From a virus, in the IMG/VR virus record IMGVR_UViG_3300035698_009992, positions 1 to 42,321 of that record: a stretch of 42,321 bases of DNA. One strand, written 5' to 3'. The notes below the pieces were generated by a model. That model was not told the origin of the DNA and did not search any database. It saw only the letters and a program-made list of their open reading frames with translations. Below, in pieces: positions 1 through 42,321 of this stretch (the first letter of the stretch is position 1; each line of letters begins with the position of its first letter). The translations under genes were made by a program, and so were the position numbers.

Positions 1-121
1 ATTCTTTATCTACATTTTCTCTGTTATAGCAATAAACAGGGAATAGCTTTTCGCATAGGTCTAATATCTCACTTGTTTTTAATTGTCCAGTATCAAATAC
101 TGGGAAGTAGTTGTTTTTCAT
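1..121 (-). CDS. Hypothetical protein, N-terminal part, cut by the window edge
   Basis: An ATG at 119-121 (minus strand), preceded by the AT-rich start context AAATATATG common in this genome, opens a frame that runs off the left edge. It encodes about 40 residues beginning MKNNYFPVFDTGQLK and including ELDLCEKLFPVYCY-like hydrophobic/aromatic stretches. No family is recognised. If the genome is circular, the frame continues at the right edge (42198-42321) provided that 1, 4, 7... bases are missing at the join, giving a protein of about 81 residues or slightly more. The upstream 19-bp repeat at 130-148 also occurs beyond the other end of this putative gene. Confidence 0.6.
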   Translation of the reverse strand, partial: MKNNYFPVFDTGQLKTSEILDLCEKLFPVYCYNRENVDKE

Positions 122-129
122 ATATTTAT

Positions 130-148
130 TTATTATTTAAGTGGGTTA
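130..148. repeat. 19-bp direct repeat, left copy
   Basis: TTATTATTTAAGTGGGTTA is identical to 42143-42161. On a circular map the two copies, in the same orientation, flank the gene split by the window ends. Each is followed on the minus strand by a start codon, so they may be a shared leader or translation-initiation element rather than phage termini. Confidence 0.7.
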
Positions 149-149
149 G

Positions 150-641
150 TTAAATATCTAAAGGCTCGATCTCAACTTCAGCAAGTCCAAGGCTAAGATC
201 CGATATTTCAGCAAAGGCATGACTCGAGAGATCTATTTCACGGCCAGTCCATTCTTCTGGGCCGTAATCGTTTACGAAGATTATCACAGATTTGCCATTT
301 GCTTTATTAGTAACCCGGGCATAGCTATATCGTACAAGATCCCGGCTTGCTGCTGTATTATGATCGACACTCCATAAAATACCGTCTAATCTGTAATCAT
401 ACCAACTAGCAGTACCTGTTTTAGCTATTTTGTCCACTTGGTTGAAATGGTTATCTACAGTTTCTACCTTTGGACTGTCTATTGGAGCCTTAGTGGCGCC
501 ATGGATCTTGCTCAGAAAAGCAAATCCGATTGCTACCAGTATTATTACTATAATAGTTATTATACGAGTGAAAGTTTTCAACCGATACTCGTCTATCTCT
601 GCGTATTCTAGCTTTTTTAATTTGAAATTGTTTTTTTTCAT
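150..641 (-). CDS. RlpA-like double-psi beta-barrel protein, membrane-anchored
   Basis: The 163-aa product has a basic N-terminus, one membrane segment at about residues 25-46, a linker, and a C-terminal RlpA-like domain from about residue 75. The domain shows the family signatures GTASWYD, a degenerate 'TAASR' in place of LTAAHR, VTNKANGKSVIIFVNDYGP, and GREIDLSSHAFAEI. RlpA proteins bind or cleave peptidoglycan glycan strands at the septum. The Asp in VNDYGP corresponds to a catalytic residue of active members. A membrane-tethered phage copy could help remodel or breach the wall. It is the last complete gene of the left block, 29 bp from the next. Assignment to the fold is good; enzymatic activity is inferred only. 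Confidence 0.8.
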   Translation of the reverse strand: MKKNNFKLKKLEYAEIDEYRLKTFTRIITIIVIILVAIGFAFLSKIHGATKAPIDSPKVETVDNHFNQVDKIAKTGTASWYDYRLDGILWSVDHNTAASRDLVRYSYARVTNKANGKSVIIFVNDYGPEEWTGREIDLSSHAFAEISDLSLGLAEVEIEPLDI

Positions 642-652
642 ATGTTTTTATT

Positions 653-1189
653 TTAGATTAGTCTGTCTTGCGCCTTATTGTAGGCGTTAATATCTTTTAT
701 TATTTCACCTGACTTGATTTGGAAGTCTATTCCTTCCCAGTATTCTACATCTGGTAGAAAGTCCTTTATGGTACAAAAGTGGACATCATCATCATAATAG
801 CCGATCTGATGTTTTGCCTCCTTTGAGATAATAGCGTATTTAGGAATCTGCTCGCCCTTCAAAAATCTAGCACCTTTACTTGTTAGGCAATAGTTTCCGG
901 CCATATCTTTTCCTTTGATCTTGGCTATGAGACCGTGAAATCTTGGCCTGGACAGATTGCCCACATGATTCGAAGTTAGCTTTCCCTCTCGTACCATAGT
1001 GAAGTAATCCAGTTGATCATGGCCAATCTCCATTTCTTTTCTAGGGTGGACGCAATTAATTTCCTTTTTTCTAATAGCAGTTGCTATAGCTTTTAAAATA
1101 TCTACAGTTCCCCGATCAATACCTAAAAGATAGGTTGTTGACTGTCCGCATCCTGGACAGACTTCTGCTTTGTAGTCAATTTTTTGCAT
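653..1189 (-). CDS. Hypothetical protein with N-terminal zinc knuckle and winged-helix-like region
   Basis: The 178-aa product starts with a CPGCGQST knuckle (residues about 11-18), but I see no clear second CxxC pair. The middle (LTSNHVGNLSRPRFHGLIAK ... YCLTSKGARFLKG) has the look of a winged-helix domain in which the 'LTSKGARFL' strand-helix is typical. The C-terminus is acidic and aromatic. This suggests a DNA-binding protein, but no named family is recognised. The start ATG (1187-1189) has no Shine-Dalgarno sequence. It precedes the RlpA-like gene with an 11-bp gap and is probably co-transcribed with it. Confidence 0.75.
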   Translation of the reverse strand: MQKIDYKAEVCPGCGQSTTYLLGIDRGTVDILKAIATAIRKKEINCVHPRKEMEIGHDQLDYFTMVREGKLTSNHVGNLSRPRFHGLIAKIKGKDMAGNYCLTSKGARFLKGEQIPKYAIISKEAKHQIGYYDDDVHFCTIKDFLPDVEYWEGIDFQIKSGEIIKDINAYNKAQDRLI

Positions 1190-1262
1190 GGTGGTTTTTT
1201 AGCACTTAAAATTTGGTATCCTCGACCTTTACGATTGGATGTCGTATTAATTATTTTAGTAT

Positions 1263-1385
1263 TTATTTCCATATTTCTATTAGATTAGATATTGTTATAT
1301 ACATATTTCCGTAGTAGAGCACAAAGATTATAAGCGCTGAAATGCTCAAAAAGATAGCTAGTTTCAATGATTTACGCATACTCAT
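1263..1385 (-). CDS. 40-aa single-span membrane peptide
   Basis: The short frame MSMRKSLKLAIFLSI... ends in ...NLIEIWK. Residues about 8-28 are uniformly hydrophobic and preceded by three basic residues, as expected for an inserted membrane helix with a cytoplasmic N-terminus. It is one of several micro-proteins of this kind in the leftward arm. It follows a block of palindromes (1421-1453) that could control it. The function is unknown. Confidence 0.55.
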   Translation of the reverse strand: MSMRKSLKLAIFLSISALIIFVLYYGNMYITISNLIEIWK

Positions 1386-1420
1386 CTTATTAATTACACA
1401 TACCCGGTAGTAAACGATAA

Positions 1421-1453
1421 CCTGTAAACAGGGTCAGACCCAAGCGATCGCTT
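1421..1453. promoter_or_regulatory. Three abutting palindromes, possible operator
   Basis: CCTGTAAACAGG (1421-1432), GGGTCAGACCC (1431-1441) and AAGCGATCGCTT (1442-1453) are consecutive perfect palindromes (centre spacers of 2, 1 and 0 nt) in the 96-bp gap between the genes starting at 1385 and ending at 1482. No T-run follows on either strand, so a terminator is unlikely. Stacked dimer operators are the simplest reading. Confidence 0.45.
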
Positions 1454-1481
1454 ATTACCAGAGATCTGTAGTTAATTGTGT

Positions 1482-1634
1482 TTATTCATAATCTTTTTCG
1501 TTTCCTCTACAACAATTGCCAGTCATGACAACTTTTTCATAATGCTCATCGCAAAAATGATTATTGCAGTGGCTACATTTTAAGGGGGCTTTATTCCCAC
1601 ATACACAGCATGTTTCTTTTTTTTCTTCTAACAT
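1482..1634 (-). CDS. 50-aa zinc-finger micro-protein
   Basis: MLEEKKETCCVCGNKAP is followed by KCSHCNNHFCDEHYEK and NCCRGNE. The spacing CxxC...CxxCxxxxCxxH matches a two-site treble-clef or B-box/HIT-like zinc finger. It is encoded just after the transglutaminase-like gene, 11 bp downstream. It may be a protein-protein or nucleic-acid adaptor; no specific role can be assigned. Confidence 0.6.
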   Translation of the reverse strand: MLEEKKETCCVCGNKAPLKCSHCNNHFCDEHYEKVVMTGNCCRGNEKDYE

Positions 1635-1645
1635 ATAATTATCTA

Positions 1646-2083
1646 TTAATTACAGATTACTTTTAATTCTCTATCTCTAACTTCAAGCACATTGAATGGG
1701 TTATCTGGACTAATAAAATGTCCAGTCGTTGCCTCTATCCATACCACAAGCCACGCATGCGTTCTTCCTTCGGTTATCATAATTGAACTCTCAATATCGT
1801 ATTCATCGGCTAATATCGCTTGCATAGCCTGTGCGTGATCATAACAATTATTATCTTCTTCGTCGTAAGGTTGCGATCCAACTCTGTCTAGGGCATTTAA
1901 TAATTTATTATACTTCCTAGCCTCCGCAAGTTGCCCCTGCATTATATTCATATTATTCACTGCATGAGCTTTTTCATCTTTGAGTTCCTCATTGGCTCCA
2001 TTCACGAAACGCATATCTATATATACTAATAGCCCAACGAATATCAATAATAAAATGAATAGTCTCAATAGGTCTTGTTTCAT
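1646..2083 (-). CDS. Membrane-anchored transglutaminase-like cysteine protein
   Basis: The 145-aa product has an uncleaved-type N-terminal membrane helix (residues about 6-24), a charged, probably helical stalk (30-65) and a C-terminal domain. That domain carries C80 in NNCYDHAQAM, H109 in GRTHAWLVV and D127 in ISPDN. The order Cys - His-Ala-Trp - Asp with these spacings is the transglutaminase-like/papain-fold triad. The active site is predicted to face away from the cytoplasm. Such proteins are often peptidases or peptidoglycan-linked amidases. The family match comes from motif spacing, not a search. Confidence 0.6.
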   Translation of the reverse strand: MKQDLLRLFILLLIFVGLLVYIDMRFVNGANEELKDEKAHAVNNMNIMQGQLAEARKYNKLLNALDRVGSQPYDEEDNNCYDHAQAMQAILADEYDIESSIMITEGRTHAWLVVWIEATTGHFISPDNPFNVLEVRDRELKVICN

Positions 2084-2084
2084 A

Positions 2085-2252
2085 TTATTTGTCTAGCATT
2101 TTCTCATATTGCTTCCAATATGCTGGGAAAGAACTTTTTAATACCCCAAAATTTACATGATCGGCACGATAAAAACATTCTGCTAATGCTTTCACAAAAG
2201 AACCACCATATCGAGCCATCATATCGACGACTTTAATTTCTTGATCAGTCAT
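2085..2252 (-). CDS. Hypothetical 55-aa protein
   Basis: MTDQEIKVVDMMARYGGSF... ends ...WKQYEKMLDK. The sequence is helical, with an alternating pattern that could be a small HTH-like bundle (ALAECFYRADHVNFGVL). Its stop lies one base from the next gene's start, so the pair is tightly coupled. No family is recognised. Confidence 0.6.
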   Translation of the reverse strand: MTDQEIKVVDMMARYGGSFVKALAECFYRADHVNFGVLKSSFPAYWKQYEKMLDK

Positions 2253-2270
2253 ACTTCTATTATAAGTTAA

Positions 2271-2456
2271 TTATATTGCTTGCATTCCAAACTCATCGAC
2301 AATAGCATTGGCCTCCTTATCTTTGAATTTTCTTATTAGTTTTATATATTCATCATATTTTTCATCTGGTAAAAAAGTGCACATCATATTTGCAGCGATG
2401 TTCTCGTTAAACTTTGACTGGCTTATTATTCCACCACAAATTGCATCTCCACACAT
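2271..2456 (-). CDS. Hypothetical 61-aa protein
   Basis: The product begins MCGDAICGGIIS and is otherwise helical and charged (PDEKYDEYIKLIRKFKDKEAN). It starts one base after the PD-(D/E)XK nuclease gene stops. The N-terminal Cys-rich turn contains two Cys (C2, C7) and a third lies at about residue 26, which is not a clear metal site. The function is unknown. Confidence 0.55.
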   Translation of the reverse strand: MCGDAICGGIISQSKFNENIAANMMCTFLPDEKYDEYIKLIRKFKDKEANAIVDEFGMQAI

Positions 2457-2457
2457 A

Positions 2458-2901
2458 TTATTTATTCAATTCTTTAATTAATTCTTTGGCGGCCGACACT
2501 AGACTGTTTATTTTCCAGATCAACTTCCTATTGTCCTCCTTTGGAGCGACGGATACCTTATTGTTATCAAGTATTATCCTGGTTAGATCAGATAGGGATA
2601 GGACGCAATACGGATCAGGTGATACTTCCGGGGCCTTTGGATCATTGAATACTAGCATTCCGATATTATGTCCACCTGCATTCTCTGATTTTAGCTGATC
2701 GATCCATTGAGGCATGCTAATCTGTCTATGATCTTTACATTCAATCTTCATATTTAGTCCGGGGCAGTAGAGATCTCCTTTTTCAAGTCCGGCGCCACTT
2801 CTTGGAGTTATATATGCCTTGCTGTCAACTGTTTCCTGGAGTATGCCAAGCACAACTTCTTCAAATTCATTTCCTTTTTCTGTTGTAGTCTTATTTTTCA
2901 T
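2458..2901 (-). CDS. PD-(D/E)XK-family endonuclease
   Basis: The 147-aa product carries KGNEFE (E13), TPRSGAGLEKGDL with D43, and MKIECKDH with E54 and K56. Together these form the E...D...ExK core of restriction-endonuclease-like nucleases, close in style to small phage or archaeal Holliday-junction-resolvase-type members. After the core come the helix PQWIDQLKSEN and a strand. It probably cuts branched or incoming DNA during replication or recombination. Its start overlaps the preceding 30-aa gene by 4 bp (ATGA), indicating translational coupling. Confidence 0.8.
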   Translation of the reverse strand: MKNKTTTEKGNEFEEVVLGILQETVDSKAYITPRSGAGLEKGDLYCPGLNMKIECKDHRQISMPQWIDQLKSENAGGHNIGMLVFNDPKAPEVSPDPYCVLSLSDLTRIILDNNKVSVAPKEDNRKLIWKINSLVSAAKELIKELNK

Positions 2902-2990
2902 GAATAATTTATTTTATAAACGCAAGCCCAGAATATGATATTTATTAAAATTAGGATCCAGGCTGTTCTGACTGGTAAGCTGTCCCACAT
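2898..2990 (-). CDS. 30-aa membrane peptide coupled to the nuclease gene
   Basis: The frame encodes MWDSLPVRTAWILILI followed by NIIFWACVYKINYS. Its TGA stop overlaps the nuclease ATG (ATGA), and its ATG directly abuts the stop of the upstream gene at 2991. The hydrophobic core predicts one membrane span. The tight packing on both sides supports a real gene despite its size. Confidence 0.45.
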   Translation of the reverse strand: MWDSLPVRTAWILILINIIFWACVYKINYS

Positions 2991-3263
2991 TTATCTCTTA
3001 TTAAACTTTTTATAGAATCTAATTTGTTTCTTTGTTAAAACGGCACCACATCTTGAACAGACAAAAAATGTCCTAAAAAGATGTCTAAAATAAAAGCCAT
3101 AATGCTCACATTGTCTAAATGTAACTGTTCCAATCATTACTTTTACTGGATTCAGTATTGATTTAACATAATTATAGTCTTTTATTCCAACTCGCGCTCC
3201 TAAAGAAAAGAAGTGACTGACTACTTCATTTGCTTTGTCTAGTTTTTCTTTAACTTCTTTCAT
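2991..3263 (-). CDS. Hypothetical protein with C-terminal zinc site
   Basis: The 90-aa product has a helical N-terminal half (KEKLDKANEVVSHFFSLG). Its C-terminal half contains CEHYGFYF ... FFVCSRCGAVLTKKQ, a Cys-His...Cys-x2-Cys arrangement expected to bind one zinc ion. The function is unknown. It is one base from the next gene (3265). Confidence 0.6.
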   Translation of the reverse strand: MKEVKEKLDKANEVVSHFFSLGARVGIKDYNYVKSILNPVKVMIGTVTFRQCEHYGFYFRHLFRTFFVCSRCGAVLTKKQIRFYKKFNKR

Positions 3264-3264
3264 A

Positions 3265-3525
3265 TTATTTATCAGTTAACGACTTAATTATCTTATTATA
3301 TTTCCTGGTGCTAAGGGAGAGTTTATTAGCTTCAACACATTCCCTTAGATGCTTACAGTGGGGCTCACTCTCAAAACCCCAGCAAACGATGGATCCGTGA
3401 AGAATAACCTTATTTGTTGTGAATTTCTTTGCTTTGCACCTATGTTTGTTTGTTACGGGTATCATATATTTAAAATTAATAATATCGAGGGGAGCGACCC
3501 CCTGGAATATAGACGACCAATCCAT
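3265..3525 (-). CDS. Hypothetical 86-aa protein
   Basis: The product MDWSSIFQGVAPLDIINFKY... is basic, with Cys residues (HRCKAKK, VCWGF, HCKHLRECVEANK) that could form a CxHC...C metal site. The C-terminal half (LSLSTRKYNKIIKSLTDK) is helical and basic. Tandem placement with the gene at 2991 suggests joint expression. No family is recognised. Confidence 0.55.
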   Translation of the reverse strand: MDWSSIFQGVAPLDIINFKYMIPVTNKHRCKAKKFTTNKVILHGSIVCWGFESEPHCKHLRECVEANKLSLSTRKYNKIIKSLTDK

Positions 3526-3754
3526 TATCCAGGGGATCAGTCATAAAAGTTGTTACACATGACTCTACAAGACAGTGTTGGCTGCAACATTATGACTTTT
3601 CCTTACCGGTGAATTTAGGCAAGGAGACCTGTAGAGGGGCTGTTTCCTCTGCAAATCTCTGTGCCCAAGCTGTTTCCTCTGTATTTATATATAGGGGTGA
3701 AATTATTTTTTGGCGGGGGTTTTCTGTTTATTCCCCCGCTCCTCTCGGTTGGCC
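3526..3754. other. Gene-free spacer with inverted and direct repeats
   Basis: No convincing gene is seen here. An 8-bp perfect inverted repeat (AGTCATAA at 3539-3546, TTATGACT at 3590-3597) brackets a second, inner GTTG/CAAC pairing and lies directly upstream of the gene starting at 3525. The 13-mer GCTGTTTCCTCTG occurs at 3639-3651 and 3669-3681. A strong hairpin pairs GCGGGGG (3713-3719) with CCCCCGC (3733-3739); it has no T-run on the transcribed strand, so it is more likely RNA structure or an mRNA end than a classical terminator. Confidence 0.5.
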
Positions 3755-3850
3755 TTAGGTGTATAATTTGCTGTAAACATAGATCATCCCGGCTATTGCG
3801 ATCCCGATCCACCACCCGGGGCCCAACGCTTCCGGATTTTTTTTACTCAT
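3755..3850 (-). CDS. 31-aa membrane peptide
   Basis: MSKKNPEALGPGWWIGIAI is followed by AGMIYVYSKLYT. A charged N-terminus, a GPGWW turn and a hydrophobic segment predict a single membrane span. It is placed between two structured spacers. Support is composition and similarity in style to the other micro-membrane proteins of this arm. Confidence 0.4.
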   Translation of the reverse strand: MSKKNPEALGPGWWIGIAIAGMIYVYSKLYT

Positions 3851-4018
3851 GGCGGTATTTTAATTATTAAATATCGTACCTTCAAAATTGATAACAATAA
3901 CAAATTTTAATTTTATTAATATGCACTAACTGGCATAGATTGATTCTTTTTTTAAAGTACGATCTAACCCTCTCGCCGGTAACTACAAATAAATTATAGT
4001 TACCAGGTGAAAATGTTA
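3851..4018. other. AT-rich spacer with hairpin after the 4019-4288 gene
   Basis: Immediately downstream (minus strand) of the gene ending at 4019, GGTAACTA (3978-3985) pairs perfectly with TAGTTACC (3997-4004). The minus strand continues CGGCGAGAGGG, not a T-run, so this is at most a weak terminator or an RNA-stability hairpin. No gene is seen in this stretch. Confidence 0.4.
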
Positions 4019-4288
4019 TTATAGGATCTCCTCGTATCCGTTTTCTTCACTTGTGATCGTTTTGATCTTATCAATATCATCCGGATGCATTTCTGCGAAT
4101 TTTTCTTTTGCTTCGTCCAGGTCGTGGGCTTCTATAGTTGCCACCTCCCCGTCCCCGGTCTCAACAAAAAATGCATAATGTATATAGGATGATTCAAATT
4201 TTGCAAGTGCTTCAATTATTAGCTCCCGGTCTTCTTGCGTATAGTCCGCATTGTTCAATAGCCATTTATCAAGTTCTTTTGTTTGCAT
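4019..4288 (-). CDS. Hypothetical acidic 89-aa protein
   Basis: I chose the ATG at 4286-4288 because it has the genome's typical start context (AAAATATATG). The product MQTKELDKWLLNNADYTQED... has a helical first half and a C-terminal beta-alpha unit (YAFFVETGDGEVATIEAHDLDEAKEKFAEMHPDDI) resembling small phage proteins that modify host-like amino-acid interaction folds. No named family is recognised. The same frame stays open upstream to 4448, and deleting one base in the T6 run at 4434-4439 would join it to an ATG at 4449-4451. A longer 143-aa form is therefore possible. Confidence 0.65.
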   Translation of the reverse strand: MQTKELDKWLLNNADYTQEDRELIIEALAKFESSYIHYAFFVETGDGEVATIEAHDLDEAKEKFAEMHPDDIDKIKTITSEENGYEEIL

Positions 4289-4465
4289 ATATTTTATCCT
4301 CTCGGTAGCTTGTAGCACGATCAAGTCATGCGCCAGGCTACAGTTAATTAGTTTTTGGGCGATCCGATAAGCCTTTACGGTATTACCAGGTCGCCCGGGG
4401 TTATATTCAAGCGGTGGGATCTTGCACTTAATGTTTTTTGTCCCTCGCCATTATATTAATAATAC

Positions 4466-4550
4466 GGGCTACCTCTATTAGACTTTTTCGAGAGGTCTTG
4501 AGGTGCTTATGACGACTATAACCACTTTCGCTGTTATAGTACCCGTTTTT
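4466..4550 (-). promoter_or_regulatory. Two tandem hairpins in a leader region
   Basis: ACCTCT (4471-4476) pairs with AGAGGT (4491-4496), and ACTATAAC (4515-4522) pairs perfectly with GTTATAGT (4533-4540). Both lie in the transcribed gap between the 4556-4678 gene and the 4019-4288 gene. They may be RNA processing or regulatory structures. No T-run follows. Confidence 0.35.
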
Positions 4551-4555
4551 TATCA

Positions 4556-4678
4556 TTACATTGATTCAAAATAGTATGTGATGATCAGAATAACCGGAAG
4601 CATGATCATCATTATTTTGTGTTCTAGTGTCATTTTGGCAGTGTTCAGATCGTGCCAACCTTTAGAATAGTTTTTCAT
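4556..4678 (-). CDS. 40-aa membrane peptide, first gene of the leftward arm
   Basis: MKNYSKGWHDLNTAKM is followed by a hydrophobic helix at about residues 22-36 (IMMIMLPVILIITYY) and FESM. It lies 46 nt downstream of the predicted start of a consensus leftward promoter (4731-4758) and so should be expressed first and strongly. Phage early genes in this position are often host-takeover factors; that role is inference. Confidence 0.5.
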   Translation of the reverse strand: MKNYSKGWHDLNTAKMTLEHKIMMIMLPVILIITYYFESM

Positions 4679-4730
4679 TTTGTTTTGGTCTTAGTAGTTA
4701 AATATAGTTATATATCTTTATTACCCTTTA

Positions 4731-4758
4731 ATTATACACTATACAATGTCGTTGTCAA
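4731..4758 (-). promoter_or_regulatory. Consensus sigma70 promoter, leftward arm
   Basis: On the minus strand, TTGACA (4753-4758) and TATAAT (4731-4736) are separated by 16 bp; both boxes are 6/6 matches. Transcription should begin near 4724 and run left through the whole early block. Confidence 0.8.
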
Positions 4759-4816
4759 GTGTTAAATAGCGTTAAGTATAGTCATTTATAGCCTTATTTT
4801 AGGGCATTTATAGAGT

Positions 4817-4887
4817 GCCTGGACTTATCCCCTTTTGGCTATTTACTATTATTGATCGCTAGGCGTCCCGGCCTGGACTTATCCACA
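4817..4887 (+). repeat. 14-bp direct repeat ending in a DnaA box
   Basis: GCCTGGACTTATCC occurs at 4817-4830 and 4871-4884. In the second copy it runs into TTATCCACA (4879-4887), a perfect DnaA-box consensus; the first copy gives TTATCCCCT. This marks the left side of the candidate origin region. Confidence 0.6.
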
Positions 4888-5064
4888 TGCGCCGGATCAA
4901 GGATTATATCCATTTATTGGCTGTTTTAGGCATTTTAAGGCCTCGGCACCAAATAATGAAGCGTATAATTGAGGTATAAGCGATGCAATAGATATAGTTG
5001 ATATAGTTGCCCTGGGTGTATTGAGCAATATGTTCACTTTGTCTGCACTTTGCGACGGGGCATT

Positions 5065-5750
5065 GTGTTACATGGTGTTGGCCTCGGGTGCTACATTGTG
5101 TTGGCATATTGTGAGGCATAGTGTATTTAACATTGTGACCGAAGTTTATTTTTTTGGTGTCAGAATTTTGTTTGTTTAGCCCTGGTCTGATCCGTCCGGG
5201 CGGGGCTCATCCCGGGGAGTTGGCGCAGTTTACCGGCCGGGCTCAAATGATGCATTCCTTGCCAATCTTTATTAATGGATTAATAGAGTTATTAAGGATC
5301 ATTGAGGGTTAAATATCGCCCTCGCCATAATTATAAAACCTCGCCCCAAATGCTTTAAAGACTTATATATCTATAGGGGATGAAGGGGTAGCGTTGGCGT
5401 GCATGGTGTTGGCACTGTGATCGTGCTCATTGTTGCATGATGTAGCATGTTGATGCAGTATGTTAACACTGGGGGGGCGTGGTGTGTAACAGTTGTAGCT
5501 GTGTTTTACACCAGGATATAGTGTCTCATATTGTGTAGGGTGTCAACCCCTCTGTGAAACCAACCTATTTACTACATATATCTATTATTTAGATAAAGGT
5601 ACTGGGGTAGTAGTATGAATAGTCTTAGCATATACAGACTTCACCCTCACTATCACAGGGTGTTTCTCAACACAATATGTAACACTAAACACCTTGTAAA
5701 ACACTGTGTAAACCAGTTGTAGCCAACACCTGCAACACATTATGTAGCAC
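5065..5750. other. Candidate replication origin: opposed 17-18 bp iterons around AT-rich DNA
   Basis: Related elements with + strand consensus GTGYTACATNNTGTGTTG occur at 5065-5081 (GTGTTACATGGTGTTGG), 5088-5104 (GTGCTACATTGTGTTGG) and, degenerate, 5521-5536. The same element is inverted at 5668-5685 (CAACACAATATGTAACAC) and 5733-5750 (CAACACATTATGTAGCAC). Half-elements include CATGGTGTTGGC at 5402-5413, identical to 5071-5082. A second motif, GTGTAA(nn)CAGTTGTAG, recurs near 5484 and 5706, with a weaker copy near 5812. An AT-rich stretch lies at about 5565-5600, and a GC-rich island at about 5170-5250. Perfect DnaA boxes sit at 4879-4887 and, inverted, at 6354-6362. No protein gene is supported here. 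Confidence 0.5.
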
Positions 5751-5864
5751 AAAGACATACTACTTCACCCCGGTGTGGACACAAAAAAACACTATAGGAA
5801 GCGGTGTTCCAGTGTGTAAACAGTATGCAAGGCGGAGGTGGGAGAAATCTTAATTTGGGATTTT

Positions 5865-5999
5865 CTATATATCAGAATTCCTATATGGGGGGGATTCTTT
5901 TTCAGGCTGGTCCCTTAATTTCCACCGTTTCATCCAACCTCGTTTCCAAGGTTTGCAGAGGGCACATGATCTCTTTTTATTCTTATATTGTTTTCGCAT
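5865..5999 (-). CDS. 44-aa basic CxxC protein
   Basis: MRKQYKNKKRSCALCKPWK leads into RGWMKRWKLRDQPEK. The 'KKRSCxLCKPxKRGWxxRW' pattern matches a small family I remember as widespread in bacteria and mobile elements, of unknown function. It has a CxxC knuckle in a highly basic context that suggests nucleic-acid binding. It is the last of three micro-genes running left from 6306. Unlike the two before it, it has no Shine-Dalgarno site; TATAGT lies 3 nt before its ATG. Confidence 0.6.
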   Translation of the reverse strand: MRKQYKNKKRSCALCKPWKRGWMKRWKLRDQPEKESPPYRNSDI

Positions 6000-6016
6000 A
6001 ATACTATAGATAATTT

Positions 6017-6045
6017 GGGCCAGGAATAATTTTTACCCCCGGCCC
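6017..6045. other. GC-rich hairpin between micro-genes
   Basis: GGGCCAGG (6017-6024) pairs with CCCGGCCC (6038-6045), with one A-C mismatch on the + strand that becomes a G-T wobble on the minus strand. It is followed on + by TTTATTT. It separates the 48-aa and 44-aa genes and may act as a weak terminator or processing hairpin. Confidence 0.35.
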
Positions 6046-6046
6046 T

Positions 6047-6193
6047 TTATTTACGCTTACGACGATAGTTTTTCCTCTTGCGCTGGCCTAAATGTGGGCA
6101 GTCAACAACAGAACAGTATCGCCTTATTTTCTGCATTGTAGCGGATTGCTTATGCAGCTTACAGTAGTAATATAAATAAGGTTTTAGCTTCAT
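6047..6193 (-). CDS. 48-aa very basic zinc-finger-like protein with strong SD
   Basis: MKLKPYLYYYCKLHKQS is followed by YCSVVDCPHLGQRKRK and ends in an RRKRK tail. The CxxH...CxxxxCxH spacing could bind zinc, and the Arg/Lys tail suggests nucleic-acid binding. Its ATG (6191-6193) has the canonical ribosome site AAGGAG 7 nt upstream, which is exceptional in this genome. The SD overlaps the end of the preceding 33-aa gene, so the two are coupled. Confidence 0.6.
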   Translation of the reverse strand: MKLKPYLYYYCKLHKQSATMQKIRRYCSVVDCPHLGQRKRKNYRRKRK

Positions 6194-6204
6194 TCCATAT
6201 CTCC

Positions 6205-6306
6205 TTATTTGGGTGTTTCTGGATACTCTCCGAATAATACTATCAATATCATAACAATAATAGCTATAATAAAGAAAAAATTTTCTTCTCGAGTATGTTT
6301 CTTCAT
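6205..6306 (-). CDS. 33-aa membrane peptide with strong SD
   Basis: MKKHTREEN precedes a hydrophobic helix (FFFIIAIIVMILIVLF, residues about 10-25) and a short EYPETPK tail. The start at 6304-6306 follows AAGGAGGGAGGT, a near-perfect Shine-Dalgarno sequence, in contrast to the SD-less style elsewhere. It is transcribed away from the inverted DnaA box. The function is unknown. Confidence 0.55.
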   Translation of the reverse strand: MKKHTREENFFFIIAIIVMILIVLFGEYPETPK

Positions 6307-6353
6307 ACCTCCCTCCTTGCGTTTAATATAAACTGTGAACGATAGTTGCCATC

Positions 6354-6362
6354 TGTGGATAA
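6354..6362 (-). other. DnaA box
   Basis: TGTGGATAA is the exact reverse complement of TTATCCACA. It sits opposite in orientation to the box at 4879-4887, and its last base is 3 bp from the -35 box of the rightward promoter at 6366. DnaA binding here could couple replication initiation with transcription. Confidence 0.55.
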
Positions 6363-6365
6363 CTA

Positions 6366-6395
6366 TTGACAAGATTTAAAGATATTTGATATAAT
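6366..6395 (+). promoter_or_regulatory. Consensus sigma70 promoter with extended -10 for an ncRNA
   Basis: TTGACA (6366-6371) and TATAAT (6390-6395) are both perfect, with an 18-bp spacer. TGA before the -10 gives an extended -10. Initiation should be near 6402. No open reading frame follows before the terminator. Confidence 0.85.
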
Positions 6396-6401
6396 CAAGC
6401 T

Positions 6402-6640
6402 GATCGGGTTAAGATCATGATTTTATTTAGTTCAAATGTTCACTGCCACCCGACTTAGACTGGAATTCTAAGATCGGCTCTGGCGCCAGTTGCATCTGGC
6501 TACGGTAGAGCTATCCTCATAAGTTACTTTTGACATTTTCAAAGTGCATACGACCTATAGCTTACTGTAAAAAACTCAGAGCTCCGAAGAATTGAAGTAA
6601 AACCTTTACAAGAAACTCTCATTATTGGGAGTTTTTTGTT
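6402..6640 (+). ncRNA. Structured non-coding RNA, about 240 nt, unknown family
   Basis: The segment is defined by a consensus promoter and an intrinsic terminator and lacks a plausible ORF. Visible helices are TCGGGT (6404-6409) with ACCCGA (6448-6453), competing with a local TGATC/GATCA hairpin; CTTAGA (6454-6459) with TCTAAG (6467-6472); GCTCT (6477-6481) with AGAGC (6507-6511), enclosing GCCAG (6485-6489) with CTGGC (6496-6500); and ACTTT/AAAGT at about 6526-6545. I do not see tmRNA, RNase P or tRNA signatures. It could be a regulatory RNA, an origin-associated RNA or a host-mimic RNA. Confidence 0.7.
6613..6640 (+). terminator. Rho-independent terminator of the ncRNA
   Basis: AAACTCTC (6613-6620) pairs with GGGAGTTT (6627-6634), including one G-T pair, across an ATTATT loop. 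The stem is followed directly by TTTG TT. Confidence 0.8.
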
Positions 6641-7150
6641 TGGGGGCATAGGTAGTTCCAGCCATGCGTGAGCACGATTATCACCGCTTATACCCCTTCA
6701 CCCCGTGCGTGTCGAAGTTGAGAAAACACTCGTCTATAGGCTATTCGCCCATTGTAGTACCCGTCCCGGAATCTCACCGGGAAGGTCCCACTGACTTAAC
6801 GCGTTATTCATATTGGCCATCAGTGATCGTTATTACTTCCTGACCTTCTGCGCGCGCCGCTTATTAATGGAGCTGATTTATGGCTCACACGCGACGATTT
6901 TCTAGTAGGTTTTTAGCCTAGTCAATACAAACTAATAAGGACAGGGGTAAGGAGGTGATTAGAGAATTAACTCAAGACATAGTTCCCCATGCCCGGGGAT
7001 ATTGCTTATCTAATTGGCAAGATAGCAACAAAATGTACGAGGTTTTTTGTCCCCCCACCCTTATTAATCTGTATTTAATTTAAAAGTTCGAGATTTGGTT
7101 AGCCCCACGCGACTATGCATTCGCTAGGGCCCTACTAACATGAAGCATCA
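6641..7150 (+). other. Structured, GC-richer non-coding tract with a perfect 16S 3'-end complement
   Basis: About 500 bp lack a credible gene but hold many short perfect helices, for example TCCCGG/CCGGGA around AATCTCA near 6765-6783, CACTGA/TCAGTG near 6789-6825, GAGC/GCTC near 6870-6886, and TCCCC/GGGGA around 6983-6999. TAAGGAGGTGAT at 6948-6959 is a 12-nt exact complement of the conserved 16S rRNA 3' end, yet no properly spaced start codon follows. The base composition differs from the AT-rich surroundings. A large structured phage RNA is possible. Confidence 0.4.
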
Positions 7151-7156
7151 AAGCCA

Positions 7157-7189
7157 ATAAAAAAATCCAAACCCGAAATTAGGCTTGGA
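7157..7189 (-). terminator. Leftward intrinsic terminator
   Basis: On the minus strand, TCCAAGCC (7189-7182) pairs with GGGTTTGGA (7174-7166) and is followed by seven T's (7165-7159). It ends the short RNA started at about 7241. Confidence 0.75.
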
Positions 7190-7241
7190 CTGTTATATTG
7201 AATTTGATTTTATTCTGCATAGAGACTCTTTTATTTTTAGC
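7158..7241 (-). ncRNA. Short leftward RNA, about 84 nt, possible leader or attenuator
   Basis: The RNA is bounded by the promoter at 7248-7276 and the terminator at 7157-7189. It contains a 13-codon frame starting at 7218-7220 (MQNKIKFNITVQA) whose stop lies inside the terminator hairpin, a layout reminiscent of leader-peptide attenuators. Nothing coding follows on the minus strand for about 850 nt. It may be a stand-alone small RNA or the 5' attenuated leader of a longer leftward transcript. Confidence 0.55.
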
Positions 7242-7247
7242 TTCTTA

Positions 7248-7276
7248 ATAATAAAGCCTTTATTTATCGTTGTCAA
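7248..7276 (-). promoter_or_regulatory. Near-consensus leftward promoter
   Basis: On the minus strand, TTGACA (7271-7276, 6/6) and TATTAT (7248-7253, 5/6) are separated by exactly 17 bp. It is back-to-back with the rightward late promoter, the two -35 boxes being 19 bp apart. Confidence 0.75.
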
Positions 7277-7295
7277 TACCAAAACAGTTGATAAG

Positions 7296-7324
7296 TTGTG
7301 CAAACATTGCATATGTACTATAAT
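7296..7324 (+). promoter_or_regulatory. Late-operon promoter, apparently leaderless, with a spacer palindrome
   Basis: TTGTGC (7296-7301) and TATAAT (7319-7324) are 17 bp apart. TATAAT lies 6 nt before the ATG at 7331, so transcription should start at or next to the start codon. The palindrome TGCAA-ACA-TTGCA (7299-7311) lies across the -35/spacer and could be a repressor or activator site. Confidence 0.6.
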
Positions 7325-7330
7325 AACCGC

Positions 7331-7951
7331 ATGAAACCTATAAATTCCATTATTACAAAGTCTTCTCACTTCGATGCGATCATGCAGAAGTATGAAGATA
7401 TTGGGTCTTCGATGACCAATGCTAAATTTTTTAATGAATATGTAGTGAAATATGATCCCAGCTTAAAAATGAGATCATGGCAGAACTTCATGAAGAAATT
7501 TAATGCAGGAGTTACTCTAAAAGCACAGGCCCTGATCGAAAGGGTAGCTGATACTCAGGTAACTACTATGCAGATGGAGGACAATTCACTTAAAAAGATA
7601 CTCGCTATTGCCGATTTATCACTCGATCAAATTGTTGAGAACCCGAATTTACTCGCGGCTGTCCCAATTGGTGAGAGAATGAATTGGCTTTTTAATTCCA
7701 TGAAGGCCAGGAGCACCAGAATGGTAGCCCTAACTAAAGTCCAGCAAGAAAAGCGTAAATCTTCTATGTATGAGGACATGCTTGAGGGCTCTCAGTATGG
7801 CGCGATCGATGTTGGTGAGGCTGAAAATGCAGCGAGTGTCATAGCCGAGCCAAAGGAGGCACCTGAGGCAGAAGTCAAAGAAGTCGAAGAAGTCCCTATT
7901 AAAGAGGAAAAAGAGGCTAAAACAGTAGTTTTTAATCCTGAAGATCTTTAG
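7331..7951 (+). CDS. terS: Probable terminase small subunit
   Basis: The 206-aa product lies directly before the large terminase gene with a 1-bp gap. I chose the ATG at 7331 (MKPINSIITKSSHF) because TATAAT is 6 nt upstream, as at two other promoters here; a GTG at 7298 or ATG at 7313 in the same frame is possible. An N-terminal helical region (MTNAKFFNEYVVKYDPSLKM) could be the DNA-binding HTH of TerS. The middle is helical, as expected for oligomerisation. The C-terminus is acidic and low-complexity (EAPEAEVKEVEEVPIKEEKEAK) and probably contacts TerL. The assignment rests mainly on position. Confidence 0.6.
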   Translation: MKPINSIITKSSHFDAIMQKYEDIGSSMTNAKFFNEYVVKYDPSLKMRSWQNFMKKFNAGVTLKAQALIERVADTQVTTMQMEDNSLKKILAIADLSLDQIVENPNLLAAVPIGERMNWLFNSMKARSTRMVALTKVQQEKRKSSMYEDMLEGSQYGAIDVGEAENAASVIAEPKEAPEAEVKEVEEVPIKEEKEAKTVVFNPEDL

Positions 7952-7952
7952 A

Positions 7953-9674
7953 ATGACAACTGATTATTCAAAAATAATAACCGATTTATCTACCGAAGAT
8001 AGGGTAGCAGTCATGCCAATGGCCGTTGCTATAGCCAAAGGACGCGTTGATCCTGTATATTTTGGTGAATACTTTTTAGGTTTACATTTTCACGCTGCTC
8101 AGAAGATATGGCTCTGGCTGACGACAAAAACACAGATCCAGATGGCTGTTGACCTGGCAGAAGCAGAGGGAATCTACATACCAGACCTTGAAGATTTGCT
8201 AGTTCATCCTTTTTTAAAAAATATATTATGCCCGGCAAATAGATTTGGTAAGACCTTTATTACATCTGTCAAGCATATATGGTATAATTTCTATAAGATA
8301 GGTTGTACTGGACCGCCTAAGTTTATCAAGGATGTCCGGTATGCTACTTTAAACATATCACCTCACTCGTTGCAGGTTGATGCAGCCTATAGATACATTG
8401 TAGATATTTTTAACGATAAACTCATTTTTAAATGGAATGGGGAGACAGTTAGAAATCATTGTCGTATAAAATCATTCCTGGTTAGTCATAAACAGACACG
8501 CCGGGAGATCCATTTTAACAACAATGCCTACATAAAGGGAGTCCCAACAGGAGAAGATCAGGCATCCTCTCTTGCCGGTACACAATTTTTCTATATTTCA
8601 TATGACGAAGCACCTCAATCGCTTCATTTAAAAAAAGAACTTCCTGCTAAGATTCAATCTCGTCTGATCGATTCAGGTGGACCACTAGATATTATTGGTA
8701 CGCCAGAAGTTGATAAACCATCACACGCTTATTATCAGAGGATTGTTAAACAAGGCATAGAATTGAAAAAAGGATTCTTCACTTTGCTTGGCAACTTGAA
8801 AGATAATATATTCATTGGCGATAATGAGAGAGACTCAGTTCTCGAATCGATTAAAGAAACAGATCCAGAAAAATACAGACAGGTAGCCTTCGGAGAATTT
8901 ATATCATCTGGTTCAAAACTTTTACCGATCATTGCAATTGAAAGATTATTTGATGACAGTTTCAAATTAGAGGCTGGAATACCAGGCAGAAAATATATCA
9001 TAGGCGTTGACTGGGGATTCTCAGACACAGGAGATCCTACGGTAATATACATATTCGATTACACCGCCCTGATGGAACTACTAGCTACTGGCAAGAATGA
9101 AGAAGAGAATCATATTCTTTACCGGGTAGTATTCAGAGAATCTATTAAAGGTGCATCACCATACGCAGCCTTGGCAAAATTGAAAATGCTACAACAAGAT
9201 TTCAATGATGCAATAATTATTCACGATTCATCTTCAATGGGTGGCGTGATGATTAAGAAGATGTTACACGAAATGAAAGTTAGACATCTATACGACTTTA
9301 GTATGGCCAAGAGTCCAAAAGATGAGATGCTATTCCTAATGTTGAGAGCACTAACATTCGGTCGTAAAACAAAACAAACCGAAGAAGGCAAGATAGAAGA
9401 ATTAACTCCTGACTTCGGCAAGGTTAGATCCTACTATATTTCAGATCTTGAGGAGCAGGCTGGCAACTACAGAGTTGATGATACAAAACTAGAGCAGGAT
9501 GAAGTTATGGCCTTTGGACTTCCACTATGGTATTGCGAAAGGAAGTTAGCAGGACATAAAACTAAAGTATTCAATCTTAATATACTGGCTGATAAACCAG
9601 AACAAATAATTTCTACTCCAAAAGATAAAACGGTAAAAGATAAATCATTCAATATAACAGAAAGAATTATTTAA
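7953..9674 (+). CDS. terL: Terminase large subunit (packaging ATPase-nuclease)
   Basis: This is the 573-aa motor that cuts concatemeric DNA and pumps it through the portal. The ATPase half has a Walker A-like CPANRFGKTF (residues 93-102, K100) and Walker B FFYISYDEAP with D218 and catalytic E219. The RNase H-like nuclease half shows GVDWGFSDTGDPT (D353), IIIHDSSSMGG (D425) and KLEQDEVMAF (D516), the three acidic residues expected to bind metal. The length is typical for the family. There is no Shine-Dalgarno sequence; the start is coupled to the upstream stop. Confidence 0.93.
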   Translation: MTTDYSKIITDLSTEDRVAVMPMAVAIAKGRVDPVYFGEYFLGLHFHAAQKIWLWLTTKTQIQMAVDLAEAEGIYIPDLEDLLVHPFLKNILCPANRFGKTFITSVKHIWYNFYKIGCTGPPKFIKDVRYATLNISPHSLQVDAAYRYIVDIFNDKLIFKWNGETVRNHCRIKSFLVSHKQTRREIHFNNNAYIKGVPTGEDQASSLAGTQFFYISYDEAPQSLHLKKELPAKIQSRLIDSGGPLDIIGTPEVDKPSHAYYQRIVKQGIELKKGFFTLLGNLKDNIFIGDNERDSVLESIKETDPEKYRQVAFGEFISSGSKLLPIIAIERLFDDSFKLEAGIPGRKYIIGVDWGFSDTGDPTVIYIFDYTALMELLATGKNEEENHILYRVVFRESIKGASPYAALAKLKMLQQDFNDAIIIHDSSSMGGVMIKKMLHEMKVRHLYDFSMAKSPKDEMLFLMLRALTFGRKTKQTEEGKIEELTPDFGKVRSYYISDLEEQAGNYRVDDTKLEQDEVMAFGLPLWYCERKLAGHKTKVFNLNILADKPEQIISTPKDKTVKDKSFNITERII

Positions 9675-9681
9675 CAAATAT

Positions 9682-11424
9682 ATGCTACTAGAATATAAAA
9701 CTGAGATGTCCAAGAAAGAACAACTGAAGTTCGAAGAGGCATTGAAACAAGACTACATTAATCACAAAGGTGAAACTGAAAAGGACCTCACTTTTAGATT
9801 GTCTGGTGTTAAAACCACTAGGGGAGCAACGGGCTATCAATTTGTTGGTTATGATACCTTAGGACAGTTTTATCGCGGTGATCAATGGGATCACGATGAG
9901 CCACCTGGGACTAGCCAAAGAACAGATAATTATTGCGCATCCATCGTAGATAATTTTTCTTCATTACTTTTTGACGCACCTGTAGAAGTAAACTGTAAAT
10001 CACAGGATGAGACAGATGATCTCTTAGAGATGTTGGCAGAGTTTAAAGAAAAGATGCTCAAGAAGATCTATGACGATAATGACGCAGATGACATCGTATT
10101 TCCAGAGCTATCTAAAACTGGCTCGCTTTATGGAGATACATTTATTAAGGGACCGCTATTAGAAATGAATGGTAGTGATAAGAAAAAGGATTGGGAGATT
10201 GTATTTTTCAATGTAGAAAATCCAGCAAATATCAGACCAATCTTTGAAGATGAGAATTATAGGAAACTTTATGGCTTCATAGATACTACATCTATCAGTC
10301 CAATGAAGGCTGCTAGAATATATAAAAACCAAATGAGTTCCCGTGGTATAAGCATAGCTGATCTAGTTAAGAAGGGTAAAGGTAAGGCTATTGGTAAAAT
10401 GGGCATGCGAGCGCAGCCAAATGTTTTATCACAGCAAACTTATCAAACACAAATTTTTAGAACAGAGTATTGGACAGATAAAATCATGGCAATCTTCCTA
10501 GAGGATGAATTGATTGATTGGTATTGGCATGACTGGGGATTTGTTCCACTAGAATATATTAAGAATAACTATGTTCCTAATCACCCGTATGGAAAATCTG
10601 ACATTGAAGATTCGATTGATCCTCAACTTTTTTATACTAGAGTAAACAATGATTTAGCAAATGCATTGAAGTTTTTATCTACGATCAACTTGAAAGGTAA
10701 AAATCTTGATGGTATGGAAGTGCTAGTTCATGGAATATCAAAGATCTTCAACATACCAGACGATGGTGAGCTTGACGCTATACCAAGGTCTGGAGATCCA
10801 TATGCTTCTGGTGATTTTGTTGGCAATAGACGAAGAGCAATTTTGGATGTGTCTGGAATGTCAGAAGCGCTAACATCATCAGTTCAGAATTCGAATCCAT
10901 CAGGCAGAGCTATGAGCATGGCATTACAGTCAGTTATCAGAAAGCTAAATCCAAGGATCAAAAGATACCAAAAATCATTACGCAGTTTGAATAAAAATAT
11001 ATTAAAGATGTTAGAGCTGTACTGGCCAGAGACAAAAGAAATTATTTTGGGAGACTATAGTAGCGAGGTGAGTATTATATCAACACTACTCCGTAATATA
11101 GTTGATGAACTTAATAAACTCCAAGCTGGCGTTCAATCTCTTACAACAACTCAGACTAACTTGGGAATTCCACAACCTAAGATCGAGCAAAAGAGAATGC
11201 GTAGAGATCTTATGGATCCAGTTCTAGGACCGCAAACTGCAAGACAGCCTGGGTTATTAATGCAACCAGGACCAGAAGGAGAACCGGGTACACCAGGAGA
11301 GAATGGACAGGGTATGAATCCAGCTCCAGGTAATCAAGCAGGAGTAGGCCAAGAAGGCGCGGTTAATATGTCTAATCAACAAGCATCAGGTGGCGCAACT
11401 GTTCCACCAACAGTAAACCCATAA
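9682..11424 (+). CDS. Portal protein with collagen-like tail
   Basis: The 580-aa protein follows TerL. Portal-like features are an acidic-aromatic N-terminal wing (FYRGDQWDHDEPPGTSQRTDNYCASIVDNFSSLLFDAPV), a DIEDSIDPQLFYTRVNNDLANAL stretch, and a helical stem region (ISKIFNIP ... SGMSEALTSSVQNSNPSGRAM) as in SPP1/Gp6-type portals, where the dodecamer forms the DNA channel. Residues about 520-575 are Gly/Pro/Gln-rich with short GXY repeats (GPEGEPGTPGENGQG), an unusual disordered or collagen-like extension. The start is AACAAATATATG. Confidence 0.82.
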   Translation: MLLEYKTEMSKKEQLKFEEALKQDYINHKGETEKDLTFRLSGVKTTRGATGYQFVGYDTLGQFYRGDQWDHDEPPGTSQRTDNYCASIVDNFSSLLFDAPVEVNCKSQDETDDLLEMLAEFKEKMLKKIYDDNDADDIVFPELSKTGSLYGDTFIKGPLLEMNGSDKKKDWEIVFFNVENPANIRPIFEDENYRKLYGFIDTTSISPMKAARIYKNQMSSRGISIADLVKKGKGKAIGKMGMRAQPNVLSQQTYQTQIFRTEYWTDKIMAIFLEDELIDWYWHDWGFVPLEYIKNNYVPNHPYGKSDIEDSIDPQLFYTRVNNDLANALKFLSTINLKGKNLDGMEVLVHGISKIFNIPDDGELDAIPRSGDPYASGDFVGNRRRAILDVSGMSEALTSSVQNSNPSGRAMSMALQSVIRKLNPRIKRYQKSLRSLNKNILKMLELYWPETKEIILGDYSSEVSIISTLLRNIVDELNKLQAGVQSLTTTQTNLGIPQPKIEQKRMRRDLMDPVLGPQTARQPGLLMQPGPEGEPGTPGENGQGMNPAPGNQAGVGQEGAVNMSNQQASGGATVPPTVNP

Positions 11425-11428
11425 TTAT

Positions 11429-13279
11429 ATGGCATACGAACGATTATCAGAACAAACAAAAATTGCAACTAACCTGAGTACTTTTATAGACTCTCAGATG
11501 ACTTTGATTTCACAATCAAGACTGAGAAAAAATCTTGAGGATGAGTCGCAATTCAACCGAGCTGTGCTCGAGGATAATTTGACATTGGACCAGCAAATGA
11601 AATGGCGTCAGGATCAACTAAAGAGAGTTACTAAAGGAGACAAGGATGAGAGGCGAAGAATTAAAGATGAAATAGCAACCTTGAAAGATTTGAAAACTCA
11701 ACAGGATTTTCAAGATGCTTACTATGAAAAGGTTGTTTCGTTAAATGCTGGAGTTAGTTCTCTTGATTCTACACTTAGTTGGTTGAATGAGAGACTTTCA
11801 AAAACAACTGATCAAAATATAAAGAAAAGTATTAAAGATAATATATCTAAATTGACAGCGCTACGCTATGAACAGCGTAAAGCTGCCCTTCAGACACAGA
11901 CTAATTATGCAGTTGGTGATAAAACTGTAGAAATTGTAGATAAGCAGATTGATAAAGTAAATGGTGTGAGATCAGAAGCATTAAAGGCTGGTAATGAGGA
12001 ATATGTCGCTCTACTTGATATGCAATTACAGTCTTTGAATAAGGTATCGAATGAGAGTGCCATAAATAAAACGATGCTTGATTTCTCTGTAGCAACCATG
12101 ACAGGACAATCAGCTACTCAACTTTTAAATCAATTTAATACGCAGATTTCAAGTGCAGATGATGGATCCCCAATCACAATTGGTGATGTTAATTATGAAT
12201 CATCTAAACAATTTTGGGATCTTAAACGGGCTGACTATTTGAATGATAGAAGTGAGAATGGATTTTTCCCACGCTATCAAGGTGAGCTAAATGAGCAGGT
12301 TAATTACAAGTCTAGCCGTGGAATTTTGACTAACGACTCATTAACAGAGGTTAAGAATTTTTATGAGACGCTCAAAGATAGAGCTGAATTAACTGATTAT
12401 CAAGATAGAATTGCAACGGATCAACAGGCATCTCTTCAGGGAGCAGCAGACTCCAGAGCAAATAGCATACTGAATGAGTTTGCTACAAAATTTGATGCTA
12501 AAAAAGCTATAAGCGATCTAGCTTATATGCAAGATACATTCTCAGTTGATCAAACATTGAATTATCAAAAGATTGTAAGTTCAGCAGCTCAGGAAAAAGA
12601 AGCTCAGATAAATCAAATACTATCAACTATGGAATCTTTATTAAAAGATAACCCTGGTATGAACAATCAAGATGCATTAAACCAGGCAGTCTCAGCTGGA
12701 GCAGGGGCAACATTTTCACCAGAAGAGTTAGCAACTACTAAGGCTTCAGATCTTATTACTGGTGCTGGCGAAAAAGCAACGCAGCAACAATTCGGAGAAA
12801 GTGCTCCAGATATTACATTACCAAAGGATTCCACTTTCAAATCTGCTGAAATAGCTGAGGGTGAACTCGTCAAACAAGGTAACTCAAAAACAGTTTATAA
12901 GATGGAGAATGGTAAATTGAGAGCCTTCACAGGAGCTTGGAACGAAGATCTATTAAAGGAATATAGTGGTAAAGGATTCTCATCGGTTAAGACAGTTGAA
13001 AATATATCTGGGATTCCAACGGGGCAAGTAATTAAAACTACAGATGTTCAGAGTGCTACAGTCCCAATTCAACAATTTAAAGAAGGAGAATTAGTAAAGG
13101 TCGCCAATTCTTCAACAGTATATAAATATGAAGCTGGAAAACTTCGCAGTTTTGCTGGGGCGTGGAAGGAAGATCAATTCAAGAAATTCACTGGCCAAGG
13201 ATTTGGTGCAGTTAAGACAGTTGAATCGATTGACAAATACGAACAAGGTAAAGCTATTAATCCAAATGACATAAACTAG
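11429..13279 (+). CDS. Virion protein with long coiled coil and two C-terminal repeats
   Basis: The 616-aa product is almost wholly helical, charged and Gln/Lys/Asp-rich up to about residue 400. It ends in two similar domains (about 477-540 and 552-616) of pattern EGELVKxxNSxTVYKxExGKLRxFxGAWxED...GxGFxxVKTVExI...GxxI. Single copies of a related 'VYxxxxGKxRxFxxxxxFxxxGxxxxxVxxV' module are, from memory, common in Patescibacteria proteins. The location between portal and scaffold suggests an internal or ejection protein of the virion. No enzymatic motif is seen. Confidence 0.7.
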   Translation: MAYERLSEQTKIATNLSTFIDSQMTLISQSRLRKNLEDESQFNRAVLEDNLTLDQQMKWRQDQLKRVTKGDKDERRRIKDEIATLKDLKTQQDFQDAYYEKVVSLNAGVSSLDSTLSWLNERLSKTTDQNIKKSIKDNISKLTALRYEQRKAALQTQTNYAVGDKTVEIVDKQIDKVNGVRSEALKAGNEEYVALLDMQLQSLNKVSNESAINKTMLDFSVATMTGQSATQLLNQFNTQISSADDGSPITIGDVNYESSKQFWDLKRADYLNDRSENGFFPRYQGELNEQVNYKSSRGILTNDSLTEVKNFYETLKDRAELTDYQDRIATDQQASLQGAADSRANSILNEFATKFDAKKAISDLAYMQDTFSVDQTLNYQKIVSSAAQEKEAQINQILSTMESLLKDNPGMNNQDALNQAVSAGAGATFSPEELATTKASDLITGAGEKATQQQFGESAPDITLPKDSTFKSAEIAEGELVKQGNSKTVYKMENGKLRAFTGAWNEDLLKEYSGKGFSSVKTVENISGIPTGQVIKTTDVQSATVPIQQFKEGELVKVANSSTVYKYEAGKLRSFAGAWKEDQFKKFTGQGFGAVKTVESIDKYEQGKAINPNDIN

Positions 13280-13286
13280 CAAATAT

Positions 13287-14627
13287 ATGGCTGTATTTAA
13301 TGTTTCATTTCTAAATCCTAAAACTAGAGCTAAGGCTGGAGGCGTTAACCCTTCTATTTTGGCTGACCAATTAGTTATCTTAGAACAAGAATTAGGAAAA
13401 GACGGCTACTTATCACCGGGTGATTATGACATCCTGATAAATAAAGCCAGAGATATACAAACAAGTTCAGGTCTATCAGCTGCTCAACAATCAGACTACG
13501 ATGTTAGGATCTCAAGATTTGAAGCTGCAAAGCAAACATCTTCACAGGATAGGACTGAAGATATCAATAAATCAAACATGACCTTAAAGAGTGAGGCAGC
13601 CGAAGATGTTATGGTAGTTGGTAATAATCCTGCTGAATTTTTAAGAGGTAGAGTTGCAAGTTATCAATCTAAGCTGAATGATCTACAAGAAGCAATTCAG
13701 AGGAGAGCTGGTTCATTGCAAGATACAATTGAATATGAAAATGAATATCAAGCTACAATGTCAGAGTATCAGCAAAAGTTTTCTGCACTCGCTGCTATGG
13801 AAAACTTTGATGGTAACAACCCTATACAGGGTCATGTGGCTTATGTTACTACAAATAGTCGGGGAGAAATAGTTGATGTAGATTATAGTAAGCACGGATC
13901 TAAATCTGGCTATTCAGAGACAAATGGAATGATTGATGGATTCCAAGTTTATGGTAAAACTAATTATAAGCGAGATGGCAAAAATTTCTTTATCATGGGT
14001 GATAATATGTTTCAGGCTCCAGATATGATGATTCCAGATCCAGAAAATCCAGGTTCATTCAAGCCAAATAAGATGGTCGCTAATGTTTCACAGCAAGGGC
14101 CATTTACGGTTGGAGAGTCAGGGTACTTAGCTATACCTGGTAAATCAGTAGGAATACAGGGTTACATACCACCTAATTCGTGGGCTAAGGGTGTAGGTGG
14201 AACAGTATATAATAGGCGAGACGATGGTGGATATACTAAATATATAAATATAAATCAGTCCATGCCTGATATGCCACCAACAGATTCAATGCTCACAATA
14301 CCAGACAAATTCGAACAGAATTTAATGTCTAATGTCGATGAGACTATTGATCCGTCAGTTCAGATAGCTCCAAATGATGGCTTAAATTATACTCCTATGG
14401 ATCCGGCCGCAATGGAAGGCTCCGGAGTACAAGTACCAGCTGGACAGAGTGAATTAGTTCCTCCTTCGGCACCCATGAGCACTGAAGCACCCGCTCAGGG
14501 ACAGGGTGGTCCAACTACAAGGAGAACACCACAGCAACCTAAAAACAGAGCATCTAACAGTGTAGGTTCTACAATTCAAAGAACTATACAATCTGGTGCC
14601 AACGCTTTCAAGAGTTTATTTAGTTAA
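13287..14627 (+). CDS. Hypothetical virion protein, 446 aa
   Basis: The first 180 residues are helical and polar (including LNDLQEAIQRRAGSLQDTIEYENEYQATMSEYQQK). These are followed by a beta-rich middle with repeated Gly/Tyr strands (GYLAIPGKSVGIQGYIPPNSW) and a disordered Pro/Gln-rich tail (PSAPMSTEAPAQGQGGPTTRRTPQQPKN). The start context is GCAAATATATG. It belongs to the same run of large virion genes as its neighbours; an internal or minor capsid role is likely. No family is recognised. Confidence 0.65.
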   Translation: MAVFNVSFLNPKTRAKAGGVNPSILADQLVILEQELGKDGYLSPGDYDILINKARDIQTSSGLSAAQQSDYDVRISRFEAAKQTSSQDRTEDINKSNMTLKSEAAEDVMVVGNNPAEFLRGRVASYQSKLNDLQEAIQRRAGSLQDTIEYENEYQATMSEYQQKFSALAAMENFDGNNPIQGHVAYVTTNSRGEIVDVDYSKHGSKSGYSETNGMIDGFQVYGKTNYKRDGKNFFIMGDNMFQAPDMMIPDPENPGSFKPNKMVANVSQQGPFTVGESGYLAIPGKSVGIQGYIPPNSWAKGVGGTVYNRRDDGGYTKYININQSMPDMPPTDSMLTIPDKFEQNLMSNVDETIDPSVQIAPNDGLNYTPMDPAAMEGSGVQVPAGQSELVPPSAPMSTEAPAQGQGGPTTRRTPQQPKNRASNSVGSTIQRTIQSGANAFKSLFS

Positions 14628-14632
14628 AATAT

Positions 14633-17600
14633 ATGCCTAGACCAGATAACTATTATGATAACAGGTTAGATGATCAACCAAGGGCAGGTGCAGTTCAACA
14701 GAACGCTCCTGTTTCTTCTGGTACTCAGGCACAGGTATATAAAAATATAGATCAAAAACAGGACAAAGCAGATATTGATTATTTGAAAAAGGACGCTGAT
14801 AGGCATTGGCTTACGCGTGTTCCATATGAAATAGCTAACTCTGTCTATGAAATGCCAGAGGAAAGAGATTGGAAAGAGAATTATAACACTGCTCAGAAGT
14901 GGTGGCACATGACCAAACAGAGTGCTAAGACAACTGCTAAGATGATAAAAAATCTTCCCAGAGAGATACTAAAAGCACCTCTAAGATTAGAGCAGTCGTT
15001 TTACGACGCATCTGTTAGTCTTATTGCTGGAGTTAATCCAAATAAGACGAGAGAAGATATAATGAATACTCTCCAGCGTGATGAGAATTATAACTTACCA
15101 TGGCTTGGTGAGGTTGGCGGTTTTGCTGGATCATATCAAGACGGTAGAGATATGGGCATGAGCCCATTCTTTTCGGCCGTGAAAGCGACTGGAGAATTTG
15201 CTGGTGATGCGGCTATTAGTTATTTGATGATTGAAGCGGGAGCTGCCGCTATGAGACCAAGAATGGTATCTGTAAGCCCATCAGTAGCTGGTAAGGACTT
15301 TCAACCACTCGTTACAGAGAGAGCTGGCAATATAAAATCTACAATTAAAGGTATGGTAGAGCGTAAGAAACTAGCTGTTGGCGAAACATTTGTTGCAAAG
15401 CAGAATTCAAATGTTCAGTATTTCAAACTACCAAAATCACAAGCTAAAAACTTTGGTGGAAATGCAAACAATACTTTTATAAAAGTTTCTCCTATGGGTA
15501 AGGGGCAAGCTCAGTATTCTGTTGTTCAGATGAGAAAATCATTAACATCACAAACAGCAGACTTTTTTAAATCAAAATTTGGTAAATCAAAAGTTACTCA
15601 AGGACCATTTGGCCCTGAGCTTAAATTACAATCTGGTATAGTAGATTATAATCCATATGCATTATCTAAAACTGGAGCACCGGGTGGCGTTGCTACTGCC
15701 GAATCTATAGGTGGTCAAGTTCCTGCTATGCCAAGTGCTACAACATTAGCTGCTTCCAAGGTAGTTAGTCCAGCAACTGTTGCTAATGTTGCAGATGCAT
15801 ACCAATTCTACAGTCCAAATGTAGAAGAGAGTCTAACATTTGAAGAGGCTAGTAAAAGATTGACATCAAGTGATCAGGCGCGTTATAAAATGATTGGTAA
15901 AGATATTGATGTTCAGTTAGGATTACAATCAGAGTCGCAATCTGCCCTTGGCGATTGGTCAGATGGTGCAGAAAATACGGTATTTAATACAATAAATAAT
16001 GTTCAAGATTTTGAACAGCTAAGATATTCTACTGCATTAAAAGGTAAAATTGGAAATCAGAAATCAGTTATACCATTTTTAGCACAAGAGGGTGGAGCAG
16101 ATTCTCTCTATATGACAGAAATAAAAGGTGTTCCAATTGAGGAGCTTAGACCAAAACTAGATGAGCTTGGGATAGAATTTAGAACTCTAGTAAAAACAAA
16201 AGATGGTACAAAGGTAATTGTCTTCGATCAGGGGACAGCACTAACTGAACAAATTAATAATTTAGCAAACGCATATGACACAACAATCGAACAAGTCCAA
16301 GGCCAAGGAGAGTTCCTCGGCAGCTGGGAAACAAGAGCCGAAGGGCTCCAAGAGTACGAAAGGGTCATCTCAGAGTACGAACAACTCCCGGATCGTAAAC
16401 ACTACCAGCAAACACAAGGGGAAGGGGTTCCAACTAATGTCAGCCAAGAAGCCCAGTCAATAGATCCTTTTCTGCAACCTAAGCCAGAAACATTTTACCC
16501 AATGAGCAGACCATTGAGGGGTTTTGAGGATAAGATGGTTACTGGTGATCAAGTGGATAAAATTATCCAGCTTGGTGAGAAGCTAGAATTAGCAAATATA
16601 ACACTGCAAGCAATTTCTCAAACGATAACTGGTAAGAGTAATATCTATGATCTAACGCAAACAGAGGCTTATGCAGTTTCAGAGGCAGCCAGAGCTATGC
16701 CAGTAGGTAAAACTATTGTAGGAGATGATTTTATGAAACTTAATAGATCGTTCACTCACCCAGCAAGATATTGGATGGAGGCAGCTGAAAGAGAATTAGG
16801 GCAACCTGTTTATTCTGAAGTTTACTTACCAATTGAAACTGGTGCTCGCCTTATGGGAGTACACGCTGATCGTTGGATGGATCTATCTAGGGAAGCATTT
16901 GGCAAGTTCACTGATATTAAATACGGTGAAGAGAGGCGCATGTTGACAGATTATATTGAGGGTAATAAAGACGCCATTTTAAAAAATGATACTCTATCAC
17001 CAGAAATAAAAACTGAACTGACTAAGGTTGGTGATTGGTTGATTGAACAATATAAAATCCTATTTAAAGATATGGGAATAACATCTGAGAGATTCTTCTC
17101 AGTATATTCACCAAAGATAAGAAAAGTTGGTGGAATTAATAATATATATAAGTCAGATGATGTACCGGTTGAAATAAAACCATTCTTTGAGTTTGAAAGA
17201 GAAGGCTCACTTGATCCAATCGAAGATGATGCTTTAGCATTGTTTGATATTTATACTAGAGCTATTGGTAAAAAAACATATTTACATGACGCATTAGAAA
17301 ATGCAAAAACAACCATTGAACGCTTACCAGTTAATTTAAGGAAAGCGACTAATAGTTATTTGCAAGAAAAACTTGGGTTCAAGGATGGGGCTGAAGAAAT
17401 GTTTAATAGTTTCGCAGAAACAATAAGTGAGAAAACTAATGGTCTTATACCAAAAAATGTATTCAAACAGGCTTATGACTTTTTAATGACCTCTTCGTAT
17501 GCGGGTGCCTTAGGCCTACCTCGTATCATGCCTATATTTAGGAATAGCGTACAGCCATTACTTACAACATATCCAGAGCTTGGACCAAAATACTTCGTAG

Positions 17601-18838
17601 ATGGTATGAGAAGATTTTATACAGAGGGTGGCTTGGCAGAAGTTAGAGACAAAGGATTGTTAGTCAAGATGGGTGTGCCATATGGAGCAGATCTTGTATC
17701 TGACACTGGACAGGGCGCTATAGGTAGATCGATGGACTACTATAAGAACATAAATAGGGCCACGATGAAGCCTTATGCTAGTATTGATATAAACAATAGA
17801 GGAATCACATATCACGCTGTAAAGGCCAGATTTGAAGAGAATTGGTCATTATTTAGGGACGGTAAGATCGGTTATGAAGATTTTGAGACTAATATAGATA
17901 TGGATGGCTTTTCACCAACACTACAAGGTATTCTTAGAGGTAAATTTCAGAAGAATACCCAGGAGGCGCTAGAAGAGGCGCAGGATTTGATGGTGGTAGA
18001 TATTTTAGATAGAACTCAATTCCCATATAGAAAAGGAGCTCAGTCAAGAGTGCACTACGGTCTTGGTGGTAAATTGGGATTGCAGTTTGCTCAATGGTCG
18101 TGGGAGTATGCCTTCACTTTGAAAAGTTGGGTTTCTCGCGGACAGTGGGATAAAGTACTAAGATGGATGGGTATGAGTTCTGCCGTTAAACGAACGGCTG
18201 AGGATGCATTTGGAATTGACATTTCAAAGTGGGTAGCACAAGGTCCATTTTCAGGATTCCCACTAGGGCCAATTGGTAAGATGGCATCATCTGCTGTGGC
18301 TGGAATAAATGCATCGTTGACAGGAATGACAGAAGAAGTCAATAAACATGCCTCTGATATTTATAGATCTATGCAGATTTATGGTGGTGTAGTTACCGGT
18401 GTTGGTAAGGATAGATGGGCTAAATTTAAAGACTCTATGGACAAACATGATGCTGGAATAGCCATTTCAATTGATCCGTCAAAGCCATATGGTATTTGGT
18501 CTTCAACTGGAAAACTCATTAGATGGGTAGATTTTAGTGATTTACTAAAGGTGGCGTTCGGTTTTACCACTCCAGAAGGTGAAGAGCAATCAAGTAGAAT
18601 TAATAATATAAAAAAGGATAGTGTTGAATATAGTGCAAATATCAATGAGGCAATGGATTACCTTATTAAAGGAGATTATAAAAACTTTGATAAAATGATC
18701 ACTAAACATAGCTTGATAATTTCAGATATTTCAACTAAACTAAAATCATATCAAATTCCATTAGATCAAAGGATCTTTGAAAGGATGCCATTAGAGCTAA
18801 AAATGAAGTACTTTAATGCATTTTATCCATCTGAATAA
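14633..18838 (+). CDS. Giant virion protein (1401 aa), possible internal/ejected protein
   Basis: This is the largest gene of the window. The N-terminus is disordered and polar. A hydrophobic segment lies at about 185-210 (AGDAAISYLMIEAGAAAMRP). Residues about 435-560 (ALGDWSDGAENT ... LRYSTALKGKIGNQKSVIPFLAQ ... ELGIEFRTLVKTKDGTKVIVFDQG) resemble a module found in large polyvalent proteins of phages and conjugative elements. A long helical C-terminal half contains a second hydrophobic patch (FLMTSSYAGALGLPRIMPIF). Podoviruses eject such proteins with the DNA. A patch at about 16275-16460 has clearly different codon use. Confidence 0.65.
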   Translation: MPRPDNYYDNRLDDQPRAGAVQQNAPVSSGTQAQVYKNIDQKQDKADIDYLKKDADRHWLTRVPYEIANSVYEMPEERDWKENYNTAQKWWHMTKQSAKTTAKMIKNLPREILKAPLRLEQSFYDASVSLIAGVNPNKTREDIMNTLQRDENYNLPWLGEVGGFAGSYQDGRDMGMSPFFSAVKATGEFAGDAAISYLMIEAGAAAMRPRMVSVSPSVAGKDFQPLVTERAGNIKSTIKGMVERKKLAVGETFVAKQNSNVQYFKLPKSQAKNFGGNANNTFIKVSPMGKGQAQYSVVQMRKSLTSQTADFFKSKFGKSKVTQGPFGPELKLQSGIVDYNPYALSKTGAPGGVATAESIGGQVPAMPSATTLAASKVVSPATVANVADAYQFYSPNVEESLTFEEASKRLTSSDQARYKMIGKDIDVQLGLQSESQSALGDWSDGAENTVFNTINNVQDFEQLRYSTALKGKIGNQKSVIPFLAQEGGADSLYMTEIKGVPIEELRPKLDELGIEFRTLVKTKDGTKVIVFDQGTALTEQINNLANAYDTTIEQVQGQGEFLGSWETRAEGLQEYERVISEYEQLPDRKHYQQTQGEGVPTNVSQEAQSIDPFLQPKPETFYPMSRPLRGFEDKMVTGDQVDKIIQLGEKLELANITLQAISQTITGKSNIYDLTQTEAYAVSEAARAMPVGKTIVGDDFMKLNRSFTHPARYWMEAAERELGQPVYSEVYLPIETGARLMGVHADRWMDLSREAFGKFTDIKYGEERRMLTDYIEGNKDAILKNDTLSPEIKTELTKVGDWLIEQYKILFKDMGITSERFFSVYSPKIRKVGGINNIYKSDDVPVEIKPFFEFEREGSLDPIEDDALALFDIYTRAIGKKTYLHDALENAKTTIERLPVNLRKATNSYLQEKLGFKDGAEEMFNSFAETISEKTNGLIPKNVFKQAYDFLMTSSYAGALGLPRIMPIFRNSVQPLLTTYPELGPKYFVDGMRRFYTEGGLAEVRDKGLLVKMGVPYGADLVSDTGQGAIGRSMDYYKNINRATMKPYASIDINNRGITYHAVKARFEENWSLFRDGKIGYEDFETNIDMDGFSPTLQGILRGKFQKNTQEALEEAQDLMVVDILDRTQFPYRKGAQSRVHYGLGGKLGLQFAQWSWEYAFTLKSWVSRGQWDKVLRWMGMSSAVKRTAEDAFGIDISKWVAQGPFSGFPLGPIGKMASSAVAGINASLTGMTEEVNKHASDIYRSMQIYGGVVTGVGKDRWAKFKDSMDKHDAGIAISIDPSKPYGIWSSTGKLIRWVDFSDLLKVAFGFTTPEGEEQSSRINNIKKDSVEYSANINEAMDYLIKGDYKNFDKMITKHSLIISDISTKLKSYQIPLDQRIFERMPLELKMKYFNAFYPSE

Positions 18839-18854
18839 TTATTAAAATATAAAT

Positions 18855-19160
18855 ATGAGTGAACAACTCCCAAATCAAGCCCACTTTTCATTTGAAGAGC
18901 AGCAAACAGCTGGCGAAGCAGATGTGATTATTAATGGCGAGGAAGTTAATATGCTTCATGCCCAGTTTAAAGATCCAAATACTGAATTTGATATTTCTAT
19001 AGAAGACATGGCTGGAAATGTGCAATACGAGCAGAAAGGATGTAAAAATCCATCAGGTAGATGGGGTGAAAGAATTGATCTGCCAGTCGTTGACAGTTAT
19101 TATAAAGTTAGGTTAAGCAATGTTAAGAGTGCTGAATCGATAGATGTCTTCCTTGAATAG
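18855..19160 (+). CDS. Small beta-rich virion-associated protein
   Basis: The 101-aa acidic protein has alternating hydrophobic strands (DVIINGEEVNMLHAQFKDPNTEFDISIEDMAGNVQYEQ; YYKVRLSNVKSAESIDVFLE), suggesting an Ig-like or jelly-roll mini-domain. It sits between the giant virion gene and the scaffold gene. It may be a head completion or decoration protein; no family is recognised. Confidence 0.6.
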   Translation: MSEQLPNQAHFSFEEQQTAGEADVIINGEEVNMLHAQFKDPNTEFDISIEDMAGNVQYEQKGCKNPSGRWGERIDLPVVDSYYKVRLSNVKSAESIDVFLE

Positions 19161-19169
19161 TAAAAAGTG

Positions 19170-19178
19170 TGATATAAT
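19170..19178 (+). promoter_or_regulatory. Extended -10 promoter before scaffold and capsid genes
   Basis: TGATATAAT (TGN plus a perfect TATAAT at 19173-19178) lies exactly 6 nt before the ATG at 19185. No good -35 is visible at 16-18 bp, as tolerated by extended -10 promoters. It would give a leaderless scaffold-capsid transcript and boost capsid supply. Confidence 0.55.
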
Positions 19179-19184
19179 ATATTT

Positions 19185-19910
19185 ATGACAGATAACAGTC
19201 AAAGTCCAGGCACTCCTCCTGTTGATAACTCAGCACACGGACAACCTGGCAATCAACCACCTGCCGCTGGGAATGACCAGCCCTCGGGCGGAGTACAAGA
19301 ACCTGGAGATACACCTCCTGTTTTGTCGGTTGAGGAAATTAATGCCCTCAAACGCAAAGCCGGACGCTGGGATAAACTCCAGATTAGTAATCGTAAAGAT
19401 CGTCGAAATAATCGAAGATCGACTGAAGATTACAACACAGACGGAGCTAGCCCTGAGCTTTTAGAAACATTGAAAGACAGGGATACAAAAATTGACGAGC
19501 TCTCCTCTGTGAATGTTAAATTAGAAGTCAAAGACAAAGTTCGCAATTTACTTGACTCAGATGAGTATAAGGAACTACCAATCGGTATTCGCCGTGCGAT
19601 AGTGCGTAATCCATTAGGATTTGCTGGTCCTTCAGCTCATTCTGTAGATGAGGCAGTTGCAGACATTCAGGATTACCTGGATGACGAACTTGACAATGCG
19701 GCTTCTGGTGCCCCAGCACCAAAAGGTGGCGATCAACCTGCACCAGCAGGCACTCCACCTACCAACCCAATTCCAGGCCAAACGCCTCCTGCGGGTGGTT
19801 CAGGACCATCTAATCTTCAAGTTGACACAAGTGAAGGTGTCGGGGATAAAACTGGTTCTAAGAGGTCAGTACAAGTTCTTCAAAACATTTTGAAGGGCCC
19901 AAAACAGTAA
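19185..19910 (+). CDS. Probable capsid scaffolding protein
   Basis: The 241-aa protein lies immediately upstream of the capsid gene, the usual scaffold position. It has disordered, Pro/Gly-rich ends and a charged helical centre (SVEEINALKRKAGRWDKLQISNRKDRRNN; ETLKDRDTKIDELSSVNVKLEVKDKVRNLLD). The C-terminal VLQNILKGPKQ forms a short amphipathic basic helix typical of the capsid-binding end of scaffolds. It should guide procapsid assembly and then leave. The function is inferred from order and composition. Confidence 0.7.
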   Translation: MTDNSQSPGTPPVDNSAHGQPGNQPPAAGNDQPSGGVQEPGDTPPVLSVEEINALKRKAGRWDKLQISNRKDRRNNRRSTEDYNTDGASPELLETLKDRDTKIDELSSVNVKLEVKDKVRNLLDSDEYKELPIGIRRAIVRNPLGFAGPSAHSVDEAVADIQDYLDDELDNAASGAPAPKGGDQPAPAGTPPTNPIPGQTPPAGGSGPSNLQVDTSEGVGDKTGSKRSVQVLQNILKGPKQ

Positions 19911-19934
19911 TTTAATTATTTAGATTTTAATCAC

Positions 19935-21083
19935 ATGGCTCTACAAGCACCAGGACAAACAACTTCGTACGATCAAAGTGCGACATATATCTATAGTTTG
20001 GATCCTATGGTTGATGCTATTTTGTTAGATGATGCAGATGTCCTAGCGACATTAGGCTTCTCTAATGAAGGCAAAGCCGTAACTCAAACTAAGCATCAAT
20101 GGGATGAAGATGAGTTGAACCCTGTAATAACAACCGGAGCGATTTCCGGTGGACTAAATACTGCTTCAACAGTTTTGCTGTTGGGTGCAACTACTTATGG
20201 TCGTGTTACAGCAGGTACCCTAGTTACAGATCAATTGTCAGGCAAGAATGAGGTCATGCAGGTAACTGCAAGATCTGGCGTTTCTGCTACAATTGTCCGT
20301 GGTTTCGGTGGAACTTCAGCTGAATCTCATGCTAATGCTGCTACTTACGATATAATCTCAAATCCTAGACCTCAAGGAATGACAGGTCCAAAGGATGAGT
20401 CAGTTGCAAGAACTCGTTCTTATAACTATACTCAGATCTTCTCGAAGGGTGTCGTATTAACCGGAACTGCACTTGCTATTGAGCATAATGGCATTGCATC
20501 CGAGGATTCTTATCAGATTGACAAGCGTTTACGCGAGTTAATCAGAGAACTAGACAGAACTGTTATCATGGGTATCCGTGCTGCTTCAGATGTATCTGAT
20601 ACAGTATATGGAACTATGGGCGGTTTGATTGATTACATCAAGCATGCTTCTAGCGGTAATACTACTTCTACAAGTGAAACTTTAGTACCAAGTGTCGTTG
20701 ATGCTATGGTAAAGCAAATTTGGGACGATGGCGGAAACCCAGATATGATCTTTGTCGGTGGTCTTCAAAAGCAGAAGATTTCCAAGTTTGACAAAGAGTA
20801 TCGTAGGACTACTATGGATTCCAGACGCGCAGGCTTCACTGTTGAAGAGTATGTATCTGATCTAGGAATTAACCTACGAGTTGTAGTTGATCGCTGGATT
20901 CCTAGCGACATAGCAATAATTGTTGATTCAACAAAACTTGCTATTAAATCACTACGACCATTTTCTTTAGAGAAGCTAGCTAAAACTGGCGATGCTGAGA
21001 AATGGCAAATCGTGGGTGAACATACCATGGAAGTTAAGCAGGCTGCTAAAGCCCATGCTATCCATTGGAACTTAAAGGCTTAA
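19935..21083 (+). CDS. Major capsid protein, SU10/DUF5309 type
   Basis: The 382-aa protein has the HK97-fold layout of SU10-like capsids: an N-terminal arm (TTSYDQSATYIYSLDPMVDAIL), an inserted beta domain around 85-135 (TYGRVTAGTLVTDQLSGKNEVMQVTARSG), then NYTQIFSKGVVLTGTALAIEHNG and a spine helix (YQIDKRLRELIRELDRTVIMGIRA). A C-terminal axial region follows (PDMIFVGGLQKQKISKFDKEYRRT). Its codons are richer in C/G-ending and preferred forms than its neighbours, as expected for high expression. A terminator follows the next small gene. Confidence 0.88.
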   Translation: MALQAPGQTTSYDQSATYIYSLDPMVDAILLDDADVLATLGFSNEGKAVTQTKHQWDEDELNPVITTGAISGGLNTASTVLLLGATTYGRVTAGTLVTDQLSGKNEVMQVTARSGVSATIVRGFGGTSAESHANAATYDIISNPRPQGMTGPKDESVARTRSYNYTQIFSKGVVLTGTALAIEHNGIASEDSYQIDKRLRELIRELDRTVIMGIRAASDVSDTVYGTMGGLIDYIKHASSGNTTSTSETLVPSVVDAMVKQIWDDGGNPDMIFVGGLQKQKISKFDKEYRRTTMDSRRAGFTVEEYVSDLGINLRVVVDRWIPSDIAIIVDSTKLAIKSLRPFSLEKLAKTGDAEKWQIVGEHTMEVKQAAKAHAIHWNLKA

Positions 21084-21112
21084 AAATCTTTACTAACTAA
21101 TAACTTTGATAT

Positions 21113-21445
21113 ATGAGTACAGACACATCAAGAGGTGATTCAGTATCTGGTTATCTTCCCGGCTTTTCTGGGACAAGTGGTGTAAAGGTTCGTCTAAACG
21201 AGTTTAAGGGTCAAACCATAAGTGGCACCTGTATTTCAGGAGCAGTTACTTATGCGGTTGCCCATCAACTCGGGGCCGTTCCATCCATGGTCTTAGTTAC
21301 GCCGATGCTTACAGCCGCCGATGCTGTTACTACACTTTCAGCTGGCGTCGTTGGTCAAGCAGTTGCATCCGCAGCTACTTCAACACATTTTTATGTTGTT
21401 GGTAACCTAAAAGGCATAAAGTATCGAGCATTTCTCTTACTTTAG
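21113..21445 (+). CDS. Small virion protein (decoration or head-fibre type)
   Basis: The 110-aa beta-rich, Gly/Ala/Val/Thr-rich protein is encoded just after the capsid gene. The C-terminal half (HQLGAVPSMVLVTPM ... STHFYVVGNLKGIKYRAFLLL) resembles short C-terminal beta domains found on phage tail or head fibres. Its position fits a capsid decoration protein. It is the last gene before the terminator at about 21470. The start context is GATATATG. Confidence 0.6.
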   Translation: MSTDTSRGDSVSGYLPGFSGTSGVKVRLNEFKGQTISGTCISGAVTYAVAHQLGAVPSMVLVTPMLTAADAVTTLSAGVVGQAVASAATSTHFYVVGNLKGIKYRAFLLL

Positions 21446-21469
21446 ATAACCTGAACTATAATTTACGGG

Positions 21470-21506
21470 GAGCGATTCACTTAGGTGATCGCTCTTCTGT
21501 TTTTTT
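21470..21506 (+). terminator. Rho-independent terminator after the capsid genes
   Basis: GAGCGATTCAC (21470-21480) pairs with GTGATCGCTC (21485-21494), with a single bulged T and a TTAG loop, and is followed by TTCTGTTTTTTT. It separates the capsid unit from the sugar cassette. Confidence 0.85.
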
Positions 21507-21514
21507 AAAAAAGT

Positions 21515-21637
21515 ATGAAAAAGATTCAAGTTAACCAAAAACAAATTCATCTTGGGTCTTATGAAACTCCACTAGAAGCAAGTATTGCTTATGAGAATAA
21601 ATTTAATCAAATAATGAAACAATACAAATATGAATAA
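21515..21637 (+). CDS. 40-aa AP2-like mini-protein
   Basis: The product MKKIQVNQKQIHLGSYETP continues LEASIAYENKFNQIMKQYKYE. The 'xIxLGxYxTxxEAxxAYxxxxxxxxxxY' pattern is that of the AP2 DNA-binding module found alone or fused to homing endonucleases in phages. Here it is trimmed to about the last two strands and the helix. Its last 8 bp overlap the next gene, so the two are co-translated. It may be a remnant of a homing element or a tiny DNA binder. Confidence 0.5.
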   Translation: MKKIQVNQKQIHLGSYETPLEASIAYENKFNQIMKQYKYE

Positions 21638-22643
21638 ACTAAAGATCTTACTAGGCAACAATACCTTTGATATTTTAGCGGGAACAGAAATATGGATGTT
21701 AACACTGGCCACTGAATTAAGAAAGCTAGGTCATGAAGTAACGGCCTATAGCCCACAGTTAGGTTTTATTGCTACTAAAATGGAAGCTATTGGAGCTAAG
21801 TGCATTAAAGATGTAGTTGGGCAAGGTAGCTCTGCTAAGGCATTTAATTTTATATTGGAAGAAAAGAGATCTACCAACTATGATATTATAATTTGTAATC
21901 ATAATGAGATAACGAAATACTTAAAGGAGAAACTACCGAATGTTCCTATCATTGCTACTGTTCATGGGATTATTCATAAGAATCCAGAAACTGGAGAAAT
22001 CTATCCTGAACATCCAGTAACTGAATTTAAGGTAGATAAATACCTGGCCGTATCAGAAGAAGTTCAAGATTTATTGATGAGCGTTTATGGCATTCAAGCC
22101 AAAGTATTTAGAAACTTTTTCGACCTGGATCGTTTTAGTTATAAAAAGAAAACTAAACTAGGAGATGCCCCTAAGACAATCATGGTCAACTCTAATTATT
22201 GGGGAGTCGAAGATCCAATTAATAAAGTAATAAAAGAGGTTGCGGATTATTACGGTGCTAAGTTTATTGGCATTGGTGCTAATCTTGCTCCTACATATGA
22301 GGTTGAGCAAATACTAGCTGATGCTGATATTGTATTTGGAATGGGTAGATCAGTATTAGAAGGTATCTGTATGGGCAAAATTGGGGTAGTTCACGGTCGC
22401 TGGGGTACTGGTGGCGTAATTAACCCAGAAAGCTATGAAACTCTCAAATTGACCAATTTTAGCGGTCGTATAGTGGATGGAACAAACCAATTAAAGTCAG
22501 CTGAAGAGATAGTTGCTCAAATTGATGAGGCGTGGAATTTAAAGACAATGAGTGAAATGAGAAAGGTTGCAGAAAAAGATCATAATGTCAAGATTGCTGC
22601 TAAGGAATTAGTTGCTATGGCGGAAGAATTAATTAAGAAATAA
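21630..22643 (+). CDS. Glycosyltransferase, GT4-like (GT-B fold)
   Basis: The 337-aa product has an N-terminal Rossmann lobe with AGTEIWMLTLATELRKLGHEVTAYSP (residues 17-42), a form of the GxExxxxxLAxxLxxxGHEV signature. The C-terminal nucleotide-sugar lobe has ADADIVFGMGRSVLEGICMGK (230-250), containing the conserved Glu. It should transfer a sugar from a nucleotide donor to a phage or host-surface acceptor. It is the first large gene of a six-gene cassette inserted between capsid and tail genes. Confidence 0.8.
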   Translation: MNKLKILLGNNTFDILAGTEIWMLTLATELRKLGHEVTAYSPQLGFIATKMEAIGAKCIKDVVGQGSSAKAFNFILEEKRSTNYDIIICNHNEITKYLKEKLPNVPIIATVHGIIHKNPETGEIYPEHPVTEFKVDKYLAVSEEVQDLLMSVYGIQAKVFRNFFDLDRFSYKKKTKLGDAPKTIMVNSNYWGVEDPINKVIKEVADYYGAKFIGIGANLAPTYEVEQILADADIVFGMGRSVLEGICMGKIGVVHGRWGTGGVINPESYETLKLTNFSGRIVDGTNQLKSAEEIVAQIDEAWNLKTMSEMRKVAEKDHNVKIAAKELVAMAEELIKK

Positions 22644-22645
22644 AC

Positions 22646-23266
22646 ATGGAATATACATTTGAAGATTACAAAAAAGATTTGGTGGATCCAGAAATTCCAC
22701 ACATAAAAAGTAGAGAACATTTTAAAGCATTTTATGATCAATTAGGAACAGATGATGTGCAAAAAAGTCAAGGTCCAGTTGGTCAGCAGATTAGTTTAGT
22801 GAAGCCAAAAGGATTAATTTTAGAACTGGGTTGTCATTGGGGGTTCAATTGTCTTTATTATGCTAAACAAGGATTTAAGTGCACTGGAGTAGATGTCTCT
22901 ACAACTTTAATAGCTCATGGACTGAAAATGTTATTAAAGGAGTCAAAGGTAGTAAATAGTAATGTTGTCCTTATTAATTCATTCATCGAGGATTTTATAC
23001 CACCGCATTTGTATGACACCATAATTCTTACTGAGACACTTGAGCGTGTTATAGATCCTCTTATCATTTTAAAAAAGGCTAAAGAATGTTTAAAGGAAGA
23101 TGGGATTATATATATTTCTGCTCCAGCCTCAATGATTGGTAGCAATTCTCATGTTAGGGGAATAAACGGAGATGAGATGACTAAATTAATCAATGATGCT
23201 GGTCTGTCAGTTGTTAGTATGAACTCTACTATCGACGAGACATTGGCGATAGCAAAGAACATATGA
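22646..23266 (+). CDS. SAM-dependent methyltransferase, class I
   Basis: The 206-aa product carries motif I LELGCHWG (residues 59-66) and motif II GVDVS (81-85). It also has the post-motif strand YDTIILTETLERVIDPL and the helix-strand LKKAKECLKEDGIIYISAP, typical of Methyltransf_11/23 proteins. In this setting it may methylate a sugar or modify a glycan. Its TGA stop overlaps the next ATG by 4 bp. Confidence 0.8.
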   Translation: MEYTFEDYKKDLVDPEIPHIKSREHFKAFYDQLGTDDVQKSQGPVGQQISLVKPKGLILELGCHWGFNCLYYAKQGFKCTGVDVSTTLIAHGLKMLLKESKVVNSNVVLINSFIEDFIPPHLYDTIILTETLERVIDPLIILKKAKECLKEDGIIYISAPASMIGSNSHVRGINGDEMTKLINDAGLSVVSMNSTIDETLAIAKNI

Positions 23267-24030
23267 AAATTATTGGACTAACAAAGATTCGTAATGAAGA
23301 AGGAATCATAAAGGAGACGCTTGATCATTGGGCTTCGATTTGTACTGGCGGAATTTACATTGTAGATGATGCATCAGATGATAAAACTGTAGAAATCTGC
23401 AAGGCTCATCCAGCGGTTAAAGATGTTTTAGAGACTGAGTTATGGGATCCAGATAGAGAAAAGATGGAATGGATGCATAGACAGAGAGCCCTAGAGAGGG
23501 CGCAAAAAGATGCAGACCCTGATGATTGGTTTGTTTATTTTGATGCTGATGAAAGGATTTACTTTAATAATTGGAGTCTTTTATTTGACTCTAAGGTGGG
23601 AGCAGTCGCTTGCCGGTTATACGATATTTACATTACCCCAGAAGATGAAAAAGAAGAGGACCATAATTTAAGAACCTGGGTGGGGCCAGAGTACAGAACG
23701 ATCGTCTTCTTCTTTAAAAATTCACCTTATCTGAGTTATGACAAACCAGATCAAAGAGTTGTTAATATGGATCCAGGGGTATATGCAGTAGAGTCTGGTA
23801 TTATAAAACACTTCGGTAAAGGTCTGTCAGTAAAACATTGGGATGATACATGCGACTATTACATTAATTTCTGGCCTAAATATGCTGCAAAATGGGTGGA
23901 ACGAAAAGGAAAGGCTGTTAAAAAAGATATGAAATCAGACTTTGGAAATGATCTAATTAAATTTAATGATGTGCTATCTGGTAAAGAGGAAGGTTTCTCA
24001 CTAGAGAAGCAGTCATATGGACAAAACTAA
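23263..24030 (+). CDS. Glycosyltransferase, GT2-like (GT-A fold)
   Basis: The 255-aa product begins MKIIGLTKIRNEEGIIKETL and has DDASDD (35-40) and the metal-binding DADE (94-97), which replaces the more usual DxD. Both are hallmarks of family-2-like enzymes. It probably adds a sugar using a nucleotide donor. It is translationally coupled to the methyltransferase (ATGA) and overlaps the amidase-like gene by 14 bp. Confidence 0.8.
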   Translation: MKIIGLTKIRNEEGIIKETLDHWASICTGGIYIVDDASDDKTVEICKAHPAVKDVLETELWDPDREKMEWMHRQRALERAQKDADPDDWFVYFDADERIYFNNWSLLFDSKVGAVACRLYDIYITPEDEKEEDHNLRTWVGPEYRTIVFFFKNSPYLSYDKPDQRVVNMDPGVYAVESGIIKHFGKGLSVKHWDDTCDYYINFWPKYAAKWVERKGKAVKKDMKSDFGNDLIKFNDVLSGKEEGFSLEKQSYGQN

Positions 24031-24595
24031 AATGATAATAATAAATAAAAAACTAAAAGCAAGACAGTTTATAAACTATATTGAGAATTTAAAAGTCAGG
24101 CGCAAGATTGATAAAATTGTCTTTCACCACACCTCTTCACCAATTAGTAGTTGGCAGAACTCTGGGTCAATGCTTCATTACTGGAATCTCTATAGGTCAA
24201 GAGGTTGGAGGCATGGACCGAATATATTTATTGCTCCAAGTGGAATATGGCTATTTAGTCCAATAACAAAACAGGGTAGGGGAGCACCAGGCGATGGAAA
24301 TAAGAGAAGCATTCACATAGAGATCGTCGGTAGATACTTCACAAAATCACCGGAGAACCCCACCATTTGCCTATATACAGCTATTGTAGCGTCCATGCTT
24401 ATGAGTAAGTTTAACCTTAAAAAAACAAGTTTACATAATCATTTTGAATATGAGCCGTATGCCAATGAGACTAAATATATAACTGGTGAATGGGTTATGG
24501 AAATGATAGCAAAGTATCAAAAACACATAGATAAACTAGCCGAGTTTAATCACGATTTTGATCAATGTTGGAAATTAGCTACTATTAAAAAATAA
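24017..24595 (+). CDS. N-acetylmuramoyl-L-alanine amidase-like protein (Amidase_2/PGRP fold)
   Basis: The 192-aa product has IVFHHTSS (H37/H38), the central GPNIFIAPSGIWLF, SIHIEIVGRYF, and LHNHFEYEPYANETKYITG with H140/H142 and catalytic-type K153. In active type-2 amidases the segment after this Lys is CPG, whose Cys binds zinc. Here it reads Y-I-T-G, so one zinc ligand appears lost. The protein might bind peptidoglycan without cutting it, or use another ligand. It is embedded, by overlap, inside a glycosyltransferase cassette. Confidence 0.75.
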   Translation: MDKTKMIIINKKLKARQFINYIENLKVRRKIDKIVFHHTSSPISSWQNSGSMLHYWNLYRSRGWRHGPNIFIAPSGIWLFSPITKQGRGAPGDGNKRSIHIEIVGRYFTKSPENPTICLYTAIVASMLMSKFNLKKTSLHNHFEYEPYANETKYITGEWVMEMIAKYQKHIDKLAEFNHDFDQCWKLATIKK

Positions 24596-24598
24596 TAT

Positions 24599-25066
24599 AT
24601 GAACAAGATACAAATCTCGCCAATCAAAAAAGTCGAGGATGCCGTAGTTATCTGGCCAGAATCAGCACCAGATGTTGATATAGTTCAGGATCTTAGGTAC
24701 ATGAAAATAAAACCAAACTCTGTTAAAGCAATCTACTCATTTGATGCTTTAGGATTTTTAGATCCAAAAGATGTTTCGAAGGTATTGAAAAATTACTTTG
24801 AGATGCTAGAGCCAAACGGGGAATTGTATATAATCGAGAATGATCATGATTATATTACTAGAGCTTATTTGGGTGGTGATCTTCCTCTATCAGACATGAA
24901 TCTTGATTTTAATAGAAGCACTTATTTTAATAGCACTGAGATTAGTCGCTTGCTTGTTAGAATTGGCATTCCAGAAAAAGATCAAAAGGTGTGGAGTGAA
25001 GGAATTAAATTTAGAAAAGAACATTATCAATTAATAATTTCAGGTAAAAAACCTGTTGTAAAATAA
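24599..25066 (+). CDS. Truncated methyltransferase-like protein
   Basis: The 155-aa product matches the C-terminal half of Methyltransf_11-type enzymes: VKAIYSFDALGFLDPKDVSKVLKNYFEMLEPNGELYIIEND, then a substrate-lid region and a closing strand (YQLIISGKKP). The glycine-rich SAM-binding loop is absent, and the N-terminus is too short to supply it. It is therefore probably a partner or a degenerate enzyme. The start context is AATATATG. Confidence 0.6.
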   Translation: MNKIQISPIKKVEDAVVIWPESAPDVDIVQDLRYMKIKPNSVKAIYSFDALGFLDPKDVSKVLKNYFEMLEPNGELYIIENDHDYITRAYLGGDLPLSDMNLDFNRSTYFNSTEISRLLVRIGIPEKDQKVWSEGIKFRKEHYQLIISGKKPVVK

Positions 25067-25070
25067 ATAT

Positions 25071-26294
25071 ATGACAGACAAGATAATAACCAAACCTTTA
25101 AAATTTGCTAGTTCAAATGGTCCTAGTAAAGAGGTACCAACAAATCCAGCGCCAGTTCAAGAAGTTATTGAACAGGTAGATCCGTCTAAAGTTAAATTCA
25201 ATCCAGATCTAAAGACAGTTCTTTATGTTCTACGCGACGAAGGTGGTTGCGGTTTATATCGCTGCGCTCAACCAGCCACATTTTTGCGACTAAGGGGATT
25301 AATGAATACTATAGTTGATTTTAAGAATGCTACTAGAGAGCATATCTTGCAAGCTGACATTATAGTTTTGCAGGAAAGTGGATCAGCTATATCTGTTGAT
25401 ATTATGAATTTTGCAATGGAACAGAAGAAGCCAGTCGTAATTGAAACAGATGATTTTCTACATAAGGTATCACCACATAATGTTAGTGGTTATGGAGCTT
25501 GGAATCCAGGTACTCTATTTCTTCATAGATTTGTAAATCAGTCAATAAAGGCAAACGCCTTAACAGTCTCTACTCCTCAGTTAGCAAGAGAATTATTTCC
25601 ATACAATGATAAAGTCTATGTAATACCTAATTTTTTAAATGAAGGAAAGTGGGATTTACAGCAAACAAAGAAAAAAGATGGCATTATTAGAATTGGATGG
25701 GCCGGGGGAAATGCTCATAAAGATGATTTAACAATGATTTCTAAGGTATTAGAGAAGATAATTAAGGAATACGATGGGAAAGTTAAGTTTGAAACCATGG
25801 GCATGGTAAAGAAGGAATTGCAGAATGTATTCAAAGGACTGCATGAATTTAGTGATATTTGCCCAAAATGTGATTATCAAGGCGAATCTGTTACCTGGAT
25901 GGGTGAAAGTTTAGATAATTATCCTATAGTTTTAGCTTCTCACGGCTGGGATATAGCAGTTGCGCCAGTAGTTAACGAGTCTTTTGGGAATTGTAAGTCA
26001 GATTTAAAGCTAAAAGAGTACTCTGCAATAGGTTATCCAATAGTTGCCTCCGATGTTGTTCCATACAAAGAAGCACTTGATGATGGGTGTGATGTGTTGT
26101 TGGCACGAACCTTTGATGAATGGTATAATAATATCAAGGAATTGATCGATAATCCTGAGCGTAGAGATAAAATGCGTAAGCATAATAAGGGATGGATAGC
26201 TGGAAAATGGATCGGCGACAACATCCAACTTTACGCTGATATATACCATCAAATCATTGATGATAACGCTAATAAATTAAAGAAAGACCAATAA
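25071..26294 (+). CDS. Glycosyltransferase, GT4-like
   Basis: The 407-aa product has LYVLRDEGGCGLYRCAQPATFL (51-72), an ETDDF motif (125-129), IRIGWAGGNAHKDD (206-219), and the donor-binding region DIAVAPVVNESFGNCKSDLKLKEYSAIGYPIVAS (294-327) with the family's conserved E...E arrangement. A CPKC knuckle at 264-267 is unusual. It closes the sugar cassette. A 40-residue disordered N-terminal extension precedes the catalytic domain. Confidence 0.8.
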   Translation: MTDKIITKPLKFASSNGPSKEVPTNPAPVQEVIEQVDPSKVKFNPDLKTVLYVLRDEGGCGLYRCAQPATFLRLRGLMNTIVDFKNATREHILQADIIVLQESGSAISVDIMNFAMEQKKPVVIETDDFLHKVSPHNVSGYGAWNPGTLFLHRFVNQSIKANALTVSTPQLARELFPYNDKVYVIPNFLNEGKWDLQQTKKKDGIIRIGWAGGNAHKDDLTMISKVLEKIIKEYDGKVKFETMGMVKKELQNVFKGLHEFSDICPKCDYQGESVTWMGESLDNYPIVLASHGWDIAVAPVVNESFGNCKSDLKLKEYSAIGYPIVASDVVPYKEALDDGCDVLLARTFDEWYNNIKELIDNPERRDKMRKHNKGWIAGKWIGDNIQLYADIYHQIIDDNANKLKKDQ

Positions 26295-26295
26295 T

Positions 26296-26574
26296 ATGAG
26301 CGAACTAATAGAAGTGGGGATCTCTGGTGCAGTTGGTAAGCAAGTATTTGCTACAACTAGGCAGACAGTCCTTAAATCAGTAATTACAACTTCAACAGTT
26401 TCAGCCGGAACTATAGTTATTAGGGATGGCAATGCTTCTGGTGAGGTAAAATTAACTCTAATTCAAGGTGTTGGTGGATCAACTCCATACCAATTAGAGG
26501 GAAAAAGGTTTGATAAAGGTATGCATGTAAAAGTTACCGGAGTCGGTTCTTTGGCATACTTAGAAATCTTATAA
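26296..26574 (+). CDS. Small beta-rich virion protein
   Basis: The 92-aa product is composed of regular strands (KQVFATTRQTVLKSVITTSTVSAGTIVIRDG ... HVKVTGVGSLAYLEIL). Such small beta sandwiches are common among phage accessory virion proteins. Its stop is 15 bp before the next gene. A decoration or fibre-attachment role is inferred from location. Confidence 0.55.
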   Translation: MSELIEVGISGAVGKQVFATTRQTVLKSVITTSTVSAGTIVIRDGNASGEVKLTLIQGVGGSTPYQLEGKRFDKGMHVKVTGVGSLAYLEIL

Positions 26575-26589
26575 GCTAATTTCAATCTT

Positions 26590-27189
26590 ATGGCTGGAGA
26601 AATAGCAAAATTAGACGGTAATTTTATGCCAGTTCAGTTAGGCGTGGATGGTGCTGGAAATATCAGGATGCTGAAAATAGATAAGATTGCCGATTCTTTA
26701 ATAACAATACCCTTTGAACATCACGAAGTACAGGAAGGTGATTCTTTTACTATTTGTGATGTCCAGAGTGTCTCTACTACAACTATGAAATGGTTGATAA
26801 CAACTCCTAATAGTTTGAAGTATTCTCATGTAATTTTTGATATACAATGCACGGGAGAAGCTACCATACTCATCACAGAAGGAGCTGATAGGACTGGAGT
26901 CAATGTACTAGACGCAATAAATAGAAGGCGGGTTGGTACACCGACCGTTGCGACACTAACAGCTAAAAGAGTAACCTCTGCCGGATCGACTGATGGTGCT
27001 ACAACTATAGAGAATAGAAGAGTAGGAGCTACTGGTGTGGGATCAAAGACTGTATCAAGTGGAGGCGCTAGGGGAGTAAATGAGTACATTTTGAAACCAA
27101 ATACCAAGTATGTCATTTCTGTTACAACATATGCTGCTGTTTATGTAACTATGTGCCTTGATTGGTACGAACATACAGATACTAACTAA
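26590..27189 (+). CDS. Phage structural protein, HEVQEGDSF type
   Basis: The 199-aa product contains EHHEVQEGDSFTICDV, a TPNSLKYSHVIFDIQCTGEATILITEG section, NRRRVGTPT ... ENRRVGAT, and a C-terminal LKPNTKYVISVTTYAAVYVTMCLDWYEHTD. This order resembles an uncharacterised virion-protein family common in tailed phages. It is likely a capsid- or tail-associated beta protein. It starts without an SD. Confidence 0.6.
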   Translation: MAGEIAKLDGNFMPVQLGVDGAGNIRMLKIDKIADSLITIPFEHHEVQEGDSFTICDVQSVSTTTMKWLITTPNSLKYSHVIFDIQCTGEATILITEGADRTGVNVLDAINRRRVGTPTVATLTAKRVTSAGSTDGATTIENRRVGATGVGSKTVSSGGARGVNEYILKPNTKYVISVTTYAAVYVTMCLDWYEHTDTN

Positions 27190-27218
27190 AGGTCGTTTAA
27201 TATATTTAATTAATCTAA

Positions 27219-27240
27219 ATTTAAGGAGACTAAAATTATG
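27219..27240 (+). promoter_or_regulatory. Rare canonical Shine-Dalgarno site
   Basis: AAGGAG at about 27222-27227 is spaced 10 nt from the ATG at 27238. It is the only good SD I found in front of a late gene, and it precedes an isolated gene that is followed by its own terminator. Confidence 0.6.
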
Positions 27241-27738
27241 GCTGCAACTTTTGCTTGGGCACAGACCCATGGTGCCGGTGCTACCGTCGCATCCCTTGGA
27301 ATTTCTGGTAATCTATTCAATTTCAAGAGAATTGACGACGCTACTGCCGCTAACTATTCGACTTACCCAATAACTGCCGGTGATAACAGCTACGAAGTAT
27401 GGCTTCGTGGTAAATTTACAGGCACATTCAATACAGTTGATAATGTCCAATTTTGGAAATCAACTGACTTCTCTCCTGCAACTGGACTCTCAGTAATGTG
27501 GGCCCCAGCTACACCAAGCGCATATACTTCAGGTGTTACAAGCGTAGTAACTGCTGTGTCAGCTGTTCCAACATCTGATCCAGGTGATGCAAATGTGAGA
27601 TGTAGAGGTGGACTTGCTAGTGGTCTAGTAGCTTCCGGATATACTGACTATGTTGTTTTGCAACTGGTTACTACATCTGCCGCTGCTGCTGGAGATACCA
27701 GTTTAGCAATCTTCACGATGAACTACGACGAAAGCTAA
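27238..27738 (+). CDS. Probable major (high-copy) virion protein
   Basis: The 166-aa product is rich in Ala, Thr, Ser, Gly and aromatics, with beta character (SYEVWLRGKFTGTFNTVDNVQFWKSTDFSP; YTDYVVLQLVTTSAAAAGDTSLAIFTMNYDE). Codon choice is more G/C-ending than in its neighbours and resembles that of the capsid gene. With a canonical SD and a dedicated terminator, it looks like an abundantly made virion component, perhaps a second shell, decoration or fibre protein. No family is recognised. Confidence 0.65.
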   Translation: MAATFAWAQTHGAGATVASLGISGNLFNFKRIDDATAANYSTYPITAGDNSYEVWLRGKFTGTFNTVDNVQFWKSTDFSPATGLSVMWAPATPSAYTSGVTSVVTAVSAVPTSDPGDANVRCRGGLASGLVASGYTDYVVLQLVTTSAAAAGDTSLAIFTMNYDES

Positions 27739-27743
27739 TCTAA

Positions 27744-27812
27744 GGATGGCAAATAAATGAATGGATCACAATCCAATGTGATTAGGGAGATACCACTCCC
27801 GCCATCCTTTTT
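27744..27812 (+). terminator. Three-way-junction terminator
   Basis: The outer stem GGATGGC (27744-27750)/GCCATCC (27801-27807) is followed by TTTTT. It encloses two perfect hairpins: ATCACA/TGTGAT (27765-27770, 27777-27782) and GGGAG/CTCCC (27785-27789, 27796-27800). The second hairpin abuts the outer stem, allowing coaxial stacking. Confidence 0.75.
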
Positions 27813-27832
27813 CTTAAATAATAAACTTTAAT

Positions 27833-28507
27833 ATGACGGATCCAAAACAAATTGATACACAGAATAATAAGATTGATGCACTTTTACAGATGCGTCAAGA
27901 TGGAATGTATAATTACACTCAATCCTCAGATGAATTGATGAGATTGGGAGTTAAAATTGGTAATAAAAGCACTGGCCAGGTTACACTACCAAATTCATTT
28001 ACCCCACATTTAGATAAGTTTGAAAGATCAATGTTGGAATTTGAATGGGAAGTAACCTATAAAGATGGAACTATTTTAAAACAATTCGATGATGGAGATA
28101 ATAGAGATAACCATAAAAGTTTTAAAGATATTGACCATTCAAAAATAAAATCAGTTGCTTATATTTCAAATTTTAACTATCAAACAGATAATGTAGAAAA
28201 AAGAATTATCGTGCGATTGGATTGGGAAACTGGGCTATTCAATTTCCTAAATGGATTTGCACCTCAAGATCTTAGAGCTAAGTGTTGCATGAAACCACTA
28301 GAAGGTGAAAAGAAATTAATACTATTTGCCCGCAAAAGGTTTAGTTCAGCATCCGGCCAATCTCAAAGTGAATTTAAAGAATTAATAAAGATAACGGATG
28401 AGTTTTCATTTTATAATAGATTTATTTTGGGGTACCAAGTGCCAAGTGGTGAAAAGATGACTGTTATTATTGAGCCAAATGGCGATATGAAGATATTTGA
28501 TAACTAA
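27833..28507 (+). CDS. Hypothetical protein, 224 aa
   Basis: The N-terminus is helical (NNKIDALLQMRQDGMYNYTQSSDELMRLG). It leads into an antiparallel beta domain (EFEWEVTYKDGTILKQFDDGDNRDNHKSFKDIDHSKIKSVAYI ... KRIIVRLDWETG). The 'YxDGTxLxQFDDG...FxDIDxxKIxS' pattern occurs in uncharacterised phage proteins. It is probably virion-associated, given its place between the SD-driven gene and the fibre genes. The function is unknown. Confidence 0.6.
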   Translation: MTDPKQIDTQNNKIDALLQMRQDGMYNYTQSSDELMRLGVKIGNKSTGQVTLPNSFTPHLDKFERSMLEFEWEVTYKDGTILKQFDDGDNRDNHKSFKDIDHSKIKSVAYISNFNYQTDNVEKRIIVRLDWETGLFNFLNGFAPQDLRAKCCMKPLEGEKKLILFARKRFSSASGQSQSEFKELIKITDEFSFYNRFILGYQVPSGEKMTVIIEPNGDMKIFDN

Positions 28508-28513
28508 AATACT

Positions 28514-29254
28514 ATGAGATTTTTCAGAAGATTTAAAAAAAATAATAATACGGCGATTAAAGAAGTGGAGAAAGGTGTACTAACCGACAATCCATTTAAT
28601 ATAATTTCCAATTCAGATATATTAACGGGTGAAGATTGGAACATTTTACTACCATTAACTAGTGAATTACAAGAAACATTTAAAAAAGCCCAGGTGTTTA
28701 GAACAAGGACTGAGATGGATGTATCTGTATTAAATGATATTAAGTATCCAACGCACGCAAGTAAGTATTGGCAATCAGTAAGAGAGCAGAATGTAATGTT
28801 TGGTGAGTTAGTAATGTTATCGTATAACTATAGGAAGAACTTGGTGGAGATAAAAAAATTATGTAAACAACAAAAATCAGAAAAAGATGAACTGGAAAAT
28901 GAATTATTACAGATAGAGATAGAGAAGAAAATGTTTACTTCTAAAAATCAAGAGAAAACAGCTAAAGATAGAATTAGAGAAATAAAGGCTTGGTCTGATA
29001 TTAAAGATAGAGAAGCTGGATTTATGAGCGAAGAAGAATTAGTAGATGTAGATACCCATCAATTAATTGGTTATACAAAGAGATGGATAAATCAATCATT
29101 GATTGCTGGAGATAATGGTAGTCCCGCAGAGAATCAAAACCTACAAGGACAACTTATATCAGGATTAAGAGCTTGCAAAAATAATGATTTATTAGAAAGT
29201 ATTTTAGAGGGTTATTCAAAAGAGGTACAAAAGTTAATTAAAGAACTAGCTTAA
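28514..29254 (+). CDS. Hypothetical coiled-coil protein, 246 aa
   Basis: The basic N-terminus (MRFFRRFKKNNN) precedes a helical protein with a strong coiled coil at about 110-165 (RKNLVEIKKLCKQQKSEKDELENELLQIEIEKKMF). It also has a conserved-looking VDVDTHQLIGYTKRWINQSL segment. No signal peptide or enzyme motif is seen. It lies just before the fibre-like gene and may be a tail-assembly factor. Confidence 0.6.
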   Translation: MRFFRRFKKNNNTAIKEVEKGVLTDNPFNIISNSDILTGEDWNILLPLTSELQETFKKAQVFRTRTEMDVSVLNDIKYPTHASKYWQSVREQNVMFGELVMLSYNYRKNLVEIKKLCKQQKSEKDELENELLQIEIEKKMFTSKNQEKTAKDRIREIKAWSDIKDREAGFMSEEELVDVDTHQLIGYTKRWINQSLIAGDNGSPAENQNLQGQLISGLRACKNNDLLESILEGYSKEVQKLIKELA

Positions 29255-29258
29255 ATAT

Positions 29259-30944
29259 ATGGCCGGAGTTTGGAGTAGTGGTGGCGACTTAACAAGTGCT
29301 ACAAGAGGTTTAGCTGGTGCTGGTACTAAATCAGCAGGTCTTAGTTTTGGTGGTTATAATTCTGATTATGTAGCAACTACTGAGGAATATGGTGGATCAT
29401 CTTGGTCATCTGGAGGAGCATTAGCTACAGCAAGGACTACTTTAGCAGGTGCTGGTACTCAATCAGCTGGGCTTAGTTTTGGAGGTACGACTATTACCCA
29501 TTCACCAGTTACCGAAGAATATAATGGTACAGCTTGGTCGTCTGGAGGAAACTTAGCTGTAGCAAGGGCTTCTCTTGGTGGTTGTGGTACTCAATCAGCT
29601 GGTCTCAAATTTGGTGGTGATTCTCCCGCTTCAGCAGTTACCGAAGAATATAATGGTACAGCTTGGAGTAGTGGTGGAGCATTATCTACAGCAGTGTGGG
29701 GTAATGCAGGTGCTGGTACTCAATCGGCAGGTCTTAGTTTTGGTGGCTTTGTTTCGGGTAATGTAACAACTACTGAAGAATATAATGGTACAGCTTGGAG
29801 TGGTGGTGGCAACTTAGCTACAGCAAGGCGTCAATTGGCAGGTGCTGGTACTCAATCGTCAGGACTAAGTTCTAGTGGTTATGCTGGTACTTATTCAGAA
29901 GTTACAGAAGAATATAATGGTACAGCTTGGTCGTCTGGAGGAAACTTAGCTGTAGCAAGACGAACTCCAGCGGGCTGTGGTGCTTCAAACGCAGAAGCAC
30001 TATGTTTTGGTGGCTATAATGGTGATGGCGATACAGCAACTACCGAAGAATATGAGCTACCTCCGCCTGAAATGACGATTCAGACTAAGGCTAGAATTGA
30101 ACATCCAGATCGGCTAAAAACTATACAATCAAAAGCTAGAATAGAGAAAGCAGGAGTTATTAATGATGTTCAAGTAAGAGCTGATATTAAAAAGTTTGGT
30201 CAGAATAAAACTATACAAAGTAAAGCTGCCATAGAACAGCAGGGTATAAATAAATCTATTCAATCAAAGGCAAGGATTGAAACTGGTGATCTATCTAAAA
30301 TAGTTAATGCTAAAGCTAAAATTGAAGCATCTTTAACAAAAACAATTCAATCTAAAGCCACTGTAAAACAATTTGATACAGTAAAAACAATTCAATCTAA
30401 AGCTACGGTAGAACAGCAGAATATAGATCAATCTATCCAATCCAAGGCAAGAGTTGAAAGTGGTGGATTAGCTAAAACTATACAAACTAAGGGTAGGGTA
30501 GAACAGTCTGGTGTTTCAACAACAGTACAGGCTAAGGCCCGTGTTAAAGATGAAGATCTTATAAAAACAGTCCAATCAAAAGCTAGAGTCGGAACTGGAG
30601 ATCTAGCTAAAACTATACAAAGTAAAGGTGCTGTAAAACAATCCGATGTTACTAAGACTATCCAATCAAAAGCTAGAGTCGGAACTGGAGATCTAGCTAA
30701 AACAGTTACTGCAAAGGCAAGAGTTGAAGACGAAGATCTATTACAAACAATCCAAACTAAAGGGAGAGTAGAGCAAGCTGGTATTGCTAAAACAGTTCAG
30801 GCAAAGGCTAGAGTTGAATCTCCTGGAGTTGGCAAAACCATTCAAGGTAAGGCTAATATATGGGCTTTCCCAGCTGGTTATGTTAAAATGAGAAGTGAGG
30901 ATGTCAACGATATTAAATCATTAAACGATAATAGAATAACTTAA
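29259..30944 (+). CDS. Fibre-like protein: Kelch-type repeats fused to 15-residue TIQSKARV repeats
   Basis: The 561-aa product has two repeat systems. Residues 1 to about 265 hold six units of about 43 residues with core TEEYNGTAWSSGGNLATAR and LAGAGTQSAGLSFGGY, a bacterial/phage Kelch-like beta-propeller. Residues about 268-530 hold about 17 units of 15 residues with core KTIQSKARVExxxLA. These alternate in a way that suggests a beta-solenoid or triple-stranded shaft. Near-identical 45-bp DNA units (for example near 30565 and 30660) allow copy-number change by recombination. The likely role is receptor binding. Confidence 0.75.
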   Translation: MAGVWSSGGDLTSATRGLAGAGTKSAGLSFGGYNSDYVATTEEYGGSSWSSGGALATARTTLAGAGTQSAGLSFGGTTITHSPVTEEYNGTAWSSGGNLAVARASLGGCGTQSAGLKFGGDSPASAVTEEYNGTAWSSGGALSTAVWGNAGAGTQSAGLSFGGFVSGNVTTTEEYNGTAWSGGGNLATARRQLAGAGTQSSGLSSSGYAGTYSEVTEEYNGTAWSSGGNLAVARRTPAGCGASNAEALCFGGYNGDGDTATTEEYELPPPEMTIQTKARIEHPDRLKTIQSKARIEKAGVINDVQVRADIKKFGQNKTIQSKAAIEQQGINKSIQSKARIETGDLSKIVNAKAKIEASLTKTIQSKATVKQFDTVKTIQSKATVEQQNIDQSIQSKARVESGGLAKTIQTKGRVEQSGVSTTVQAKARVKDEDLIKTVQSKARVGTGDLAKTIQSKGAVKQSDVTKTIQSKARVGTGDLAKTVTAKARVEDEDLLQTIQTKGRVEQAGIAKTVQAKARVESPGVGKTIQGKANIWAFPAGYVKMRSEDVNDIKSLNDNRIT

Positions 30945-30948
30945 AATT

Positions 30949-31791
30949 ATGTTAGTATCCGCTTTTATCTCCGTTTTAAGGAGAAGATACAATGATCTAC
31001 CAACAAAACACAGCGATCTTAGGACCGGTGATGGTTCTTCTACTGTATATAAAACTATGTATTCTCCAATAAAGGAGGGTAGTTTTAAATTATATATAGG
31101 GAACGCTCTACAGGCCTCTAGTGGCTATACGGTGGATCTCGATACTGGTGATATTGCCCTAGGTGCGGCAACAAGTGCGGCAGTAAATGCTCAGTATCAG
31201 GAAGTTAAATTTAGAGATCAGCATTGGTTAGAAGCAATCCAGAGTGCAACAGATTCTTTAGGTGATCAATTCTTTAGATCTGTCGTTGGTAATACATCTG
31301 GAATGAGTCTATCCGCTGGCATACAGAAATATAATTGTCCAACTGGTTGTATTAGATTGACCGAGGTATTAGAATCAGCTGATCGTACATCGGGTGGAAA
31401 TTGGGTTAAGCCGTTTATAAATACTCGTTACGATAGAAGATCTAACGCATTGATATTAAGTGCGAAACCTACTACCGCTAATTATTTACTCATTTCTTAC
31501 CTTAAAAGGGTTGATAGGCCAACAGCAATATCATCCACACTTGATGTGGAAGATAACTGGTTAGAGCTATTAGAATTGAAGAGTGGTGCACAATATCACA
31601 GATCGATGTCTAGTAGAATAGCTCAACAAGGTAATGCCACCATTGAAGAGGGGCACCTTTCTATGGCTCAACTTCGTGCATTAGCAAATGATTATGAAGC
31701 AATGTATGAGTCATCTAAAAAACGATTGAAACCAATAATGCCAGCTTCAGAAATTCCTTATTATATACATGGAGCAGGTTATACATTCTAA
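30949..31791 (+). CDS. Probable head-tail adaptor or tail-tube-like podovirus protein
   Basis: The 280-aa product has a mixed N-terminal beta region (STVYKTMYSPIKEGSFKLYIGNALQASSGYTVDLDTGDIALG). This is followed by helices (FRDQHWLEAIQSATDSLGDQFFRSVVG; EDNWLELLELKSGAQYHRSMSSRIAQQ), a layout seen in adaptor proteins below the portal. The beta segment looks like the 'tail repeat' found in virion proteins. The name rests on fold impression and gene order only. Confidence 0.5.
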   Translation: MLVSAFISVLRRRYNDLPTKHSDLRTGDGSSTVYKTMYSPIKEGSFKLYIGNALQASSGYTVDLDTGDIALGAATSAAVNAQYQEVKFRDQHWLEAIQSATDSLGDQFFRSVVGNTSGMSLSAGIQKYNCPTGCIRLTEVLESADRTSGGNWVKPFINTRYDRRSNALILSAKPTTANYLLISYLKRVDRPTAISSTLDVEDNWLELLELKSGAQYHRSMSSRIAQQGNATIEEGHLSMAQLRALANDYEAMYESSKKRLKPIMPASEIPYYIHGAGYTF

Positions 31792-31801
31792 CTAAAATTT
31801 T

Positions 31802-33877
31802 ATGCCTACAGGAGTTAAAGATAAATATAATATAGCCATAAATTCAAAGGGATACATGCTTCGCGGTGCTCCAGGGAAAATTGCATACGCTAAAAGTGTA
31901 GTACCATCACAAATTGATAGATTGGCTGTGTCAGACCTTGCTTACTCGGATTTTGCCGGGCAGGGTTTATTTTATTTAGCTCAGACTGATTGGAGTGCAG
32001 GCGTTAAAGCTGAAAAAACATGGCGCGATGATGCTAAGTTTTACTGGTCAACAAATATAGATGCCTATTCACAACAAGGTGCATTAAAAGTAGAGTTAGA
32101 ATTATCATCATATAATGATTTTGCTGAAAATATAGTTTGTGGTGAAAATGGAGTAGTTAACGATGTAACTACAGAATATGTTGGATGTGAAGATGATGGA
32201 TCTGGTTATGTTAAAATTTACGGTTGGCTAGCCTCTTCCTGGACAGAGATAGCAGGGACAGACTTTGGTACAAACCAAAATTTATGCTCACAATTATTAG
32301 CTCATAAAAATACGCTTTGGGCCGGCACTGTAGGTGTTGGAAATACCGATGTTGTGGCAAGTTGGGATGGTACGAATTGGACAGACCATAGTGCAGCTAT
32401 TCTTACAGCAAGTACAGCTACGGCTATAAATGCTGCTAGATGTGTTTGCGAATATGCCACAAAGTTATGGGTATTATGTGATGATTATGTGGGTAATAAA
32501 GTCTTTATTATGTCCACAGTAGATAATGGAACTACTTGGGTTGAAGAATTGTACTTTGCAGATAACCCAAGCACGCCAGTAGCAATATGTGGATTTAATA
32601 ATAAGATATACTACTTACTTTCAAGAAGTTCAGTTTTAGAGTTGCGTGTTTATGATCCAACCGCGTCAACAGATATTAGTGTTGCAATTTTTAATGGTGC
32701 CTCAGCTCCAAGTTATGGAGCACATAATATGCTAAGGTTATTTCAAAATAAATTAGTGATAACAATCCCAAATACTAAGATCTATGAATTAGATAGTTCT
32801 GGAAATTTAACTGAAATATGGAATAGGGATAGTTTTAAATACAGTGAAAGTGCTCCTCTAGCTGAAGGGTATGTCTATTATGGAGCGGTGCAGTATGATG
32901 ATAAATTATATTGGGGAAATTTGATATGGGACGGAGAGGCTTGGTTTAACCATAAGAGACCAAGTGGAGACTCAGCATCTTACAGATTAATACCTCTCCA
33001 CATAAATGCTGCTGGTGATATTCGTTATCGTAGCGATGAAGATTTTAGTATTTTATGGAAAAATGCAGCTACATACAAGACAACTATAGCTAATAACTAC
33101 CTTTATTCTAATGAAATGGCTCCTGTTGGAGCGATAGACAAGCTATTGGACTCAGTTACCATAATGTTTGAAAAGATGACTACAGGGCAGTCTATTAAGG
33201 TAGAATACTCTATTGATGAGAGATCTACATGGGTTACAGTTGGAACTAGAACTTACTCAGCTACAGATTCCGCTACTGTAAAGACCTGGCAAATACCAGG
33301 CAGTATTATCTTTAATAAAATATGGTTCAGAATATCCTTAGATGGAAGTGCAACAAGTCCAGCTTTAACGGATCTAGTTATGGCCTATAAGCCAATGCCA
33401 GATTATAAGAATCGTTGGGATTTACGCTTGAACTTTACGGATTCAGTAAAACTTCTAAATAAGCAGGACGAACAAAGGACTGGCCAGGAGTTAAATTCAG
33501 AATTATGGAATGAGAAGGTTACAAAACAAAGAGTCGTATTTGAAGATGTTGATTATGTAAATTGTAATTTAGTATCTGGAATGGCAGCTGGTGATACATC
33601 TGCACTCGTTGATAGTACCAAAAGATTCCCAAGACAAGGAAGGATCCGGGCAGTTTCAGGAAGTATTGCCGAAGAAATGACTTATACATCAGCAGTAACA
33701 AATAAACTTTTAGGCATTAGTAGGGGAAAAAGAGGGACTGCGGCCAGAGCCTACTCCGCTGATCAACAATTAGATAGTGGTTATGATGCGTATATAGAAA
33801 ATATAACATCCTATGTTAGTTTTACAGACGAAAATAAGACAGAGGATTCAGCTCAAGTATTATTAATCGAAGCATAA
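31802..33877 (+). CDS. Large tail or tail-hub protein, beta-propeller-like
   Basis: The 691-aa product contains repeated Trp-rich blades (KIYGWLASSWTEIAG, VVASWDGTNWTDHSA, NKIYYLLSRSSVLELRVYD) consistent with a propeller over about residues 100-400. It then has a beta domain (SIKVEYSIDERSTWVTVGTRTYSATD; KIWFRISLDGSATSPALTDLV) and a small C-terminal unit (GRIRAVSGSIAEEMTYTS ... LLGISRGKRGTAA) like those of tail-tip proteins. It is probably a central tail protein of the short tail. Confidence 0.6.
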   Translation: MPTGVKDKYNIAINSKGYMLRGAPGKIAYAKSVVPSQIDRLAVSDLAYSDFAGQGLFYLAQTDWSAGVKAEKTWRDDAKFYWSTNIDAYSQQGALKVELELSSYNDFAENIVCGENGVVNDVTTEYVGCEDDGSGYVKIYGWLASSWTEIAGTDFGTNQNLCSQLLAHKNTLWAGTVGVGNTDVVASWDGTNWTDHSAAILTASTATAINAARCVCEYATKLWVLCDDYVGNKVFIMSTVDNGTTWVEELYFADNPSTPVAICGFNNKIYYLLSRSSVLELRVYDPTASTDISVAIFNGASAPSYGAHNMLRLFQNKLVITIPNTKIYELDSSGNLTEIWNRDSFKYSESAPLAEGYVYYGAVQYDDKLYWGNLIWDGEAWFNHKRPSGDSASYRLIPLHINAAGDIRYRSDEDFSILWKNAATYKTTIANNYLYSNEMAPVGAIDKLLDSVTIMFEKMTTGQSIKVEYSIDERSTWVTVGTRTYSATDSATVKTWQIPGSIIFNKIWFRISLDGSATSPALTDLVMAYKPMPDYKNRWDLRLNFTDSVKLLNKQDEQRTGQELNSELWNEKVTKQRVVFEDVDYVNCNLVSGMAAGDTSALVDSTKRFPRQGRIRAVSGSIAEEMTYTSAVTNKLLGISRGKRGTAARAYSADQQLDSGYDAYIENITSYVSFTDENKTEDSAQVLLIEA

Positions 33878-33878
33878 T

Positions 33879-34181
33879 ATGTCAATGTCAAGAGGTATAA
33901 ATCAAGCAAAACAAGCAGGCATAGTAAGAGAAGCTCGCATGCCGATTATTAATGTTAAAAATGCTATATCAAAAACATTGAAAGCATTATCTGGCAGAGC
34001 ACTAGAAGTAATTCTAGTATTCTCTTTTATATCTACGGCCATTGGAGAACTTTTCGGTAGAGCTTATGGTTTAAAATGGTATATATTACTAGCTGTTATT
34101 TTAGTAGCTTATGTAATTAAGGAAACGATTGCGTTAAAACCAGAGGATGAACTTAAAATAGTTGAACCAAAGAAAGAATAA
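33879..34181 (+). CDS. Small two-span membrane protein
   Basis: The 100-aa product has a basic, amphipathic N-terminus (NVKNAISKTLKALSGRALE) followed by two hydrophobic helices at about residues 45-60 and 68-86 (WYILLAVILVAYVI), then a charged tail. Position at the head of the lysis-like group suggests a holin or holin partner. No family is recognised. Confidence 0.6.
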   Translation: MSMSRGINQAKQAGIVREARMPIINVKNAISKTLKALSGRALEVILVFSFISTAIGELFGRAYGLKWYILLAVILVAYVIKETIALKPEDELKIVEPKKE

Positions 34182-34185
34182 TTAT

Positions 34186-34503
34186 ATGGAATGGACACCA
34201 CAAACAATTTTAATTTTTATACTAGGTCTAATGGGCCTGGTTAGGTTTGGGGTAGATGTTACAGTAAAGTTACTTGGTAAATTTAATAAGAGGGATATTA
34301 GTGATAAAACCCAAGATACCTCTATTGCTTTATTAAGTAATGATATAAAATCATTGGAAGGAAGTTATAAAACATTATCCAATAGCTTTAGCCTATTTCA
34401 GCAAAATGAATTCAAACACCTAGAGGGCATCGCACAAAACAACAGAGAGACATTGATACAAATGCGTACAATGCTAGATGAGAGGCTACCCAATAAGAAA
34501 TAA
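34186..34503 (+). CDS. Membrane-anchored coiled-coil protein, holin- or spanin-like
   Basis: I chose the ATG at 34186 (TTATATG context). The 105-aa product MEWTPQTILIFILGLMGLV... has one membrane span (residues 5-20) and a helical periplasmic/cytoplasmic rod (NDIKSLEGSYKTLSNSFSLFQQNEFKHLEGIAQNNRETLIQ). This layout is common in holin-accessory or inner-spanin proteins. It is 5 bp downstream of the previous gene. Confidence 0.55.
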   Translation: MEWTPQTILIFILGLMGLVRFGVDVTVKLLGKFNKRDISDKTQDTSIALLSNDIKSLEGSYKTLSNSFSLFQQNEFKHLEGIAQNNRETLIQMRTMLDERLPNKK

Positions 34504-34517
34504 TTAATTATAATACA

Positions 34518-35612
34518 ATGGGCGAAAACGAATTAATACCATATAAGCCAGGTCAGGCATCCGCTTGCCCCAAAGATCCGCATGATAAGCGGGATTATTC
34601 ATATGATGAGGTCGTGGCCGCTACAGCACCTGTTGTTATTGACTGGAAAAAAGGTTACGATATTCGTAATACTTTAGGTGGTGATATTAAAATCAAAAAT
34701 CAATTTCAAAGTCTTAGTTGTGTAGGCCAGGGATGGTCTTATTATATTTGGGTGAAGCAAATTATTGAAATGATAGGTAAGTACCATTTGAAATTACCAA
34801 AGTTAGAAATGAATCACAGAAATGATATTGATCAAGTTTCGTCCAAAGCAATATACTCACAGATATTTATAAAAAATAAAGGTGGTGCCTACATACGAGA
34901 TGGTGCAAAGTTATTAGTTGATTGGGGATCACTATTTGAAAGAGATGTCCCAAGTATTAATTATAAGACTAAAAGTGCCTCAGAAGATTACATGCGTGAT
35001 AAGGCATGGATCAATAGCAGTATGGATCGTCTTGCAAAAACACTACAGGGTCTCGAGTATGCAGTGCTCAATGCCAATGATAATATGGATCTATTCGCGC
35101 AAGCTATAATGCATAATCATGGTGTTGTTGGTGGTGTTGTTGGTCAAAATGGGAGAGGTTGGGGCACAGAGAATCCAAAACCTCCAGCAGATGCAACCAA
35201 TCTTTGGCGTCATTGCGTGTATTATGGGGCCTTTGGGACTGATGAGAAGGGTAAATTCATAGCTACTCCAAATAGCTGGGGCACAGGTTTTAAACCGGAT
35301 AATATAGAATGGAAGCCTGGAGATCCGCCTGGGTTTGGATGGCAAAAACTTAGGGCTGACTATTTTAATAAGAAATGGCAATTTAATCCCTGGACATATA
35401 TTGATAAATCTAACCAACCTGATATGGCTACAAATGTAAAAATAATAAAGGACAAAGATAGCCCATCTGTAGGAATATGGATTCCAGCACTATCTCCAAT
35501 TGCAATAGAAAGCTATTGTTTGAATTTTGGAATCAATGTACCCAAGAAAGAAAATGGAGATATTGATTGGGATAACTTTATAGATGGTGAATTAAGTCTA
35601 AATAGTAAATAG
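34518..35612 (+). CDS. Papain-family (C1) cysteine peptidase, putative lysin or virion protease
   Basis: The 364-aa product shows a C1 catalytic layout: Q62 (oxyanion) and C68 in NQFQSLSCVGQGWSY, with the Q-to-C spacing of papain; H232 in NLWRHCVYYGAF; and N252 in TPNSWGTGF. A C-terminal segment of about 70 residues (SPIAIESYCLNFGINVPKKENGDIDWDNF) may be a binding domain. It lies between membrane proteins in a lysis-like cluster. It could cleave peptide cross-links or a surface protein, which is unusual for phage lysins. Confidence 0.75.
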   Translation: MGENELIPYKPGQASACPKDPHDKRDYSYDEVVAATAPVVIDWKKGYDIRNTLGGDIKIKNQFQSLSCVGQGWSYYIWVKQIIEMIGKYHLKLPKLEMNHRNDIDQVSSKAIYSQIFIKNKGGAYIRDGAKLLVDWGSLFERDVPSINYKTKSASEDYMRDKAWINSSMDRLAKTLQGLEYAVLNANDNMDLFAQAIMHNHGVVGGVVGQNGRGWGTENPKPPADATNLWRHCVYYGAFGTDEKGKFIATPNSWGTGFKPDNIEWKPGDPPGFGWQKLRADYFNKKWQFNPWTYIDKSNQPDMATNVKIIKDKDSPSVGIWIPALSPIAIESYCLNFGINVPKKENGDIDWDNFIDGELSLNSK

Positions 35613-35620
35613 ATATAATT

Positions 35621-35806
35621 ATGAGCAACGAAATCACAAAGGCTGTTCTAGCCGTAATTATTGTTGGTGGTACAGTTTACGCTGCACTATCCGGCAATGT
35701 AGAAGGTGTTCAATATCTAGTAGGTATCGCTGGTATAGTAATAGGATCCTACTTTGGTAAAGAAGCCTTAGGTGCTTTAGGTAAATCCCTGGGTATCAAA
35801 AAATAA
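35621..35806 (+). CDS. Small Gly-rich membrane protein, holin-like
   Basis: The 61-aa product has two predicted helices (AVLAVIIVGGTVYAAL; YLVGIAGIVIGSYFG) with GxxxG-like contacts and a basic C-terminus (GKSLGIKK), matching small class II holins. It is the last gene before the bidirectional terminator and lies directly after the putative lysin. The assignment is by composition and position. Confidence 0.6.
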   Translation: MSNEITKAVLAVIIVGGTVYAALSGNVEGVQYLVGIAGIVIGSYFGKEALGALGKSLGIKK

Positions 35807-35820
35807 TACTCAATGCAAAC

Positions 35821-35860
35821 AAAAAAAACCCACTATCGTAATGATCAGTGGGTTTTTTAT
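35821..35860. terminator. Bidirectional terminator between converging arms
   Basis: AAAAAACCCACT pairs with AGTGGGTTTTTT across a loop of about 12 nt that itself contains ATC/GAT. A- and T-runs on both sides make it functional on either strand, ending the late arm and the leftward arm. Confidence 0.9.
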
Positions 35861-35875
35861 TAATGTAGTTCAGAA

Positions 35876-36211
35876 TTACATATCCAAACCTTGCGGTGTT
35901 GGTTTTGTAAGATTGACAATAGTAATTCCGTCAGCTTTTGCTTGCTGGTTGAAACCAATGTTATGATTCCATACAGTTTCATTACCAGTTGCCTCTACTG
36001 CTTTTCTCATTTCTAACCAAAAGCCTTTAGCATAGACATCAAACTCAGCTGTGAATCTATCAAAGTCTCTAGCTTTTTGTTGATATTCCTCACTCTTTTT
36101 TAGGAAATCAGCTGTCTCATCCTTGATTGATTCCGGAACATTTACCATTGTTCCTCCAGAGCCTTCAACTTTTTTGGCCCATTCTTTTACTAATTTTTCT
36201 TCTGAAGACAT
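35876..36211 (-). CDS. Hypothetical helical protein, 111 aa
   Basis: The N-terminal half is helical and charged (SSEEKLVKEWAKKVEGSG ... SEEYQQKARDFDRFTAEFDVYAKGFWLEMRKAVEATG). The C-terminus is a strand-turn (NQQAKADGITIVNLTKPTPQGLDM-like, with a Pro-rich end). It is the last gene of the leftward arm. No family is recognised. Confidence 0.6.
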   Translation of the reverse strand: MSSEEKLVKEWAKKVEGSGGTMVNVPESIKDETADFLKKSEEYQQKARDFDRFTAEFDVYAKGFWLEMRKAVEATGNETVWNHNIGFNQQAKADGITIVNLTKPTPQGLDM

Positions 36212-36233
36212 AAAATTTTAAAGTTAATAGTGA

Positions 36234-36536
36234 TTATTTAGCTTCTTCAGCTGGTGCATCAGGATCTGCATCTGGATCTTCGTCAGCCTTTTCATCACCC
36301 TCTTCAGCTGGAGCTTCTGGAGCAGCCTCTTCACCTTCTGGTGTAGCTACTTCCTCAGCTGGAGCTTCTTCTTCTGTCTCTTCAGCTGGAGCTTCTTCAG
36401 CTACTTCCTCAGCTGGTGTTTCTTTAGCAACTTCTTCAGCCGGAGCTTCAGGTTGTGCTGGCATGCTTCCAGTAGCCTTATGTGGTCCTGGATCTGCTGG
36501 AGTCATTTCTTGATCTTTATTTTCTAAATCTGTCAT
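36234..36536 (-). CDS. Acidic Ala/Glu/Pro-repeat protein
   Basis: The 100-aa product is largely made of EAPAEEVA-type repeats and has almost no hydrophobic core, so it should be disordered and strongly negative. Such proteins can mimic DNA or serve as flexible spacers. A related repeat ends the 38407-38802 product. The function is unknown. Confidence 0.6.
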   Translation of the reverse strand: MTDLENKDQEMTPADPGPHKATGSMPAQPEAPAEEVAKETPAEEVAEEAPAEETEEEAPAEEVATPEGEEAAPEAPAEEGDEKADEDPDADPDAPAEEAK

Positions 36537-36562
36537 GTTTTTGTAAATAAAATTAATTAATT

Positions 36563-37057
36563 CTACTTTTTATCCCAGATCGTTCTACCATTCAAATGAT
36601 CCAACTCATGCTGGAAGATTATCGCAGGCAAGCCCTTTAGGGATTTTTGGGCTATATTTTCGATTCGACCTTTATTATCTATTATAACATAGCTAACCTC
36701 AATTTCCTCGTATCTTTTGATACTTTTCAGGAATCTGAATGGCCAACTAAGACAACCTTCTTTTGAACTTATCTTACTAAGTTTATTCTTTGTTAGTACC
36801 TTTGGGTTCACAACAATTACCCCTCCGAAGATTTTTTCTAAATCTTTAAACCTCGGATTGATCACAAAATACCTTAATGGATAGGTAGATACTTGTGGTT
36901 GGGCGACTGCAAAACAATCATTATGCTTAGATCCTGGATAGATAACCGTTCCGTCAATGATCATAGATTGTATTTCTAACGCTTCCCGTATGATCTCCTT
37001 AGGATCCTCTACAGTTTTAGCGCTAGTCTTTAGTGGGGGTGTTATTAGCTTTAGCAT
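36563..37057 (-). CDS. def: Peptide deformylase
   Basis: The 164-aa product has motif 2 KEGCLSWP (C102) and motif 3 QHELDHLNG (H150, E151, H154), which bind the metal and catalyse removal of the N-formyl group from nascent proteins. Motif 1, normally GxGLAAPQ, is degenerate (DCFAVAQPQ), lacking the Gly. Deformylases are known in some phages. Its first 35 bp overlap the RusA gene. In a genome that seems to use leaderless mRNAs it may help mature phage proteins, which is inference. Confidence 0.85.
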   Translation of the reverse strand: MLKLITPPLKTSAKTVEDPKEIIREALEIQSMIIDGTVIYPGSKHNDCFAVAQPQVSTYPLRYFVINPRFKDLEKIFGGVIVVNPKVLTKNKLSKISSKEGCLSWPFRFLKSIKRYEEIEVSYVIIDNKGRIENIAQKSLKGLPAIIFQHELDHLNGRTIWDKK

Positions 37058-37427
37058 AGGGTATAATTTTTATTACTGTTCTTGGATTAGCGGGATCTAG
37101 CCTTGAAAAACTAGAAACTCCGCGTATATGTTTTGGATCGTCATCTACTATAGCTCCTTTAATTCCATCTAGTATTGGTTTGTTGCATAAGTTGTCTGCA
37201 TCAATCCAGTAGTATTTAGATCCGCGCTTATCAGATTTGAAATATGCCCATACTTCTACCTGAGCATTCTTTAACTGTAAATTTCTATACTCCTTGGGGG
37301 TATATGCCCAGATGAATTTTTCAAACTCTTTTTTTATCTGAGCTTGTTTAGTCCAATGGGATCTGTAGAATTTATTCCAACTTACTGGGGTTATCCCCGG
37401 TAGGACTATCTCTATTACTTCACCCAT
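37023..37427 (-). CDS. rusA: RusA-family Holliday-junction resolvase
   Basis: The 134-aa product has the N-terminal beta strand (EIVLPGITPVSWNKFYRSHW) and the acidic core WIDADNLCNKPILDGIKGAIVDDD, with D76, D78, D87 and D95-97, matching the metal-binding Asp set of RusA. It resolves four-way junctions formed in replication or recombination. It overlaps both neighbours, showing tight coupling. Confidence 0.85.
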   Translation of the reverse strand: MGEVIEIVLPGITPVSWNKFYRSHWTKQAQIKKEFEKFIWAYTPKEYRNLQLKNAQVEVWAYFKSDKRGSKYYWIDADNLCNKPILDGIKGAIVDDDPKHIRGVSSFSRLDPANPRTVIKIIPYAKANNTPTKD

Positions 37428-37909
37428 ACAACCTTATCGGCGAAAGTTACATTTCTTTTACCCATCTTACGCGTCGTGAAGATAAGTTTGTAGGTTGCTT
37501 CAGCGTCTCTACCATTCATTTGTTCTAGTAAAGACTTGTAGGCCAGATCCGTAACAGTAACAATAGCTTCTTGGGTGGCTTTAAAAAACTCCCTTTTAAC
37601 TGACGGATCCCATTCGGCGTATGTTAGTTCTTCTGTAAATACTAGGTGGATTCTATGATAGAGAGCCATTTTAACCCATTGTCCATATACGAAAGCTGCT
37701 TTTTCTCTCCACTCCGTTACTTCCATGAACTGTTCTGTCTCTTTATCAAAATATCCCCAAGCACCATTGTCCATTTTAAATAAATAGATTGTTCTCCCGA
37801 GAGCTCTGCCCCATCCTTGTAATATGCTCTCGGTTTTCTCTATAAACTTAAAAGTAGCTTCTCCTAGATCGGCCGTTTTTCTAATTTTTGGTATCTCTTG
37901 GTTTTTCAT
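37415..37909 (-). CDS. Hypothetical protein, 164 aa
   Basis: The mixed alpha/beta product has a conserved-looking beta hairpin (RTIYLFKMDNGAWGYFDKETEQF) and helices (LVFTEELTYAEWDPSVKREFFKATQEAIVTVTDLAYKSLLEQM). Its place between the HTH protein and RusA suggests DNA metabolism. No recognisable catalytic motif is present. Confidence 0.55.
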   Translation of the reverse strand: MKNQEIPKIRKTADLGEATFKFIEKTESILQGWGRALGRTIYLFKMDNGAWGYFDKETEQFMEVTEWREKAAFVYGQWVKMALYHRIHLVFTEELTYAEWDPSVKREFFKATQEAIVTVTDLAYKSLLEQMNGRDAEATYKLIFTTRKMGKRNVTFADKVVWVK

Positions 37910-38093
37910 CGACTTGTTTTTTACTTCGCTTAAAGAATTTTTCTACTTCTTCATTCGAGATCCTCCAGACGGATCTTTGTCCTAACCCTATATTGGAGGC
38001 TACTAATTTGCCAGCCTTAATCAAGCGGAGTATATGATCTTTCGTAACTCCTAATAACTCTGCTGCTTCTAATGGCGAATATACATCTTTCAT
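37881..38093 (-). CDS. Excisionase/MerR-type HTH DNA-binding protein
   Basis: The 70-aa product has the pattern YSPLEAAELLGVTKDHILRLIKAGKL ... RSVWRISNEEVEKFFKR, the winged HTH of the excisionase family (HTH_17). It should bind DNA as a small regulator or architectural factor. No integrase is visible, so an excision role is not implied. It overlaps the next gene by 29 bp. Confidence 0.8.
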   Translation of the reverse strand: MKDVYSPLEAAELLGVTKDHILRLIKAGKLVASNIGLGQRSVWRISNEEVEKFFKRSKKQVDEKPRDTKN

Positions 38094-38095
38094 AA

Positions 38096-38395
38096 TTAAT
38101 CTACTTCAAATTCCTTAGGTGGTCCACTACCCGCTGTGCTAGGGGGAGCTTGTGGTGCTGGCTTACCTGTACTTGGCGTATCAGCTGGCGGTGTGGCTGT
38201 TTTCAATCTTGCCTCCCTAGCCACATCTGCCTTTGCTTTATAGTAAGCTATTCTCTCTACTACCATCTTGTCAACTTGTTGCATGGCCTCTTCGAAACTA
38301 TCAGCCTCACTTATGCAGAAGTCCTCCGTTTCAAATCCCCATAGATCTTTATCTATGTTTGCGAGATTGATTTTTCTAGCGAATTGATATTTCAT
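38096..38395 (-). CDS. Hypothetical protein with Pro-rich tail, 99 aa
   Basis: The N-terminal 60 residues look folded (KYQFARKINLANIDKDLWGFETEDFCISEADSFEEAMQQVDKMV), with an 'EAxSFEEAMxQV' helix. The last 35 are Pro/Thr/Ala-rich and probably disordered. It is one base from the HTH gene. The function is unknown. Confidence 0.55.
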   Translation of the reverse strand: MKYQFARKINLANIDKDLWGFETEDFCISEADSFEEAMQQVDKMVVERIAYYKAKADVAREARLKTATPPADTPSTGKPAPQAPPSTAGSGPPKEFEVD

Positions 38396-38406
38396 AGAGT
38401 TCTAGC

Positions 38407-38802
38407 TTATTCTTTACCTGTTTCTTCTGTTTTTGCCTCTTCACTAGCCTCTGGAGCCTCTTCGACCTCTTCACTTGCCTCAGGGGCATTTTCGACCTCT
38501 GGAGTGGCTTCCTCAGCTAAAGGTATCTCAATATCACACAATTCTCTAGCTTTTGTGATAAAATTGATGATTTGCTCTGATAAATGATTTGATTCAACCT
38601 TGTTGTAACCACGGATAGCGTCCAATACTTCAGTTGATAGATTGACCACTTTGAATATGTATAACTTATTTTTTAATTCAACTGCGTAGTCAGACCATTT
38701 CTCAAATTTATCCGTTTTCTCATATTTATCAATCAATGCTCGTTTCTTGATTTGTAAGTCTTCAAGGTCGGAGCAAACTATTAATGTTGTTGGTTTAGAC
38801 AT
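38407..38802 (-). CDS. Hypothetical protein with acidic repeat tail, 131 aa
   Basis: The folded first two-thirds (TTLIVCSDLEDLQIKKRALIDKYEKTDKFEKWSDYAVELKNKLYIFKV) has a Rossmann-like strand-helix start. The last 35 residues are acidic repeats (EVENAPEASEEVEEAPEASEE). It is 3 bp from the ATPase gene and may act with it. No family is recognised. Confidence 0.55.
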   Translation of the reverse strand: MSKPTTLIVCSDLEDLQIKKRALIDKYEKTDKFEKWSDYAVELKNKLYIFKVVNLSTEVLDAIRGYNKVESNHLSEQIINFITKARELCDIEIPLAEEATPEVENAPEASEEVEEAPEASEEAKTEETGKE

Positions 38803-38805
38803 ATG

Positions 38806-40053
38806 CTATTTATTAATTTTCTTAATTTCACCTTCTTCAATGTAGATTCCAACCTTACCGGTATCATCTACACTTTCAATCCATATCTGGAAGTCTTTAT
38901 CTTTAGCCATGTCAGCCACTATCTTCATATTATCTTTATCGAGTAGTGATCCGTCTCTGACTAAAATAACTCTCAGCTTTGGATTGCTTGCCATTGCTAT
39001 GGCCATGGAGACTCGCAATTGCTCGGCTCCAGATATTTGGCTGTAAGGAATGCCGTTATATAGGACTGAATCTTCTTCCCAACTTAATCCCTCAATAGGC
39101 ATTTTTGCTTTAGCCAACTTTGCTTTCTTCTCTTCATCGACTGCTAAGATCTTTTCAGTAAGGTCGGTGTAGTCTTTTTTCTTGGCAGCTACTTTAACAT
39201 TATCCTCAATAATTTGCTTTGCTCCACGGATTTTAACATTCTCCGCATCGGCATTCTGGATCTTTGTTTTAATAGCCTCTACATCAATCTCTGTATCTTT
39301 TACAAGCGATAGTTTTTTAACCTTCTTTTCAGATTCAACGGTTTCATCCTGTAATTTACTAATAGCTATGTTAAGATCTGCTATTTGTTTCGTATTAGAT
39401 TGAATCTTATCATTCTCTACTTTGATACTATCCACTGCTTGCGTAAATGTAGATCTTTCTGAATTTGCTTTTTCTAACTCTTCACTAAGGGATGAGATCG
39501 ATACCTCTGGTTGATCTTTTAGTTTCTCAGCCTCGGCTACTTCCTCATCAGTATGTTGAGCTAGGACTTTACCTTCCCGGCCAACGATAACACGCTCCTC
39601 GGTCAATGCTTTCTTCTTGGAATTAAACTCATCTATATCAATTCCTACTATTTTAGTAAGCACCTCGATCTGTTTTTTACTCTCCATTCTGGAGAATTCA
39701 AGTGGATCAAAGGATAAATTACCTACTATATAGTCAAGAAATTCCTGTGGATTACTATATTTCTCACCATCTTTACCACTAACAGCTAGGTAAGATCCCT
39801 TTGCTGTGAATGATCGCTTAACAATATAGCCATCTACATTAATCTCAATTTCACCTTCTTCTTCCCCATGTCTGATTGGTTTTTCCTGGACAGCACGCTT
39901 GCCGCCAAGGGCATACCATATCGAATCAAGGATAGATGTTTTACCCTGACCATTACGCCCGGTAATCATTACAATGTTTTTCTTGTCATCTAGGACAAGT
40001 TCAACTGCTTTAATCTTCTTGATATTTGATGATTTCAGTTCGATTATCTTCAT
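38806..40053 (-). CDS. SbcC/Rad50-like ATPase (AAA_23), short form
   Basis: The 415-aa SMC-like ATPase has Walker A TGRNGQGKTS (31-40), a short coiled coil at about 185-300, signature ISGAEQLRVSMAIA (340-353) and a degenerate Walker B RVILVRDGSLLD (361-372), where the Glu after the first Asp is replaced by Gly. There is no CxxC zinc hook in the coil. It is shorter than SbcC/Rad50 and resembles phage recombination ATPases. It probably works with one of the PD-(D/E)XK nucleases in DNA end processing. Confidence 0.8.
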   Translation of the reverse strand: MKIIELKSSNIKKIKAVELVLDDKKNIVMITGRNGQGKTSILDSIWYALGGKRAVQEKPIRHGEEEGEIEINVDGYIVKRSFTAKGSYLAVSGKDGEKYSNPQEFLDYIVGNLSFDPLEFSRMESKKQIEVLTKIVGIDIDEFNSKKKALTEERVIVGREGKVLAQHTDEEVAEAEKLKDQPEVSISSLSEELEKANSERSTFTQAVDSIKVENDKIQSNTKQIADLNIAISKLQDETVESEKKVKKLSLVKDTEIDVEAIKTKIQNADAENVKIRGAKQIIEDNVKVAAKKKDYTDLTEKILAVDEEKKAKLAKAKMPIEGLSWEEDSVLYNGIPYSQISGAEQLRVSMAIAMASNPKLRVILVRDGSLLDKDNMKIVADMAKDKDFQIWIESVDDTGKVGIYIEEGEIKKINK

Positions 40054-40055
40054 AA

Positions 40056-40217
40056 TTATTCTTTACCCTTGAGGTAAACTATATTCATTATTGGCAATAT
40101 GCCAAATAATATACTTCCTACCATTAGCTCTGAATCGGAATCCATTAGGGATGCCAATAACATTAATCCGCAGATTACAGCTATGATCCAGGATACAATT
40201 TGTATAGCTAGTTTCAT
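40056..40217 (-). CDS. 53-aa two-span membrane protein
   Basis: The frame MKLAIQIVSWIIAVICGLM... encodes two hydrophobic helices (3-24 and 32-49) joined by a DSDSE turn, ending YLKGKE. It lies 2 bp from the ATPase gene. The function is unknown; it is part of the micro-membrane-protein set. Confidence 0.55.
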   Translation of the reverse strand: MKLAIQIVSWIIAVICGLMLLASLMDSDSELMVGSILFGILPIMNIVYLKGKE

Positions 40218-40227
40218 ATTTTTAAAA

Positions 40228-40449
40228 TTATTGTTTATTATGTTTATACTTCCCTCGGACTATCCATTTCTGAACAAATCCTCCAGGAGAATCTGACTTA
40301 AAGATTCCCTCATACATAACTCTTGGAACTCCGGAATAACTGTATTTAGAGCCATTTTTAAAAGTTACCTCTAAAGTCTTAGAATCATCATCATAACCTG
40401 CTGACTGCACATTAGATGAGACTACTGGGTGGTGTTTGATTGGATTCAT
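40228..40449 (-). CDS. KTSC-domain protein
   Basis: The 73-aa product matches the KTSC domain: VVSSNVQSAGYDDDSKTLEVTFKNGSKYSYSGVPRVMYEGIFKSDSPGGF, including SSxxxxxGYD and F-x-NG-x-x-Y-x-Y-x-x-VP. This small domain is widespread in phages and bacteria, sometimes attached to lysyl-tRNA synthetase. It is thought to bind RNA or DNA, but its role is not known. Confidence 0.85.
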   Translation of the reverse strand: MNPIKHHPVVSSNVQSAGYDDDSKTLEVTFKNGSKYSYSGVPRVMYEGIFKSDSPGGFVQKWIVRGKYKHNKQ

Positions 40450-40452
40450 ACA

Positions 40453-40611
40453 CTACCAGTTCTTTTTTGATTGTTGCTGCTTTTTCTTAGCGCGACATTG
40501 TTTACATCTCTTTGGTGGAAACAAGTCCTTTTCCTCATAGAATTTCTGTTCGCCTTCACTGAACTCAAATTCAGTGTTGCAATCAGCACATGGGATCAAT
40601 TTGCCTGCCAT
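40453..40611 (-). CDS. 52-aa zinc-ribbon protein
   Basis: The frame MAGKLIPCADCNTEFEFSE continues GEQKFYEEKDLFPPKRCKQCR and ends in a basic tail. It fits the 'probable zinc-ribbon' family (CxxC...EQxFYxxKxxxxPxRCxxCR). It is likely a nucleic-acid-binding micro-protein. The adjacent stop and start spacing fits the operon. Confidence 0.75.
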   Translation of the reverse strand: MAGKLIPCADCNTEFEFSEGEQKFYEEKDLFPPKRCKQCRAKKKQQQSKKNW

Positions 40612-40616
40612 AAATT

Positions 40617-41588
40617 TTATTTTAAATCGCTAGGATCAAAGCGAACTTTATTAGATTTTTTAGTTGAATAACCAGCCGTAAGCTCTCGAATTCGACTCAA
40701 TTCGACAGCTGAATAGCCGGGGCAAGTCTTTTGCCTCTTTATTATCAGATCCTTAAAATCACTATATTTTATTTCCCAGTCGCCTATTACAGCATGATTG
40801 TTTCTCGCTTTAGAGATAGCACCGGCTGAGGTTTCGTCCCAATTGATTTTCTCAATGTCATATTTATATATAAGTTCAATTGGTGGTTCTTTTTTAGGTT
40901 TAACATTTTTGAGCCAGATCTTTTCAAACCTTTTGAAGACAGCTTTTAGATCTACTTCTGTGTCGTTATCTGGGCATATGTAGTGGTATGGATTTTTATC
41001 ATTCTGGTATATTTCATATTCGAACATTTCTCCGGTGCCCTGGTTGATCATGAGCAGGACTCCTCGTTTGATTTTAAAGTAATACATGTATATGCAGAGT
41101 TGTTTCATGTACGAAGTTCTAACATGGCCTATTCTTATTAGGCTATGCTGGTGGTTTCCATAGTATGTTTTTACCTCGATCAGTACTTCATCTTTTTGTA
41201 TTAATACGCCTGCATCGGGGTATCCAGAGATGGGGACTTTATGATCTCCCCATTCAAAATAGCATCTTTCATCATTAGATAATCTCTCTATGAGTGTGCC
41301 GGATCTTCGGAGTAGGTTAATAACAGCGACTTCAGTCAATTTACGCATCTGGAACATCATTAATTTTTCACCATCTACTGGGTTGGTTGGTTTTGTTCCC
41401 ATCCAGCGATGATAAATATCAAAAGCCATTGTTTCAGATTCACTCGCCCAAAAGCTAGTCTTCTTTTTACCAGAGTATTCTTCTTCCCTAGATTCTTGAA
41501 TTGCCCCGTGAAGGACTGGTATTACCATTTCCATGATTGTTGTTTTTATAAATTCGTAAGTAACGCTTCCCAGAGTTTGGCCCCTCAT
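40617..41588 (-). CDS. PD-(D/E)XK nuclease (Cas4/RecB/exonuclease type)
   Basis: Counting from the ATG at 41588 (MRGQTLGSVTYEF) the product is 323 aa. Core residues are D125 in VPISGYPDAGVLI, E138 and K140 in VLIEVKTYYG, and QLCIYMYY starting at Q163, the D...ExK...QxxxY set of Cas4/lambda-exonuclease-like enzymes. It should degrade or trim DNA ends for recombination. The true N-terminus may lie in a different frame at 41688, downstream of a clear promoter (see findings), implying a frameshift or an overlapping small gene. Confidence 0.75.
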   Translation of the reverse strand: MRGQTLGSVTYEFIKTTIMEMVIPVLHGAIQESREEEYSGKKKTSFWASESETMAFDIYHRWMGTKPTNPVDGEKLMMFQMRKLTEVAVINLLRRSGTLIERLSNDERCYFEWGDHKVPISGYPDAGVLIQKDEVLIEVKTYYGNHQHSLIRIGHVRTSYMKQLCIYMYYFKIKRGVLLMINQGTGEMFEYEIYQNDKNPYHYICPDNDTEVDLKAVFKRFEKIWLKNVKPKKEPPIELIYKYDIEKINWDETSAGAISKARNNHAVIGDWEIKYSDFKDLIIKRQKTCPGYSAVELSRIRELTAGYSTKKSNKVRFDPSDLK

Positions 41589-41688
41589 AGATATGACCGA
41601 AATGTCTAATAACAGCAAGGGACTTATCGTTCAGCCTATTTAGGAGGTTTGTTTTCTCTGGTTTGTAGCGAGATTTTTTCTTTTGCAT
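41488..41688 (-). CDS. Overlapping 66-aa frame: true 5' end of the nuclease or small separate gene
   Basis: The frame MQKKKSRYKPEKTNLLNRLNDK starts 6 nt after a TACAAT -10 box and overlaps the nuclease frame by 101 bp in another phase. The first 33 residues look like real protein; the rest (GNGNTSPSRGNSRI) reads like out-of-phase sequence. A +1 shift near 41590-41620 would fuse it to the nuclease. Frameshift, sequence error or overlapping genes are all open. Confidence 0.4.
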   Translation of the reverse strand: MQKKKSRYKPEKTNLLNRLNDKSLAVIRHFGHIYEGPNSGKRYLRIYKNNNHGNGNTSPSRGNSRI

Positions 41689-41694
41689 AAAATT

Positions 41695-41723
41695 ATTGTA
41701 TCATACGACAGTCTATATAACAA
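41695..41723 (-). promoter_or_regulatory. Leftward promoter, leaderless-type
   Basis: On the minus strand, TTGTTA (41718-41723) and TACAAT (41695-41700) are 17 bp apart, with a TGA extended -10. The -10 ends 6 nt before the ATG at 41688. The promoter drives the 41688-35876 operon. Confidence 0.6.
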
Positions 41724-41768
41724 GCCCTTAGTTATCACCAGTCTTTATTTAAGGCCTATTATTTAGGG

Positions 41769-41921
41769 TTATTTAATCCAATAGTTAATCCACTTCCTAT
41801 AACATACAACCCAGCATTTATGGAAAAGTCTGTATGCCCGTCTGGACTCCCAACCTAATTCTGTTAACTTCTCGTCTGATTGTCCATATTTTGCTATTAC
41901 AATTTTGTATTTATACGGCAT
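41769..41921 (-). CDS. 50-aa hypothetical protein
   Basis: MPYKYKIVIAKYGQSDEK leads into LTELGWESRRAYRLF and a Trp/Tyr-rich end (HKCWVVCYRKWINYWIK). It is basic and aromatic and starts one base after the neighbouring gene's stop. The start context is TTAATATG. No family is recognised. Confidence 0.5.
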   Translation of the reverse strand: MPYKYKIVIAKYGQSDEKLTELGWESRRAYRLFHKCWVVCYRKWINYWIK

Positions 41922-41922
41922 A

Positions 41923-42102
41923 TTAATTGGAATTATTTAATTTAGGACACTTTATTACTCTTAATTGTTCTAATCCCCTTTCTTTACCACAATATACACA
42001 CCAGAATGACAGATTTTTATTATTATCTTTCGCATACTGACCATTCCAATCACAAGTATTCTTTATTTTCTCACTAGCTAATTCTTCTTGCGGTGTCTCC
42101 AT
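41923..42102 (-). CDS. 59-aa zinc-finger-like protein
   Basis: METPQEELASEKIKNTCDW precedes FWCVYCGKERGLEQL and KCPKLNNSN. Four Cys (C17, C35, C38 and C52) and the CxxCG knuckle suggest a small zinc ribbon. It is tightly spaced with the next gene. The function is unknown. Confidence 0.5.
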   Translation of the reverse strand: METPQEELASEKIKNTCDWNGQYAKDNNKNLSFWCVYCGKERGLEQLRVIKCPKLNNSN

Positions 42103-42108
42103 ACTCTA

Positions 42109-42186
42109 TTATTGTTTAGGGTTATTTATTTTATCCATACTCTTATTATTTAAGTGGGTTAATTGTTGTTCTTTTTTGTTGTTCAT
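42109..42186 (-). CDS. Possible 25-aa peptide
   Basis: MNNKKEQQLTHLNNKSMDKI ends in NNPKQ. It is low-complexity and AT-rich and overlaps the 19-bp repeat at 42143-42161. It may be only a leader; a nested ATG GAT AAA start follows the repeat. Confidence 0.25.
   Translation of the reverse strand: MNNKKEQQLTHLNNKSMDKINNPKQ
42143..42161. repeat. 19-bp direct repeat, right copy
   Basis: This copy is identical to 130-148. On the minus strand it reads TAACCCACTTAAATAATAA followed by GAGTATGGA. A similar AATAATAGAGTATGGAGA recurs at the next start (about 42095-42112), hinting at a duplicated initiation region. Confidence 0.7.
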
Positions 42187-42197
42187 TTGTTTTGTTA

Positions 42198-42321
42198 TTA
42201 TTTAATAACTTTACCCTCACTAATCCAACCTTCTTTTTCACCCTGTTCTATCCATTTATCTTTTAAGGGTAAAAGGTTTAAGTCAAAAGGGTTAGAAACT
42301 GCTTCACGAACCCGCAAATCG
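42198..42321 (-). CDS. Hypothetical protein, C-terminal part, cut by the window edge
   Basis: The frame enters from the right edge and encodes about 40 residues (DLRVREAVSNPFDLNLLPLK and DKWIEQGEKEGWISEGKVIK) to a TAA at 42198-42200. Phase arithmetic fits the 1-121 fragment as its N-terminal half if the join lacks 1 (or 1+3n) bases. The 'NPFDLxLxPLxDKWIExGxKExWISEG' style is coherent protein sequence. The function is unknown. Confidence 0.6.
   Translation of the reverse strand, partial: DLRVREAVSNPFDLNLLPLKDKWIEQGEKEGWISEGKVIK

Follow-up and report, generated by a model that had tools for sequence, protein, structure and literature searches.

The window, by which we mean the whole viral record of 42,321 bases analysed here, probably contains a small gene (E2) that, judged from its sequence, makes an RNA and not a protein and that recurs in a group of uncultured bacterial viruses. 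E2 is a new family among phage small RNAs, without a catalogued counterpart. An earlier sequence-only reading had proposed an unrecognised non-coding RNA gene at this place, which is supported by seven syntenic members that each keep the promoter and the terminator. That reading had rightly singled out a new RNA gene, the evidence for which is conservation and not the helices it had listed.

The late genes of the window lie on the + strand from approximately 7.3 kb onwards and include the large terminase, the portal and the major head protein. The remaining genes, towards both ends, are mostly on the - strand. E2 is located in a 2.2-kb gap without a convincing gene (5120-7330), flanked by divergent operons. 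Comparison of the large terminase with 50,697 phage records gave no match, which places the lineage outside the phages of that collection. The relatives used in this study were those of the large terminase found in viral contigs, together with the only prokaryotic contig that encodes one (L061). The latter is 4.8 kb long and part of a Candidatus Omnitrophota MAG, which was considered insufficient for naming a host. A search of the whole window for tRNA and tmRNA genes found none. The elements that delimit E2 and the neighbouring late operon are as follows.

6366-6395, + strand: sigma-70 promoter of E2, TTGACA-18-TATAAT with an extended -10
6609-6640, + strand: intrinsic terminator of E2
7319-7324, + strand: TATAAT, the -10 of the small-terminase promoter, 6 nt before the ATG at 7331
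7331-7951, + strand: small terminase gene, first gene of the late operon, its role assigned from position and without a family match

The perfect promoter described by the sequence-only reading was borne out, with 12 of 12 matches: TTGACA at 6366-6371 is followed by an 18-nt spacer and the extended -10 TGATATAAT, which ends at 6395. The transcript, counted from its likely start at 6402 up to the terminator, measures approximately 239 nt, in agreement with the claimed segment of about 240 nt, and the terminator, described as clean, forms its helix with a pairing probability >0.99. The minimum free energy of the transcript is -70.9 kcal/mol (z -4.5), a value as low being reached by none of 200 shuffles; without the terminator z is -2.8, the terminator giving about half of the signal. 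The transcript strand of the window has no ORF longer than 21 codons, so that the proposed lack of coding capacity was confirmed. The proposed lack of likeness to any recognised RNA gene also held, as the Rfam covariance search gave no match at the gathering threshold, including the families of 6S RNA, tmRNA, RNase P RNA and other catalogued RNAs, and merely chance matches far below threshold at E values up to 10.

E2 was recovered in seven distinct sequences and, in decayed form, in an eighth (L017), 0.5-2 kb upstream of the small-terminase gene. With the RNA of the window as query, blastn and nhmmer matched its 3' part in L003-L006, L014, L018 and L021, where the upstream region is present; L003-L006 and L014 are identical at the E2 site and were counted as one. 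A profile built from the window, L014, L018 and L021 found the left-out L013 (8.8e-12), L061 (4.4e-11) and L011 (2.6e-4), then the decayed L017 at 0.012 and nothing further below 1, with one match per locus searched. Direct DNA similarity to annotated phages was limited to one 37-nt chance match. Additional matches from a pattern scan of IMG/VR were rejected on reading, lying mostly in coding genes or sharing short motifs alone. The promoter is found at the same place in all seven members, with TTGACA in six; its score is at least 10 in six of the seven, compared with about 1% of background slices, and is weak in L018 (7.5). A hairpin with a U-run, read as a terminator, occupies the same position in all members.

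Conservation is confined to the 3' 150 nt or so of the transcript. The following parts can be distinguished in the window.

6402-6492, + strand: 5' extension, specific to the window, holding a hairpin at 6454-6472 and a proposed switch
6493-6640, + strand: conserved core of E2, about 150 nt at the 3' end, defined from the relatives (match to model R1 at 6493-6639)
6507-6514, + strand: motif 1, AGAGCUAU, in most relatives situated in a hairpin loop whose stem covaries; its flanks in the window form no contiguous stem
6541-6555, + strand: motif 2, AAAGUGCAUACGACC, family form AAAGNNCRUACR
6569-6582, + strand: motif 3, AAAAAACUCAGAGC, from the comparison of E2 members

Every member shows, in this order, the promoter, the AGAGCUAU block, a spacer of 26-29 nt, AAAGNNCRUACR, an A-rich stretch, after which CUCAGAGC usually comes, and the terminator, within a total length of 137-239 nt. 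Motif 1 reads ACAGCUAU in L061, and the AAAGNNCRUACR block shows small departures in L014 and L011. The stems enclosing AGAGCUAU differ from member to member (TTCTATAG/CTATAGAA, ACGAGGAG/CTCTTCGT, TAGCTA/TAGCTA, ATAGAT/ATCTAT), and the hairpin reaches a combined p of 5e-5 without the window and 1e-4 with it. For the window alone p is 0.52 and the stem is not contiguous, perhaps due to replacement of its 5' arm by the 90-nt extension. Besides the terminator, this hairpin is the only covarying helix of E2; no further helix or pseudoknot between the conserved blocks was convincing. Covariation, which had been suggested as a check of the proposed RNA, is thus present in modest form, as one hairpin that in its contiguous form is absent from the window.

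Because a reading frame is open across the core in some members, coding was tested. In L018, L013 and L021 the frame of AGAGCTAT stays open over 60-100 codons; it is interrupted by stops in the window and in L014, lacks a start codon in L061 and L011, and was rejected as a gene. Motifs 1 and 2 are separated by 26 or 29 nt in five members and by 28 nt in two, which is a relative frame shift, and the frame of motif 2 in L013 and L021 differs from that in the other members. Since the same conserved nucleotides stand in different frames, the blocks are kept as nucleic acid and not as codons. Several of them are short and linear, and in most members an inverted repeat surrounds AGAGCTAT, as might be expected of DNA sites for a regulator or for recombination, with the RNA incidental. 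We regard this as the least probable of the explanations weighed here, since the promoter just upstream and the terminator just downstream are found in all members while the distance to other elements varies, and since the + strand folds better than the - strand, relative to shuffles, in seven of seven members.

The 5' part of E2 is not shared. Its approximately 90 nt in the window have no similarity in any relative, and in L021 this space is filled by a tRNA-Met gene (7076-7148, + strand), which begins about 10 nt past the -10. The perfect helices listed by the sequence-only reading do not exceed chance: the 5' part has two 6-bp helices compared with 1.05 expected (28% of shuffles have as many), and the whole RNA 13 compared with 8.2 (14% of shuffles). 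The two 5' pairings named as mutually exclusive both exist as sequence, but in the ensemble TGATC/GATCA has a probability of 0.94 and TCGGGT/ACCCGA of 0.005. As both lie in the part common to no relative, the proposed switch is specific to the window, and the idea of ligand sensing, which was built on these two pairings, lost its basis, the two not both being populated. For the mimicry of a host RNA, also put forward, no host RNA was identified as a model. The 10-nt stretch GTTCACTGCC of the 5' part resembles the first bases of certain type I CRISPR repeats; this likeness was set aside because the 5' part is not conserved.

We think it reasonably probable that E2 is an independent phage gene whose product, a small non-coding RNA, acts in trans on a conserved partner. 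This is suggested by the promoter, the terminator, the lack of coding capacity, the seven members, the three blocks at nearly fixed spacing and the one covarying hairpin; an own promoter and terminator, a non-coding transcript and conservation are general marks of trans-acting phage small RNAs. E2 would be transcribed by the host sigma-70 RNA polymerase into a stable RNA, about 140-240 nt long, in which the surface that binds the partner in trans may be formed by the AGAGCUAU loop together with two unpaired blocks, AAAGNNCRUACR and CUCAGAGC. Candidates for this partner are RNAs and proteins of the host as well as phage proteins. The 5' part would be free to change and could carry another stable RNA, such as the tRNA-Met of L021. 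A scan of E2 for antisense matches to phage gene starts in five genomes, covering 27 ortholog groups, yielded no conserved target (best combined p 0.029), and antisense control of phage genes is therefore not supported.

E2 precedes the late operon, shares its strand and has a terminator soon after its promoter, and might be read as a cis-acting leader at whose terminator transcription stops until an antiterminator (lambda Q-like) or the RNA itself (HK022 put-like) permits read-through. The pR'-tR' region of phage lambda consists of a promoter and a terminator upstream of the late operon and shares this layout; more generally, E2 resembles the lambda 6S/pR'-tR' leader and HK022 put RNA in that a promoter, a short RNA and a terminator precede a late or an early operon. 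Unlike in these systems, a promoter of its own seems to serve the first late gene here. The small terminase probably starts with the ATG at 7331, and the listed GTG at 7298 sits upstream of the promoter; with the -10 only 6 nt from the ATG, the mRNA is probably leaderless. A similar TATAAT near the ATG is found at the small terminase of several relatives, and an own near-ATG promoter in most genomes examined. The large terminase (7953-9674) follows directly in the operon. Furthermore, E2 and the operon are separated by a gap of about 0.5-2 kb that is filled by units on the opposite strand, namely a second conserved element, E3, in eight of eight loci with the region, as well as three predicted tRNA genes (L021) and a 123-aa ORF (L013). 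The opposite-strand units and the separate terminase promoter make E2 look like its own transcription unit, and a leader function is unlikely. Across L021 7076-8602, the tRNA-Met (+ strand) precedes E2, and a tRNA-Gln, a tRNA-Asn and an odd tRNA (- strand) lie beyond E3.

The surroundings of E2 could also fit an accessory RNA, either a primer or inhibitor acting at an origin within the repeat-rich gap or a motor RNA comparable to the pRNA of phi29: the gap is non-coding, lies between divergent operons and is close to repeats, the terminase genes and a DnaA-type box.

6354-6362, - strand: DnaA-box-like TTATCCACA (TGTGGATAA on the + strand), adjoining the E2 promoter only in the window and L021

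The box noted beside the promoter is indeed present, but adjoins the E2 promoter in only two of the seven relatives, so that it does not tie E2 to replication; the proposed control of replication had rested on it. Boxes like TGTGGATAA are enriched upstream of the small-terminase start (seven in 13 stretches of 160 nt, compared with 0.04 expected per stretch). E2 has no match to the Rfam model of phi29-type pRNA or to any other Rfam family, and these phages, unlike phi29, encode a large and a likely small terminase. An accessory role of either kind is slightly less likely than a leader function.

E3 is a second conserved RNA, pseudoknotted and always found with E2.

6690-6898, - strand: E3 of the window (core 6741-6898)
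minus strand in relatives: E3 at L011 2372-2529, L014 8718-8876, L018 9053-9209, L061 1069-1226, L021 7389-7549, L013 5922-6075 and L017 966-1128

The structural evidence for E3, which is conserved in all eight loci with the region, is stronger than that for E2, and E3 covaries far more strongly. Its - strand fold comprises 35 pairs, with 97.6% of cells kept across six sequences; 21 pairs are changed on both sides compared with 10.3 expected, and the covariation score is 0.68 compared with 0.26 in shuffles, of which 0 of 500 reach it, the structure being drawn on the same sequences as were scored. Independent of this is the recovery of the left-out L013 and L017 by the covariance model at about 1e-21. 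In the pseudoknot helix (columns 87-92 with 118-123), five of six pairs show changes on both sides. Sixteen G-U pairs on the - strand, compared with one A-C that would favour the + strand, assign E3 to the - strand. E3 had no match in Rfam and no direct DNA similarity in phages, and the E2-E3 stretch of L061 had no similarity to plasmids. Two extra matches to the E3 pattern (L063, L064) were judged on reading to be due to chance. The co-occurrence of E2 and E3 raises the possibility, a rather improbable one, that the two make up a single phage RNA machine: a compact RNA-based module without kinship to known families, kept throughout the lineage between the early and late operons and open to the attachment of tRNA genes.

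The distant terminase clade (L019, L020, L033-L035) has neither E2 nor E3. Divergent from the small terminase, its members carry a further non-coding stretch that is conserved, about 230 nt long and bounded by promoter- and terminator-like ends (GAGGGCTAATCC...GCTACC...ACAGAGC).

minus strand in the distant clade: conserved non-coding stretch at L019 2080-2450, L020 9150-9460, L033 3010-3360, L034 150-570 and L035 1690-2070

To our knowledge, few phage RNAs besides tRNAs are understood, and the large GOLLD and ROOL RNAs have no known function. Being small, conserved and simple, and having a well-defined core next to an exchangeable 5' part, E2 lends itself to identifying the binding partners of such RNAs, and the covariance-supported E3 offers a second target from the same genomes. 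GOLLD is a phage-borne RNA of unknown function with a conserved 3' region and a variable 5' region; it occurs near tRNAs, its linker region can carry tRNAs, and in one example that was studied it follows a Met-tRNA (PMC12286853). E2 likewise has a conserved 3' core and a variable 5' part, with a tRNA-Met in that space in L021 only. This likeness is one of layout only: GOLLD is often longer than 800 nt, compared with 140-240 nt for E2, and has a large, ornate multi-pseudoknot fold that oligomerises, whereas E2 has one supported covarying hairpin. With the Rfam covariance model of GOLLD, neither the window nor the scanned loci reached the gathering level; tRNAs were the sole Rfam matches there. 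Among phage small RNAs, 24B_1 of phage Phi24B is described as a small phage-encoded non-coding RNA (PMC10732415). E2 is also small, phage-encoded, non-coding and located outside coding genes, but no target was predicted for it and its sequence is unrelated to catalogued families.

Some other elements were observed in the gap. Two further non-coding blocks of the window are conserved in the lineage, at 5592-5672 (GAGGGT...TACCCC...CTACC) and at 5780-5802 (ACAAAAAAACACTATAGGAAGC). Short repeats of the TGTAACAC/TGTTGCA type are numerous at 5390-5780 and are possibly replication iterons. The sequence TAAGGAGGTGAT at 6950-6965 is a 12-nt perfect complement of the usual 3' end of 16S rRNA; it has no convincing gene behind it and was not seen in L061. 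Finally, a short unit on the - strand (7276-7164) consists of TTGACA-17-TATTAT with a terminator-like hairpin about 55 nt later, and similar units were seen by eye in L014 and L018.
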